Source: Thiohalospira halophila DSM 15071
GTDB taxonomy: Bacteria > Pseudomonadota > Gammaproteobacteria > Thiohalospirales > Thiohalospiraceae
Assembly: GCF_900112605.1 (NCBI RefSeq)
Contig: NZ_FOMJ01000001.1
Location: 706,577-770,576, forward strand
Direction: 5' to 3'
Length of the DNA stretch: 64,000 bases
Both the position numbers and the translations under genes were made by a program. Below are positions 1 to 64,000 of this stretch, piece by piece. The notes beneath the pieces were generated by a model that was given only the letters and a program-made list of their open reading frames with translations, had not been told where the DNA came from and did no database searches. Positions within the stretch are counted from its first letter, which is position 1; every line of letters starts with the position of its first letter.

Positions 1-278
1 CCATCTCGGCCTGGGAGATCGCGCTGCTGGTGGAGAAGGGGCGGCTCGCCCTCTCCATGAATACCGATGACTGGCTGGAGACGGTGGACGAGATCGAGGG
101 GATCCGCTTCGCGCCCCTGGATGCCGCGACGGCCGTGGAAGCGACCCGACTCCCGGGGGAATTCCACAAGGACCCGGCTGACCGGATGATCGTGGCACTG
201 GCCCGGCGCTTCAATGCGGTCCTGGTTACGGCGGATGAGAAGATCACCGCCTATCGATACGTCCGTACCGTCTGGTAG
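1..278 (+). CDS. PIN-domain (VapC-type) toxin, 3' part only
   Basis: The gene is cut by the window start; the reading frame is already open at base 3 with residues ISAWEIALL, which belong to the middle of a PIN domain. The C-terminal part has the pattern DPADRMIVALA followed by LVTADEKI, typical of VapC-family ribonucleases that cleave RNA and are neutralised by a VapB antitoxin. The GTG at 30 is in frame but lies inside the conserved domain, so it is not the true start. Any antitoxin would be upstream, outside the window. Whether the toxin is active cannot be judged because the N-terminal acidic residues are missing. Confidence 0.8.
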   Translation, partial: ISAWEIALLVEKGRLALSMNTDDWLETVDEIEGIRFAPLDAATAVEATRLPGEFHKDPADRMIVALARRFNAVLVTADEKITAYRYVRTVW

Positions 279-294
279 GCGGGCCGAGGCCCGC
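279..294 (+). terminator. GC hairpin directly after the PIN-domain gene
   Basis: GCGGGCC and GGCCCGC form a perfect 7-bp inverted repeat that begins one base after the toxin stop codon. There is no T-run after it, so intrinsic termination is only possible, not shown. It also lies about 90 bp downstream of the tilS stop on the other strand. Confidence 0.35.
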
Positions 295-383
295 AATCCC
301 CCATGAAGCGGGCACGGGGCGATCCGGGTTCCCCGGCCACCCCCTCACTCATTATCTTATCCCGGGCATTATCCGGGGTCGGC

Positions 384-1679
384 CTATACGCCGCCGGGGA
401 TGACCCGGGGGCGGAACGCGAGGTGCCAGCCGGTCTCCCCGGGGGCGGCGGCCGAGGTCGGGGCCACGGCAATACCGGCCAGCGCGACGGCCTCGCCCCC
501 CACCCGGATCACCGGCCAGTGGGAGCGCCACCAGGGGGCGATACCGGCGGCGCGCAGGAGCTCACTGATCCGCTGACGGCCGCCGGGACCGGGCAGGCGC
601 TCCCCCGGCACGGGCGGACCTACTGTGATGGTCCCGGTGAGCGCCGAGGCCGCTACGCCCTCCCCCATGGTCCGTTCCGCCGTGAGGCGGCCGGCGGGCA
701 GGTCCAGCGGCTCCCCCGGTTGCCACGGCCGTTCCGGCGGCGGCTCCGGTAGCGGGGGCAGCAGGAAGAGGGCACCACGGTGGCGACGAGCCTGGGCGCC
801 GGGCCAGACCACCCGGGGGTCGGCGTCGGCGCGGGCCGCGGCCACCTCGGTGAGGATGCGGTCGGTACGGTTCGCGTCCGGGACCGGCAGGCCGCGGGCG
901 GTGGCCGCGCGGTGCAGCGCCGCCCCGGCCCGTTCCCGGGGCAGGCGCAGCAGATCGGCGACCGCCAGGCCGCCCGCGGAGGTCTCCAGGGCCCGGCGAT
1001 CCGCCTCGGCGCGCTCCGCTTCGGCCTCCGCCGCGGAGGCCACCAGGCGGGCGCTGCGACCCATGGCACCCAGGGTGCCGGGGCGGCGCTGGATGAGCCG
1101 GGGCAGGATCTCGTGGCGGAGGAAGTTGCGCTCCGGGTCCGGGGCGGCGTTGGAGGGATCCTCCACCCAGGGCAGGCCGGCAGCGACCACGTGCTCCCGG
1201 AGTTCGGCGGCGGTGGCCTCCAGCAGCGGTCGGGCGAGCCAGCCGGCCCCCAGGGGGCGCACCGCCGGCATGCCGGCAAGGCCGCGGGCCCCGGCGCCGC
1301 GCAGGAGCTGGAGCAGGACCGTCTCGGCCTGGTCGTCGGCGTGGTGGCCCGTGGTCAGGACCTCGCCGGGGTGCAGGGCCGCGGTGAGCGCGGCGTAACG
1401 GGCGCGGCGGGCGGCCTCTTCCGGACTCTCCCGACCCCGGGGTCGGGCGTCCACGGTGAGTACTTCGCAGGGGACACCGAGATCGGCGGCGATGCGCCGG
1501 CAGTGGTCGGCCCAGGCGTCGGCCTCGGGCTGGAGGCCGTGGTGAACGTGGAGGGCCCGCAACGGGGCCGCCGGGGCTTCGGTGGCCAGGGCGTGGAGGA
1601 GCGCGGTGGAGTCGCCGCCACCGCTGAAGGCAACGGCGATGCCGCGGCCGGCCGGAAGCGCCTCGCGCAGCGGCCGCAC
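384..1679 (-). CDS. tilS: tRNA(Ile)-lysidine synthase TilS
   Basis: TilS modifies C34 of the CAU-anticodon tRNA-Ile to lysidine using ATP and lysine, so that the tRNA reads AUA instead of AUG. The N-terminus has the PP-loop SGGGDS (residues 19-24), followed by an HHGLQPEADAW segment and the HHADDQAETVLLQLLRG motif of the N-type ATP pyrophosphatase fold. The C-terminal half (about residues 210-431) matches the tRNA-binding and TilS_C regions in length and position. Start is GTG at 1679, only 7 bp after the accA stop, so the gene is the last of the dnaE-accA-tilS transcript. The length of 431 aa is normal for gammaproteobacteria. Confidence 0.93.
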   Translation of the reverse strand: MRPLREALPAGRGIAVAFSGGGDSTALLHALATEAPAAPLRALHVHHGLQPEADAWADHCRRIAADLGVPCEVLTVDARPRGRESPEEAARRARYAALTAALHPGEVLTTGHHADDQAETVLLQLLRGAGARGLAGMPAVRPLGAGWLARPLLEATAAELREHVVAAGLPWVEDPSNAAPDPERNFLRHEILPRLIQRRPGTLGAMGRSARLVASAAEAEAERAEADRRALETSAGGLAVADLLRLPRERAGAALHRAATARGLPVPDANRTDRILTEVAAARADADPRVVWPGAQARRHRGALFLLPPLPEPPPERPWQPGEPLDLPAGRLTAERTMGEGVAASALTGTITVGPPVPGERLPGPGGRQRISELLRAAGIAPWWRSHWPVIRVGGEAVALAGIAVAPTSAAAPGETGWHLAFRPRVIPGGV

Positions 1680-1686
1680 CGGCGGA

Positions 1687-2646
1687 TCAGCCCTCGTGGT
1701 AGCGGCCGTAGCCGGCGATGCGCTCCTGGCGCCGGTCGATGAGTTCGTCGAGGTTCATCCCCTGGAGATGGTCCAGGCTCTCGGTGAGGCTGTTGGCCAG
1801 GCGGCGGGCGGCGGCATCGTAGTCCCGGTGGGCGCCGCCCAGGGGCTCGTCGATGATGCCGTCCACCAGGCCCAGCTCCTTCAGGCGCGGGGCGGTGATA
1901 CCCAGGGCCTCGGCCGCCTCGCCGGCCTTGTCCTGGCTCTTCCAGAGGATGGAGGCACAGCCCTCGGGGGAGATCACCGAGTAGGTGGTGTACTGCATCA
2001 TCTGCACCCGGTCACCGACGCCGATGGCCAGCGCCCCGCCGGAGCCGCCCTCGCCGATGATGGTGCAGATGATGGGGGTGTTCAGCTCCGCCATGGCCTG
2101 GAGGTTGCGGGCGATGGCCTCGCTCTGGCCCCGCTCCTCGGCGTCGATGCCGGGATAGGCGCCAGGGGTGTCGATGAAGGTGAGCACCGGCAGGCGAAAG
2201 CGCTCGGCCATCTGCATCAGCCGCAGGGCCTTGCGATAGCCCTCCGGCCGCGGCATACCGAAGTTGCGCCGGACTTTGTCCTTGGTGTCCCGCCCCTTCT
2301 GCTGGCCGATGACCATCACCGGTCGGCCCTGGAGCCGACCCAGGCCGCCGACGATGGCGGGGTCGTCGGCGAAGGCGCGGTCGCCGTGGAGCTCCTCGAA
2401 GTCATCGATGATGCGCTCGATGTAGTCGAGCAGGTAGGGGCGCATGGGGTGGCGCGCCAGCTGGGCCACCTGGACCGCGCTGAGGTCGGAGAAGAGCTCC
2501 CGGGTCAGCGACTCGCTCTTGGCCTGCAGCCGGGCGATCTCGTCATTGATGTTGACCCCGGTATCGCCGCCCACGTGGCGCAGCTCTTCGATCTTCGCCT
2601 CGAGCTCCGCGATGGGCTGTTCGAAATCCAGAAAGTTCAGGTTCAT
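1687..2646 (-). CDS. accA: acetyl-CoA carboxylase carboxyltransferase subunit alpha
   Basis: AccA pairs with AccD to transfer carboxyl groups from carboxybiotin to acetyl-CoA, the first step of fatty-acid synthesis, in the cytoplasm. The protein begins [19 protein letters not shown], the standard AccA N-terminus, which fixes the start at ATG 2646 although the frame stays open upstream. The segments [24 protein letters not shown] and [11 protein letters not shown] are the conserved crotonase-fold and CoA-binding parts. Length is 319 aa, as in E. coli. It follows dnaE by 35 bp and precedes tilS by 7 bp, the usual rnhB-dnaE-accA-tilS order. Confidence 0.97.
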
Positions 2647-2681
2647 ACGGGGAAACGCTCGCGCGGGACAGTCGCTGGATT

Positions 2682-6223
<3,542 letters not shown>

Positions 6224-6227
<4 letters not shown>

Positions 6228-6817
6228 GCCGCGCCCCCCTCCACCAGGCGGCGCACCGGGGCGAAGCTGCGTCGGTGGAGGGGGCACGGCCCCAGCTCCT
6301 CCAGGGCCGCGCGGTGGGCGGCGCTGGGATAGCCCTTGTGGCCGTCGAAGCCGTACCCGGGGAAGTCGACGGCGGCGGCGACCATCTCCGCATCCCGGGC
6401 CACCTTGGCCAGAATGGAGGCCGCACCGATGGCGGCGACGGAGCCATCCCCGCCCACCACCGCCTCGCCGGGGCACGGCAGGATCGGCAGGTGGCGGCCG
6501 TCCACGGCGCAGAAGGCCGGCTGCTGTTCCAGGGCGGCCACGGCGCGCTCCATGGCCAGCAGGGTGGCGCCGTGGATGTTGAGCCGGTCGATCTCCTCCA
6601 CCTCCGCCCGGCCCAGGGCCCAGACCGTGGACTCACGGATGGTCGTGGCCAGTGCCTCGCGCCGCCGGGCGGTGAGCCGCTTGGAGTCGGTGAGACCCTC
6701 CACGGGCCGCGCCGGGTCGAGGATCACGGCCGCGGCCACTACCGGTCCGGCCAGGGGGCCGCGCCCCACCTCGTCCACCCCGGCCAGGGGCCGGGGCCAG
6801 TCTGCCGCCTCGTTCAT
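6224..6817 (-). CDS. rnhB: ribonuclease HII
   Basis: RNase HII nicks RNA-DNA hybrids and misincorporated ribonucleotides in DNA. The protein shows the motif [16 protein letters not shown] near residue 12, [11 protein letters not shown], and the later [13 protein letters not shown] and [14 protein letters not shown] segments, which carry the acidic active-site set and the 5'-ribonucleotide recognition loop. Length is 197 aa, normal. Its stop overlaps the dnaE start. In most relatives lpxB lies immediately upstream on the same strand. Here lpxB is on the opposite strand and rnhB is divergent from an aminotransferase-like gene, so it probably needs its own promoter in 6818-6961. Confidence 0.95.
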
Positions 6818-6961
6818 GCTGCTCCTGAAGGTCTCGTCGATCCCGGTAAGGAAAGACCTCCACGATACCGCGACGGCTTCCGATCAGCCAGATTGCCCCC
6901 GCAATTGATCGCCGGATGGGCGGGTGCGATCATCGCCCTCACCCCGGGCGCCAGGACCGCC

Positions 6962-8068
6962 ATGCCGACCAGCCATCCCCCTGCCACCGTGATCCCGATG
7001 ATGGACCGGGCCCGCCAGTACCGGGCTCTGCGCGACCACCTGGAGCCGGCGCTGGCCGAGGCGCTGAGCGCCGGCGAATACGGCCCGGGCGCCGCCGTGG
7101 CCGCCTTCGAGGCCGAGGCCGCGCAATGGCTGGGCGTCGAGCAGGTGGTGGCCTGCGCCTCCGGCGCCGATGCCCTGCGCCTGGCCCTGCTGGCTGCCGG
7201 TATCGGGCCCGGCGACGAGGTGATCACCCCGGCCTTCGCCGCCCCGGCGGCCGCGGCGGCCATCCATCACGTCGGGGCCACGCCGGCCTTCGCCGATATC
7301 GACCCGGCAACCCTCACCCTGGAACCGGACGCGGCCAGGGCGACCCTGGGCCCGCGCACGCGCGCCCTCCTCCCCGCCCATACCTTCGGCCGGATGGCCG
7401 ACATGGAGGGCCTGGTCGCACTGGCCCGCGAACACGACCTGCTGCTGCTGGAGGATGCCACCCACGCCTTCGGCGCGCGGGCCGGCTCCACGCCGGCCGG
7501 CGGTTTCGGCCTGGCCGGCGCCCTGGACCTGGGACCGGAGAGCCCGCCGGGGGGCTTAGGCGACGGCGGCCTGGTCATCACCGGTTCCGCGGCCGTGGCC
7601 GAGCGCCTGCGCCAGCTACGCTCCGCCAAGGCCGACGAGGTGGCCGGCTGGGGCAGCCACCTGGACGAGCTGCAGGCGGTGGGCCTGCGCGTCCAGCTGG
7701 CCCGTCTGCGGGTCCACGCCGAGGCACGCCGGCGGGCTGCCCGGCTCTACCACGATCTCCTGGACGAGATCCCGGGGATCGAGCCGCTGCCCGAGGCGCC
7801 GCGCGGGGCCCATGCCCATCAGCGCTACGCCGTGCGGACCGCGGCGCGCACCACCGTCCGGGAGCGGCTGGCCGCGGCCGGGATCGCCTCGGCGGTGGAC
7901 CACGCCGTGGCACTCCACCGGCGGCCGGTCTTCGCCGATCCGGCCCCGCGCCGCCCCCTGCCGGCGGCGGAGGCCGCGGGGGACGAGGTCCTGACGCTGC
8001 CGCTCTTCCCCGAACTCACCAAGGACGAGATCCACACCATCGCCGACACCCTCCGGGAGACCCCATGA
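6962..8068 (+). CDS. DegT/DnrJ/EryC1-family aminotransferase-like protein lacking the PLP lysine
   Basis: The 368-aa protein has the whole fold of sugar aminotransferases: QYRALRDHLEPAL at the start, GADALRLALLAAGIGPGDEVITPAF, the PLP-ring aspartate in LLLEDATHAFGA (D165) and GSHLDELQAVGLRVQLARL. In the family a serine and the Schiff-base lysine occupy the segment before GGxGDGG (FSFxPxKN). Here that segment reads LDLGPESPPGG, with S194 where the lysine belongs; the codon AGC at 7541-7543 is clear. The usual Thr and Ser contacts to the cofactor are also changed. Start ATG 6962 has AGGA 5 nt upstream. Its stop overlaps lpxB (ATGA), so it is coupled to lipid A synthesis. In Acidithiobacillus a DegT aminotransferase (GnnB) next to lpxA/lpxB makes 3-amino lipid A. 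This could be a degenerated or repurposed relative, which is inference. Confidence 0.85.
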   Translation: MPTSHPPATVIPMMDRARQYRALRDHLEPALAEALSAGEYGPGAAVAAFEAEAAQWLGVEQVVACASGADALRLALLAAGIGPGDEVITPAFAAPAAAAAIHHVGATPAFADIDPATLTLEPDAARATLGPRTRALLPAHTFGRMADMEGLVALAREHDLLLLEDATHAFGARAGSTPAGGFGLAGALDLGPESPPGGLGDGGLVITGSAAVAERLRQLRSAKADEVAGWGSHLDELQAVGLRVQLARLRVHAEARRRAARLYHDLLDEIPGIEPLPEAPRGAHAHQRYAVRTAARTTVRERLAAAGIASAVDHAVALHRRPVFADPAPRRPLPAAEAAGDEVLTLPLFPELTKDEIHTIADTLRETP

Positions 8069-9216
8069 GCCAGCAGGAACCGACCATCATGGTGGTCGCC
8101 GGAGAGACCTCCGGCGACGCCCATACCGCCGAGGTGGTCCGCGCGATTCAGGAACGCCGGCCCGGGGCGAGCTTCTTCGGCGTCGGCGGCGAACGGCTCC
8201 GCGCCGCGGGCGTGGACCTGCAGGTCCACGCCGACGAGCTCTCGGTAATGGGGATCGTCGAGGTCCTGCGCCACTATCCGCGGCTACGCGGCATCCTCAA
8301 GCGCCTCCAGGGGCTGCTGGCCGAGCGCCGGCCGGACCTGCTCATCGTCACGGACCTCCCCGACTTCAATCTGCGCCTGGCTGCCACCGCACAGGCGCTG
8401 GGGATCCCGGTACTCTACTACGTCAGCCCCCAGGTCTGGGCCTGGCGGAGCAAGCGGGTGAAGGTGATCCGGGAGCGGGTGGACGCCATGGCGGTCCTCT
8501 TCCCCTTCGAGGTGCCCATCTACGAGGCGGCCGGCGTGCCAGTACGCTTTGTCGGCCACCCACTGGTCCGCGACACCCCCACCGACCGCGACCCGGTGGC
8601 CGCCCGCCACGCCCTGGGGCTGCCGGAGAGCGGGCCGGTGGTGGGGCTGCTCCCCGGCTCCCGGCGCAGCGAGATCGCCCAGCTCATGCCTCCGCTGGCC
8701 GACGCCGCTGCCCGGCTCCGGCAGAGCCACCCCGATGTCGCCTTCGTCGTCCCGGTGGCCCCCTCCATGGACCGGGAGGCCATCACCGGCCCCCTGGCCG
8801 AGGCCGGGGTGGAGGCCACGCTGGTGGACAGCTCGGCCTTCCACGACGTCATCGCCGCATCGGATGCCGTGGCCAGCGCCTCCGGAACGGCCACCCTGGA
8901 GGTCGCCCTCATGGAGACCCCGCTGGTGGTCACCTACAAGGTGGCGCCCCTCACCTACGCCATCCTGCGGCGACTGGTGAAGCTCGACCACGTCAGCCTG
9001 GTGAACATCGTCGCCGAGCGCGGCGTGGTCAAGGAATTCATTCAGGGGGAGGCCACCGGGGCCAACCTGGCCGGCGAACTGGAGCGGCTACTGGATGATG
9101 GCGAGTATGCCGAGGGGATCCGGCGCGATCTCGCCGGCCTGCGCGCCCGCCTGGGCGAGGGCGATGCCGCGTCCGGCGTGGCCGACTGGGCGCTGGAGCT
9201 GGTGGACGCCGGCTAG
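8065..9216 (+). CDS. lpxB: lipid-A-disaccharide synthase
   Basis: LpxB joins UDP-2,3-diacylglucosamine and lipid X to give the lipid A disaccharide at the inner face of the cytoplasmic membrane (GT19). The protein starts [20 protein letters not shown], and contains [37 protein letters not shown] and [12 protein letters not shown], all conserved in LpxB. Length is 383 aa. It is on the plus strand, inverted relative to lpxA, fabZ, lpxD and rnhB, which in most gammaproteobacteria run with it. Its TAG stop shares the palindrome CTAG with the lpxA stop, so the two genes meet tail to tail with a 4-bp overlap. Confidence 0.96.
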
Positions 9217-9980
9217 CGCAGGATCCCGCGCTCGCTGCCGGCGACGAAGTCGGCCAGCCGGCGCACCGCCTGATTGGGCGAGCCCTGCAGGCGGTCCAGG
9301 GCGTCGGTGGTGGTATGGCCCTGGCGGTAGAGGGTGCGGTAGGCCTCGCGCAGCGCGCGGACATCGTCCTTGTCGAAGCCGTGGCGGTTGAGCCCCTCGT
9401 TGTTGAGGCCCCGCGGCTCGGCGGGATGGCCGGCCACGCGGACGAAGGGGGGGATGTCCTTGCCCACCACCGACCCCATGCCGGTGAAGGCGTACTCCCC
9501 CAGCCGGCAGAACTGGTGGATCAGGGTGAAGCCACCGAGGATGGCGTGATCGGCGACCTCCACGTGGCCGGCCAGGGAGGCGCCATTGGCAAAGATGGTC
9601 CCGTTGCCCACCTGGCAGTCGTGGGCGATGTGGACATAGGCCATGATCCAGTTGTCGTCGCCCAGCCGGGTCACGCCGACATCCTGCACGGTGCCCCGGT
9701 TGATGGTGACCGATTCGCGGATCACGTTGCGATCGCCCATCTCCAGGCGCGTGGGCTCGCCGGCGTACTTCTTGTCCTGAGGCATCTCGCCCACGGAGGC
9801 GAACTGGAAGATCTGGTTCTCCCGCCCGATGGTGGTGGGCCCCTGGATCACGGCGTGGGGGCCGATCCAGGTATCGGCGCCGATGGTCACATCGGGGCCG
9901 ATGATGGCGAAGGGCGAGACAGTGACGCCCTCTCCCAGCTCGGCGCCGGGGTCCACCACCGCCCGGGGGTCGATGGTCAT
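9213..9980 (-). CDS. lpxA: acyl-ACP--UDP-N-acetylglucosamine O-acyltransferase
   Basis: LpxA adds a 3-hydroxyacyl chain to UDP-GlcNAc, the first step of lipid A synthesis. The protein is a left-handed beta-helix built from hexapeptide repeats, with the catalytic-histidine segment [12 protein letters not shown] and [17 protein letters not shown]. Length is 255 aa against 262 in E. coli. The start is ATG 9980 ([15 protein letters not shown]), which overlaps the fabZ stop by 4 bp; the frame is open for seven more codons upstream but these lie inside fabZ. At its 3' end the gene converges on lpxB with shared stop bases. The sequence does not show whether it prefers GlcNAc or GlcNAc3N. Confidence 0.95.
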
Positions 9981-10414
9981 TCCACACCCCGTTCGGCGCA
10001 CATGAGATCCGCCGAGGCGGCGACCTGACCGTCCACGCGGGCCTCGCCGGAGAACTTCCAGACGGCGCGGGAGGAACGGACCACCTCCACCGCGAGATGG
10101 ACCTGATCCCCCGGCACCACCTGCTGCTTGAAGCGGGCATTGTCGATGCCGACCAGGAAGTAGAGGGAGCCGTCGCTGGGCCGCCGCTCGGTGCTGCGGA
10201 AGGCGAGGACGCCGGTCGCCTGGGCCAGCGCCTCGAGGATCAGGACCCCCGGCATTACCGGCCGCTGGGGGAAGTGGCCGGTAAAGAAGGGCTCGTTGTA
10301 GGTCACGTTCTTAAGGCCCAACAGGCGCTGCCCCGGCTCCAGTTCCAGTACCCGATCGATGAGCAGGAACGGGTAGCGGTGGGGAAGGTGCTCCAGCACC
10401 TGATGGATGTCCAT
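9977..10414 (-). CDS. fabZ: 3-hydroxyacyl-ACP dehydratase FabZ
   Basis: FabZ dehydrates 3-hydroxyacyl-ACP in fatty-acid elongation and so competes with LpxA and LpxD for the same substrate, which explains its place between them. The hot-dog domain shows [11 protein letters not shown], the active-site histidine in [16 protein letters not shown] and the glutamate in [11 protein letters not shown]. Start is ATG 10414 ([16 protein letters not shown]), giving 145 aa. Upstream in-frame codons overlap lpxD and include no good start. The gap to lpxD is 23 bp, and the stop overlaps the lpxA ATG. Confidence 0.96.
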
Positions 10415-10437
10415 GGTCTCCAAAGGCTTTTCCTCGG

Positions 10438-11460
10438 TTACTGATTTCCCTGGCCCCGACCGCGCTCCAGGGCGCGCAGCCGTCGGGCCATGTCGTCGAG
10501 CTGACGGAAGCGCGCGGAGTGGCGGTTCCACTGATCGTTGGGCTCCGCCGGCATGCCGGAGGAATAGACCCCCGGCTCACGGATGGAGCGGCTGACCAGG
10601 GACATGCCGGTAACCGTGACCCCGTCAGCAATGGTGAGATGCCCGGCCACACCAACGCCGCCCCCGAGGGCGCAGTGGCGCCCGATCCGGGCGCTCCCGG
10701 CGATGCCGACACAGCCGGCGATGGCGGTATGGGCCCCGATGTGGACGTTGTGGGCCACCTGGATCTGGTTGTCCAGTTTGGCCCCCTCCTCGATGACCGT
10801 ATCTTCCAGGGCGCCGCGGTCCACGGTGGTATTGGCGCCGATCTCGACATCGTCACCGATGACCACGCTCCCCACCTGAGGCACCTTGAGCCACGCCTCC
10901 CCCTCCCGGGCCAGGCCGAAGCCGTCGCTCCCCACGACCACCCCGGGATGCAGGATGACCCGCTCGCCGAGGGTGACGCCGTGGAGCACGGTGACTCGCG
11001 CCACCAGCCGGGAACCGCTACCCACGCGGGTCCCGGCGCCCACGTGGCACCCGGACCCGATGACGGCACCGGAACCGATGGTGGCACCGCTCTCGATCAC
11101 GGCGTGGGGCCCGATGGCAGCGTCGTCCGCCACCCGGGCATCGGGCGCGACCACGGCAGTCGGGTGGATACCGGCAGCCAGCCGCGGTGCCGGGTCGAAG
11201 AGGGTTGCGATACGGGCGAAAGCGGCGTGGGGGTTGGCTACCTCCACCGCATCCACGGGGCTGTCGACGGCGCCGCCCTCGCCCACCAGCACGGCCCCGG
11301 CGGCGGTCGCGGCCAGGGTGTCCGCAGCGCGGTCGGTGGCGAAGCTCAGATCCGTGGGACCGGCGCTCTCCAGGGAGGCGACTCCCTCGATGGTTCGCTC
11401 GGCATTGCCGTGAAGCTGCCCCCCTACGCGTTCGGCGAGGGCACCTAGGGTCCAGGCCAT
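10438..11460 (-). CDS. lpxD: UDP-3-O-(3-hydroxyacyl)glucosamine N-acyltransferase
   Basis: LpxD adds the second 3-hydroxyacyl chain in lipid A synthesis. The N-terminal uridine-binding domain (about residues 1-100) begins [18 protein letters not shown]. Long runs of hexapeptide repeats follow, with the catalytic-histidine segment [16 protein letters not shown]. Length is 340 aa. The start at ATG 11460 leaves 4 bp after the skp stop; the open frame upstream runs into skp and is not conserved. The C-terminus has a basic, probably helical extension ([18 protein letters not shown]), as in other LpxD proteins. Confidence 0.95.
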
Positions 11461-11464
11461 GGGA

Positions 11465-12001
11465 TCAGGAGTCCTCGGCCAGGGACTTGAGGCGCTCCAG
11501 GACCCGCGGCGTGATATCCACGCTATCGGCGGCGTAGATGACGTTGTCGCCGAGCACCACGTCATAGCCCTCGTTCTTCGCCAGCTCCTCGATCACTTCG
11601 AAGATGCGCTGCTGCACCTGACCAAGCTCCTCGTTGCGACGGGCATTGACGTCCTGCTCGAAGGATTGCTGGGCGCGCGCCAGCTCCTGCTGGCCCTGGC
11701 GAACCTCGGACTCCAGGGCCTCCCGCTGGCTGGTGCTCATGAGGTCGCCCTCGCTCTCCAGGCGCTGCTGCTTCTGCTGAAGCTCTTCCTGCTTACGACC
11801 GAGCTCCTGGCGGCGGGAGCCGAATTCCTCCTGCAGCCGCTGGTTGGCGGACTGGGCCTGGGGCGCCTCCTGGAAGAGCTTGGCGATGTTGACCACGCCG
11901 ATGCGCGCAGAGGAGTCCTGCGCTGCTACCGGGCCGGCGGCGGCCATCCACAGGGCCGCCAGGGCGGCCAGCGTTATCCGAATGGACTTGCTGAGAGACA
12001 C
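11465..12001 (-). CDS. skp: OmpH/Skp family periplasmic chaperone
   Basis: Skp holds unfolded outer-membrane proteins in the periplasm on their way to BamA. The 178-aa protein has a signal peptide ending near PVAAQ (about residue 28), the RIGVVNIAKLFQEAP motif of the OmpH family and a long Gln/Glu/Arg-rich coiled-coil (about residues 50-140). The start is GTG at 12001, with an AGGAGG sequence 4 nt upstream. It sits 19 bp after bamA and 4 bp before lpxD, the conserved bamA-skp-lpxD order. Confidence 0.93.
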   Translation of the reverse strand: MSLSKSIRITLAALAALWMAAAGPVAAQDSSARIGVVNIAKLFQEAPQAQSANQRLQEEFGSRRQELGRKQEELQQKQQRLESEGDLMSTSQREALESEVRQGQQELARAQQSFEQDVNARRNEELGQVQQRIFEVIEELAKNEGYDVVLGDNVIYAADSVDITPRVLERLKSLAEDS

Positions 12002-12020
12002 GGCTCCTCCTCAAGGCACC

Positions 12021-14303
12021 CTAGTAGGGCGTGCCGATGTTGAACTGGATGGCATCGAGCTCGTCGCCGCTCTCGTGGGCGAGGGGCTTGGCGTAGCTCA
12101 ATTTTAATACGCCCATGGGGGTCAGCCAAACCACGCCGGCCCCGTAGGAGGCCCGGAAATCCTCGGGGGCGAACGCGTCGACATCCTCCCAGACGTTGCC
12201 GGCATCCACGAAGAGCCCCAGGCGCAGCGACTCGCTCCCCCCCGGCGGGAAGAGGTACTCCAGGGTGGCATTTGCCTCAAAGGCGCCGCCGATGGAGCGG
12301 TCGATCCCCTCCCCGGTGGCGCGCGGCCCCAGGGAGTTGGAGCGGAAGCCGCGCACGGAACCGGTACCGCCACCGTAGTAGTTCTCGAAGATGGGAAGGT
12401 CCTCGGTGCCGCCGTAACCGTCACCGTAGTTGACCTCCATATCCAGGGCGAGGGTCGATTCCTCGAACAGCGGAACCCAGTACTCCGGCCGCAGGCTCGC
12501 CTTGAAGTACTCCAGTTTGCTGCCCGGCAGTGCGGTCTTGAGGGAAGTCCGCAGGCGAGCCCCATCGGTGGGGAAGACCCCCTGGTTGCGGCTGTCGTAG
12601 TTCCAGCCGGTGGTCAGCAGCACGTTGCCGTAGCGGCCGCCGTACTCGTCGAGGAACTCGAAGATCTCGTCGGGGGAGTTGGAGGTCGATTTGAGGTTGG
12701 TCTCCTGGTAGTCCAGGCCCAGGCGGAAGCTGCTGGTCTCCCCCTGGGGGAAGCCGTAGCTCACGCCGCCGCCGTAGGAGTCGGTGATGTAGCTGGCAAT
12801 GTAGGCCTCGCCGGCATCCGTGGAGCGGTAGAAGCCGTTGAAGCTTCGGCTCACCCCGTTCTTCGTGTAGTAGGGGTTGGTGTAACTGGCGTCGTAGACC
12901 GTGCTCACCTCGGAGTTATTCACCGTGAGGCTGTTGTGCGTCCCGGTACCGAGGAAGTTGCGCTGGCTGACGCTGGCATTGACCAGCGCCCCCTGGGACT
13001 CGGAATAGCCCACGCCGGCGGAGAGGGAGCCCGAAGGCCGCTCGGTCACGGAGACCTTGAGGTCCACCTGGTCGTCGGTCCCGGAGACCCGCTGGGTCTC
13101 GATGTTGACCTGTTCGAAGAAGCCCAGCCGATTCAGGCGCCGGCGCGAGAGGTCCACGCGGGAGGGCAGGAGCAGGGCCCGCTCCATCTGCCGGATCTCG
13201 CGCCGGATCACCCGGTCCTTGGTCTTGGTGTTGCCGGTGATCTCGATGCGCCGTACGTAGACCCGTTTGCCCGGCTCCACCCGGAACGTGACCCCGACCT
13301 CGCGATTCTCACGGTCAAAGGAGGGCTCGGGATTGACGTTGGCGAAGGCGAAGCCCTCTTCCGCCAGGCGCTCCGTAATCCTTTCGCTGGTCCGTGTTAC
13401 ACGGCTGCGCGAGAAGACCTCGCCGGGCTCGATGGCGACCAGGTCCTCCAGCTCTTCCCGGGGAACGGGGAAGCGCCCCACCAGCCGGGTCTGCGACACC
13501 GTGAACTGCTCGCCCTCCTCGACGTTGACGTCGATGTAGACCTCCTCCAGGTCCGGCGTCAGCGAGACCTGGCTGGAGGTGATGCTGAAATCGACATAGC
13601 CGCGGTCGAGGTAGTGGGAGCGCAGGGATTCCAGGTCACCGGTGAGGCGCTGCTGGGAATAGCGATCATTGCCGGAGAAGAACTGCAGCGGACCGCGCGG
13701 ACCCAGCTGGAAGTCGTCCAGGAGGTCGGCCTCTTCGTAGGCGCGGTTGCCGGTGATGTTCAGGCCCTGGATCCGGGCGACATCCCCCTCCCGGATATCG
13801 ATGTTGACCGCCACGCGGTTCCGCGCCAGCGGCTCCACCGTGGTATCAATGGCGACGCCGTACTTGCCGTTGGCGTAATACTGCCGCCGCAGCTCCTGCT
13901 CCATGCGATCCAGTACGGAACGGTCGAAGATGCGGCCCTCCACCAGGCCGATCATCTCCAGATTCTTTTCCAGGTCCTCGCTGCGGATGTCCTCGTTGCC
14001 CTCGATGGAGAGGCTGGCAATGGAGGGCCGTTCGCTCACCTGGATGACGAGGGTATCCCTGTCGCGCTCCAGGCGGACGTCGTGGAAGTAGCCGGTGGCA
14101 AAGAGCTCCCGGACCGCGGCCGCAGCGAGGCCGCCATCCAGTTCGTCGCCCTCCTCCACGGGAAGATCGTCGAGAACGCTGCCGGCGGAGATCCGCTGCA
14201 GCCCCTGGACTTCGATGGCCTCCACCCGGAAGGGGTCGAAGGCGTGGGCCGTGCTTGCCAGGAGGCCGCCGAGGGCGACCCCGAGAATCCATCTGAACAT
14301 CAT
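12021..14303 (-). CDS. bamA: outer membrane protein assembly factor BamA
   Basis: BamA is the beta-barrel insertase of the outer membrane. The 760-aa precursor has a signal peptide ending at ASTAHA, five POTRA domains (the first starts FRVEAIEVQGLQRIS) and a C-terminal Omp85 barrel with the conserved VRGF loop segment (SVRGFRSNSLGPR). The barrel ends in an aromatic residue (Y) rather than the more common F or W. Start codon ATG is at 14303 or 14300 (two adjacent ATGs); the 13 open codons upstream are not signal-like. It follows rseP by 38 bp. Confidence 0.96.
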   Translation of the reverse strand: MMFRWILGVALGGLLASTAHAFDPFRVEAIEVQGLQRISAGSVLDDLPVEEGDELDGGLAAAAVRELFATGYFHDVRLERDRDTLVIQVSERPSIASLSIEGNEDIRSEDLEKNLEMIGLVEGRIFDRSVLDRMEQELRRQYYANGKYGVAIDTTVEPLARNRVAVNIDIREGDVARIQGLNITGNRAYEEADLLDDFQLGPRGPLQFFSGNDRYSQQRLTGDLESLRSHYLDRGYVDFSITSSQVSLTPDLEEVYIDVNVEEGEQFTVSQTRLVGRFPVPREELEDLVAIEPGEVFSRSRVTRTSERITERLAEEGFAFANVNPEPSFDRENREVGVTFRVEPGKRVYVRRIEITGNTKTKDRVIRREIRQMERALLLPSRVDLSRRRLNRLGFFEQVNIETQRVSGTDDQVDLKVSVTERPSGSLSAGVGYSESQGALVNASVSQRNFLGTGTHNSLTVNNSEVSTVYDASYTNPYYTKNGVSRSFNGFYRSTDAGEAYIASYITDSYGGGVSYGFPQGETSSFRLGLDYQETNLKSTSNSPDEIFEFLDEYGGRYGNVLLTTGWNYDSRNQGVFPTDGARLRTSLKTALPGSKLEYFKASLRPEYWVPLFEESTLALDMEVNYGDGYGGTEDLPIFENYYGGGTGSVRGFRSNSLGPRATGEGIDRSIGGAFEANATLEYLFPPGGSESLRLGLFVDAGNVWEDVDAFAPEDFRASYGAGVVWLTPMGVLKLSYAKPLAHESGDELDAIQFNIGTPY

Positions 14304-14341
14304 CCCGCCCGTTAGGGAGCCGTTGAACCCATCCCCCCGCA

Positions 14342-15703
14342 TCAGGAGAAGAGCCGCGACAGGTCGTTATAGAAGGCCAGCCCCATTAGGGCGAGAATGG
14401 CCGCGAGGCCGATGCGCTGGCCCAGGGCCTCGGTCTGCTCGGAGACAGGGCTGCCCTTGAAAAGCTCGATACCGTAATACAGCAGATGGCCGCCATCCAG
14501 TAGCGGCACCGGCAGGAGGTTGATGACCCCCAGGCTGATGCTCACCACCGCCAGGAACGAAATGAACTGCACGAAGCCGGCATCGGCGGTATAGCCGGCG
14601 AACTGGGCGATGGTGATGGGCCCGCTGAGATTCTCCAGCGAGGCCTGGCCGACAACCATCCGCCCCAGCACCTTGAGGGTCATGGTCGCGGTCTCCCAGG
14701 TCCGGATCACGCCCTCGCCCAGTGCCGCCACGGGGCCGAAGCGCTGGACGGCGCGATACTCCGCCGGCATCGACCCCGGCGGCTCCACCCCGGCCCCGAT
14801 GCGGCCATAGGGCTCCCCTTCCGGTCGCGGAACGGCCTCGGGGGTCACGGTGACCTGACGCTGGCCGAGGTCATCCTCCACCGTCAACGCCAGCGGCTCG
14901 CCGGGGCTGGCCTGGACCCGCTCCACAAGTTCGCGCCACCCGGCCACCGGCTCCCCCGCCGCTGCGGCGATGCGATCGCCGGCCTTGAGACCGGCCCGGT
15001 CCGCGGGACTGCCCGACTCGATCTCGCCGAGGACCGGCGGAATGGCCGGCCGCGCCGGGGTCATGCCCAGACGCCCGCCCAGGTCGCCGCTGCGCGCGGC
15101 ATCCGGCATGCGCGGGACCTCCAGGGTCACCGTCTCCTCGCGGCCGTCACGCTGCAGGGTAATCTTCACCGTCTCGCCGTCCAGGGCCGCCGGCAGCAGG
15201 GACTGCATGGCCGCCCCCCAGGTCGAGGCCGGCCGCCCCTCCACAGCGACGATGGCGTCCCCGGCTGCCAACCCGGCCCGGGCAGCGGCGGAATCCGGAT
15301 CGACGGCGTCCACCGTCGCCTGCAGGCCGGGCATCCCCAGGACCAGCATCAGCCAGTAGGCGACGATGGCGAAGAGGAAGTTGGCCACCGGACCGGCGAG
15401 CACCACGGCGGTCCGCCAGCCCAGCGGGCGGTTGTTGAAGGCGCGATGGCGCTCGGCCGGGTCCACCTCGCCCTCGCGTTCGTCCAGCATCTTCACGTAG
15501 CCACCGATGGGCAGTGCGGCCAGGACGTATTCCGTGCCGTCCTTTCCGGTCCGGCGCAGCAGGGGGCGGCCCATGCCCACGGAGAAGCGCAGCACCCGCA
15601 CCCCGGCCCAGCGCGCCACCCGGAAGTGGCCGTACTCGTGGACCGTGACCAGTATGCCGATGGCCACCGCGAAGGCAGCGAGCGTGAACAGGAGATCGCC
15701 CAT
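14342..15703 (-). CDS. rseP: RIP metalloprotease RseP
   Basis: RseP is the site-2 protease that cleaves anti-sigma factors such as RseA in the inner membrane to release the envelope stress sigma factor, and it clears leftover signal peptides. The 453-aa protein has the zinc motif HEYGH at residues 22-26 in the first membrane segment, two PDZ domains (roughly 110-195 and 210-290), an LDGGHLLYYGIEL segment with the third zinc ligand, and a final membrane segment. It sits directly upstream of bamA, as is usual, tying envelope stress control to outer-membrane assembly. Confidence 0.96.
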   Translation of the reverse strand: MGDLLFTLAAFAVAIGILVTVHEYGHFRVARWAGVRVLRFSVGMGRPLLRRTGKDGTEYVLAALPIGGYVKMLDEREGEVDPAERHRAFNNRPLGWRTAVVLAGPVANFLFAIVAYWLMLVLGMPGLQATVDAVDPDSAAARAGLAAGDAIVAVEGRPASTWGAAMQSLLPAALDGETVKITLQRDGREETVTLEVPRMPDAARSGDLGGRLGMTPARPAIPPVLGEIESGSPADRAGLKAGDRIAAAAGEPVAGWRELVERVQASPGEPLALTVEDDLGQRQVTVTPEAVPRPEGEPYGRIGAGVEPPGSMPAEYRAVQRFGPVAALGEGVIRTWETATMTLKVLGRMVVGQASLENLSGPITIAQFAGYTADAGFVQFISFLAVVSISLGVINLLPVPLLDGGHLLYYGIELFKGSPVSEQTEALGQRIGLAAILALMGLAFYNDLSRLFS

Positions 15704-15706
15704 GTA

Positions 15707-16894
15707 CTAGGGACTCCCGTGAGCGGGCAGGAGTTGCATGGCCGCCTCGCGCGCCCGTTCGTCGGCGGCGAGGATGGTCGCCAGCTCCGCCGCGGGTTCG
15801 GCCGCCACCCGGTCCAGCGTGGCAGCGATGACCCGGGCGATACCCGGGAAGTCCAGTGTCCCGTCCAGGAAGGCGGCCACCGCCACCTCGTTGGCGGCGT
15901 TGAGGATGGCCGGCGCCGTCCCCCCCTCGCGTATGGCGCGGTAGGCCAGGGGCAGGCAGGGGAAGCGCTCGGGGTCCGGGGCCTGGAAGTGGAGCGTCCC
16001 GCAGGCCACCAGGTCCAGGGGATCCACCCCGGCATCCACCCGATCCGGCCAGGCCAGGGCGTGGGCGATGGGGGTGCGCATGTCCGGATTGCCCAGCTCC
16101 GCCATCACCGCCCCGTCACGATAGCTCACCATGGAATGGACGATACTGTCGGGATGGATGACCACCTCCACCCGGTCGGGATCGGCGCCGAAGAGCCAGC
16201 AGGCCTCGATGACCTCCAGCCCCTTGTTCATCATGGTGGCCGAGTCCACGGAGATCTTGCGGCCCATGTCCCAGTTGGGGTGGGCGCACGCCTCGTCCGG
16301 CGTCACCGCGGCCAGGTCGGCGGGGTCCCGGTCCCGGAAGGGCCCGCCGGAGGCGGTAAGGAGGATCCGCTCCACCCCGGCGGCATCCAGGTCGGGGCGG
16401 CCGTCGGGCAGGCACTGGAAGATGGCGTTGTGCTCGCTGTCGATGGGGAGCAGCTCGGCGCCGCCCTCCCGGACGGCCTCCATGAAGAGCGCCCCGGCCA
16501 TGACCAGGGACTCCTTGTTGGCCAGCAGGACGCGCTTGCCGGCGCGCGCGGCGGCCAGGGCCGGCCGCAGTCCGGCGGCACCGACCACCGCCGCCATGAC
16601 CTGGTCCACCGCCGGGTCGCCGGCCACCGCCTCCATGGCCTCGATCCCGGCCTGCACCTGGATGCCGGTGAGCCCCTCGTCGGCAAGGCGCGCGCGCAGC
16701 CGGTCGGCGGCGGCGGCATCCGCCATGACCACCACCGCCGGACGGAACTGCCAGCACTGCTCCACCAGCGGCTCCTCGCGACTGCCGGCCGCCAGGGCCA
16801 GGACCCGGAAGCGATCCGGGTGGCGGGCGATGACGTCCAGCGTACTGGTACCGACGCTGCCGGTACTCCCGAAGACGGCGATGTTACGACTCAT
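15707..16894 (-). CDS. dxr: 1-deoxy-D-xylulose-5-phosphate reductoisomerase
   Basis: Dxr converts DXP to 2-C-methyl-D-erythritol 4-phosphate with NADPH, the committed step of the MEP isoprenoid pathway and the fosmidomycin target. The protein begins with the Rossmann motif [15 protein letters not shown] and contains [25 protein letters not shown] and the [10 protein letters not shown] and [18 protein letters not shown] segments that bind metal and substrate. Length is 395 aa. Its start overlaps the cdsA stop by 4 bp and its stop lies 3 bp before rseP. Confidence 0.97.
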
Positions 16895-17688
16895 GTCACC
16901 AGCTCCAGGCCCAGGACGAAGACCGGCGTCGCCGCAAGCAGGCTGTCCACGCGATCCAGGACACCGCCGTGGCCGGGAAACAGGGTCCCGCTGTCCTTGC
17001 GATCGGCGGCGCGCTTGAGCAGGGACTCCCCGAGATCGCCGACCACGGAGGCCGCCACCGTCACGGCCGCGACCACCGAGAAGCCGGAGGGGATGGTGAG
17101 GCCGGCCGCCATCGCGATGGCACTACCCGCCAGCAGGGCCAGGGCGAGCCCGCCGATGGCGCCCTCCCAGGTCTTGCCCGGGCTTACGGAAGGCGCCAGC
17201 CGGTGGCGGCCCAGGGCGCGCCCGGCGAAGTAGGCCCCGGTATCCGCGCCCCAGATGGTGAACATCAGCACCAGGACCCACCAGGGGCCGTCGTCCAGCC
17301 CGTGGAGATGGGCCAGGGAGAACCAGGCCGGGATGATGGCGAGCAGACCGGCGGCACGACCGAGGGGATGGCGCCACAACCAGTCGCCTCGAGGGTGAGC
17401 GAACACCAGCCCCAGGACGCCGAGCCACCAGGCGGCGCCCACGGCCGCGACGGCCACTGGCGCCGGTTCGGCCAGGACCACCCCGGCCGCCAGGACCCCC
17501 ACCAGGCCGACGTAACCCACCGAGCCTGCCGGGGAGCAACCGCTGAGATCCCCCCACTCGCGGGCCCCCAGGAGGATAAAGAAGGCGATGAGCCCGGCGA
17601 AGGCCCCGGTGGGCAGGAGCAGGATGGCCGTAATGAGGCCCGCTGCGAGGATCGAGGCCGTGATGACCCGCTTGGCGAGCACGCTCAT
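16891..17688 (-). CDS. cdsA: phosphatidate cytidylyltransferase
   Basis: CdsA makes CDP-diacylglycerol from phosphatidic acid and CTP, feeding all phospholipid synthesis. The 265-aa protein is almost entirely hydrophobic with about 7-8 membrane segments, and its C-terminal part carries the family signature [12 protein letters not shown] followed by [17 protein letters not shown]. Start is ATG 17688 ([14 protein letters not shown]), with uppS overlapping by 4 bp; the frame upstream is inside uppS. It is one gene in the uppS-cdsA-dxr-rseP chain of overlapping genes. Confidence 0.95.
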
Positions 17689-18443
17689 CTTCCCACCTGC
17701 TCGCCGGTCTTGCCGAACCGGCGCTGCCGACCCCGGAAGGATTCCAGTGCGGTCTCGAAGGCGTCCCGATCGAAATCGGGCCACAGGGTATCGGTGAAAT
17801 AGAGCTCCGTGTAGGCGAGCTGCCACAGCACGAAGTTGCTGATCCGCTGCTCGCCCCCGGTGCGGATGAAGAGATCGGGCTCCGGGAGGTCGGCCAGGGC
17901 CAGCTCGGAACCCAGACGCTCCGGTGTGATGGCCTCGGGGTCCAGCTCCCCGGCCCGGGCCCGCTCCGCCAGCCGCCGGGCAGCCGTGGCGAGATCCCAG
18001 CGCCCGCCGTAGTTGGCGGCGATGTTGAGATTCAGGCCGGTGTTGTTGCGGGTCTGCTCCTCGCCGGCGGTGATGCGCTCGGCCAGGGCATCGGAGAGGC
18101 CGGAGCGGTCACCGATGATGCGCAGGCGGACATTGTTCTCGTCCAGCCGGTTCACCTCCCGCTGCAGGGCCTCCATGAAGAGCTCCATGAGCGCCCCCAC
18201 CTCGGTGGCCGGCCGCCGCCAGTTCTCGGTGGAGAAGGCGAACAGCGTCAGGGCTTCGACTCCCTTCTCCCCGCACGCCTCGACAAGGGAGCGGACATTG
18301 CCGACTCCCGAGCGGTGGCCGGCGACCCGCGGCATCAGGCGCTTGCGCGCCCAGCGTCCGGAGCCGTCCATGATGACGGCCACGTGCCTTGGAACGGGGC
18401 CGTCCCCGGAGCCCGTCGAGTCGCCCTGATCTGCCATCGCCAA
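17685..18443 (-). CDS. uppS: undecaprenyl diphosphate synthase (cis-prenyltransferase)
   Basis: UppS extends FPP with eight isopentenyl units to make the C55 lipid carrier for peptidoglycan and O-antigen. The motif HVAVIMDGSGRWA (D26, R30) and FAFSTENWRRP are plain, and the C-terminal LFIRTGGEQRISNF carries the second substrate site. The residue after DG is serine where most of the family has asparagine (N28 in E. coli). TTG at 18443 has GGAGAG at a good distance, while ATG 18437 is two codons later without a close ribosome site, so TTG is preferred. Length is 252 aa. Confidence 0.94.
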   Translation of the reverse strand: MAMADQGDSTGSGDGPVPRHVAVIMDGSGRWARKRLMPRVAGHRSGVGNVRSLVEACGEKGVEALTLFAFSTENWRRPATEVGALMELFMEALQREVNRLDENNVRLRIIGDRSGLSDALAERITAGEEQTRNNTGLNLNIAANYGGRWDLATAARRLAERARAGELDPEAITPERLGSELALADLPEPDLFIRTGGEQRISNFVLWQLAYTELYFTDTLWPDFDRDAFETALESFRGRQRRFGKTGEQVGR

Positions 18444-18459
18444 CGCTACTCTCCGGGGC

Positions 18460-19017
18460 CTAAAGGGACATCAGGTCCTGTTCCTTCTCCTCGGCGACCT
18501 GGTCCACCAACCCCGTGTACTTGTCGGTGAGCTTCTGGATCGCCTCCTCGCCCGCGCGCTCGTCGTCCTCGGAGATCTCCTTCTCCTTGAGCAGGCCCTT
18601 GAGGTCCGAATTGGCGTCCCGACGGATGTTGCGGATGGCCACCCGCGCCTTCTCCGCCTCCTGGCGGACCAGCTTGCCCATCTCCTTGCGCCGTTCCTCG
18701 GTGAGCGGCGGCAGGGGGACGCGGATGAGGTCCCCGTTGGTCGCCGGGTTGAGGCCCAGATCGGAGTTCATGATGGCCTTCTCCACCACCGGCACCATGG
18801 ACTTCTCCCATGGTTTGACGGTGAGGGTCCGGGCATCCTCGACCCCGATATTGGCCGCCTGATTCAGCGGCATCTCGGAGCCGTAGTACTCCACGGTGAT
18901 ATGGTCGAGCAGGCTGGAGTGGGCCCGGCCGGTGCGGAGCTTGCGCAACTCCCCGCGCAGGGCATCCACGGATTTCTCCATGCGCTGTTCGGCGTCTTGC
19001 TGGATGTCGTCGATCAT
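18460..19017 (-). CDS. frr: ribosome recycling factor
   Basis: RRF, with EF-G, splits post-termination ribosomes. The 185-aa protein shows the two-domain L-shape pattern: a helical start [34 protein letters not shown], the beta-domain [16 protein letters not shown], and [15 protein letters not shown] before the long C-terminal helices. Its start overlaps pyrH by 4 bp (ATGA) and uppS follows after about 17 bp. The pyrH-frr pair is standard in bacteria. Confidence 0.97.
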
Positions 19018-19757
19018 GCGGCTTCCCCTCGTTCCACCAGGGTACCCTCGTCCTCCCCCTGGACCACGCGCATCAGCGCCCCGGGCTTGTTGATGTTGAA
19101 GACCCGGAGCGGGAGATTGTGGTCCCGGCAGAGGACGATGGCCGTGGCATCCATGACATTGAGTCGGCGGGCCAGGACGTCGTCGTAGGTCAGGTGAGCG
19201 TAGCGTTCCGCCGCGGGGTTGGAGACCGGGTCGTCGGAGTAGACCCCGTCGACCTTGGTCGCCTTGATGACGATGTCGGCATCGATCTCGATGGCGCGAA
19301 GGCTGGCCGCGGAATCCGTGGTGAAGAAGGGATTCCCGGTGCCGGCGGCGAAGATCACCACCCGCCCCTTCTCCAGGTGGCGAATGGCGCGGCGCCGGAT
19401 GTAGTCCTCACAGACCTCGTGCATCTGCAGGGCCGACATCACCCGGGCCTTGAGCCGCTGCTGCTCCAGGGCATCCTGCATGGAGAGGGCATTCATGACC
19501 GTGGCCATCATGCCCATCTTGTCAGCAGTGGCCCGGTGCATGCCCGAGGCCGCCAGAGAGACGCCTCGGAAGATGTTGCCGCCACCGATGACCAGACCCA
19601 CCTCGACGCCGGCGGCGGCGATCTCTTCCACCTCCGCGGCGATACGCTGGATGACGGCGGGATCCACCCCGAAGGAGCGATCCCCCATCAGGGCCTCGCC
19701 CGAGAGCTTCAGCAGAACCCGCTTGTAGCGGGGCTGTCCCGATTCGCCGTCTCCCAT
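19014..19757 (-). CDS. pyrH: UMP kinase
   Basis: PyrH phosphorylates UMP to UDP and is a hexameric amino-acid-kinase-fold enzyme, regulated in relatives by GTP and UTP. Recognised by [53 protein letters not shown] and [10 protein letters not shown]. Length is 247 aa, with a short N-terminal tail before the first strand. It begins 7 bp after tsf and overlaps frr, so translation factors and pyrimidine supply are transcribed together. Confidence 0.97.
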
Positions 19758-19764
19758 TCGCGTC

Positions 19765-20655
19765 TTAGCTCCCCTGGACCTGGGCCATGACCTCTTCGGC
19801 GAAGTTGGCCTCTTCCTTCTCGATGCCCTCGCCCACCTCCAGGCGGACGAAGCGCACGGTCTTTGCGCCCTTGTCCTCGAGGAGCTGCGCCACGCTCTGG
19901 TCCGGATCCTTGACGAAGGGCTGGCCCAGCAGGGTGACCTCCTTGAGGAACTTGTTGATCCGGCCCGTGATCATCTTCTCGATGATGTCCTGGGGCTTGC
20001 CGCTCTCCTCGGCCTGGGCCTGAAAGACGGCCTTCTCCTTCTCGATGAGCTCCTGCGGGACGTTCTCCTCGGCGATGCAGGCCGGGTTGCTGGCGGCCAC
20101 GTGCATGGCGATGTCCCGGGCCAGGTCGGCGTCGCCGCCCTCCAGCTCCACCAGCACGCCGATGCGCTCGCCGTGGAGATAATGGTTGAGAACGCCGTTG
20201 CCGCTGGTCTCGAAGAGCTCGAAGCGGCGGATGTCCATGTTCTCGCCCAGCTGGGCGATGAGCTGCTTGAGGGACTCGCGGATGGTCTCCGCATCGCCGG
20301 TGCGCGGGGCCATGTCCTTGAGGGCCTCCACATCGGCGGGCCGATCGCGGACGATGCGCTCGGCGATGCCCTGGGCGTACTCCTTGAACTGATCGCCCCG
20401 GGCCACAAAGTCGGTCTCGCAGTTGAGCTCGACGATGGCGCCGGCGGAGCCGTCATCGCTGTAGGCCACGGCGATGCGGCCCTCGGCGGCGGTCCGGTCG
20501 GCCTTCTTGTCGGCCTTGGCAAGGCCGGTCTTGCGCATGTGCTCGACCGCGGCCTCCATGTCGCCCTCGGTCTCCGTGAGGGCCTTCTTGCACTCCATCA
20601 TGCCGGCGCCGGTGCGCTCGCGCAGCTCCTTAACCTGGGCAGCAGAAATTGCCAT
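19765..20655 (-). CDS. tsf: translation elongation factor Ts
   Basis: EF-Ts exchanges GDP for GTP on EF-Tu. The protein starts with the UBA-like domain [18 protein letters not shown] (then ECKKAL), followed by the [14 protein letters not shown] segment that contacts EF-Tu. Length is 296 aa against 283 in E. coli. It lies 6 bp after rpsB with no terminator between them, so both depend on the rpsB promoter and leader. Confidence 0.97.
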
Positions 20656-20661
20656 GGTCGT

Positions 20662-21456
20662 TCAACCCTCCGTCTGTTCGGTCGTCTCGGCTTCCGGCGC
20701 CTGCTCGGCGGCCTCGGAAGCGGGGGCCTCGTTCTCTTCCATCTCCACGAAGTCATCCGCGCCGAGATGGGCAGTGGAGCGCCGGCCCTCGTCAACGGCA
20801 TCGGCGATGGCGGTCACGTACATGCGCACCGCGCGGATGGCGTCATCGTTGCCCGGGATGACGTAATCGACACCCTTGGGCGAGTTGTTGGTATCCACCA
20901 CGCCGACCACCGGGATGCCCAGCTTGTTGGCCTCGTGGATGGCGTTCTTCTCGAAACCGACATCGACCACGAAGAGCGCGTCGGGCAGGCCGTTCATGTC
21001 CTTGATGCCGCCGAGGCTGCGCTCCAGCTTCTCCATCTCGCGGGTGCGCATCATCGCCTCCTTCTTGCGCATGGAGGCGAAGGTGCCGTCCTGGCTCATG
21101 GTCTCCAGGTCCTTGAGGCGGCGGATGGACTGCTTGACCGTCTTGAAGTTGGTCAGCATGCCGCCGAGCCAGCGGTGGTCCACGTAGGGCATCCCGCAGC
21201 GCTGCGCCTCGGTGCGGATGATCTCGCGGGCGGAGCGCTTGGTACCGACGAAGAGGATGTTCCCCTTGCGCGCGGCCAGGCCGCCGAGGAAGTTCTGGGC
21301 CTCTTTGAGCGCGGGGACCGTCTTCTCGAGGTTGATGATGTGGATCTTGTTGCGGGCGCCGAAGATGTAGGGCGCCATCTGCGGGTGCCAGTAGCGGGTC
21401 TGGTGGCCGAAGTGGACGCCGGCCTCCAGCATGTCTCGCATGGAGATGTTGGCCAT
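20662..21456 (-). CDS. rpsB: 30S ribosomal protein S2
   Basis: S2 binds late to the small subunit and is needed to bring S1 to the ribosome. The sequence [40 protein letters not shown] and [12 protein letters not shown] is typical. Start is ATG 21456, because the 35 open codons upstream fall in the structured leader. Length is 264 aa, and the C-terminus ends in an acidic Glu/Ala tail longer than needed for the fold. In enterobacteria S2 represses its own operon through the leader, and a structured leader is present here too. Confidence 0.97.
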
Positions 21457-21489
21457 GTCGGTTGACTCCTGATTGTCGGGTTGCGCCTC

Positions 21490-21585
21490 CACGGACCCCG
21501 CGCGCCGAACCCCTTGCGGGGCACCCCGACGCGCGTTGCGCGGGTCCGTGTGTGGATTCATCCGGCGGGTAACCCCGCGGATGTC
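21490..21585 (-). promoter_or_regulatory. structured rpsB 5' leader (candidate S2 autoregulatory RNA)
   Basis: Between the rpsB promoter and its start codon the transcript can form two strong stems. One pairs GCGCGGGTCCGTG (21538-21550) with 21490-21503, with one bulged base, and encloses smaller GC stems. The other is the hairpin GCGGG-GTTA-CCCGC nearer the promoter, around 21566-21582. Enterobacterial rpsB leaders fold into hairpins bound by S2, so a similar feedback role is likely by analogy. No sequence identity to that RNA family is claimed. Confidence 0.5.
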
Positions 21586-21608
21586 GGGTTTGCCTTGAAG
21601 GCGCGCGG

Positions 21609-21637
21609 TTTATACCATGAATTGCTTTCCCGGACAA
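21609..21637 (-). promoter_or_regulatory. sigma-70 promoter of rpsB-tsf
   Basis: On the minus strand TTGTCC (21637-21632) and TATAAA (21614-21609) are separated by exactly 17 bp, and TGG precedes the -10 as in extended -10 promoters. Transcription would begin near 21602 after a GC-rich discriminator (CCGCGCGCC), the kind linked to stringent control of translation genes. The predicted leader is about 145 nt. Confidence 0.7.
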
Positions 21638-21674
21638 ACCGGCCCGCGCGTCATGGCGGGCCTTCAGGAGCCCC

Positions 21675-22445
21675 ATGAGCATTGATATCAAGACCCCCGA
21701 GGCCATCGAGAAGATGCGCGTGGCCGGCCGGCTCGCCGCCGATGTCCTGGTGATGCTGGAGGAACACGTCCGCCCGGGCGTGACCACCGATGAGCTGGAC
21801 CGCATCGCCCACGACTATATCGTCAACGAGCAGGGTGCCACGCCGGCCCCGCTGAACTACCACGGCTTTCCCAGGTCCATCTGCACCTCCGTGAACCACG
21901 TGGTCTGCCACGGCATCCCGGCGGACAAGCAGCTCAAGGACGGTGACATCATCAACATCGACATCACCGTCATCAAGGAGGGCTACCACGGGGACACCAG
22001 CAAGATGTTCTTCGTCGGCAAGCCCTCGGTGCAGGCGGAGCGGGTGGTCCGCATCGCCCACGAGTGCCTGGTCACCGGCATCCAGATGGTCGCCCCCGGC
22101 GTGCAGCTGGGCGACATCGGCCACGCCATCCAGCGCCACGCCGAGAAGAATCACTGCTCGGTGGTCCGCGAATACTGCGGCCACGGCATCGGCCTGAACT
22201 TCCACGAGGAGCCACAGGTCCTCCACTACGGCGAGCCGGGCACCGGTCTGGAGCTCACCCCCGGCATGACCTTCACCATCGAGCCCATGATCAATACCGG
22301 CAAGCGCCACACCCGGGTTCTGGGCGACAAGTGGACGGTCATTACCAAGGACCGAAGCCTCTCCGCCCAGTGGGAGCACACCCTCCTGGTTACCGAGACC
22401 GGCCACGAGGTCCTCACCCTCCGGCCGGAGGAAGAGCCCATTTGA
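21675..22445 (+). CDS. map: type I methionine aminopeptidase
   Basis: Map removes the initiator methionine from nascent proteins. The 256-aa protein has the five metal ligands in their usual context: IDITVIKEGYHGDTSKMF, the histidine in CGHGIGLNFHEEP and TFTIEPMINTG. It contains NHVVCHGIP, with the substrate-site histidine. Start ATG 21675 has AGGAG 4-5 nt upstream. It is divergent from rpsB, as in E. coli, and overlaps the glnD TTG start. A GGCCCGC/GCGGGCC hairpin (21641-21662) lies just before the ribosome site. Confidence 0.97.
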   Translation: MSIDIKTPEAIEKMRVAGRLAADVLVMLEEHVRPGVTTDELDRIAHDYIVNEQGATPAPLNYHGFPRSICTSVNHVVCHGIPADKQLKDGDIINIDITVIKEGYHGDTSKMFFVGKPSVQAERVVRIAHECLVTGIQMVAPGVQLGDIGHAIQRHAEKNHCSVVREYCGHGIGLNFHEEPQVLHYGEPGTGLELTPGMTFTIEPMINTGKRHTRVLGDKWTVITKDRSLSAQWEHTLLVTETGHEVLTLRPEEEPI

Positions 22446-25099
22446 ACGCCGCGGCCCCCGCCCCCTGGCTGCTGGACACGGTGGCCCTGGACCGGCGGGT
22501 GGCGGCGGGCGACTCCCCCCTGCACGCCTTTCGCGAGGCGCTGGCCCAGGCCGATGCCGCCCTGGCCGCGGCCTACGAGAACGGCCGCCCCGTGGCGGAG
22601 CTGGTCGCCGGCCGGGCCGCCGTGGTGGACGCCCTCCTCCAGCGACTCTGGGCCCGCCACCTCCCGCCGGGGCCGACCCTGGTGGCCGTGGGCGGCTACG
22701 GCCGCGGCGAGCTCCACCCCGGCTCGGACCTCGATATCCTCATCCTGCTACCGGAGGATTCCGAACCACCGCGCGAGGCCCTGGAGGCCTTCCTCACCCT
22801 GCTCTGGGACGTGGGCCTGGAGGTGGGTCAGAGCGTGCGCACCGTGGCCGAGTGCGAGCAGGAGGCCCGCGCCGATATCACTGTGGCCACCAACCTCATG
22901 GAGGCGCGGCTGCTCGCCGGCGACAGCGCCCTGCTGGAGGCCATGCAGGCGGCCACCGGGCCGGACCGGATCTGGGGCGGGCGCGCCTTCTTCGAGGCCA
23001 AGTGGGAAGAGCAGATCGCCCGCCACCGCAAGTACTTCGACGCCGCCTACAACCTGGAACCCAACATCAAGGAGGGCCCCGGCGGCCTGCGGGATATCCA
23101 GATGGTGGGCTGGGTGGCCAAGCGCCACTTCGGTGCCGACAGCCTGGCCGCGCTGGTGGATCACGGCTTCCTCACCGCCGAGGAGCATGCCGAGCTGGTG
23201 ACCGGCCAGCACTTCCTCTGGCGTGTCCGTTTCGGCCTCCACCTGCTGGCCGGGCGGCGCGAGGACCGGCTGCTCTTCGATCACCAGCGGACCCTGGCCG
23301 AGCGCTTCGGCTACCGCGACGACGACCGGCGGCTGGCCGTGGAGCACTTCATGAAGGCCTACTACCGGGCCATCACCGAACTCTCCCGGCTCAACGAGCT
23401 GCTCCTCCAGCTCTTCCAGGAGGAGATCCTGCTGGCCAACGACCCGGCCGAACCCTTCGCCCTCAATGAACGCTTCCAGGCCCGGCGCGGCTTCCTGGAG
23501 GTCCGCGACCCGGCGCTGTTCGAGCGCCACCCCTGCGCCCTGCTGGAACTCTTCCTGGTCATGGCGCGCAATCCCCAGCTCCAGGGTGTCCGGGCGAACA
23601 CCATCCGCCTCATCCGCCGCCACCTCCACCTGGTGGGCGCCGAATTCCGCGCCGACCCGGAGGCGCGCCGACTCTTTCTGGCCTTCCTGCGCCAGCCCCG
23701 CGGAGTGACCCACGAGCTGCGCCGAATGCACCGCCACGGCGTCCTGGGCGCCTACCTGCCGGCCTTCGGCGCCATCGTCGGGCAGATGCAGCACGACCTC
23801 TACCACGTCTATACCGTGGACGAGCACACCCTCTTCGTCGTCCGCAACCTGCGCCGACTGACCGTCCCGGAGTTCGCCCACGAGCTCCCCCTGGCCTCGG
23901 CCCTCATGGGCGAAGTGGAGCGGCCGGAGCTGCTCTACATCGCCGCCCTCTTCCACGATATCGCCAAGGGGCGCGGCGGCGATCACTCCCAGCTGGGTGC
24001 CGCCGATGCCGCTACCTTCTGCCGCGATCACGGGCTGGACGAGGGGGATACGGCCCTGGTGGCCTGGCTGGTGGAGAACCACCTGCTCTTCTCCATGACC
24101 GCCCAGCGCCAGGACATCAGCGACCCCGACGTGGTCCACACCTTCACCGCCCGCATGGGCGACCGTCGCCGGCTGGACTACCTCTACCTGCTGACGGTGG
24201 CCGATATCCGCGCCACCAGCCCGACGGTCTGGAACTCCTGGAAGGATGCCCTGCTGGCGGAGCTCTACCACGCCGCCCGGGATGCCATGGCGCGGGGTCC
24301 GGGCCACCGCCTCGCCGCCGGCGAGATCGCCGATGCCCACCAGGCCGAGGCGCGGCGCCTGCTCCGGGACCACGCCATCGACCCCGAGGCGCTGGAGGCG
24401 CTCTGGAACGGCCTGGATGCGGACTACTTCCGCCGCCACAACCCGGACGAGCTGGTCTGTCACGCCCACGCCATCCTCACCGCCACGGCCGACGAGGTGC
24501 CGCTGCTCCGTTTCCGGCAGCAGACCCAGCGCGGCGGGACGGAGCTCTTCATCCACGCCCCGGCGGACGCCACCATCTTCGTGCGCACCGCCTCGGTGCT
24601 GGAACAGCTGGGGCTGGACGTGGCGGATGCCCGGATCTTCACCACCGCCGACGGCCACGCCCTGAACAGCTTCACCGTCCTCGAGGAGGACGGTGAACCC
24701 ATCCACTCCGGCGAACGACTCACCGAGATCGGGACAGCCCTGGAGACCGCCCTCTCGAACCCCGTGCCACCCCCGGCGGACCAGCGCCGCCCCACCCGCC
24801 GGCAGCGCCACTTCCCGGTGGCGACCCGCGTCCACTTCCACGAGGAACCGGCCCACCGGCGCACCATGCTCCAGGTGGAGAGCGCCGACCGCCCGGGGCT
24901 GCTGGCCCTCATCGGGGAGGAGCTACTGGCGGCGGGGGTCCGCATCGCCAGTGCCAAGATCGCCACCTTCGGCGAGCGGGCGGAGGATGTCTTCTTCGTT
25001 ACCGATGCCCAGGGCCGTCCCCTGCGCGACCCCGGTCAGCAGGAGGCCCTGGCCGATGCCATCCGTACCGCCCTGGAGCAGGAGGCAAGGACCTCCTGA
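22442..25099 (+). CDS. glnD: [protein-PII] uridylyltransferase / uridylyl-removing enzyme
   Basis: GlnD senses glutamine and adds or removes UMP on PII proteins, which control nitrogen assimilation. The 885-aa protein has the nucleotidyltransferase motif GGYGRGELHPGSDLDIL (residues 84-100), a central HD domain with ALFHDIAKGRGGDHSQLG (H505, D506) for UMP removal, and two C-terminal ACT domains (about 710-885) for glutamine. The start is TTG 22442, whose last bases overlap the map stop (TTGA). GGAGGA lies about 9 nt upstream. No PII or glutamine synthetase gene is in the window. Confidence 0.95.
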   Translation: MNAAAPAPWLLDTVALDRRVAAGDSPLHAFREALAQADAALAAAYENGRPVAELVAGRAAVVDALLQRLWARHLPPGPTLVAVGGYGRGELHPGSDLDILILLPEDSEPPREALEAFLTLLWDVGLEVGQSVRTVAECEQEARADITVATNLMEARLLAGDSALLEAMQAATGPDRIWGGRAFFEAKWEEQIARHRKYFDAAYNLEPNIKEGPGGLRDIQMVGWVAKRHFGADSLAALVDHGFLTAEEHAELVTGQHFLWRVRFGLHLLAGRREDRLLFDHQRTLAERFGYRDDDRRLAVEHFMKAYYRAITELSRLNELLLQLFQEEILLANDPAEPFALNERFQARRGFLEVRDPALFERHPCALLELFLVMARNPQLQGVRANTIRLIRRHLHLVGAEFRADPEARRLFLAFLRQPRGVTHELRRMHRHGVLGAYLPAFGAIVGQMQHDLYHVYTVDEHTLFVVRNLRRLTVPEFAHELPLASALMGEVERPELLYIAALFHDIAKGRGGDHSQLGAADAATFCRDHGLDEGDTALVAWLVENHLLFSMTAQRQDISDPDVVHTFTARMGDRRRLDYLYLLTVADIRATSPTVWNSWKDALLAELYHAARDAMARGPGHRLAAGEIADAHQAEARRLLRDHAIDPEALEALWNGLDADYFRRHNPDELVCHAHAILTATADEVPLLRFRQQTQRGGTELFIHAPADATIFVRTASVLEQLGLDVADARIFTTADGHALNSFTVLEEDGEPIHSGERLTEIGTALETALSNPVPPPADQRRPTRRQRHFPVATRVHFHEEPAHRRTMLQVESADRPGLLALIGEELLAAGVRIASAKIATFGERAEDVFFVTDAQGRPLRDPGQQEALADAIRTALEQEARTS

Positions 25100-25101
25100 G
25101 G

Positions 25102-25117
25102 GGCGGCGTCAGCCGCC
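25102..25117. terminator. short hairpin between convergent glnD and the HDOD gene
   Basis: GGCGGC-GTCA-GCCGCC forms a 6-bp stem over the ends of the two converging genes (glnD stop 25097-25099, HDOD stop 25109-25111). No T-run follows on either strand, so it is at best a weak bidirectional terminator. Confidence 0.3.
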
Positions 25118-25954
25118 GACACCGTAGCTGTCCCGCAGGGCCTTATGCTGCTGCTGCAGTGCGGCCAGATCCGCCTCGTCCAGCGACAGCGCCTCCAGCA
25201 ACCGGTCACGCTGGTCCGGGATCCGCTCCCGCGGGTGGTGAGGCTGGCGGCCGGCCTCCTCGTGGAGGTGGTGGGCCAGGGCGAGGACCGCCAGGTGGTC
25301 GTCCACCTCCCGGCCGGCCAGGGGCACCTGCTCCATGTAGGGGAAGTCAGTGATCGCCCCGCGGCTGGCATCGGGCAGCCGGATCTCGTCAATGACCCGG
25401 GCCACCAGCTCGTTGTGGGTGATCCCGAAGAAGGCCTTCTCCCGGTCCTCCAGGAAGGCATCCTCCGCCAGCGCCTCCTCGGCCAGCCCCGTGTACTCCT
25501 CCGGGAAGTTGGTGAGCAGGATCAGGGCACCCATCTCGTGGAGCAGGCCGGTGAGCTCGATATCCTCGGCCCGCCGGGGCACCGCCATGTCGGCAATGGC
25601 TCGCATGAGGGCGGCCATGGTAAAGCTGTGACTCCAGATGGCATTGGCCAGGGGATGGTCGCGGTAGTCATCGGCGAAGTCGCGCATGCTCGCCACCATC
25701 ACGGCCAGGCGGACATTGGCCAGCCCCAGGATGCTCACCGCCTGGCGGACGTTGGTCACCTCCACCAGGCGGCGGTACATGGGGGCGTTGGCGTACTTGA
25801 GTACCGCCGACGAGAGGACGGGATCATGATGGATGGCCTCGGTCACCGAACGGATATCCGGCCGTTCCGACTCCAGCAGCGCCAGCACATCCTGGCCCGA
25901 GGGCGAGACCCGGGGCATGCGAAGGCTGAGGAATTCGGTATCGGATGGGCTCAT
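25109..25954 (-). CDS. HDOD domain-containing protein
   Basis: The 281-aa cytoplasmic protein has a single HDOD domain (about residues 12-205), recognised by PDIRSVTEAIHHDPVLSSAVLKYAN, split here as ADPxL-like DPVLSSAVL and the segment RQAVSILGLANVRLAVM, then LLHEMGALIL. HDOD proteins are related to HD phosphohydrolases but lack activity and usually work as scaffolds in signalling, motility or c-di-GMP control. No second output domain is present. The start overlaps the VOC stop by 4 bp, so it is the last gene of a DMT-VOC-HDOD operon. Its role is unknown. Confidence 0.88.
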   Translation of the reverse strand: MSPSDTEFLSLRMPRVSPSGQDVLALLESERPDIRSVTEAIHHDPVLSSAVLKYANAPMYRRLVEVTNVRQAVSILGLANVRLAVMVASMRDFADDYRDHPLANAIWSHSFTMAALMRAIADMAVPRRAEDIELTGLLHEMGALILLTNFPEEYTGLAEEALAEDAFLEDREKAFFGITHNELVARVIDEIRLPDASRGAITDFPYMEQVPLAGREVDDHLAVLALAHHLHEEAGRQPHHPRERIPDQRDRLLEALSLDEADLAALQQQHKALRDSYGVGG

Positions 25955-26328
25955 GCAGCCTCCAGGGCGGTGAATTCCAGGGCGTTGCCATCCGGATCGC
26001 GACAGAAGAGCGCCGCCCGCCCGGACCGGCTGCGGGTAACGGCGACCCCGGCGGACTCCAGCCGTCCGGCCAGGGTCTCGATATCATCCACCGTCAGCGC
26101 GATGTGGCGATCCCGCCCCCCGTGCTCCGGGCGCTCGGCGCCGGCATCCGGGTCCGGCAGGACCATGAGGTGGAGCTGGCGCCGCCCGATGGTAAGCCAC
26201 GCCCCCGGGTAGCCGAGATCGGGCCGCGCGGGGTCCTCGGCCAGCCCCAGCAGGTCCCGGTAGAAGGCCAGGGAGCGCTCCAGATCGGCCACCAGCACGG
26301 CCACGTGGTGGATATCGGTGATGGTCAA
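25951..26328 (-). CDS. VOC-family (glyoxalase/bleomycin resistance) protein
   Basis: The 125-aa protein is a pair of beta-alpha-beta-beta-beta units: TITDIHHVAVLVADLERSLA with a histidine, YPGAWLTIGRRQLHLMVL, DRHIALTVDDIETLAGRL and FCRDPDGNALEFTAL with a glutamate. The histidine and glutamate positions match the metal ligands of glyoxalase I and fosfomycin-resistance proteins, but the substrate cannot be read from the sequence. The start is TTG 26328 with GAGGA 4-5 nt upstream, and it overlaps the transporter stop (TTGA). The frame is open far upstream but only this part is conserved. Confidence 0.85.
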   Translation of the reverse strand: MTITDIHHVAVLVADLERSLAFYRDLLGLAEDPARPDLGYPGAWLTIGRRQLHLMVLPDPDAGAERPEHGGRDRHIALTVDDIETLAGRLESAGVAVTRSRSGRAALFCRDPDGNALEFTALEAA

Positions 26329-27242
26329 GGTTCCTCCCCGGACTTTGGTCGAGCGGAGAGCAGGCCGCCGGCGACGATGAGCAGGCCGCCCAGCGCCTCG
26401 CGCACGCCGATGATCTCCCCGGCAACGAGGGCCGATGATATCGCCCCGGCCACCAGCTCGAACAGGAGGATCACCGACGACTGCTGCACCGGTAACCAGG
26501 TCACCCCGACCTGCACCGTCACCGTCATGGTCGTCATCATCAGCGCCCCCACCGCCAGGGCGACCAGCCACGGCCCCGCTTCCACCGGCACGCCCTGGCC
26601 GCTGGCCCAGGCCGCCCCGCCGGCCAGGAAGGGCGCCCCGGCCCACGCCGCCAGGGCCTTCACCCGCAGCGGGATGGCCTGCGCGTGGCGGACCTGGATA
26701 TTGGTGGTGGCAAAGGCCATCCCGGCCAGCAGGCCCAGGGCATCCGCCCGGCCGAGAGGGGTACTCTCCGCCCCCGGCAGCAGCATGACCACCGCCCCGG
26801 CCAGGGCCAGCGCCAGGGCAACCACGGCGGTGGTATTGAGCCGCTCGCCCAGGAGCAGGTGCGCCATGGCCACCGACCAGACCGGCGAGAGGTAGAACAG
26901 GAGCAGCACCCGGACCACGTGGCCCTCGATCATGCCCAGGCTGAAGGCGGTGCCGGAGAGCCCCGAGGTCAGGGCGATGGCCGTGAGCCGCACCGGCCAG
27001 CGACGAAAATGGTGCAGGTGGTGGCGCGCTGCCACCAGACCCATGGCGGTCGCCCCGACATAGATGGCGGCCACGGCCCACAGCCCCGGCAGTCCGGCGG
27101 TCTCCAGCCAGCGCAGGGGGTACCAGAAGACGCCCCAGAGCCCGGCCCCCACCAGCAGCAGGGTCACGCTGGCCAGATGGCCGGGGCCTTGGGCGGGATG
27201 TCTCGGGTGACGTATACTGTCCGTTTGGTCCATCCGACCCAT
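26325..27242 (-). CDS. DMT-superfamily (EamA) transporter
   Basis: About 305 aa with ten predicted membrane segments in two EamA halves (roughly 25-150 and 165-300). The second half reads SVILLFELVAGAISSALVAGE, typical of EamA carriers that export metabolites or amino acids. The substrate is unknown. ATG 27242 is chosen with GGGA upstream; ATG 27233 is an alternative three codons later. The gene diverges from dapC with only 31 bp between starts, and it overlaps the VOC gene. The dapC promoter would lie inside its first codons. Confidence 0.85.
   Translation of the reverse strand: MGRMDQTDSIRHPRHPAQGPGHLASVTLLLVGAGLWGVFWYPLRWLETAGLPGLWAVAAIYVGATAMGLVAARHHLHHFRRWPVRLTAIALTSGLSGTAFSLGMIEGHVVRVLLLFYLSPVWSVAMAHLLLGERLNTTAVVALALALAGAVVMLLPGAESTPLGRADALGLLAGMAFATTNIQVRHAQAIPLRVKALAAWAGAPFLAGGAAWASGQGVPVEAGPWLVALAVGALMMTTMTVTVQVGVTWLPVQQSSVILLFELVAGAISSALVAGEIIGVREALGGLLIVAGGLLSARPKSGEEP
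27189..27218 (+). promoter_or_regulatory. candidate promoter of dapCDE
   Basis: TTGGGC (27189-27194) and TATACT (27213-27218) are 18 bp apart. A transcript would start near 27225 and reach the dapC ATG at 27274 with a leader of about 50 nt. The element overlaps the start of the divergent transporter gene, so the two genes may interfere. Confidence 0.5.
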
Positions 27243-27273
27243 GATACGCCATCCCGCCGGTGACCACCGACCC

Positions 27274-28482
27274 ATGAATCCCGACCTGCAACGCCTCCAG
27301 CCCTACCCCTTCGAGCGCCTGGCCGGCCTGCTCGGCGAACCGGCGCCGGGGCTGGAACCCATCGCCCTGTCCATCGGCGAGCCGCGCCATCCGGCGCCGG
27401 ACTTCGTGCGCACGGCCCTCACCGAGGCCCTGGACGGGCTGGCGCGCTACCCCACCACCCGGGGCGAACCGGCGCTGCGGGAGGCCATTGCGGCCTGGCT
27501 CACCCGGCGCTTCAACCTCCCCGGTAATGCGGTGGACCCGGGGCGGCATACCCTGCCGGTGGCCGGCACTCGGGAGGCGCTCTTCGCCTTCGCCCAGGCC
27601 GTGGTGGACCCGGCCGACGACCCGCTGGTGGTAATGCCCGACCCCTTCTACCAGATCTACGAGGGGGCGACCCTGCTCGCCGGCGCCGAGCCGCACTACC
27701 TGCCGGCCGGCGACGGTCAGCCCGACCTGGAGGCGGTCCCCGAGGCCGTCTGGGACCGCTGCCAGCTGGTCTACCTCTGCAGCCCGGGCAACCCCACCGG
27801 GGCCGTGCTCTCCCGGGAGGCGATGGTCGGCCTCATGGAGCGGGCGGAGCGCCACGACTTCCTCATCGCCAGCGACGAGTGCTACTCCGAGATCCACCAC
27901 CCGGACGAGGAGCCGCCGGTGGGCCTCCTGGAGGCGGCCGCGGGGGCAGGCAACACCGACTTCCGGCGCTGCGTGGTCTTCCACAGCCTCTCCAAGCGCT
28001 CCAATCTGCCGGGGCTGCGTTCCGGCTTCGTCGCCGGCGATGCCGAGGTCCTGCAGCAGTTCCTGCGCTACCGCACCTACCACGGCGCCGGCCTGGGGCC
28101 GCCGGTGCAGGCGGCCAGCACCGCCGCCTGGTCCGACGAGGCCCACGTGGTGGAGAACCGCGAGCGCTACCGCGCCAAGTTCGACGCCGTCCTCCCCTTC
28201 CTGGAGCCGGTCCTGGACGTCCGGCGCCCGGAGGCCGGCTTCTACCTCTGGCCGCGGACGCCGGTGGACGACGAGACCTTCGCCCGGCGGCTTCACGCCG
28301 AGCAGGGGGTCACCGTCCTCCCGGGCCGCTATCTCGGCCGCGAGGTGGACGGCCACAACCCCGGCGCCAACCGTGTGCGCATGGCGCTGGTGGCCGAGGA
28401 AAACGAATGCATCGAGGCGGCCCATCGCATTCGCCGCTTCGTGGAACAACTCCACGCCGAAGGGGCCGGCCCCGCGGCGTGA
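27274..28482 (+). CDS. dapC: succinyldiaminopimelate transaminase
   Basis: DapC transfers an amino group to N-succinyl-2-amino-6-ketopimelate in the succinylase branch of lysine and diaminopimelate synthesis. The class I aminotransferase fold is clear: [52 protein letters not shown] and the Schiff-base lysine K241 in [15 protein letters not shown]. Length is 402 aa. ATG 27274 ([16 protein letters not shown]) is the conserved start; another ATG 11 codons earlier adds unrelated residues. dapD and dapE follow on the same strand. Confidence 0.93.
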
Positions 28483-28531
28483 CCCGAACCCTTGTAGTCA
28501 ATCCCGAACCCCGTCAGGAGCCCAAGCCGAC

Positions 28532-29362
28532 ATGAGCGACATCCAGCCCGTCATCGAGCAGGCCTTCGAGAAGCGCAGCGAGATCACCCCCCGCCACGTG
28601 GACACCCACGTCCGCGACGCCGTGGAGGAGGCCATTGGCCGCCTGGACCGCGGCGAGGCCCGCGTGGCGGAGAAGGTCGACGGCCAGTGGGTCGTCAACG
28701 AGTGGCTCAAGAAGGCGGTCCTGCTCTCCTTCCGGATCCACGACAACGACTTCATGAAGGGCGGCTTCACCAACTACTTCGACAAGGTCCCGCCCAAGTA
28801 CGCCGACCACAACTCCCGCGAGTTCCGCGAGGAGGGGGTCCGCGTGGTGCCGCCGGCGGCGGCCCGGCGCGGCTCCTACCTCGCCCCCGGCGTGGTGCTC
28901 ATGCCCTCCTACGTGAACATCGGCGCCTGGGTGGGCTCCGGCACCATGGTGGACACCTGGGCCACCGTGGGCTCCTGCGCCCAGATCGGGGACAGCGTCC
29001 ACCTCTCCGGCGGCGTCGGCATCGGCGGCGTGCTGGAGCCGCTGCAGGCGGCCCCCACCATCATCGAGGACAACTGCTTCATCGGCGCCCGCTCGGAGAT
29101 CGTCGAGGGGGTCATCGTCGAGGAGGGGTCCGTGATCTCCATGGGGGTCTTCATCGGCCAGAGCACCCCGCTCTATGACCGCGCCAGCGGCGAGATCATC
29201 CGCGGCCGCGTGCCCGCCGGCTCCGTGGTCGTCCCCGGCACCCTGCCGGCGAAGGACGGGACCCACAGCCTCTACGCCGCCATCATCGTCAAGCAGGTGG
29301 ACGAGCAGACCCGTAGCAAGGTCGGCATCAACGAGCTCCTGCGCGAGGCCACCAGCGAATAG
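28532..29362 (+). CDS. dapD: 2,3,4,5-tetrahydropyridine-2,6-dicarboxylate N-succinyltransferase
   Basis: DapD succinylates tetrahydrodipicolinate with succinyl-CoA. The 276-aa protein has an N-terminal helical part, the segment [11 protein letters not shown] (then [14 protein letters not shown]), and a left-handed beta-helix with [20 protein letters not shown] and [12 protein letters not shown], which carry the acidic active-site and CoA residues. The spacing is 49 bp after dapC and 10 bp before dapE. With dapC and dapE it covers three consecutive steps to L,L-diaminopimelate. Confidence 0.97.
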
Positions 29363-29372
29363 GGGAGCCACC

Positions 29373-30518
29373 GTGTCCGAGACCCTGGACCTGGCCTGCG
29401 AACTCATCCGCCGACCCTCGGTAACGCCGGACGACGCCGGCTGCCAGGCCCTCATCGGGGCCCGGCTGGCGGCGCTGGGCTTCAACGTGGAGACCCTGGA
29501 GGCCGAGGGGGTCACCAACCTCTGGGCCACCCTCGGCGACAGCGGTCCCCTGCTGGTCTTCGCCGGCCATACCGACGTCGTCCCCACCGGGCCCGAGGAG
29601 GCGTGGGCCACCCCGCCCTTCGAGCCGACGGTGGACGCGGAGGGCCTGCTCCGCGGCCGGGGGGCGGCGGACATGAAGGGCTCCCTGGCGGCCATGATCA
29701 CCGCCTGCGAGGCGCATCTGGCGGCGGGGGGCGTGCCGGGGGTCCGCATCGGCTTCCTGCTGACCAGCGACGAGGAGGGCCCGGCTCTCCACGGCACCCG
29801 CCACGTCGTGGAGGTGCTGCGCCAGCGGGGCGAGGCCATCGACTGGTGCATCGTCGGCGAGCCCTCGGCCACGTCGGCGGTGGGGGATACGGTGAAGAAC
29901 GGCCGGCGCGGCTCCCTCTCGGGCCACCTGGTGGTCCACGGCCGCCAGGGCCACGTCGCCTACCCCCAGCATGCGGTGAACCCGGTCCACCAGCTGGCAC
30001 CGGCCCTGGCGGAGCTGGCCGGGACCCGGTGGGACGAGGGCAACGACTTCTTCCCGCCCACCACCTTCCAGGTCTCAAACCTCCACGCCGGCACCGGGGC
30101 GACCAACGTCATCCCCGGCAACGTGGACGTCCACTTCAACTTCCGCTTCTCCACCGCCTCCACGGCGGCGGAGCTGCGCGAACGCACCGAGGCCATCCTC
30201 GATGCCCACGGCGTGGACTACAGCCTGGACTGGACCCTATCCGGCGAGCCCTTCCTCACCGAGCCGGGGACGCTGGTAGCCGCGGTCAGGGAGGCCGTGG
30301 CCGAGGTCACCGGCGGCGAGCCGGAGCTCTCCACCGCCGGCGGCACCTCCGACGGCCGCTTCATCGCCCCCACCGGGGCGCAGGTGGTGGAGCTGGGGCC
30401 GGTGAACGCCACCATCCACCAGGTGGACGAGCGCGTCGCCGCCACCGACCTGGACCACCTCCACGCCATCCATACCGCCCTGCTCCACCGGCTGGCGCCG
30501 GTCACCTCCCCCGGATAA
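29373..30518 (+). CDS. dapE: succinyl-diaminopimelate desuccinylase
   Basis: DapE hydrolyses N-succinyl-L,L-diaminopimelate with two zinc ions. The M20 peptidase signature is present: [12 protein letters not shown] (first zinc ligand), [26 protein letters not shown] with the catalytic glutamate, and [17 protein letters not shown] in the C-terminal part. The dimerisation domain contains [15 protein letters not shown]. Start is GTG 29373 with GGGGAG 6 nt upstream. Length is 381 aa. It ends the dapCDE operon; a composite palindrome lies 41 bp downstream and could stop transcription. Confidence 0.96.
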
Positions 30519-30559
30519 CCAGGGATACGAACAGGGAAAACGGCGCCGAACCCTGAGAA

Positions 30560-30669
30560 GCCTTCCCGGCGGGAGCTCGTTCGCAGGGCGTGCGCAGCAG
30601 GGATGCTGCGCGCGAGCCCCCAGGGACGGGTTCACGGCGTCCCTGCGACAGAGCTCCCGCCGGGAAGGC
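30560..30669 (+). repeat. composite palindrome, copy A (between dapE and MATE gene ends)
   Basis: The outer arms GCCTTCCCGGCGGGAGCTC (30560-30578) and its exact reverse complement (30651-30669) form a 19-bp perfect stem. Inside are two hairpins. Hairpin 1 is GCGCAGCA-GGGA-TGCTGCGC (30592-30611). Hairpin 2 is CAGGGACG ... CGTCCCTG (30621-30645) with TTCACG in the loop. The order of outer arm, hairpin with loop GGGA, linker with GAGCC, and hairpin with CAGGGA...TTCACG repeats in the three other copies in this window. It sits between convergent genes and may act as a bidirectional terminator. Confidence 0.85.
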
Positions 30670-30705
30670 GCCATCGAAGCCCCTTCCGGCTGGGCCGGCC
30701 CCTCC

Positions 30706-32013
30706 TCAAGGGAGCCCCACTCCGGCCAGCCGTCGCGGCCAGAGCAGCCCCAGGGCCACCCCGCGTGCCGCCAGGAAGAGGATCATGGCCGCCCACAGCC
30801 CGTGATTGCCGAAGGCCGGCATGAGCCACCACCAGGCGGGCAGGTAGATCCCGAAGACCACCACGAGCATGGCGTTACGCAGGTCCCGGGTCCAGGTGGC
30901 GCCGATGAAGACCCCGTCGAAGAGGAAGCCGGCCACCGCCACCAGGGGCGCGGCGGCCGCCCAGGGGAGATAGGTCGCCGCCGCCGCCCGGACCTCCGGG
31001 ATCCCGGTGAGCAGGGCGATGAGGTACTCCCCGGCGACCAGGTAGGCGGCGCTGAAGCCCACGGCCAGTCCCGCCGACCACTGGGCCGCCGCGCCCACGG
31101 CCCGCCGCAGACCCTCCCGATCCCCGCCCCCCACCGTGCGGCCGGTCAGCGCCTCGGTGGCGTGGGCGAAGCCGTCCAGGGCGTAGGCCATCAGGGTCTG
31201 GAAGTTCAGGAGCACGGCATTGGCCGCCAGGATCACCTCCCCCTGGGCCGCCCCCTGGCGGGTGAAGAAGGCGAAGGCGCCGAGCAGCACCAGGGTGCGG
31301 ACGAACAGATCCCGGTTCACCGCTACCATGCGCCGCAGGGCCGCCCCCTCCCGGACCGCCGCCCACCCCGCCGCCGGCCGGGCCAGACCACCGGCGCGGG
31401 CCACCAGGGCGAGCCCCAGTCCGGCGGCGACATACTCCGCCGCCAGGGAGGCGAAGGCCACCCCGGCCACCCCCATTCCCAGGCCCAGGACCAGCCACGC
31501 ATCCAGGGCGGCATTGAGACTGTTGACCAGGACCATGAGGAGCAGGGGAATCCGTCCGTTCTCCCGCCCCAGGAACCAGCCCGCCACCACGTAGTGGACC
31601 AGCGCCGCCGGCGCCGAGGCGATGCGGATGGCGAAGTAGGTCTCCGCCAGGGGGCGGACCTCCGGCCCGGGGGCCAGGAGGTCCAGCCCGATCCGTCCCA
31701 GGGGGCCCTGGAGGGCGATGAGCCCTGCCCCGATGATCCCGGCCAGCAGCAGGCCGCGCAGCAGCACCAGCTGCACATCCCCGCCACCGCCCACCTCCTG
31801 GGCGGTGAGCCCGGTGGTCCCCATGCGCAGGAAGCCGAAGCCCCAGTAGAGGAAGCCGAACAGGGTCGCACCGATGGCCACCGCGCCCAGCGGGGCCGGA
31901 TCCTCCAGATGGCCCACCACGGCCGTGTCCACCATGCCGAGCAGCGGCACCGAGAGGTTGGCCAGGATGAGGGGGGCGGCAAGGCGACGGAGCTGGTGGT
32001 GCATGGATTCCAT
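30706..32013 (-). CDS. MATE-family efflux protein (DinF-like)
   Basis: The 435-aa membrane protein has 12 predicted segments in two homologous halves. The first half carries PLILANLSVPLLGMVDTAVVGHL, given here in parts as LILANLSVPLLGMVDTAV, the MATE motif found in the DinF branch, and FLYWGFGFLRMGTTGLTAQ. MATE proteins export cationic or other compounds in exchange for Na+ or H+; the DinF branch is linked to oxidative and bile stress in E. coli. The substrate is unknown here. Two start codons, 32013 and 32004, are both ATG. It converges on dapE and is 119 bp from comEA. Confidence 0.88.
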   Translation of the reverse strand: MESMHHQLRRLAAPLILANLSVPLLGMVDTAVVGHLEDPAPLGAVAIGATLFGFLYWGFGFLRMGTTGLTAQEVGGGGDVQLVLLRGLLLAGIIGAGLIALQGPLGRIGLDLLAPGPEVRPLAETYFAIRIASAPAALVHYVVAGWFLGRENGRIPLLLMVLVNSLNAALDAWLVLGLGMGVAGVAFASLAAEYVAAGLGLALVARAGGLARPAAGWAAVREGAALRRMVAVNRDLFVRTLVLLGAFAFFTRQGAAQGEVILAANAVLLNFQTLMAYALDGFAHATEALTGRTVGGGDREGLRRAVGAAAQWSAGLAVGFSAAYLVAGEYLIALLTGIPEVRAAAATYLPWAAAAPLVAVAGFLFDGVFIGATWTRDLRNAMLVVVFGIYLPAWWWLMPAFGNHGLWAAMILFLAARGVALGLLWPRRLAGVGLP

Positions 32014-32132
32014 GCGCCCATTATGCCAGAGGGGGGTATCGGACCTGCCAAAAAGGACCGGCTTCGGCGGCGGAGGAAGTCAGGGGTGGGGTGAGTCTCT
32101 GCCGCCCGGCCGGCCAAAGGGGGTGGGTGGAG

Positions 32133-32414
32133 CTACTCCTCCGCGGCGCCGAGGGCGAGGCTGTCGCGATTCTTCTCCAGGGTCGCCGACCCGATGCCGC
32201 GAACCTCGGTGAGCTCTCCCACCGACTCGAACTCGCCATATTCTTCGCGATACTCGACGATGGCCTCCGCCCGCACCTCACCAACTCCGGTGAGTTCGTC
32301 GGCGAGCATCTGGGCATCCGCCGCGTTGATATCCAGGGCCGCTGCCGGAAGGGCCCACGCCAGGATCGTGGCGGCCAGGAAAAGGCGCGACGGCGAGGTA
32401 AGGAATCGGGGCAT
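32133..32414 (-). CDS. comEA: ComEA-family helix-hairpin-helix DNA-binding protein
   Basis: A small 93-aa secreted protein with a signal peptide ending near LPAAALD and a helix-hairpin-helix pair, INAADAQMLADELTGVGEVRA and VGELTEVRGIGSATLEK (each under the family pattern). Such proteins bind incoming DNA in the periplasm during natural transformation. The start ATG 32414 has a strong AGGAGG 7 nt upstream; longer open frame lacks one. No other competence gene is nearby, which is usual for short ComEA homologues in proteobacteria, so a DNA-uptake role is likely but not shown. Confidence 0.87.
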   Translation of the reverse strand: MPRFLTSPSRLFLAATILAWALPAAALDINAADAQMLADELTGVGEVRAEAIVEYREEYGEFESVGELTEVRGIGSATLEKNRDSLALGAAEE

Positions 32415-32560
32415 GGCATATCCTCCTTGTACTGCGTTCATTCCGTGATCTTTCTTCCCTGCGATACCGCATCCGGCGGTCGATTTATTCAACCACATCC
32501 CTCATGACCTCGGAAGGGGCGAAACCGTCAGGCCAATCGGAAACTGGTATCGGCCGAGGA

Positions 32561-33268
32561 TTACGGCGCGGCCCTGAGTTCCGCCTCCAGGGCCGAAAGG
32601 GCCGCAGCCGGGTCAGCGGCGCCGGTCACCGGCCGCCCCACCACCAGATGGTCGGCGCCCGCTCGACGCGCCTCGGTCGCTGTTACCACCCGTCGCTGGT
32701 CATCGCCCGCGGCATTGGTCGGCCGGATCCCCGGCGTCACCAGACAGGGCTCAGCGCCAAAGGCGGAACGCAGATCGGTGACCTCCCGGGCGGAGCAGAC
32801 CAGGCCGTCCGCCCCGGCCTCCAGGGCCAGGTGGCCCAGGCGCAGGACATTCTCCCGCGGCGTGCCGGACAGACCGATCTCGCGCAGATCCTCCCCCTCC
32901 ATGCTGGTCAGCACGGTAACGGCGGTGAGCAGCGGCGGGCGCCCGGACGCGGCCAGGGCCTCGGCGGCCGCCTCCACCATCCGCCGGCCACCGAGGGCGT
33001 GGACGTTCACCATCCAGACCCCCAGGTCAGCCGCGGCGCGGCAGGCGCCGGCCACAGTGGCGGGGATATCGTGGTATTTCAGGTCCAGGAAGACCTCGAA
33101 ACCGAGCCCGATAACCTCCTCCACCACCGCCGGACCGCCGCGCGTGAAGAGCTCCTTCCCGATCTTCAACCGGCAGCTGGCCGGATCGAGTTTCCGGGCC
33201 AGGTTCAGGGCCTCGGCGGGCTCGGGGAAATCCAGGGCGATGATCAGGGGGGTACGGGGCTCGGCCAT
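32561..33268 (-). CDS. pyrF: orotidine 5'-phosphate decarboxylase
   Basis: PyrF decarboxylates OMP to UMP. The TIM-barrel motifs are [25 protein letters not shown], the catalytic [13 protein letters not shown] and the phosphate loop [18 protein letters not shown] and [10 protein letters not shown]. Length is 235 aa, normal for the gammaproteobacterial type. It follows lapB by 9 bp, the same lapA-lapB-pyrF order as in E. coli. Confidence 0.97.
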
Positions 33269-33277
33269 GGAGGCTCC

Positions 33278-34450
33278 TTACGCCGCGGCCTCGGCGCCGG
33301 GCTTGACGGTTGTCCAGTGCTTGCAGGAGGGGCACTGCCAGTGCAGGACCCGCCCCCGGAAACCGCAGTGGGTACATTGGTAGAGAGGCTGGTCAGCCAC
33401 CATCCGCTCCAGGATGGTATAGACGGGCTCGAGGTCCCGCTGCTCGCCGGGTTCGGCCCGCTCCCGGGTCAGGGCGACATAGCGCTCCAGGCCGCGCAGG
33501 GAGGGCCGCTCGGTCAGCCGGTTGCGCAGAAAGAGTGCCGCCTGGTCCGGACCCTGCTGGCGCTCCATGAGGTCCACCATGGCCATCAGCGGCGCGGCGC
33601 GGCCCTGCCCCTCCTCCACCTCGCGCAGCCAGTGGAGGATCTCCAGCGGGCGCCCCATGGCCTCGTAGGCGCGGCGCAGTCGCGGCAGCGCCTCGGCCAG
33701 GAACTCGGGATCCTGGTCGGCCACCCGCCGACCCGCCTTGATGGCAGAGCGCCAGGCCTCTGCGGCCAGCGCCATGTCCGCCTCAATGAGGCTGGCGCGC
33801 ACACAGTGTCGGTCGAACCCCAGGGCCTGGCGAAGATGGCGCTCGGCCTCCCGCCCGCGGCCGGCTGCCCGGTCGATCTCGGCCAGCTCGCAGTGGTACT
33901 GGGCCACCACCGGCCCGAGATCGCTCTCTCCGGCATTCATCAGCTTGCGGGCCGCGCGGATGGCGTTATCCCACTCCTTCTCCTGCTCGTAGATGGCGCG
34001 CAACTGGCGCAGAGCCGCCAGGGACCAGTCGCCCCGCTCCCCCAGCTCGCCGAAGAGCTCCTCGGCGCGGTCGAACAGACCGGCCCGCATATGGTCGAGG
34101 CCGAGCTCGTAGAGCGCCTGTTCCCGCTGCGGCCGGGTCAGGGTGGGACGGGCGATGAGGTTCTGGTGGATACGAATGGCGCGGTCCACCTCCCCCCGTC
34201 GCCGGAAGAGGCTGCCCAGGGCCAGGTGGAGCTCCACCGTCTCCGAGTCCACCTCCAGCATCCGGGTAAAGAGGTCGATGGCCTTGTCGGTCCGGTCTTC
34301 CAGGAGGTAGCTCAGCCCTCGAAGATACTCCGGATTGACGCCGGGTGGGCAGTCCTCGCCCCCACCCCCTCCTCGACGGCGACCGATGAACCAGCCCGAC
34401 AGGGCCGCCACCGGTAGCAGGAGGAAGAGGACGGCCAGAGGCAGATCCAT
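33278..34450 (-). CDS. lapB: lipopolysaccharide assembly protein LapB
   Basis: LapB (YciM) tunes LpxC turnover through FtsH and so sets lipopolysaccharide amount. The 390-aa protein has one N-terminal membrane helix (about residues 5-25), a long array of TPR repeats facing the cytoplasm, and a C-terminal rubredoxin-like metal site with cysteines C359, C362, C373 and C376. This is the complete family layout. lapA is 2 bp upstream and pyrF follows, so both Lap proteins are made together. Confidence 0.95.
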   Translation of the reverse strand: MDLPLAVLFLLLPVAALSGWFIGRRRGGGGGEDCPPGVNPEYLRGLSYLLEDRTDKAIDLFTRMLEVDSETVELHLALGSLFRRRGEVDRAIRIHQNLIARPTLTRPQREQALYELGLDHMRAGLFDRAEELFGELGERGDWSLAALRQLRAIYEQEKEWDNAIRAARKLMNAGESDLGPVVAQYHCELAEIDRAAGRGREAERHLRQALGFDRHCVRASLIEADMALAAEAWRSAIKAGRRVADQDPEFLAEALPRLRRAYEAMGRPLEILHWLREVEEGQGRAAPLMAMVDLMERQQGPDQAALFLRNRLTERPSLRGLERYVALTRERAEPGEQRDLEPVYTILERMVADQPLYQCTHCGFRGRVLHWQCPSCKHWTTVKPGAEAAA

Positions 34451-34452
34451 GC

Positions 34453-34755
34453 TCAGGCGGAGTCTTTGAGCGGCATGGAGCGGAGGTTCTCCACCTCCTT
34501 GCGGCTGTTATCGACCTCGCGGCGCAGGGTACGTATGCGGCGACGCAGGCGCCAGACCCACCCCAGGCTGGCCAGCACCCCCAGGACCACGCCGAGGAAG
34601 AGGGCACCCACCAGGGCCACCGCTAGCGGCATCTCGCGCACGGCCAGGAAGTAATCGACGGCCACCAGGGCGTCATTGCGCACGACGAAGGCCAGCACGG
34701 CCAGCGCCACGACGAGGAGCAGCACGAATCCGATGATCCGCTTGGTATTGCGCAT
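34453..34755 (-). CDS. lapA: lipopolysaccharide assembly protein LapA
   Basis: LapA is a small inner-membrane protein of 100 aa with two membrane helices (about residues 6-25 and 42-66), separated by VRNDALVAVDYFL, followed by a cytoplasmic coiled-coil rich in Arg and Glu (RRRIRTLRREVDNSRKEVE). The family is DUF1049. It works with LapB in lipopolysaccharide assembly. It is the first gene of lapA-lapB-pyrF and is divergent from the PAS-GGDEF-EAL gene. Confidence 0.93.
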   Translation of the reverse strand: MRNTKRIIGFVLLLVVALAVLAFVVRNDALVAVDYFLAVREMPLAVALVGALFLGVVLGVLASLGWVWRLRRRIRTLRREVDNSRKEVENLRSMPLKDSA

Positions 34756-34866
34756 GGTTCGAGGATTCCGATGGGGGTTGGAAGCCTACGAATCTACTGC
34801 ATCGAGCCGCCCGCTAACAACCGTGGAATCGTGCGAATCCCCAAGCGCCCACTTGCCGATTGGGGT

Positions 34867-34872
34867 TATAAT
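34867..34872 (+). promoter_or_regulatory. perfect -10 box upstream of the PAS-GGDEF-EAL gene
   Basis: TATAAT at 34867-34872 lies 32 bp before the start codon. A convincing -35 at 16-18 bp spacing is not visible, so activator help or a different -35 is possible. Confidence 0.5.
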
Positions 34873-34904
34873 GGCCACTTTCCACGCAATCCCTGTCGCC
34901 GACC

Positions 34905-36611
34905 ATGTTCGAGAACGAACCCCGCCGCCCGGCGGACCCCGACCGCGAGATACAGCGCCTGGATGCCATCCTGCGCGCCGCCGGCGATGCCATCATCACC
35001 GCCGATGCCGACGGGGTCATCCACGACTTCAATCCGGCCGCGGAGGCCATGTTCGGCTACACGGCCGACCAGATGGTGGGGACCAAGCTCAACCATCTCA
35101 TGCCGGAGCCCCACGCCACGCACCACGACGAGTACCTCCGCCACTACGAAGAGACCGGCGAGGCCAAGGTCATCGGCATCGGCCGGGAGCTGGAAGCGGT
35201 CCGTGCCGACGGCAGCCGGTTCCCCATCGAACTCAATGTCACCGACACCGGCCTGCGCGACCCGCGACTGTTCATCGGCGTGGTTCGCGATATCAGCGAG
35301 CGCCGCCAGCGCGAGGCGGAACGGCTGCACTTCTACGCCAACTTCGACGCCCTCACCGGCCTGCCCAACCGCGACCACGCCCTGGAACTGCTGGACGAGA
35401 GTATTCGTCAGTGCCCGACACAGCACCGGGTGGCTCTGATGGAGGTGCGGCTGCGCAGCTTCCGGCACATCGGCCCCACCTATGGCCAGCGAACCGCCGA
35501 GCAGATCCTGCGCCAGGTGGCCAACCGGCTGCGCGACCTCTTCCGTGACGAGGTAAGCGTCCGCGCCCGGCTGGAGGGCTCGCGTTTCCTCATCGGCCTG
35601 GAGTACGAGCCCGACCCGCCGCTGGAAGAGCGCCTCCAGGCGGTCATGGATCGGTTGAGCGAGCCCTACAAGGCCGATGGGCAGGAGTTCCGCCTTCGCC
35701 CGCGCATGGGAGTGGCCGAGTGCGGGCCGGGCGTCACCTGCGCCGCCGACCTCCTCCGTCAGTCGGAGATCGCCCTGGCCCGTGTCGCCGACTCCGCCGA
35801 CATCCCCTACGCCTTCGCCGACCCGGAGACCGACCAAGCGCTGCGTCGGCGTCTGAACCTGGAGACCGATCTCCACCGGGCAGTGGGCGAAGGCGAGTTC
35901 TTCCTGGACTATCAGCCTCAGTTCCAGCTCAGCGATGGCCGGATGACCGGGGTCGAGGCACTGCTGCGCTGGAACCACCCGGAGCGCGGCGTGGTCTCCC
36001 CGGCCGAGTTCATCCCCCTACTGGAAGATACCGGCCTGATCATCGAAGTGGGCCGCTGGATCCTCGATACCGCTGCGGCCCAGGCCAAGGCATGGAATGC
36101 TGCCGGACTCCCCCGGCTGCGCATGGCAGTGAATCTGAGTCCGCTCCAGGTCCGCGGCGGCGGGCTCCTTCAGGAGGTCATGCAGACCCTGGCCCGCACC
36201 CGGCTACCGGAGGAGCAGCTGGAGCTCGAGATCACCGAGAGCCTGCTCATCGAGGACCTCGCCGGCACCCGGCGGATCCTGGAAACCCTCCAGGGCATGG
36301 GCATCCGGCTGGCACTGGACGACTTCGGCAGCGGCTTCAGCGCCCTCTCCTACCTCCACGCCTTCCCCTTCCACACCCTGAAGGTGGATCGCACCTTCAT
36401 CCACGCCATCGGCCAGTCGGACCGCTCCGAGGGCCTTCTGCGCAGTATCATCGAGATGGGTCAGAACCTGCGCATGGAGGTGGTAGCCGAGGGCATCGAG
36501 ACCGAGGGCCAGGCCGCCTACCTTCGGGCCCACGGTTGTGAGCTCGGCCAGGGCTTCGGGTTGGCCCGCCCCGGTCCGCCGGAGGCGGTACCCCCCCTGC
36601 TCACCAATTGA
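34905..36611 (+). CDS. PAS-GGDEF-EAL protein, probable c-di-GMP phosphodiesterase
   Basis: The 568-aa protein has a PAS domain (about residues 18-130), a GGDEF-like domain (140-300) and an EAL domain (315-560). The GGDEF motif is replaced by EGSRF (residues 224-228), so diguanylate cyclase activity is not expected. The EAL domain keeps its catalytic set: GVEALLRW (E351), LELEITESLL, LDDFGSGFSALSYL, LKVDRTFI and VAEGIETEGQ. It is therefore likely to hydrolyse c-di-GMP, with the PAS domain sensing a ligand or redox state. It has no membrane segments. Start ATG 34905; a strong hairpin terminator follows. Confidence 0.9.
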   Translation: MFENEPRRPADPDREIQRLDAILRAAGDAIITADADGVIHDFNPAAEAMFGYTADQMVGTKLNHLMPEPHATHHDEYLRHYEETGEAKVIGIGRELEAVRADGSRFPIELNVTDTGLRDPRLFIGVVRDISERRQREAERLHFYANFDALTGLPNRDHALELLDESIRQCPTQHRVALMEVRLRSFRHIGPTYGQRTAEQILRQVANRLRDLFRDEVSVRARLEGSRFLIGLEYEPDPPLEERLQAVMDRLSEPYKADGQEFRLRPRMGVAECGPGVTCAADLLRQSEIALARVADSADIPYAFADPETDQALRRRLNLETDLHRAVGEGEFFLDYQPQFQLSDGRMTGVEALLRWNHPERGVVSPAEFIPLLEDTGLIIEVGRWILDTAAAQAKAWNAAGLPRLRMAVNLSPLQVRGGGLLQEVMQTLARTRLPEEQLELEITESLLIEDLAGTRRILETLQGMGIRLALDDFGSGFSALSYLHAFPFHTLKVDRTFIHAIGQSDRSEGLLRSIIEMGQNLRMEVVAEGIETEGQAAYLRAHGCELGQGFGLARPGPPEAVPPLLTN

Positions 36612-36625
36612 TCCCCCTTTCATAC

Positions 36626-36669
36626 GAAGAAGGGGCGGATGGCCCTTCGGCCACCCGCCCCTTCTTCTT
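36626..36669. terminator. strong bidirectional intrinsic terminator
   Basis: GAAGAAGGGGCGG-A-TGGCC, loop CTTC, GGCCA-C-CCGCCCCTTCTTC forms an 18-bp stem with one A-C mismatch. It ends in CTTCTT on the plus strand and the complementary AAGAAG gives T-rich ends on the minus strand. It lies between the converging PAS-GGDEF-EAL gene and ihfB and fits both. Confidence 0.85.
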
Positions 36670-36698
36670 GATGGACCCATCCGGGCCCGGCTAGCCTG

Positions 36699-36995
36699 CT
36701 AGTCCTCCCCGGAGGCGGCGTTATCCACCCGCTCCCGGAGCTGCTTACCCGGCTTGAAATGGGGGACGTACTTCGCCCCCAGCGCCACCGGCTCTCCGGT
36801 CTTGGGATTGCGACCGGTACGTGGCGGCCGATAGTGCAGGGAAAAGCTGCCAAAGCCGCGGATCTCGATGCGCTCACCGTTGGCCAGGCTCCCGGCCATC
36901 TGGTCGAGCAGGGTCTTCACCGCCAGCTCCACATCCTTGTAGGGGAGCTGATTCTGACTGCGGGCCAGACGCTCGATGAGTTCCGACTTGGTCAT
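36699..36995 (-). CDS. ihfB: integration host factor subunit beta
   Basis: IhfB pairs with IhfA to bend DNA at specific sites in replication, transcription and recombination. The 98-aa protein starts [21 protein letters not shown], split as [10 protein letters not shown] and [10 protein letters not shown], and has the DNA-binding arm [21 protein letters not shown] and [21 protein letters not shown] in parts ([11 protein letters not shown] at the end). Start ATG 36995 is chosen over an upstream frame extension that lacks conservation. It follows rpsA by 63 bp, as in E. coli. Confidence 0.96.
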
Positions 36996-37058
36996 GACTC
37001 GTTCCCTGCCTCGATTCAACATCGGCCGCCCCGCAGGGCGACCTCCCGGGGGTCCGGA

Positions 37059-38738
37059 CTAGTCCTCTTCCTTGCCCTCTTCCATCTGCTGCTTGAGCAG
37101 ATCGCCGAGGTTGGTGGTGGCCTCGCCGGTGGCGCCGTAGTCCTTCACCGCCTGGTCGTTGTCCTTGGACTCCAGGGCCTTCACGGAGAGGTTCACGGTG
37201 CCGTTCTTGCGATCCACGCCGACATAGGCCGCCTCGACATCCTGCCCCTCGGAGAGGACGGTCCGGGCATCCTCCACCCGATCCATGGAGAGTTCGGAGG
37301 CCCGCAGGTAGCCGATGACGTCGTCGCCCAGGTCCACGGTGGCACCCTTGGCGTCCACCTCGGTAATGGTACCGGCCACCGGCTGACCCTTGCTGTGGGC
37401 GGAGACGAAGGCGGAAACGGGGTCCTGCTCCATCGCCTTGATGGACAGGGAGATCCGCTCGCGCTCGGTGTCCACCGACTGGACCACCGCCTCGACCTCG
37501 TCGCCCTTCTTGAAGTTGCGGATGGCCTCCTCGCCCTCCTCGTTCCAGGAGATGTCGGAGAGGTGGACCAGGCCGTCGATGCCGCCGTCCAGGCCGACGA
37601 AGATGCCGAAGTCGGTGATGGACTTGATCCGGCCGGTAACGCGGTCGCCGCGGTTGTGCGTGGCGGCGAACTCTTCCCAGGGGTTGTTGATGCACTGCTT
37701 GATGCCCAGGGAGATCCGGCGGCGCTCCTCGTCGATGTCGAGGACCATCACCTCCACCTCGTCGCCCACCTGGACGACCTTGGAGGGGTGGATGTTCTTG
37801 TTGGTCCAGTCCATCTCGGAGACGTGGACCAGGCCCTCGACGCCCTCCTCGATCTCCACGAAGGCGCCGTAGTCGGCCAGGTTGGTCACCTTGCCGAAGA
37901 GGCGGGTACCCACCGGGTAGCGGCGGGCGATGTTCTCCCACGGATCGGCACCCAGCTGCTTGAGGCCCAGGGAAACGCGCTGACGCTCGCGGTCGAACTT
38001 GAGGACCTTGACCTCGATCTCGTCGCCGACATTGACCACCTCGGAGGGGTGCTTGACCCGCTTCCAGGCCATGTCGGTGATGTGGAGCAGGCCGTCCACG
38101 CCGCCGAGGTCGACGAAGGCGCCGTACTCGGTGAGGTTCTTGACGATACCCTTGAGCTGCGCGCCCTCCTGGAGGTTCTCCAGCAGCTGCTCGCGCTCCT
38201 CGGAATGCTCCTCCTCGACCACGGCGCGGCGGGAGACCACGACGTTGTTGCGGCGACGGTCGAGCTTGATGACCTTGAACTCCAGGTCCTTGCCCTCGAG
38301 GTAGGTGGCATCGCGCACGGGGCGCACATCCACCAGGGAGCCCGGTAGGAAGGCGCGGAGCTCGCCCACGTCGACGGTGAAACCGCCCTTGACCTTGTCC
38401 ACGATCTGGCCGGTGACCGTCTCGTCGGCCTCGGAGGCCTTCTCCAGGCGGGTCCAGGCGGCGGCGCGCTTCGCCTTCTCGCGGGAGAGCCGGGTCTCGC
38501 CGCTGCCGTCCTCGACGGCGTCCAGCGCCACGTCGACCGTGTCGCCCTCCTGGACCTGGATCTCCCCGTCCTCGTTCTTGAACTGCTCGACGGGGATGAT
38601 GCCCTCGGACTTCAGGCCGGCGTTGACGACGACGTAGTCGGGGCGGACTTCGAGGACTTCCGCCTCAATGATGGCGCCGGGGCGCATCTGGGTATTCTGC
38701 AGGCTCTCCTCGAAGAGTTCGGCAAAGCTTTCGCTCAT
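37059..38738 (-). CDS. rpsA: 30S ribosomal protein S1
   Basis: S1 captures mRNA on the small subunit. The 559-aa protein has six S1 domains. Their repeated signatures are visible as [56 protein letters not shown] and [20 protein letters not shown] (four of the six). It carries the usual acidic C-terminal tail. Start ATG 38738 is [13 protein letters not shown]. It is preceded by cmk with a 111-bp gap that contains a perfect palindrome, and is followed by ihfB. Confidence 0.97.
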
Positions 38739-38818
38739 GTTGTCTGGTCTCTCCGCCGGCGGCGCCGGCCTTGTCGTTGCGACCGCGACCGGCGAACCGG
38801 ACGCGGGTTGGTGGACCC

Positions 38819-38840
38819 GGCTCCGCCCGCGGGCGGAGCC
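38819..38840 (-). terminator. perfect 22-nt palindrome between cmk and rpsA
   Basis: GGCTCCGCCC-GC-GGGCGGAGCC is fully self-complementary and begins 10 bp after the cmk stop. It can form a 10-bp hairpin in the rpsA leader. There is no T-run, so it could be a weak terminator, an RNA processing site or part of an S1 autoregulatory leader. Confidence 0.45.
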
Positions 38841-38849
38841 CCCTGAAAT

Positions 38850-39575
38850 CTACTCGCTGCCTCCGGCCACCGCACCGGGCGCGAGCCCGAGGTACTGCTG
38901 GCAGAGGTCGTCGACCCGGGCGAGGACTGCCGGTATGCCCATGTCGGTGGTATCCACCACCTCGGCATCCCCGGCCGGCCTCAATGGGGAGGCGCTGCGC
39001 TCGGAATCGCGTCGATCCCGCTCGCGGATCTCCTCAGCAAGGCCGGCAAGCGTAACATCCAAACCCTTGTCGCTCAACTGGTTATACCGCCGCCGAGCGC
39101 GTTCCTCGGCGGAGGCGGTAAGGAAGAGCTTCAAGGGGGCGTCGGGGAAGACGGTGGTCCCCATGTCGCGGCCATCCGCAACCAGGCCCGGCGCCTGGCG
39201 AAAATCGCGCTGGCGTTCCAGCAAGGCCTCGCGCACGGCCGGCAGGGCCGCGACACGGGAGGCGCCAGCGCCCGCGGACTCGGTCCGGATGGCCCCGGTG
39301 ACCTCCTCCCCTTCCAGGTAGATCCGCGCCTCGTCCTCGCCGTCGTCCGGCGCGACGAAACGAACATCCAGATGGCCGGCCAGGGGCACCAGCGCCGACT
39401 CGTTGTCGAGGTCGATGCCGTGCCATTCGGCCGCCAGCGCCACCAGGCGGTAGAGGGCGCCACTATCCAGGAAGTGCCAGCCCAGCCGATGGGCGAGGGC
39501 CTGGGCGATGGTCCCCTTGCCGGCGCCGCCGGGGCCATCGACGGTAATCACGGGGATGGGTTCGCTGCGGGGCAT
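38850..39575 (-). CDS. cmk: cytidylate kinase
   Basis: Cmk phosphorylates CMP and dCMP. The P-loop is [16 protein letters not shown] near residue 12. [13 protein letters not shown] and [19 protein letters not shown] follow, then the Arg-rich lid [13 protein letters not shown]. Length is 241 aa. The start ATG 39575 has GAGGAG at 7 nt; the frame is open further upstream through aroA by chance. It lies 17 bp after aroA. aroA-cmk-rpsA-ihfB is the conserved order. Confidence 0.95.
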
Positions 39576-39592
39576 GCCGGGACTCCTCGTCT

Positions 39593-40920
<1,328 letters not shown>

Positions 40921-40924
<4 letters not shown>

Positions 40925-41793
40925 GACTCATTCCCCTCGATGAAGCGGTCCCGCGCGGCCTTGGCGCGGCGGAAGACCGTCAGTAGATAATCGCCGTCGC
41001 CCTCGGCCACCGCGGTCTCCAGCCGCTGGAGTTCGGCGCGGAAGCCGGCCAGGGCCGGCAGCAGGGCGTCCCGGTTGGCCCGGCAGATGTCGTGCCACAT
41101 CACCGGGTCGCTGGAGGCGATCCGGGTGAAGTCGCGGAAACCGCCCGCGGCAAAGTCGAAGATCTCGTCATTGTCGTCGCGCCGGGCCAGGGAGTCCACC
41201 AGGGCATAGGCCAGCAGATGGGGCAGATGGCTGGTGGCAGCCAGGACCTCGTCGTGGTGCTCCGCCGCCATCTCCACCACCTCGGCCCCCACCGCCTCCC
41301 ACAGCGCCCGGGCGGCCGCCACGGCCCCGCTGTCGCTCTCCGGCGCCGGCGTCAGGATCACCCGGCGCCCCTGGAAGAGAGCGGGATCGGCCGCGGCCGG
41401 GCCGCTGGCCTCCGTGCCCGCGATGGGGTGCGCGGGCACCAGGCTCGGCGGCAGTTCCCCGAAGGCGGACCGGGCCGCGGCGAGGACACTCCCCTTGGTG
41501 CTGCCCACGTCGGTCACCAGGACCCCGGCGGGCAGATGGGGGGCGATCCGCCGGAAGACCGCCTCCGCCGCCCCCACCGGCGTGGCCACCACCACGGCGT
41601 CGGCGCAGGCCAGGGCGGCAGCGGGATCGGTCTCTTCCCGATCCACCAGGCCGAGTTCCAGCGCCCGGGCCAGCTCGCCGGGTTCCCGGGCCAGGCCCAC
41701 GACCTCGCCCACGGCATGGCTTCGCTTCAGGGCCGCTGCCAAGGAGCCGCCCATGAGGCCGACCCCCACCAGCACCAGACGTCCCAGATGCAT
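40921..41793 (-). CDS. tyrA: prephenate / arogenate dehydrogenase (TyrA)
   Basis: TyrA oxidises prephenate (or arogenate) towards tyrosine with NAD(P). The protein opens with a Rossmann motif [19 protein letters not shown] and contains [12 protein letters not shown] and [21 protein letters not shown], with the active-site histidines, then [14 protein letters not shown]. Length is 290 aa, a monofunctional form without chorismate mutase. The hisC stop overlaps its ATG (TGATG). The order pheA-hisC-tyrA-aroA puts phenylalanine and tyrosine branches together. Confidence 0.95.
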
Positions 41794-42914
41794 CAGCGCC
41801 GCCCCGTTTCCGCCAGGGCCCGGTCCAGGGCGGTCAGCAGGCGTTCGTTATCGGCGGTCCGGCCGATGGTGGCGCGCAGGTGCCGGGGCAGGCCGTACTC
41901 GCCCATGGGGCGGAGGATGACCCCCTGGCGTAGCAGCGCCTCGTGGACCTCGCCGGCATCGCCGCCGGTATCGAAGGTGAGGAAATTCCCCACCGAGGGG
42001 ATCCAGTCCAGCCCTCGCTCGCGCAGCCCGGCCTCCAGCTGGGCCATGCCCTCCCGGTTCGCCTCGAGGCTCGCCGCCAGATGCTCCGCGTCGTCCATGG
42101 CGGCCAGGGCGGCGGCCTGGGCCGGCGCGTTGACGTTGAAGGGGGGCCGGACGCGGTTGAGCAGGTCGGCCACCGCCGGCGAGGAGAGCCCGTACCCCAC
42201 GCGCAGCCCGGCCAGGCCGTGGAGCTTGGAGAAGGTCCGCGTCACCAGGAGGTTGGGGAACTCGGCCAGCCAGGCGCTGGCATCGGGGTAGTCGGAATCG
42301 AGGTCCCGGGCGTACTCGAAGTAGGCCTCGTCCACCACCGCCAGGGTATGGCCCGGCACCCGCTCCAGGAAGTTCCGCAGGGCCGAGGCGCCAACCCGCG
42401 TCCCCGTGGGATTGTTGGGGTTGGCCACGAAGACCACCCGGGTGCGGTCGGTGATGGCCGCTGCCATGGCCTCCAGGTCGTGGCCGTAGCCGGCGGTGGT
42501 CGGTACCTCGACCCCGCGCGCCCCCGCCGCCTGCGTGAGCAGCGGATAGAGGGCAAAGGCGTGGGCGGAGTAGACGACTTCATCCCCCGGGGTCACGAAG
42601 ACCTCCACGGCGAAGGCCAGGGGGTCGCTGGAGCCGTTGCCCAGGGTCACCTGCTCCGCAGCCACGCCGTGGTGATCGGCGATCCGGCCGCGCAGGGCAA
42701 AACCGCCGCCATCCGGATAGATCCCCGCCTCGTCCAGGGTGGCCGCAGCCGCCTCCCGGGCCCGGGGACTCGCACCCAGGGGATTCTCGTTGGAGGCCAG
42801 CTTGATGGCGTCAGCCACGCCGTACTCACGCTGGAGTTCGGCCACCGGCTTGCCCGGCTTGTAGGGGGCCAGGCCGCGCACACCGGCGGCTGCGTAATCG
42901 GTAATGTCGCTCAT
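41793..42914 (-). CDS. hisC: histidinol-phosphate / aromatic aminotransferase
   Basis: The 373-aa class II aminotransferase has PYKPGKPVAELQREYG, KLASNENPLGASPRA, LGNGSSDPLAFAVEVF, FVANPNNPTGT, VVDEAYFEYA and the PLP lysine in TRTFSKLHGLAGLRVGYG. HisC normally makes histidinol phosphate, but copies in a pheA-tyrA-aroA cluster, as here and in Pseudomonas (hisC2), may serve phenylalanine and tyrosine. Start ATG 42914; there is no clear ribosome site, so it may rely on reinitiation after pheA, whose stop is 8 bp before. Confidence 0.93.
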   Translation of the reverse strand: MSDITDYAAAGVRGLAPYKPGKPVAELQREYGVADAIKLASNENPLGASPRAREAAAATLDEAGIYPDGGGFALRGRIADHHGVAAEQVTLGNGSSDPLAFAVEVFVTPGDEVVYSAHAFALYPLLTQAAGARGVEVPTTAGYGHDLEAMAAAITDRTRVVFVANPNNPTGTRVGASALRNFLERVPGHTLAVVDEAYFEYARDLDSDYPDASAWLAEFPNLLVTRTFSKLHGLAGLRVGYGLSSPAVADLLNRVRPPFNVNAPAQAAALAAMDDAEHLAASLEANREGMAQLEAGLRERGLDWIPSVGNFLTFDTGGDAGEVHEALLRQGVILRPMGEYGLPRHLRATIGRTADNERLLTALDRALAETGRR

Positions 42915-42922
42915 GGGGTTTG

Positions 42923-44017
42923 TCAGGTTGCCGCTTGGGGGTAGGAACCAAGGATGCGGTAGAAGGAGGCCTCTGCCTCCAGCTCCGCCAGGGCTGCGGC
43001 GACGGCCGGGTCCTGGCGGTGGCCCTCGATATCCAGGAAGAAGAGATATTCCCAGACCGCCTGGCGCGAGGGCCGCGACTCCACCCGGGTAAGGTTGAGG
43101 CCGTGGGCCGCCACCGGGGCCAGCAGGGCCTGCAGAGTGCCGGAGCGATTGCGGCCGGAGACCACCAGGGTGGTCTTGTCCGCCCCGCTGGGCCCGGCCT
43201 CTTCCGGCCCGATGACCAGGAAGCGGGTGGTATTGTCCGGCTCGTCCTCGATGTTGGCCGCCAGCACCGCCAGTTCGTAGTGGTCCGCGGCCGCGGCCGC
43301 GGCGATGGCGGCCGCGCCCTCCTCGTCCGCGGCCTGGCGCGCCGCCTCGGCATTGCTGGCCATGGCCACCCGCTCCGCCTCCGGCAGGTGGGTATCCAGC
43401 CACTCCCGGCACTGAGCCAGGGACTGCTGGTGGCTGTAGACCCGCTGAATGCCCGCCAGATCGGCCCCGGGCCGCGCCAGGAGCTGTTGGTGGATGCGCA
43501 GCACCACCTCGCCGCAGATGGCCAGCGGGGAGCGGACGAAGCGATCCAGGGTGTGGGTCACCACGCCCTCGGTGGAGTTCTCCACCGGCACCACCCCGTA
43601 ATGGGCGGTCCCCGCCTCCACCTCGCGAAAGACCTCGCCGATGGACCCCATGGGGGCCCGCGCCACGGACTGGCCGAAGTGGCGATCCAGGGCGGCCTCG
43701 GTGAAGGTCCCCTCCGGGCCCAGGAAGGCCACGGTGAGGGGCCGCTCCAGGGCCAGGCAGGCGGACATGATCTCGCGGAAGAGCCGGACCACCTCGTCGT
43801 CGGGGAGCGGGCCCTGGTTGCGCTCGCGGACGCTCCGCAGGACCTGGGCCTCCCGCTCGGGGCGATAGAAGCCGGCCTCACCGACCCCTTCGGCCCGCTT
43901 GATCTCGGCGATCTCGCCGGCCAGCCGGGCCCGCTCGTTGAGCAGGGCCTGGAGCTCGGCGTCGATGGCATCGATGCGCTGGCGCCGCCCCTCGAGGTTC
44001 CCGTTGTCGTCGGCCAT
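42923..44017 (-). CDS. pheA: bifunctional chorismate mutase / prephenate dehydratase
   Basis: PheA turns chorismate into prephenate and then phenylpyruvate. The N-terminal AroQ chorismate mutase (about residues 8-92) shows RRQRIDAIDAELQALLNERA. The dehydratase domain (95-275) begins VAFLGPEGTFTEAAL and has PVENSTEGVVTHTLD, SHQQSLAQCREWL and DNTTRFLVIG. The ACT domain (285-364) has GTLQALLAPVAAHGLNLTRVESRP, split by its ESRP motif, which binds phenylalanine for feedback inhibition. Length is 364 aa. Confidence 0.96.
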   Translation of the reverse strand: MADDNGNLEGRRQRIDAIDAELQALLNERARLAGEIAEIKRAEGVGEAGFYRPEREAQVLRSVRERNQGPLPDDEVVRLFREIMSACLALERPLTVAFLGPEGTFTEAALDRHFGQSVARAPMGSIGEVFREVEAGTAHYGVVPVENSTEGVVTHTLDRFVRSPLAICGEVVLRIHQQLLARPGADLAGIQRVYSHQQSLAQCREWLDTHLPEAERVAMASNAEAARQAADEEGAAAIAAAAAADHYELAVLAANIEDEPDNTTRFLVIGPEEAGPSGADKTTLVVSGRNRSGTLQALLAPVAAHGLNLTRVESRPSRQAVWEYLFFLDIEGHRQDPAVAAALAELEAEASFYRILGSYPQAAT

Positions 44018-44020
44018 GTT

Positions 44021-45187
44021 CTAGAGGATGCGCACCGAGAGCACACCCGGGGTCTCGCGGATGGCGTCCAGGGCCGACTCCGGCACCGGCTGGTCCACGT
44101 CCACCAGGGTATAGGCCAGGTCACCCCGGGACTTGTTGATCATGTCGATGATATTCAGTCCGGCATCGGCGAAATCGGTGGAGACCTGACCCAGGATGTT
44201 GGGGACGTTGCTGTTGACCACCGCCACGCGGTAGGCCCCCTCCACCCGCTCCATGACCGTCTCGGGGAAGTTCACCGAGTTGCGGACGTTGCCGTCCTCC
44301 AGGTAGTCCCGGACCTCGTCGGCGACCATCATGGCGGAGTTGTCCTCCGCCTCCCCGGTGGAGGCGCCCAGATGGGGCAGTGCCACGACCTTGGGGTGGT
44401 GGCGGTTGGTCTCGCTGGGGAAGTCGCAGAGGTAGGCGCCCAGGTGACCGCTATCCAGCGCCTCCATGACGGCATGGTCATCCACGATGCCGTGGCGGGC
44501 AAAGTTGAGCACCACCGCCCCCTTGGGCAGGGTCTTCACCCGCTCGGCGTTGAGGATGTGGCGGGTGGCGTCCACCAGCGGCACGTGGAAGGTGACGAAC
44601 TCCGACTTGGCGAAGAGCGCGTCCACGTTGGGCGCCCGCTCCACCTCGGCGGAGAGCTGCCACGCCCCCTCCACGGTGATGCCCGGGTCATAACCGATGA
44701 CGCGCATGCCCAGGGCCAGGGCGGCATCGGCGATGGCGCGGCCGATGGCGCCCAGGCCCACCACGCCCAGGGTCCGGCCGGGGAGCTCGAAGCCGGCGAA
44801 CTGCTTCTTGCCGTCCTCCACCGCCTTGGTCAGCGACTCGCCGCTCTCCTGGAGGTTGCGCGTGTACTCCCAGGCCTGGGTGAGGTTGCGCGCCCCCATG
44901 AGCATGGCGGCGATGACCAGCTCCTTCACCGCATTGGCGTTGGCGCCGGGGGCGTTGAAGACCGGCACGCCGCGCTGGCTCATGGTGTCCACGGGGATGT
45001 TGTTGACGCCGGCACCGGCGCGGCCGATGGCCTTCACCGTCTCCGGGATCTCCATCTCGTGCATGTTGGCCGAGCGTACCAGGACGGCGTCCGGCCGGTT
45101 GATCTCCGAGGCCACCTCGTACTGGTCCCGGGGCAGGCGCTCCAGGCCCCGGGCGGAGATGTTGTTGAGGGTGCGGATCTGGAACAT
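44021..45187 (-). CDS. serA: phosphoglycerate dehydrogenase
   Basis: SerA oxidises 3-phosphoglycerate, the first step of serine synthesis. The 388-aa protein has the D-2-hydroxyacid dehydrogenase fold: AIGRAGAGVNNIPVD, LGVVGLGAIGRAIAD for NAD, VLNFARHGIVDD with the active-site arginine, and ALPHLGASTGEAEDNSA with the catalytic histidine. The C-terminal ACT domain (about 315-388) begins RVAVVNSNVPNILGQVST. It is shorter than E. coli SerA by about 20 residues. It lies 3 bp before pheA and 24 bp after serC, so serine and aromatic genes share a transcript. Confidence 0.94.
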   Translation of the reverse strand: MFQIRTLNNISARGLERLPRDQYEVASEINRPDAVLVRSANMHEMEIPETVKAIGRAGAGVNNIPVDTMSQRGVPVFNAPGANANAVKELVIAAMLMGARNLTQAWEYTRNLQESGESLTKAVEDGKKQFAGFELPGRTLGVVGLGAIGRAIADAALALGMRVIGYDPGITVEGAWQLSAEVERAPNVDALFAKSEFVTFHVPLVDATRHILNAERVKTLPKGAVVLNFARHGIVDDHAVMEALDSGHLGAYLCDFPSETNRHHPKVVALPHLGASTGEAEDNSAMMVADEVRDYLEDGNVRNSVNFPETVMERVEGAYRVAVVNSNVPNILGQVSTDFADAGLNIIDMINKSRGDLAYTLVDVDQPVPESALDAIRETPGVLSVRIL

Positions 45188-45211
45188 TGGATGCGCTCCC
45201 GGGCGCGGGGA

Positions 45212-46285
45212 CTAGCCGCGCCGCCGTTCGAAATCGGCCATGAAGTCGATGAGGGCGTCGACGCCCTCCTCCGGCATGGCGTTGTAGATACTGGCCCGCA
45301 TACCGCCCACGGACCGGTGGCCCTTGAGGGTGGAGAGCCCCTGCTTGGCCGCCTCCTCCAGGAAGAGGTTGTCGAGGTCCGGGTTGTTCAGCAGGAAGGG
45401 GACGTTCATCCAGGAACGAACATGGGGGGCCACCGGATTGGAGTAGATCCCGGAGTCGTCGATGGCGGCGTAGAGCTTCTCCGCCTTGCGCCGGTTGATC
45501 TCCGCCATCCCGGAGAGGCCGCCCAGGTCCTTGAGCCATTCGAAGACCAGGCCGGCCAGGTACCAGGCGTAGGTCGGCGGGGTGTTGTACATGGAGTCGG
45601 CGTCCACCTGGGTCTTCCAGTCCAGCAGCACCGGCGTCTCCTCGCGCGCCTTGCCGACCAGGTCCTCACGGACGATGACCACGGTGAGGCCGGCGGGGCC
45701 GATATTCTTCTGCGCCCCGGCGTAGATGACGCCGTACCGGCTCACGTCGATGGGCTGGGAGAGGATGGTGGAAGACATGTCCGCCACCAGCGGGACATCG
45801 CCGGTGTCGGGGATGTAGTCGAAGGCCAGCCCCTGGATGGTCTCATTGGGGGTGTAGTGGACGTAGGCCGCCTCCGGGTCCAGGTCCAGCTCCGCCTGGG
45901 TGGGCACGTTGGTACCGTCGGTAGTGCCGGCGTCGCGGACGCTGGTGTAGCGCTTGGCCTCGGCCACGGCCTTCTTGGACCAGGAGCCGGTGTTGATGTA
46001 GTCCACCTTCTGGCCGGGGGCGGCGAGGTTCAGCGGCACCGCCGAGAACTGCTGGCTGGCCCCTCCCTGGAGGAAGAGCACCTTGTAGTTGCTCGGGATC
46101 CCCATGAGCTCGCGCAGGTCGGCCTCGGCCTTCTCCGCGATGGCCATGAAGTCCTTGCCGCGGTGGCTCATCTCCATGACGGACATGCCGGCATTGCCGT
46201 ACTCGACCAGCTCCTTCTGGGCGCGCTTGAGGACCGGCTCCGGCAGGACCGCCGGGCCGGCGCTGAAGTTGTAGACTCGTGCCAT
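45212..46285 (-). CDS. serC: phosphoserine aminotransferase
   Basis: SerC aminates 3-phosphohydroxypyruvate and also serves pyridoxal phosphate synthesis. The class V aminotransferase motifs are [60 protein letters not shown] and the lysine in [20 protein letters not shown]. Length is 357 aa. It follows gyrA by 21 bp; gyrA-serC is a common pair in Pseudomonas and relatives. Confidence 0.96.
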
Positions 46286-46306
46286 GGTTTGGGCTCCTGA
46301 AAGGTC

Positions 46307-48874
46307 TTAGGTTTCTTCGTCCTCGGCGGCCTCGCCCTCGGCATCGGCGTCGGCCTCTTCGACCCGCTCGATACCGACCAGGCGCTCTCCGGCCCCGAGG
46401 CTGATGAGCTTGACCCCCTGGGTGTTGCGCGACAGCGTGCTGACCTCCGCCACCGCCGTGCGCACCAGGGTGCCGCGATCGCTGATGAGCATGATCTCGT
46501 CCTCCTCGCCGACGCTCTCGGCACCGACCAGGGGACCGGTCCGCTCGGTGACCTGCTGGGCGATGACGCCCTGCCCACCGCGCCCGCGCCGCGGGAACTC
46601 CTCCAGCGGGGTGCGCTTGCCGAAGCCGTGCTCGGTCACCGTCAGCTGGCAGCCGGCCTCGTCGGCGATCTGCAGGGCGATGATGCGCTGCTCGTCGGCC
46701 AGGCGCATGCCGCGCACCCCGGCGGCGGTCCGGCCCATGGCGCGGACCTCGTCCTCGGGGAAGCGGATGGCCTTGCCGGCGCTGTTGAACAGCAGGATGT
46801 CCCGGGCGCCGTCGGTGAGGCCGACCCCCACCAGGGAGTCGCCGTCGCGCAGATCCAGGGCGATGATGCCGGTGGAGCGCGGCCGGGAGTAGTCGGCCAG
46901 CGGCGTCTTCTTCACCGTCCCCTTGGCGGTGGCGAAGAAGAGGTACCACCCCTCGGAGAACTCGCGGATGGGCAGTACGGTCTGGATGTACTCGTCCTCC
47001 TCCAGCGGCAGGAGGTTGACGATGGGCTTGCCGCGGGCGCCGCGGCCGGCCTGGGGCAGCTCGTAGACCCGCATCCAGTAGGCCTTGCCGCGGCTGGAGA
47101 AGCACAGCAGCGTGTCATGGGTATTGGCCACGAAGAGCTGGTCGATGAAGTCCTCCTCCTTGAAGGAGGTCGCCGACTTGCCCTTGCCGCCGCGGCGCTG
47201 GGCGCGGTAGCCGGAGAGAGGCTGGGACTTGGCGTAGCCCTCGTGGGAGAGGGTCACGACCATCTCCTCGGGGGTAATGAGGTCCTCCAGGGAGAGGTCC
47301 TCGTGGGCCTCCTGGATCCGGGTGCGGCGGGCATCGGCGTAGCGATCGCGCAGCTCGGTGAGTTCGTCCCGGATCACCTCCATGAGGCGGCCGGGCTGCT
47401 CCAGGATGGCGAGCAGATCGGCGATGGTGGTGAGGATCTCCTCGTACTCGCCGGTGATCTTGTCCTGCTCCAGGCCGGTGAGGCGGTGCAGGCGCATGTC
47501 CAGGATGGCCTGGGCCTGGGTGGGGGACAGGCGATAGCCGCCCTCCACCAGGCCGAAGCCCGCCGGCAGCCCCTCGGGCCGGGAGGCGTGGGCGCCGGAG
47601 CGCTCCAGCATGTCGGAGACCACGCCGGGGGCCCACAGCTCGGCCAGCAGGCTCTCCTTGGCCTCGGCCGGGTTGGGGGCGGCCTTGATGCGCTCGATGA
47701 CCGGGTCGATGTTGGCCAGGGCCACGGCCAGCCCCTCGAGGACGTGGGCCCGGTCACGCGCCTTGCGCAGCTCGTAGACCGTCCGCCGGGTAACCACCTC
47801 GCGCCGGTGGCGGAGGAAGGCCTCCAGCACCTGCTTGAGGTTGAGGACCCGGGGCTCGCCCTCCACCAGCGCCACCATGTTGATGCCGAAGACCGACTGC
47901 ATGGCGGTGTGCTGGTAGAGGTTGTTGAGGACGACGTCGCCGGAGGCGTCGCGCTTGATCTCGATGACCACGCGCAGGCCTTCCTTGTCCGACTCGTCGC
48001 GCAGCTCGCTGATCCCCTCCAGGCGGCGCTCCTTGACCATCTCGGCCATCTTCTCGATGAGCCGGGCCTTGTTCACCTGGTAGGGGAGCTCGCTGACGAT
48101 GATCCGCTCGCGGCCCTGGTTGTCGGTCTCCACCTCGGCGGCCGCGCGGATGTGCATGCGGCCGCGGCCGGTCTCGTAGGCCTCGCGGATCCCGCGGGTG
48201 CCGTTGATGACACCGGCGGTGGGCAGGTCCGGGCCGGGGACGTACTCCATGAGGTCGGCGACGGTGGCCTCGGGGTCGTCGATGAGCGCCAGGGCGGCGT
48301 TGGTGATCTCGCCCAGGTTGTGGGGCGGGATGTTGGTCGCCATGCCCACGGCGATGCCGGCGGCGCCGTTGACCAGCAGGTTGGGCACCCGCGTGGGGAG
48401 CAGGGCCGGCTCGTGCTCCGACTCGTCGTAGTTGGGGATGAAGTCGACGGTTTCCTTGTCGATGTCCGCCAGCAGCTCGTGGGCGATGCGCGCCATGCGC
48501 ACCTCGGTGTACCGCATGGCCGCGGCGTTGTCGCCGTCGATGGAGCCGAAGTTGCCCTGGCCGTCCACCAGCGGGTAGCGCAGGGAGAAGGGCTGCGCCA
48601 TGCGGACGATGGTGTCGTAGACGGCGGAGTCGCCATGGGGGTGGTATTTACCAATGACGTCGCCGACGACACGGGCGGACTTCTTGTAGGGCTTGTTCCA
48701 GTCGTTGCCCAGCTCGTGCATGGCGTAGAGCACGCGCCGGTGGACCGGCTTGAGGCCGTCGCGAACATCCGGCAGGGCCCGTCCTACGATGACGCTCATG
48801 GCGTATTCCATGTAGGACGATTTCATCTCCTCCTCGATGTTGATCGGGAGGATCTCGCGGGCGAACTCTTCCAT
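46307..48874 (-). CDS. gyrA: DNA gyrase subunit A
   Basis: GyrA carries the catalytic tyrosine that breaks DNA and wraps it for negative supercoiling. The 855-aa protein aligns with E. coli numbering: [15 protein letters not shown] gives S83 and D87, and the active tyrosine is Y122 in MRYTEVRM. Both quinolone-determining residues are the susceptible wild-type. The C-terminal beta-pinwheel has a GyrA box of the form QRRGGKGK, and the tail is acidic. It is the first gene of gyrA-serC-serA-pheA-hisC-tyrA-aroA. Confidence 0.97.
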
Positions 48875-48914
48875 CTGGCCTCGCTCTACGGTCCGTTACC
48901 GCTGGTTCGGGTGG

Positions 48915-48938
48915 GTCATACCAATTCGCGTGATTCTA
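48915..48938 (-). promoter_or_regulatory. candidate gyrA promoter -10 boxes
   Basis: Two -10-like boxes lie on the minus strand upstream of gyrA: TAGAAT (48938-48933) and TATGAC preceded by TGG (48920-48915), the latter like an extended -10. Neither has a convincing -35. The start codon is at 48874, so leaders would be about 35-55 nt. Confidence 0.35.
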
Positions 48939-49041
48939 CCATGCGGGCGCGGCGTTCGGCACATCGCATCGGGGGCTGCAACGGGTATGCACCCCCGAGT
49001 ACGGGGCTCCGACATGGGCGGCAGCGGTGGGCGGGGAACGC

Positions 49042-49086
49042 CTGCGCGGGGACGCGAGGACCGTCCATGGCGCTCCACGTCGGCCG
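49042..49086 (-). repeat. partial, degenerate copy of the composite palindrome (copy B')
   Basis: These 45 bases match 49125-49169 in copy B with four differences. They cover one outer-arm end (CTGCGCGGGG), the ACGCGAG...CCATCC segment and GGCGCTCCACG. The second arm is missing, so the copy cannot fold like the others. It looks like a decayed or truncated tandem copy. Confidence 0.75.
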
Positions 49087-49101
49087 TTGTCCGGGGGCGC
49101 C

Positions 49102-49218
49102 ACCATCCCTCGGGGCGAAGGGGGCTGCGCGGGGACGCGAGAACCATCCCTGGCGCTCCACGGCGGCCGTCCATGGCCGCCGAGGCCCCGCGCAGCCCCC
49201 TTCGCCCCGAGGGATGGT
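49102..49218 (-). repeat. composite palindrome, copy B (33-bp perfect inverted repeat near gyrA)
   Basis: Arms 49102-49134 and 49186-49218 are exact reverse complements over 33 bp. The 51-bp core on the minus strand contains the hairpin CGGCGGCC-ATGGAC-GGCCGCCG, linker TGGAGCG and CCAGGGATGG followed by TTCTCGCG. This is the same order as copies A, C and D, with different arms. The region 48875-49269 (395 bp) otherwise holds only the gyrA promoter area and the partial copy B'; no gene is seen in it. Confidence 0.88.
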
Positions 49219-49269
49219 GCCTGAGCGGCAGCATCCATTGCCGTGCCACCTTCCACCCTGCCCGAACCC

Positions 49270-49599
49270 TTAGTTATGCCCGCTGATCTTCGCGTGCCAG
49301 GGCTTGGTCTCCTCGAAGCGCTCCTGCTGCTCCGGGGAGGCCTCGGCCTGGTACTTCTCCTTCCATTCGCTGTAGGGCATACCGTAGATGGCCTCGCGGG
49401 CGGTCTCGTAGTCCATCTCGACCCCGCGCGCCTCGGCCTCCGCCTGGTACCACTTGGCCAGGCAGTTGCGGCAGAAGCCGGCGAGGTTCATCAGGTCGAT
49501 GTTCTGGACGTCGGTCCGCTCCTGGAGGTGGCGCACCAGCCCGCGGAAGGCGGCAGCCTCCATCTCGGTGCGGGTCTGGTCGTCGATGCTGTCGGTCAT
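49270..49599 (-). CDS. DUF1244 family protein
   Basis: The 109-aa soluble protein matches the DUF1244 family throughout: [33 protein letters not shown] and [17 protein letters not shown]. The two cysteines in FCRNC are conserved in the family and could bind metal, but no function is established to my knowledge. Its start overlaps the mtnA stop by 4 bp, so it is coupled to methionine salvage in this genome. It is short, acidic and has no membrane segment. Confidence 0.9.
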
Positions 49600-50648
49600 G
49601 GGGACTTCTCCTCGCTTGCGGGGGCCGCCAGGATCCGGGCGATCCCCTCGTTGTCGGGTCGTTCCACGGCCCCAGCCTCGGTGACCAGGACGTCCACCAG
49701 GGAGGCCGGGGTGATGTCGAAGACGGGGTTCCAGGCGCCGGCCCCCTCGGCCGCGATGCGATGGCCGCCGCAGGCCAGCAGCTCCTCGGGGTCGCGGCCC
49801 TCCACCGGGATATCGGCGCCGGAGGGGGTGGCGGCGTCCAGGGTGGAGCGTGGGGCCACCACCATGAGACCGACGCCGTGGTGGCGAGCGGCCACGGCCA
49901 GGGAGTAGGTCCCGATCTTGTTGGCCACATCACCGTTGGCGGCCACCCGGTCGGCGCCGACGATGACCCAGTTCACCGCCCCCGAGGCCATGAGGAAGGC
50001 GGCGGCGCCGTCGGCGATGAGTTCCACCGGGATGCCGTCGGCCACCAGCTCCCAGGCGGTAAGTCGCGCCCCCTGGAGCCAGGGCCGGGTCTCGCCGGCG
50101 TGGATGGAGCGCAGGCGACCAGCGGCGTGGGCGGTGCGGATGACGCCCAGGGCGGTGCCGAAGCCGCCGGTGGCCAGGGACCCGGTGTTGCAGTGGGTGA
50201 GGACACCACTGCCCGGCTGGATGTATTCGGCGCCGATGGCGCCCATGCGGCGGTTGGCGGCCACGTCCTCGGCGTGGATGGCCTCGGCCTCGGCGGCCAG
50301 GCGCTCCGGGTCGGGCTGCTCCTCCCCGGCCACCCGGCGCATGCGCGCCGTGGCCCAGGCCAGGTTCACCGCCGTGGGGCGGGCCGCCTCCAGGTGGGCG
50401 AGGTGGGCCTCCCAGCCGGTCCGATCGGAAGCCTCCCGGGCGGCGAGGACTGCGCCCCAGGCGGCGGTGATGCCGATGGCCGGCGCTCCGCGGACCACCA
50501 TGGCGGCGATGGCGTCGGCCACGGCGGCGCTGTCGGCGCAGGTCAGCGTGGTCTCCCGCGCCGGCAACTCGCGCTGGTCCAGCAGCTCCAGGGCCTCGCC
50601 GCTCCAGCGGATGGCGCGGACGGTATCGTGGTCGTCGGTCGCGGCCAT
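49596..50648 (-). CDS. mtnA: S-methyl-5-thioribose-1-phosphate isomerase
   Basis: MtnA converts methylthioribose-1-phosphate to methylthioribulose-1-phosphate in methionine salvage. The eIF2B-like fold is marked by [76 protein letters not shown] and [17 protein letters not shown]. Length is 350 aa. It is divergent from mtaD; both have TATACT boxes between them. Together with MtaD it fits a route in which methylthioadenosine is first deaminated to methylthioinosine, as known in Pseudomonas aeruginosa. Confidence 0.95.
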
Positions 50649-50675
50649 GGTGGCCTCCCGTGGGAATGGCCCGCC

Positions 50676-50763
50676 AGTATACCGCCGGGGTCCCGGGGCC
50701 GGCCAATGACCTCACCTACATGCCCTGCCCGCCCTCTCCGCCCGGGCGACGGGCTGGTATACT
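50676..50763. promoter_or_regulatory. divergent promoter region of mtnA and mtaD
   Basis: TATACT occurs once on each strand: minus strand at 50681-50676 facing mtnA, and plus strand at 50758-50763 facing mtaD. The latter is preceded by TGG, an extended -10. The -35 boxes are poor. A shared regulator could sit between them, but no palindromic operator is obvious. Confidence 0.45.
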
Positions 50764-50796
50764 CCGACCAGCGACGAACGGCAGCGAGGAGGCGGC

Positions 50797-52116
50797 ATGC
50801 AGCGAGTGGATACCCTCATCCACGCCGGTTGGGTGATCCCGGTGGAGCCCCGGGAGTCGGTCCTGGAGGGCCACTCGGTGGTCGTCCACAACGGGCGTAT
50901 CGAGGCGGTCCTGCCGCGGGACCAGGCCGAGGCGGCCTACACCGCTGATGCCGTCCACGAGCTGGGGGGCCACGCCGTAATCCCGGGCCTGGTGAATGCC
51001 CACACCCACGCCGCCATGAGCCTCATGCGCGGCCTGGCCGACGACCTGCCGCTGATGACCTGGCTCAAGGAGCACATCTGGCCGGCGGAGGGGGCCAACG
51101 TCAGCCACGCCTTCGTGGACGACGGCACCCGGCTGGCGGCGGCGGAGATGCTGCGCTCCGGGACCACCTGCTTCAACGACATGTACCTCTTCCCCGACGC
51201 CGCCGGCGCTGCCGCCGAGGCGGCGGGGATCCGGGCCAACCTGGGGATGATCGTCTTCGGCTTCCCCACGCCCTGGGCGAACACGGCGGACGAGTATTTC
51301 GAGCGCGGCATCGCCGTCCACGACCGCTTCCGCGACCATCCCCTCATCACCACGGCCTTCAGCCCCCACGCGCCCTACACCGTCCCCGACGAGTCGCTGT
51401 CGCGCATCGCCACCCTGGCCGAGGAGCTGGACGTACCCGTGCACATCCACGTCCACGAGACGGCCCACGAGGTGGACGAGGCGGTGGAGCAGGACGGCCG
51501 CCGGCCGCTGGAACGGCTGGACTCCCTGGGACTGGTGGGGCCGCGCCTCCAGGCGGTCCACGCCACCCAGCTCACGGACGACGAGATCGGTCGGCTGGCG
51601 GAGAACGGCGCCTCGGTGGTCCACTGCCCCCAGTCCAACCTCAAGCTGGCCAGCGGCTTCTGCCCCGTGGCGGCGCTGGCCGGGGCCGGGGTGAATCTCG
51701 CCCTGGGCACCGACGGTGCGGCCAGCAACAACGACCTGGACATGCTCGCCGAGATGCAGAGCGCCGCCCTGCTGGGCAAGGCGGTGGCCGGCGAACCCGC
51801 CGCCCTGCCGGCGGAGGCGGCGCTGGAGATGGCGACCCTGGGCGGCGCCCGCGCCCTGGGCCTGGAGGCGGATATCGGCTCGGTGGTGGCGGGCAAGGCG
51901 GCGGACCTGGTCGCCATCGACCTGAATCGCGTGGCCACCCGGCCGCTCTACCACCCGGTCTCCCAGATCGTCTATGCCGCCGGCCGGGACCAGGTCACCG
52001 ATGTCTGGGTGGCCGGCCGGCACACGGTGAGCAACGGCCACCTGACCACCCTGGACGAGACCGAACTGCTGGAACGCGCCGACGGCTGGCGCGACAAGCT
52101 GGCCGCCAACGCCTGA
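50797..52116 (+). CDS. mtaD: 5-methylthioadenosine / S-adenosylhomocysteine deaminase
   Basis: This amidohydrolase deaminates methylthioadenosine (to methylthioinosine) and adenosylhomocysteine. The metal site is VNAHTHAAMSLMRGLADDLP, with HIHVHETAHE and LGTDGAASNNDLDMLAEM giving the later histidine and aspartate. Length is 439 aa. The start ATG 50797 has GAGGAGG upstream. Synteny with Pseudomonas (mtnA-mtaD-ubiG-HAD) supports the methylthioadenosine assignment over generic TRZ/ATZ hydrolase. Confidence 0.9.
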   Translation: MQRVDTLIHAGWVIPVEPRESVLEGHSVVVHNGRIEAVLPRDQAEAAYTADAVHELGGHAVIPGLVNAHTHAAMSLMRGLADDLPLMTWLKEHIWPAEGANVSHAFVDDGTRLAAAEMLRSGTTCFNDMYLFPDAAGAAAEAAGIRANLGMIVFGFPTPWANTADEYFERGIAVHDRFRDHPLITTAFSPHAPYTVPDESLSRIATLAEELDVPVHIHVHETAHEVDEAVEQDGRRPLERLDSLGLVGPRLQAVHATQLTDDEIGRLAENGASVVHCPQSNLKLASGFCPVAALAGAGVNLALGTDGAASNNDLDMLAEMQSAALLGKAVAGEPAALPAEAALEMATLGGARALGLEADIGSVVAGKAADLVAIDLNRVATRPLYHPVSQIVYAAGRDQVTDVWVAGRHTVSNGHLTTLDETELLERADGWRDKLAANA

Positions 52117-52138
52117 ACCGGACGACCCCGGAGGAATC

Positions 52139-52843
52139 ATGGACACGACCAACGCCGACCCCACCGAACTCGCCAAGTTCGACGAGATGGCCAGCCGCTG
52201 GTGGGACCCCAACGGGGAGTGCGGCCCCCTCCACGCCATCAATCCCCTGCGGCTGGAGTACATCGACGAGCGCGCCGATCTCGCCGGCAAGCGCGCCGTG
52301 GACGTGGGCTGCGGCGGCGGCCTGCTGGCCGAGGCCATGGCCCTGCGCGGGGCGAAGGTGGTCGGCATGGACATGGGCGAGGCGGCCATCAAGGTCGCCC
52401 GCCTCCACCGCCACGAATCCGGCGTGGAGGTGGACTACCGCCACACCGCCGCCGAGGACCTGGCCGCGGAGGAGCCGGAGGGGTTCGACGTGGTCGCCTG
52501 CATGGAGATGCTGGAACACGTCCCCCACCCGGAGTCGGTGATCGCGGCCTGCGCCCGGATGGTGAAGCCCGGGGGGCGGGTCTTCTTCTCCACCATCAAC
52601 CGCAACCCCAAGAGCTACCTCTTCGCCATCCTCGGCGCGGAGTACCTGCTGAAGATGCTGCCGCGGGGCACCCACGACTACCAGCGCTTCATCACCCCGG
52701 CGGAGCTGGACGGCTGGGCGCGGGGCGCCGGCCTGGTGGCGGAGGACTTCACCGGCCTCAGCTACAATCCGCTGAGCAAGCAGTACAGCCTGGGGCGGGA
52801 CATCGACGTCAACTACATGGCTACCTACCGCCGGGAGGAGTAA
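52139..52843 (+). CDS. ubiG: ubiquinone biosynthesis O-methyltransferase UbiG
   Basis: UbiG performs the two O-methylations of ubiquinone synthesis at the inner-membrane surface. The protein begins ELAKFDEMASRWWDPNGE and has LHAINPLRLEYI, the SAM motif AVDVGCGGGLLAEAMALRGA and AEDLAAEEPEGFDVVACMEMLEHV in parts, then MLPRGTHDYQRFITPAEL. Length is 234 aa. It begins 22 bp after mtaD and its stop overlaps the next ATG (TAATG). Confidence 0.96.
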   Translation: MDTTNADPTELAKFDEMASRWWDPNGECGPLHAINPLRLEYIDERADLAGKRAVDVGCGGGLLAEAMALRGAKVVGMDMGEAAIKVARLHRHESGVEVDYRHTAAEDLAAEEPEGFDVVACMEMLEHVPHPESVIAACARMVKPGGRVFFSTINRNPKSYLFAILGAEYLLKMLPRGTHDYQRFITPAELDGWARGAGLVAEDFTGLSYNPLSKQYSLGRDIDVNYMATYRREE

Positions 52844-53517
52844 TGGCCGGCCTCCGCCCCGCCGCCCTCTTCCTGGATCTGGACGGGACTCTGGTGGACA
52901 CCGCCCCGGACCTGGCCGCGGCCCTGAACCGGGTCCGCCAGGAGGAGGGACTCCCCGCCGTGGACGAGGCGGAGGTGCGACCGGTGGTCTCCCACGGGGG
53001 CGGTGCGGTGGTCACCGCCGGGCTGGGCGTGCCGCCGGAGGATCCGGCCCACGCCGTCCTGCTGCAGCGGCTGCTGGACCACTACCGCGCCGACCTGGCC
53101 ACCCACAGCCGGCTCTTCCCCGGCCTGGCCGAGGTCCTGGAGGCCTGGGAGTCCAGCGGCCGCCCCTGGGGCGTGGTGACCAACAAGCCGGCCCGCTTCA
53201 CCGAACCGCTACTGGAGGCGCTGGGTCTCTCCGGACGGATGGCAGCGGTGGTCAGCGGCGATACCCTGCCCCGGGCCAAGCCCCACCCGGACCCCCTGCT
53301 CCACGCCTGCACCGCCGCCGGCTGCGAGCCGATGGCAGCGATCTACGTGGGGGATGCCGAGCGCGACATCGCCGCCGGGATGGCCGCCGGCCTGCGCACC
53401 GCCGTGGCCGGCTGGGGCTATCTGGACGCCGCCGACCGCCCCGACGACTGGGGCGCCGAGATCCGACTGGCCACCCCCGCCGACCTGGGCCGCTGGCTGG
53501 CCAAGCCGGCCGCCTGA
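52843..53517 (+). CDS. gph: HAD-family phosphatase (Gph / MupP type)
   Basis: The 224-aa protein has the HAD motifs FLDLDGTLVDTAPDLAAAL (nucleophile and acid-base aspartates), VVTNKP, KPHPDPLLHAC with the lysine, and YVGDAERDIAAGMAAGL. The cap region is of the phosphoglycolate phosphatase type. In Pseudomonas the gene in this exact place after ubiG is MupP, which dephosphorylates N-acetylmuramate 6-phosphate in peptidoglycan recycling. Sequence alone does not separate the two, but synteny favours MupP. ATG 52843 overlaps the ubiG stop. Confidence 0.88.
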   Translation: MAGLRPAALFLDLDGTLVDTAPDLAAALNRVRQEEGLPAVDEAEVRPVVSHGGGAVVTAGLGVPPEDPAHAVLLQRLLDHYRADLATHSRLFPGLAEVLEAWESSGRPWGVVTNKPARFTEPLLEALGLSGRMAAVVSGDTLPRAKPHPDPLLHACTAAGCEPMAAIYVGDAERDIAAGMAAGLRTAVAGWGYLDAADRPDDWGAEIRLATPADLGRWLAKPAA

Positions 53518-53521
53518 GCCC

Positions 53522-54133
53522 TCAGGCGGCGGCCAGCTCCCGCCGCGCCTGACCGATGACCCGCAGGGCGGAGCGCAGGAGGAAGGCGCCCAGGGCGAGC
53601 CCCACCACCAGGTCCGGCCACCCCCGGCCGGTGAGCCAGACCCCGCCGGCGGCGGCGAAGACCGAGAGGTTGACCACGATGTCGTTGCGCGAGCACTCCC
53701 ACACGGAGGACATGTTCACGTCCTCGTGGCGGTGGCGGCTGAGCAGATAGAGGCAGAGGCCGTTGGCGGCCAGGGCCAGGAGGCTGAAGAGGCCCATGAC
53801 CTCGAACAGCGGCGTAGCCGGGACCGCCAGGCGGTAACCGACCTGCCCCAGTACCACCAGCGCGCCCACCAGGATCAGTACCCCCTTGACCAGCGCCACC
53901 CGCGCCTTGGCGGTGGTCCCCCGGGCCACCGCCCACAGGCTCAGGGCATAGGTCAGGGCATCACCCAGGTTGTCCAGGCTGTCGGCCAGCAGGGCGGTGG
54001 AGCCGGCATAGAGGGCGGCGGCCAGCACGGCCGCGAACATGACGGCGTTGATGAGCAGCACCGCCACCAGGGTCCGGCGCTGGCGCTGGGCCCCGGCGTC
54101 CAGGCTGCAGCCGTCGTCGCAGCAACCCGCCAT
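53522..54133 (-). CDS. cation diffusion facilitator-like transporter without C-terminal domain
   Basis: The 203-aa protein has six predicted membrane segments. The N-terminus is cysteine-rich ([12 protein letters not shown]). Metal-site motifs in segments 2 and 5 read LLADSLDNLGDAL and SSVWECSRNDIV, so aspartate and cysteine replace the usual HxxxD pairs. The cytoplasmic C-terminal domain of classic CDF exporters (about 90 residues) is absent. It probably moves a divalent metal; which one is unclear. Its ATG overlaps the uvrB stop (TGATG), an unusual coupling to DNA repair. Confidence 0.82.
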   Translation of the reverse strand: MAGCCDDGCSLDAGAQRQRRTLVAVLLINAVMFAAVLAAALYAGSTALLADSLDNLGDALTYALSLWAVARGTTAKARVALVKGVLILVGALVVLGQVGYRLAVPATPLFEVMGLFSLLALAANGLCLYLLSRHRHEDVNMSSVWECSRNDIVVNLSVFAAAGGVWLTGRGWPDLVVGLALGAFLLRSALRVIGQARRELAAA

Positions 54134-56154
54134 CAGCCCGCCTCCGCGATGCCCAGGCTGTTCTCCCGGATCTCCCGAATCTGGTCGCGCAGCTTCGCCG
54201 CCTCCTCGAATTCCATGTTCTGCGCCTTCTGCATCATCTCCTCCTCCAGCTCGGCCAGCTTCTTCTTGAGCTGGGCGGGGCTCAGGGACTGATACTCGGC
54301 GACCTCCTCGGCCACCCGCGCATAGCGCTTGGCATCCGCATTCTGGGCGCCGGGGTAACCGGTCTCCATGACATCGGCTACCCGTTTCTCGATGGTCCGC
54401 GGGGTGATCCCGTGGGCCTCGTTGTGGGCGATCTGCTTCTCCCGGCGGCGCTCGGTCTCGTCCATGGCCCGCTGCATGGAGCCGGTGATCTTGTCGGCGT
54501 AGAGGATGGCCTTGCCGTGGGCATTCCGGGCCGCCCGGCCGATGGTCTGGATGAGGGAGCGCTCGGCGCGCAGGAAGCCCTCCTTGTCGGCATCCAGGAT
54601 GGCCACCAGGGAGACCTCCGGTATATCCAGCCCCTCGCGCAGGAGGTTGATGCCCACCAGGACGTCGAACTCTCCCAGGCGCAGGTCGCGGATGATCTCC
54701 ATGCGCTCCACGGTGTCGATGTCGGAGTGCATGTAGCGGACCCTGACCCCGTGCTCGGACAGGTAGTCGGTGAGGTCCTCGGCCATCTTCTTGGTCAGCG
54801 TGGTCACCAGCACTCGCTCCCCCGCCTCGCTGCGGATGCGCGCCTCGGAGAGCAGGTCGTCCACCTGCGGCCCCACCGGCCGCACCTCGACCTCCGGGTC
54901 CACCAGCCCCGTGGGCCGGACCACCTGCTCCACCGTCTGGCCGCTGTGCTCGCCCTCGTAGGGGCCGGGCGTGGCGGAGACGAAGATGCTCTGGGGCGAG
55001 AGCCGCTCGAACTCGTCGAACTTCAGGGGGCGGTTATCCAGGGCCGACGGCAGGCGAAAGCCGTACTCCACCAGGGTCTCCTTGCGCGCCCGGTCGCCCT
55101 TGTACATCCCCCCGATCTGGGGAATGGTCACGTGGGACTCGTCCAGGATCATGAGGGCATCCGGCGGCAGGTAGTCCAGCAGGGTCGGCGGCGGCTCGCC
55201 GGGACCGCGCCCGGAGAGGTAGCGGGAGTAGTTCTCGATCCCGGAGCAGTAGCCCAGCTCCAGCATCATCTCGATATCGAACTTGGTCCGCTGCTCCAGG
55301 CGCTGGGCCTCCACCAGCTTGTTGGCGGAGTAGAGCTCTTCCAGCCGGTTGGCCAGCTCCTCCTTGATGTGCTCGATGGCGTCCAGGAGCTGCTCCCGGG
55401 GCGTGACGTAGTGGGTCTTGGGATAGATGGTCAGCCGCGGCACCTTGCGCAGGACCTCCCCGGTGAGGGGATCGAACCAGGCGAGGCTGTCCACCTCCTC
55501 GTCGAAGAGCTCGATGCGCGCCGCCTCGCCATCGGCATCCGCCGGGTAGATGTCGATGACGTCGCCGCGGACGCGATAGGTCGCCCGCCGCAGCTCGGTA
55601 TCGTTGCGGCTGTACTGCAGCTCCGCCAGGCGGCGCAGGATGCCGTCGCGGTCGACGATGTCGCCGCGCTCCATGTGCAGGAGCATCTGCATGTAGGACT
55701 GCGGGTCGCCCAGGCCGTAGATGGCGGAGACAGTGGCCACGATAACCGTGTCCCGGCGCTCGAACAGCGCCTTGGTGGCCGAAAGCCGCATCTGCTCGAT
55801 ATGGTCGTTGATGGAGGCATCCTTCTCGATGAAGGTATCCGTGGAGGGGACGTAGGCCTCCGGCTGGTAGTAGTCGTAGTAGGAGACGAAGTACTCCACC
55901 GCGTTCTTCGGAAAGAACTCCTTGAACTCGCCGTAGAGCTGGGCGGCCAGGGTCTTGTTGGGCGCCATGATGATGGTCGGCCGCTGGGTCCGGGCGATGA
56001 CGTTGGCCATGGTGTAGGTCTTGCCCGAGCCGGTGACCCCCAGCAGGGTCTGGTACATCTCGCCGGCCTCGATGCCGTTGGTCAGCGCCTCGATGGCCTC
56101 CGGCTGATCGCCGGCGGGGTCGTACTCGGTGGCTAGCTGGAAGTCGCGCTGCAT
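54133..56154 (-). CDS. uvrB: excinuclease ABC subunit UvrB
   Basis: UvrB verifies DNA damage and loads UvrC in nucleotide excision repair. The 673-aa protein starts [20 protein letters not shown] and has the Walker A motif [17 protein letters not shown], the beta-hairpin [20 protein letters not shown], the DEAD-like [20 protein letters not shown], the late helicase motifs [20 protein letters not shown], and a C-terminal UVR motif ([20 protein letters not shown]). ATG 56154 is used; the longer frame runs through the repeat. The CDF gene overlaps its end. Confidence 0.97.
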
Positions 56155-56208
56155 GGGTATTCGCTCGCCCGTTGGTGGTACTGGATGGGTTCGCCCTGTC
56201 ACGGGCCG

Positions 56209-56326
56209 CCAGGATTTAGTCCCGGCAGGGGCTGCGGGGAGACGGCGTGAATACCTCCCTGTAGCCTCCACGGCGACATCCCTGTCGCCGAGGCTCCCCG
56301 CAACCCCTGCCGGGACCAGATCCTGG
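56209..56326 (-). repeat. composite palindrome, copy C (upstream of uvrB)
   Basis: Arms of 32 bp (56209-56240 and 56295-56326) are complementary except at three positions that can form G-U pairs in RNA. On the minus strand the core has CCTCGGCGACA-GGGA-TGTCGCCG, then TGGAGGCTACAGGGAGGTA, then TTCACGCCGTC. It lies 55 bp upstream of the uvrB start, and if transcription begins at the TGGTATGAC-like box near 56340 it would be in the uvrB leader. Confidence 0.87.
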
Positions 56327-56383
56327 CTTCGAGTCATACCAAAGAGACCGGTTGCTCCGAAGAACGAAGCCGATGTACTGCGA

Positions 56384-56492
56384 CGGCTGCGGGAGGGGAA
56401 ATACCACGGGAACCTCGGCGGCATGGATGCCGCCGTGGAGGCTACAGGGACGTATGTACGCCGTTTCCCGTGGTATCTCCCTCCCGCAGCCG
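56384..56492 (+). repeat. composite palindrome, copy D (upstream of the aminotransferase)
   Basis: Arms 56384-56412 and 56465-56492 are near-perfect complements (one small indel). The plus-strand core has CCTCGGCGGCA-TGGA-TGCCGCCG, then TGGAGGCTACAGGGACGTA, then TGTACGCCGT. Copies C and D share the 16-base linker TGGAGGCTACAGGGA plus G/C and face each other, each towards its own gene. The stretch 56155-56619 (465 bp) holds only these two copies and promoter sequence; no gene is seen. Confidence 0.87.
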
Positions 56493-56570
56493 CCCCCAGC
56501 CAATCAGCAGCATGCGGTCGAGCCCCCTCGCATACAACCCCGGGGGATTCTGCCATCGGCCCGATTCCAG

Positions 56571-56576
56571 TATATT
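56571..56576 (+). promoter_or_regulatory. candidate -10 box of the aminotransferase gene
   Basis: TATATT at 56571-56576 follows copy D by 78 bp and precedes the GTG start by 43 bp. The -35 region (TTCTGC, 17 bp upstream) is weak. Confidence 0.4.
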
Positions 56577-56619
56577 ACGGAACGCTGACAGCACACTCCC
56601 GGACGAGACGAGGACAAGG

Positions 56620-57807
56620 GTGGACATCGAGCTTGCGGAACGGGCGCGACGGGTCAAGCCGTCGCCCACACTGGCGGTTACCGCGCGCGCCAAGGCGCTG
56701 CGCGCGGCGGGTCAGGACATCATCGGCCTCGGCGCCGGTGAGCCCGACTTCGATACGCCGGAGACCATCAAGGAGGCGGCCATCGCCGCCATTCGGGCCG
56801 GGGATACCAAGTATACCGCCGTGGATGGCACACCAGCACTCAAGGAGGCCGTGGCCGCCAAGTTCCGGCGCGACAACAACCTCGACTACGACCTCGACCA
56901 GATCCTGGTCTCGGCCGGCGGCAAGCAGAGCTTCTTCAACCTCTGCCAGGCCCTGCTGAATCCCGGCGACGAGGTGGTCATCCCGGCCCCCTACTGGGTC
57001 TCCTACCCCGACATCGTCCGCCTGGCGGAGGGCGAGGCGCGCTTCGTGGAGACCTCCCTGGATGCGGGCTTCAAGATGACCCCCGACCAGCTGGAGGCGG
57101 CCATCACCGACCGTACTCGCCTGGTCATCATCAACAGCCCCTCCAACCCCACCGGCGTGGCCTACTCCCGGGAGGAGCTGGCCGCCCTGGGCGCGGTTCT
57201 GGAGCGCCACCCCGGGGTGCTGGTGGCTACCGACGACATCTACGAGCACATCCGCTGGGAGGCCGGGGCCTTCATTAATATCGTCAACGCCGCCCCCGCC
57301 CTCAAGGATCGGGCGGTGGTTCTCAACGGCGTCTCCAAGGCCTATTCCATGACCGGCTGGCGCATCGGCTACGCCGCCGGCCCGGCGGATCTCATCGCCG
57401 CCATGAAGACCATCCAGTCCCAGAGCACCTCCAACCCCGCCTCCATCTCCCAGGCGGCGGCGGTGGAGGCGCTCACCGGCGACCAGTCCTGCATCGAGAC
57501 CATGGTCACCGCCTTCAAGCAGCGCCACGACTTCGTGGTGGACGCCCTGGGCCAGCTACCCGGTGTCCGGCCACTCCCCGGCCAGGGCGCCTTCTACTGC
57601 TTCCCGGACATGAGCGAGGCCATCCAGCGGCTGGGCCTGGCTGACGATGTCGCCTTCGCCGAACACCTGCTCACCGAGGCGGGGGTCGCCCTGGTGCCCG
57701 GCTCCGCCTTCGGTGCCCCGGGCTGCATGCGGCTCTCCTTCGCCACCAGCCTGAGCAACCTGGAACAGGCCATGGAGCGGCTCGCCGGCGTGCTGGGGAA
57801 GGGCTAG
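56620..57807 (+). CDS. aspartate-type pyridoxal phosphate aminotransferase
   Basis: This 395-aa class I aminotransferase of the Ib subgroup (broad aspartate/prephenate type) has IGLGAGEPDFDTPETIKEAA, KYTAVDGTPALKEAVAAKF, INSPSNPTGVAYSREEL, TDDIYEHIRWE and the PLP lysine in LNGVSKAYSMTGWRIGYAAGP. The start is GTG 56620 (VDIELAERARRVKPS) with GAGGA nearby; the open frame upstream runs through the repeat. Divergence from uvrB is the same as in Pseudomonas. It could supply aspartate, or arogenate as reported for close subgroup members; sequence alone does not decide. Confidence 0.9.
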   Translation: MDIELAERARRVKPSPTLAVTARAKALRAAGQDIIGLGAGEPDFDTPETIKEAAIAAIRAGDTKYTAVDGTPALKEAVAAKFRRDNNLDYDLDQILVSAGGKQSFFNLCQALLNPGDEVVIPAPYWVSYPDIVRLAEGEARFVETSLDAGFKMTPDQLEAAITDRTRLVIINSPSNPTGVAYSREELAALGAVLERHPGVLVATDDIYEHIRWEAGAFINIVNAAPALKDRAVVLNGVSKAYSMTGWRIGYAAGPADLIAAMKTIQSQSTSNPASISQAAAVEALTGDQSCIETMVTAFKQRHDFVVDALGQLPGVRPLPGQGAFYCFPDMSEAIQRLGLADDVAFAEHLLTEAGVALVPGSAFGAPGCMRLSFATSLSNLEQAMERLAGVLGKG

Positions 57808-57851
57808 GCTCCGGAACGGACAGACCCGTACAGACAGAGGGAGAGGGGATC

Positions 57852-58382
57852 ATGGAAGAGCCCCGGCAGCGCAGTCACCCCGTGCACGGCTTCACCCTGG
57901 TGGAACTCATGGTGGTGCTGGCCGTCTTCACCATTCTGGCCAGTGCCGGCATACCGGCCCTCCAGTCCATGGTGGCGGACCACCGCCACGCGGCCTACGT
58001 GAACACCCTGGTCGGCCACATCCAGCGAGCCCGCACCGAGGCAGTTCGCCGCGGCCATCCCGCGACGCTCTGCCCATCGGCGGATGCGTCCACCTGCGAC
58101 AACGGAGGATGGCAGGACGGCTGGCTCCTGTTTGCCGATGAAGACGGTGACGGCAGCGTGGACACTGGCGAAGACCTGCTGGCCATCGGAGAGGACCTTC
58201 CCGGCTCCCGGACGGCCTACAATCGCAACCGCCTGACCTTCCTCTACGATGGGACGACCCCCTTCAATGGCACCTTCACCTTGACCCTCTGCGATGCTTC
58301 GCAGGCCCGGGTGACCCGCCTGGTGATCAGCCGCGGGGGGCGGCTGCGCAAGGTGAACGGCACGCCGAGTAACTGCCCCTGA
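57852..58382 (+). CDS. fimT: GspH/FimT-family pseudopilin
   Basis: The 176-aa protein has a short leader ending at G13, then F14-TLVEL with the glutamate at position +5 and a hydrophobic helix (VVLAVFTILASAGIPALQ), the type IV prepilin peptidase pattern. The rest is a GspH-like beta domain, with ARTEAVRRG after the helix and two probable disulfide cysteine pairs (TLCPSADASTCDNGGW and LTLCDAS...NCP). FimT proteins are minor pilins that can bind DNA. No other pilin gene is adjacent, so it is an orphan pseudopilin 44 bp after the aminotransferase. Confidence 0.88.
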   Translation: MEEPRQRSHPVHGFTLVELMVVLAVFTILASAGIPALQSMVADHRHAAYVNTLVGHIQRARTEAVRRGHPATLCPSADASTCDNGGWQDGWLLFADEDGDGSVDTGEDLLAIGEDLPGSRTAYNRNRLTFLYDGTTPFNGTFTLTLCDASQARVTRLVISRGGRLRKVNGTPSNCP

Positions 58383-58399
58383 GGCGGGCAGTCTCCCGC

Positions 58400-58777
58400 C
58401 TAGTAACCCCCGGCGGCGTGGACCTCCGGCAAGTCTTCCCCTGTTTCCATCAGCGTCCACATCAGCCGGGCGATGCTCTCGGGCGCGATCACCGTATGCC
58501 GATTGCCGGCGGCGGCGAGCTTCTCCCTGAGCTGCTGGCGCACATCAGGGCTGCCGGTGAGATCGAAGATGACGTCCACTCCGCTGCCCTCGGCAACGAT
58601 GTCGTCGATGGTCCCCGTGGGCAACCCGGCCTCCTCGGCCATCTTCAGACCGTCGGTCTTCGAGAGCTGGGCCACCCGGACGATGTTCACGCCCTCTTCC
58701 CGCCGGGCCAGCATCCGTTGCAGGAAGACCGTACCGACCCGCCCCAGACCGACAATGGCGATGTTGTGTTCCGTCAT
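58400..58777 (-). CDS. small stand-alone NAD-binding Rossmann protein (homoserine dehydrogenase-like N-domain)
   Basis: The 125-aa protein is a complete Rossmann half: NIAIVGLGRVGTVFLQRML with GxGxxG, and DVIFDLTGSPDVRQQLREKL, which resembles NAD-binding domains of homoserine or aspartate-type dehydrogenases. No catalytic domain follows; it ends at HAAGGY. Start ATG 58777 has AGGAGG 4 nt upstream, so it is a real translated gene. It converges on fimT (17 bp) and diverges from the chemoreceptor. The role is unknown; a redox or nucleotide sensor is possible. Confidence 0.7.
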   Translation of the reverse strand: MTEHNIAIVGLGRVGTVFLQRMLARREEGVNIVRVAQLSKTDGLKMAEEAGLPTGTIDDIVAEGSGVDVIFDLTGSPDVRQQLREKLAAAGNRHTVIAPESIARLMWTLMETGEDLPEVHAAGGY

Positions 58778-58959
58778 GACTCCTCCTTTTTGGTTTACTT
58801 CCCGGCCGAGTCTGTTCACAAATTGCACGACTTTCCATGACTCCAGACAACTTTTAACTGGTGTCACACCCTGCCGGGCTTTGGCATAAGCGGTTGCCGC
58901 GGTACCAAGGTCCGGACTACCCTGTCACCAATCACTGACCGACCAAAGGGAATTAACCC

Positions 58960-60579
58960 GTGCTCATCAAACCCACGATTGGCCGCAAACTCGCCCTGGC
59001 CTTCGGCTCCATCACCCTCGTGCTCATCCTGGTCGGTATCGTCGCCTGGGCCACCCTGGGGACCATGGACCGGAAGCAGGGACACGCCAATGAACTCCTG
59101 GACCAGACCCTCTTCCAGGCGGAGAAGGAGATCGACCACCTGGCCTGGAGCAATGAGCTGGCGAATTCCCTGATCCGCCGCGAACCCTTCTCCGGCGAAC
59201 TGGACCCGGAACAGTGCGCATTCGGCCAGTGGTACCAGGATTTCGCAGAATCCGACCTCTACGCGCGGCTGCCGGATGCCTACCACGGGCACTTCGAGGC
59301 ACTGAACGCCCCCCACCGCGCTCTCCACAACTCGGCGCGGGAGATCAGGGACCTCGAACAGGCCGGGCGTTACGTGGAGGCGGAATCGGTCTATACCGAG
59401 GAAACCCAGAAGCATCTGGGCGAGCTCCGCGGCACCTTCGGCGAACTGCAGAAAGTCCTCCTGGAAGAGGAGAAGGCTGCGGTCGCCTCGGCCAACGAGC
59501 AGGCGAACACCGCGCGCCAGGTCATCCTCGGCGGGATCCTGCTGGCCGCCCTCCTGGCCGCCGGCCTCACGGTCCTCATGACCCGCCAGGTCACTACCCC
59601 CGTGTACGCCCTGCGCACCAAGCTCGACCACCTGGCCGACGGCCACCTGGACACCGACCCGGTGGAGGTCAAGACCCACGACGAGATGGCCGAGGCGGCC
59701 CGGGCGGTTAACACCATGGAGGCGAGCTTCCGCCAGCTGGTGGGCAGCGTGCTGGAATCGGTCCAGCAGCTGGTCCAGTCCACCCGCCGACTGTCCGATC
59801 TCTCCCACGAAACGCTGGAGAGCGTGGAGGAACAGCGTAACGAGACCGATCAGGTGGCCACGGCCACCAACGAGATGGCCTCCACCGCCGAGGAGATCGC
59901 CCGCAACGCCAACCAGGCCTCGGATGCCGGCCAGGAGGTCACCCAGAGTGCCCGCAATGGGGCCTCCCAGGCGGGGGATACGCGCCAGGCCATCGAGGAG
60001 CTCAACCGCGCCATTGGCGATGCCGCGGAGCGAATCCGGAACGTGGAGAGCGAGAGCGAGGCCATCGGGTCGGTCATCGACACCATCAACGAGATCGCCG
60101 GCCAGACCAATCTCCTGGCCCTGAATGCCGCCATCGAGGCCGCCCGCGCCGGGGAATCCGGTCGCGGCTTCTCGGTCGTGGCCGAAGAGGTCCGCAACCT
60201 CGCCAACCGTACCCAGGAATCCACCGGCGACATCCAGCAGAAGATCGAGGGGCTCCAGCAGGGCGTCCAGTCGGCCGTCTCCACCATGGAGAACGCCACC
60301 GAGCAGGCCACCCGCGGGCGCGACCTCACCGGCGAGACCACCGAGGCCCTGCAGTCCATCGCCTCGCGCATCGACGAGATCGAGGCGATGTTCTCCCAGA
60401 TCGCCACGGCCACCGAGGAGCAGACCAGCGTGGCCGAAGAGATGAACCAGAACGTCACCCGGATCAACGACCGCGCCAGCACCAACGACAACAAGGCGCG
60501 GGAGGTGGAGGAGGTCAGCAAGCGGCTCGCCGAACTCACCCACTCGGTGCAGGAGCAGCTCAACCACTTCCGGTTCTAG
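58960..60579 (+). CDS. methyl-accepting chemotaxis protein with extracytoplasmic CZB zinc domain
   Basis: The 539-aa receptor has TM1 (about 11-33), an extracytoplasmic region (34-187), TM2 (188-207), HAMP (208-262) and the signalling domain with tip [20 protein letters not shown]. The outer region contains the full CZB motif: H60-LAW, 22 residues, C86-AFGQW, 27 residues, then H119-RALH123. This spacing fits Hxx[WFYL]-x21-28-CxFGxW-x18-27-HxxxH, known to bind zinc through three histidines and one cysteine. Most CZB domains are cytoplasmic; here it is between the membrane segments. GTG start with GGGA 8-9 nt upstream. There is no C-terminal CheR-docking pentapeptide. The zupT-like gene follows after 27 bp. 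Confidence 0.92.
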
Positions 60580-60606
60580 CCGGGACGGGACAGCCGGGAA
60601 CGCGGG

Positions 60607-61386
60607 ATGGAATCCGCAGCGGTCACCGCCCTCGCCCTCACCACCGTGGCCGGCCTTGCGACCGGCCTGGGCGGGGTGGCCGCCCTCTTCATCCGCCGGG
60701 ATCAGCACGCCTTCCTGGCGGTGAGTCTGGGCCTCTCGGCCGGCGTAATGATCTACATCTCCTTCGTGGAACTCTACGCCGATGCGGTGGAGTACATCGG
60801 TGGTGAGAACGGCGAATGGATCGCGACAACCGCCTTCCTGCTGGGCATGGTGGCCACCGCGATCATCGACGGCCTGGTCCCCGAGGGCGAGAATCCCCAC
60901 CAGGCACGCAGCCTGGAGAGCATCCGCGAGGATCCGCGACTCCTCCGGCTGGGCACACTGGCCGCCCTGGCCATCACCCTGCACAACTTCCCCGAAGGGA
61001 TGGCCACCTTCATCGCCGCCCTGACCGATCCGGTAGTAGGCAGTTCAGTCGCCCTGGCAGTAGGCCTGCACAACATCCCGGAGGGGATCGCCGTCGCCAT
61101 TCCCCTCTTCTACGCCACAGCCCGGCGGGGTCGGGCCGTGGGGCTCGCCTTCCTCTCCGGCCTCGCCGAGCCTCTGGGCGCCCTGGCCGCCTTCCTGGTC
61201 CTGCGCCCCTTCCTGGATGACGCCCTGATGGGGATCGTCTTTGCGGCCGTGGCCGGGATCATGGTCTTCGTCTCCCTGGACCAGCTGGTACCCAATGCCA
61301 AGCTCTACGGCCGGGGCCATCAGTCGGTCTACGGACTCGTGGGCGGCATGGCCCTCATGGCGACACTGCTCAACCTGGCAGGCTGA
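60607..61386 (+). CDS. zupT: ZIP-family zinc transporter (ZupT)
   Basis: ZupT imports zinc and some other divalent metals across the inner membrane. The 259-aa protein has eight membrane segments. The two metal-binding motifs are HNFPEG (H126-E130) in segment 4 and HNIPEG (H155-E159) in segment 5, exactly as in the GufA/ZupT family. It is 27 bp downstream of the CZB chemoreceptor on the same strand with no terminator between, so it is probably co-transcribed with that receptor. Confidence 0.95.
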   Translation: MESAAVTALALTTVAGLATGLGGVAALFIRRDQHAFLAVSLGLSAGVMIYISFVELYADAVEYIGGENGEWIATTAFLLGMVATAIIDGLVPEGENPHQARSLESIREDPRLLRLGTLAALAITLHNFPEGMATFIAALTDPVVGSSVALAVGLHNIPEGIAVAIPLFYATARRGRAVGLAFLSGLAEPLGALAAFLVLRPFLDDALMGIVFAAVAGIMVFVSLDQLVPNAKLYGRGHQSVYGLVGGMALMATLLNLAG

Positions 61387-61435
61387 GCTTCCCCGAATGA
61401 GCCGGGCCCGCCTATACCGGCCCCCGGCCCTGACG

Positions 61436-61441
61436 TACAAT
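61436..61441 (+). promoter_or_regulatory. candidate -10 box of ugd
   Basis: TACAAT at 61436-61441 is 40 bp before the ugd ATG. No good -35 is seen at 16-18 bp. A CCCC-TTTGAAAC-GGGG inverted repeat (61445-61460) lies just after it. Confidence 0.35.
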
Positions 61442-61480
61442 GCGCCCCTTTGAAACGGGGTCTTCCAGGGAGCGAACGGC

Positions 61481-62839
61481 ATGAACGTGACGATCTTCGG
61501 CTCGGGCTACGTGGGGCTGGTTACCGGTACCTGTCTCGCCGAGATGGGCAACGACGTGGTCTGCGTGGATGTGGACCAGCGCAAGATCGAGATGCTCGAG
61601 CGCGGCGAGATCCCCATCTACGAGCCGGGCCTGGAGTCCATGGTCCACGAGAACACCGCCGCCGGTCGCCTGCGCTTCACCACCGACATCGCCGACGGCG
61701 TGGCCCACGGCCTGTTCCAGTTCATCGCCGTGGGGACCCCGCCGGACGAGGACGGCTCCGCCGACCTCCAGTACGTCCTAGCCGTCGCCCGCTCCGTGGG
61801 TGAGCACATGGACGACTACAAGGTCATCATCGACAAGTCCACGGTGCCGGTGGGCACCGCCGACCGGGTGCGCGAGGCGGTCTCGGAGACCCTGACCCGC
61901 CGCGGCGCCGAGCTGGAGTTCGACGTGGTCTCCAACCCCGAATTCCTCAAGGAGGGGGCGGCCATCGACGACTTCATGAAGCCGGACCGGGTCATCGTCG
62001 GCACCGACAACCCCCGGACCACCGAGCTCCTGCGCGCCCTCTACGCCCCCTTCAACCGCAACCACGACCGGCTCATCGCCATGGACATCCGCTCGGCGGA
62101 GCTGACCAAGTACGCCGCCAACGCCATGCTGGCGACCAAGATCAGCTTCATGAACGAGCTCTCCAACCTGGCGGACCGGCTGGGCGCCGACATCGAGGCG
62201 GTGCGCAACGGCATCGGCTCCGACCCGCGCATCGGCTACTCCTTCATCTATCCCGGGGCCGGCTACGGCGGCTCCTGCTTCCCCAAGGACGTCAAGGCGC
62301 TGGAGCGCACTGCCCGGGACGTGGGCTACGAGGCCGAGCTGCTGAGCGCCGTGGAGGCGGTGAACGACCGCCAGAAGTCGGTCCTCTTCAACAAGCTCCA
62401 CGCCCACTTCGGCGGCGCGCTGGCCGGCAGGACCATCGCCCTCTGGGGGCTGGCCTTCAAGCCCAACACTGATGACATGCGGGAGGCCCCGGCGCGGGTC
62501 CTGATGGAGTCGCTGTGGCAGGCCGGCGCCCGGGTGCGGGCCTTCGACCCCGAGGCCATGGAGGAGACCCACCGGATCTACGGCGAGCGCGACGACCTGG
62601 CACTGGTGGAGGGGCCGGAGGCGGCCCTGGAGGGGGCCGATGCCCTGGTGGTCATCACCGAGTGGCACCCCTTCCGCAGCCCCGACTTCGCCCTGGTGAA
62701 GGAGCGGCTGAAGCAGCCGGTGGTCTTCGACGGCCGCAACATCTACGACCCCGCCTACATGGCCGGCCAGGGCTTCACCTACTACGCCATCGGCCGGCCG
62801 CCGGTGGGGGACGCCGTGGCCGACCGGCGCGCCGACTGA
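61481..62839 (+). CDS. ugd: UDP-glucose / UDP-sugar 6-dehydrogenase
   Basis: Ugd oxidises UDP-glucose to UDP-glucuronate, a precursor of capsule and lipopolysaccharide sugars. It has the Rossmann motif [74 protein letters not shown] and the catalytic cysteine C266 in [12 protein letters not shown]. Length is 452 aa. Start ATG 61481 ([12 protein letters not shown]). It converges with the pseudaminic acid synthase gene, 30 bp away, so the window ends in a surface-sugar region. Confidence 0.95.
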
Positions 62840-62869
62840 GGCCCGTCGGGCCGGGAGTCTCCCGAGTCG

Positions 62870-63925
62870 CTACTCCACCAACTCCCAGCTCGCGGGCGTC
62901 CCGCGGGCGATGGCCTGGCGGGCCCGCCGGCCCAGGAAGGCCTGGCGCTCCGACGGCGGCGCCCCGTAGCCCGGGCGGATGGCCCGGATGTGGTCCTCGG
63001 TGATGGTCTCACCGGCGGCGATGTCGGCCACGAAGTAGAGCGACCGGCGAAAGGCCATGCTCCCCTGCTCCGAGGGACTGCGCTCATAGCTCACCTTCCC
63101 CAGCGCCTGCCACGCCGTCCAGGCATCCCGGCACAGGGCGGCCAGCTCCGCCGGCTCCAGTGAGAAGTCGTCGTCCGGCCCGCCACCGGCCCGATCCAGG
63201 GTGAAGTGCTTCTCCACGATGGTCGCCCCCAGCGCCACGGCCGCAATGGCGGTGGTATTGTCCCGGGTATGATCGGAGAGCCCGGCCACCACGGAGAATC
63301 GCCGGGCCAGGTCCGGTAGCGTTCGCAGGTTGTACTCCGCGGGTTCCGCCGGATAGGCACTGACGCAATGGAGCAGTGCCAGGTCGTTACACCCCGCCTC
63401 CCGCGCTGTCGCCACCGCCGTGGCAATCTCCTCGGCGTCGGCCATCCCGGTGGAGAGGATCACCGGCTTGCCGGTGGCCGCCACGCGCTGGATGAGCTCC
63501 AGGTCCACCGCCTCGAAGGAGGCGATCTTGTAGGCGGGACAGTCCAGCCCCTCCAGGAAGTCCACCGCCGTCGCGTCGAAGGGCGAGGAGAAGGCGATGA
63601 GCCCCCGCTCCCGGGCCCGCTGGAAGAGCGCCTCGTGCCACTCCCAGGGGGTGTGGGCGCGCTCGTAGAGCTGGTAGAGGCTCTCCCCCGCCCAGCGCCC
63701 CGCCTCGATGAAGAACTCCGGCCGATCGACGTCCAGGGTCATGGTATCCGGCCGATAGGTCTGGAGCTTGATGGCATCGGCGCCCGCCTCGGCGGCCGCA
63801 TCCACGATGGCCAGCGCGCGCTCCAGGCTGCCGTCATGGTTCGCCGAGAGTTCCGCCACCATCAGGGGCGGGTGGCCGTTCCCGATGGGGCGGCCCGCGA
63901 TGCTCATGGCGGTATGGGTTCGCAA
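62870..63925 (-). CDS. pseI: pseudaminic acid synthase
   Basis: PseI condenses a diacetamido hexose with PEP to make pseudaminic acid, a nonulosonic acid on flagellins, pili or surface polysaccharides. The protein matches PseI rather than sialic NeuB in wording: VAELSANHDGSLERALAI, KLQTYRPDTMTLDVDR, AHTPWEWHEALFQRA, SSPFDATAVDFLE, IVEKHFTLDRAGGG and FRRSLYFVADIAAGE. It has a TIM barrel (about 15-280) and a C-terminal SAF domain (about 290-351). TTG 63925 is favoured because GGAGGAG lies 5 nt upstream; ATG 63907 is the alternative. Other pse genes would be outside the window. Confidence 0.88.
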   Translation of the reverse strand: MRTHTAMSIAGRPIGNGHPPLMVAELSANHDGSLERALAIVDAAAEAGADAIKLQTYRPDTMTLDVDRPEFFIEAGRWAGESLYQLYERAHTPWEWHEALFQRARERGLIAFSSPFDATAVDFLEGLDCPAYKIASFEAVDLELIQRVAATGKPVILSTGMADAEEIATAVATAREAGCNDLALLHCVSAYPAEPAEYNLRTLPDLARRFSVVAGLSDHTRDNTTAIAAVALGATIVEKHFTLDRAGGGPDDDFSLEPAELAALCRDAWTAWQALGKVSYERSPSEQGSMAFRRSLYFVADIAAGETITEDHIRAIRPGYGAPPSERQAFLGRRARQAIARGTPASWELVE

Positions 63926-63970
63926 GGGGGCTCCTCCCGGCTTCCTTGGCCGGCGTGGGGACTGGCGCGC

Positions 63971-63998
63971 AGTATCCGGACCGCGCCGGCGATGTCAA
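63971..63998 (-). promoter_or_regulatory. sigma-70 promoter of pseI
   Basis: On the minus strand a perfect TTGACA (63998-63993) is followed after 16 bp by GATACT (63976-63971). The start of transcription would be near 63964, giving a leader of about 39 nt to the TTG start at 63925. Confidence 0.6.
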
Positions 63999-64000
63999 AT

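Follow-up and report, generated by a model that had tools for sequence, protein, structure and literature searches.

The window analysed here is a stretch of 64,000 nucleotides from Thiohalospira halophila DSM 15071 (contig NZ_FOMJ01000001.1, positions 706,577 to 770,576). Close to its downstream end, a chemoreceptor gene is followed on the same strand by a gene for a ZIP-type metal importer. The following features were assigned:

58960..60579, + strand: chemoreceptor open reading frame, 539 aa with a GTG start, arranged as TM-CZB-TM-HAMP-MCP (ORF, Pfam and hydropathy)
58990..59046, + strand: membrane helix 1 of the receptor, aa 11-29 (hydropathy)
59137..59346, + strand: CZB domain of the receptor (PF13682), aa 60-129, with the predicted zinc ligands H60, C86, H119 and H123 (Pfam, topology and fold match)
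59521..59577, + strand: membrane helix 2 of the receptor, aa 188-206 (hydropathy)
59575..59718, + strand: HAMP domain of the receptor, aa 206-253 (Pfam)
59974..60471, + strand: MCPsignal domain of the receptor, aa 339-504 (Pfam)
60580..60606, + strand: gap of 27 bp between receptor and zupT, with no terminator-like site
60607..61386, + strand: ZupT-type ZIP metal importer, 259 aa (NCBIfam NF003243 and motifs)
60982-60999, + strand: HNFPEG motif of ZupT, aa 126-131
61069-61086, + strand: HNIPEG motif of ZupT, aa 155-160

In the receptor, the CZB domain (50 bits, with the cut-off at 29.4) as well as the HAMP and MCP domains scored above their Pfam cut-offs. The two helices on either side of the CZB domain are strongly hydrophobic, which places the domain on the periplasmic side, given the usual topology of chemoreceptors. 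C86 is the sole cysteine of the protein, and the three histidines of the motif are likewise present. The protein thus combines a 3His/1Cys CZB domain between N-terminal membrane helices with a subsequent HAMP and MCPsignal part, and the complete CZB motif between two membrane segments, as described in an earlier note made from the letters of the sequence, was borne out by Pfam and hydropathy. The features of the receptor and of ZupT as first read are not due to chance.

The AlphaFold model of the sensor domain (mean pLDDT 94.3) has the CZB fold, and its top two Foldseek matches were chains B and A of 3T9O, the CZB domain of DgcZ, with a probability of 1.00 and TM values, by target, of 0.78-0.81. 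In a comparison using VIA-align, ordinary 4HB chemoreceptor LBDs reached Z values of 13-15 against 12.7 for CZB, so that the two types are separated by the sequence signature and not by the fold alone. A PDB-sequence profile search with the LBD alignment gave one weak unrelated match and nothing else. Across 50 aligned sensor domains, the invariant columns were H60, C86, H119 and H123 together with E57, W63, G89 and W91 (receptor numbering), where the invariance of H60 and C86 is partly built in, because the search patterns partly selected these residues and the sequences were also motif-filtered.

Relatives of the receptor were found in genomes of many phyla: the alignment-based scan of genome contigs recovered 408 of them, and nothing was returned by a scan of genome contigs with the single sequence. 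Among the best 80 of these 408 relatives, the CZB domain is flanked by a membrane helix on both sides in 78, and the full CZB signature is kept in 79; this holds for its HxxxH element too, for which the scan pattern had not selected. Their taxa include Ectothiorhodospira, Halorhodospira, Desulfobacterota and Bacillota MAGs, and many of them we take to be free-living, often in anaerobic or saline habitats.

A group of chemoreceptors with a periplasmic CZB domain in the N-terminal region has already been described: Perkins et al. (2021, mBio; PMC8262984) report 384 such sequences, about 3.9% of CZB proteins. The receptor belongs to this described subgroup: it is membrane-bound, its CZB domain is N-terminal, and its motif (CAFGQWY) carries Ala at position 2, as reported there for CZB groups including the periplasmic one. 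The earlier view of a periplasmic CZB domain as unusual holds with respect to its proportion among CZB proteins, but not with respect to the architecture, which was already known in 2021. No difference between the receptor itself and this subgroup was apparent, and the available text of the paper says nothing of a zupT gene beside such receptors. Of 79 relatives, 22 have Ala at motif position 2, 21 have Asp, 14 have Gly and one has Arg.

The comparison with better-known CZB proteins shows where the receptor stands. Like TlpD of H. pylori, it couples a CZB domain with the same zinc-ligand signature to an MCP signalling domain, whereas TlpD is soluble and its CZB domain is C-terminal and cytoplasmic. 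With DgcZ of E. coli it shares an N-terminal CZB domain of the same fold, but DgcZ is a cytosolic diguanylate cyclase without membrane helices. In DgcZ, the CZB zinc site is reported to control the output, and in TlpD to be connected with the kinase interface. By analogy with this zinc- and oxidation-dependent control, a signal path from the zinc site via TM2 and HAMP to the kinase can be proposed for the receptor. Its four-helix sensor domain would hold one zinc ion outside the inner membrane by means of three His and one Cys. A change at this site would shift the helices into TM2 and HAMP and might thereby alter the activity of CheA in one direction or the other; it could arise when the site loses its zinc under scarcity or chelation of external zinc, or when C86 is oxidised. 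The receptor probably reports the zinc occupancy or the oxidation of its site. CheW-domain matches at 11 places in the genome represent possible receivers of its signal.

With regard to the stimulus, the receptor could mainly sense oxidants (HOCl or other reactive species) in the way proposed for TlpD and DgcZ, through the cysteine that binds zinc, with zinc itself serving only as a cofactor. The cysteine is present in the receptor and kept in its relatives, and cluster III, into which the periplasmic group falls, includes HOCl sensors, as does cluster I (available text of PMC8262984). On the other hand, soluble chemoreceptors often have Arg at motif position 2, where this receptor has Ala and just the one relative mentioned above has Arg, and our literature search found no reported assay of any periplasmic CZB domain. 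Furthermore, inflammatory HOCl is no obvious signal for free-living relatives from often anaerobic or saline habitats, which makes HOCl of a host unlikely as a general stimulus. We consider an oxidant sensor in this strict sense possible, but clearly the less probable reading; our guess is that zinc availability or the redox chemistry of the habitat is a more economical stimulus than host HOCl. Somewhat less probable still, and in our view unlikely, is a purely structural zinc site in a receptor that senses another ligand in its four-helix bundle, like Tar, Tsr and related receptors. The Z values given above, which are no lower for 4HB LBDs than for CZB, would fit this explanation, but Foldseek ranked the CZB domain of DgcZ first, the conserved positions cluster at and around the zinc ligands, and the reported roles of the zinc site in DgcZ and TlpD speak against a mere structural function.

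The second gene of the pair encodes a protein scoring 308.1 bits against the equivalog cut-off of 252 of NF003243, and both of its HNxPEG motifs are conserved across 13 ZupT homologs. The identification of a ZupT-type importer with both motifs, 27 bp from the receptor, therefore stands, and no difference from the ZupT type within the ZIP family was found. It is best read as an ordinary divalent-metal importer with a predicted housekeeping role. In the genome, zupT is the only ZIP gene that was found; two ZnuA-family and two Fur-family matches are also present. Viral contigs scanned with ZupT yielded no match.

Both genes lie on the same strand with a spacing like that within an operon, as the earlier note had stated, and from this spacing co-transcription is plausible, so that receptor and ZupT may share one mRNA in T. 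halophila. The scan of 58600-61700 for terminator-like and sigma-70-like sites came back empty throughout, and for this reason it does not discriminate on co-transcription. Scans for a Zur box and a sigma-28 site upstream of the receptor gave chance-level scores only. An E. coli-type Zur box was found neither near the receptor or zupT nor in the fetched znuA regions of the same genome; its absence at the two genes is thus uninformative, and Zur control is neither supported nor excluded. Upstream, a divergent gene (58400-58867, - strand) shows a weak match to an NAD-binding domain; its true start is likely the ATG at 58778 after AGGAGG, leaving a divergent intergenic region of 181 bp before the receptor. 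Downstream, a gene of the UDP-glucose/GDP-mannose dehydrogenase family (61481-62839, same strand) starts 94 bp after zupT and could share a transcript with it.

The earlier note had also suggested that receptor and importer act as a functional pair and had proposed a search for CZB-MCP genes next to ZIP transporters in other genomes as a check. This search covered the loci of the best 80 of the 408 relatives, each taken with flanks of up to 6 kb; of 79 parsed loci, 62 had flanks of 2 kb or more in both directions. Using tblastn with ZupT and an HMM from six ZupT sequences, no ZIP gene was detected in any of the 80 loci, nor was a ZIP neighbour present at the two closest relatives from a class-level search, at 43 and 38% across the sensor region. 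Conversely, no MCP or CZB was found within about 1.5 kb of 13 other ZupT loci. ZupT itself is sparse (6/369 class genomes at E<=1e-30 and 12/398 at phylum level). Of 45 genomes with the receptor that were searched as a whole, 25 gave a Pfam Zip match, which passed the cut-off in 24, and the other 20 gave none. The suggested pair thus failed to recur in either direction, and since the earlier note had named a lack of co-occurrence in other genomes as a sign of a chance neighbourhood, its own check speaks against a functional pair.

Among the neighbours of the relatives, no recurrent function was apparent: 68 proteins from about 37 receptor loci matched 82 scattered Pfam families, the commonest of which occurred in three proteins. 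This tally considers the 25 commonest of the 82 families, and the result for ZIP genes rests instead on the locus and whole-genome searches. The T. halophila genome contains about 14 MCP-like matches and, as we assume from a rough estimate, about 2,500 genes. At these numbers, chance alone would be expected to place some MCP gene next to zupT in about 1% of genomes of this kind. With neighbours lacking a recurrent function and no ZIP gene at its relatives, the receptor behaves as an orphan, and a local event is the simplest account of how it came to lie next to zupT; that receptor and importer are neighbours here is probably coincidental. T. halophila is the only genome of its genus in our sample. 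The relatives compared are distant ones, and the lack of the pair among them would be compatible with a functional link of recent origin.

Such a link would take the form of a lineage-specific zinc acquisition operon, in which the periplasmic CZB receptor steers the cell along gradients towards zinc and the importer is co-expressed from one transcript; we regard this as quite improbable, even though the 27-bp gap without a terminator-like site (none being found in the surrounding region either), the shared strand, the zinc-related role of both products and the lack of a second ZIP gene favour it, as the pair is absent from all 80 receptor loci and 13 other ZupT loci, the ZnuA-family proteins make it probable that uptake does not depend on ZupT alone, and an E. 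coli-type Zur box is missing upstream of either gene, which, as at znuA, carries no weight. A chemoreceptor tied to zinc starvation is known from V. cholerae, where AerB of VSP-II is under the control of Zur/VerA (PMC8248653). AerB, however, is a PAS energy-taxis receptor with a regulatory link to zinc, and is neither a zinc-binding sensor nor in an operon with an importer.

Altogether, we are fairly confident that the locus contains an orphan periplasmic CZB chemoreceptor beside an ordinary importer, in a neighbourhood that is lineage-specific and not a conserved functional module. The zupT neighbour itself adds little. The periplasmic subgroup bears on the question of direct sensing of external zinc by CZB receptors, and its widespread relatives make this question testable.

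Two further observations concern CZB receptors in general. The same genome encodes a second one (C5:193124-193321), a soluble, TlpD-type protein of 451 aa with the CZB domain near its C-terminus, and cytoplasmic and periplasmic CZB sensors thus coexist in T. halophila. Besides that, 14 of 79 relatives carry tandem CZB units between the two membrane helices (two units in 11 and three in 3; loci L126-L129, L135-L137, L139, L141, L144, L148, L151, L152 and L155). The repeat mostly measures about 92 aa, and many of these relatives are Desulfobacterota MAGs. Tandem CZB domains are not mentioned in the available text of Perkins et al. (PMC8262984), and may be a more interesting lead than the pairing of receptor and zupT.
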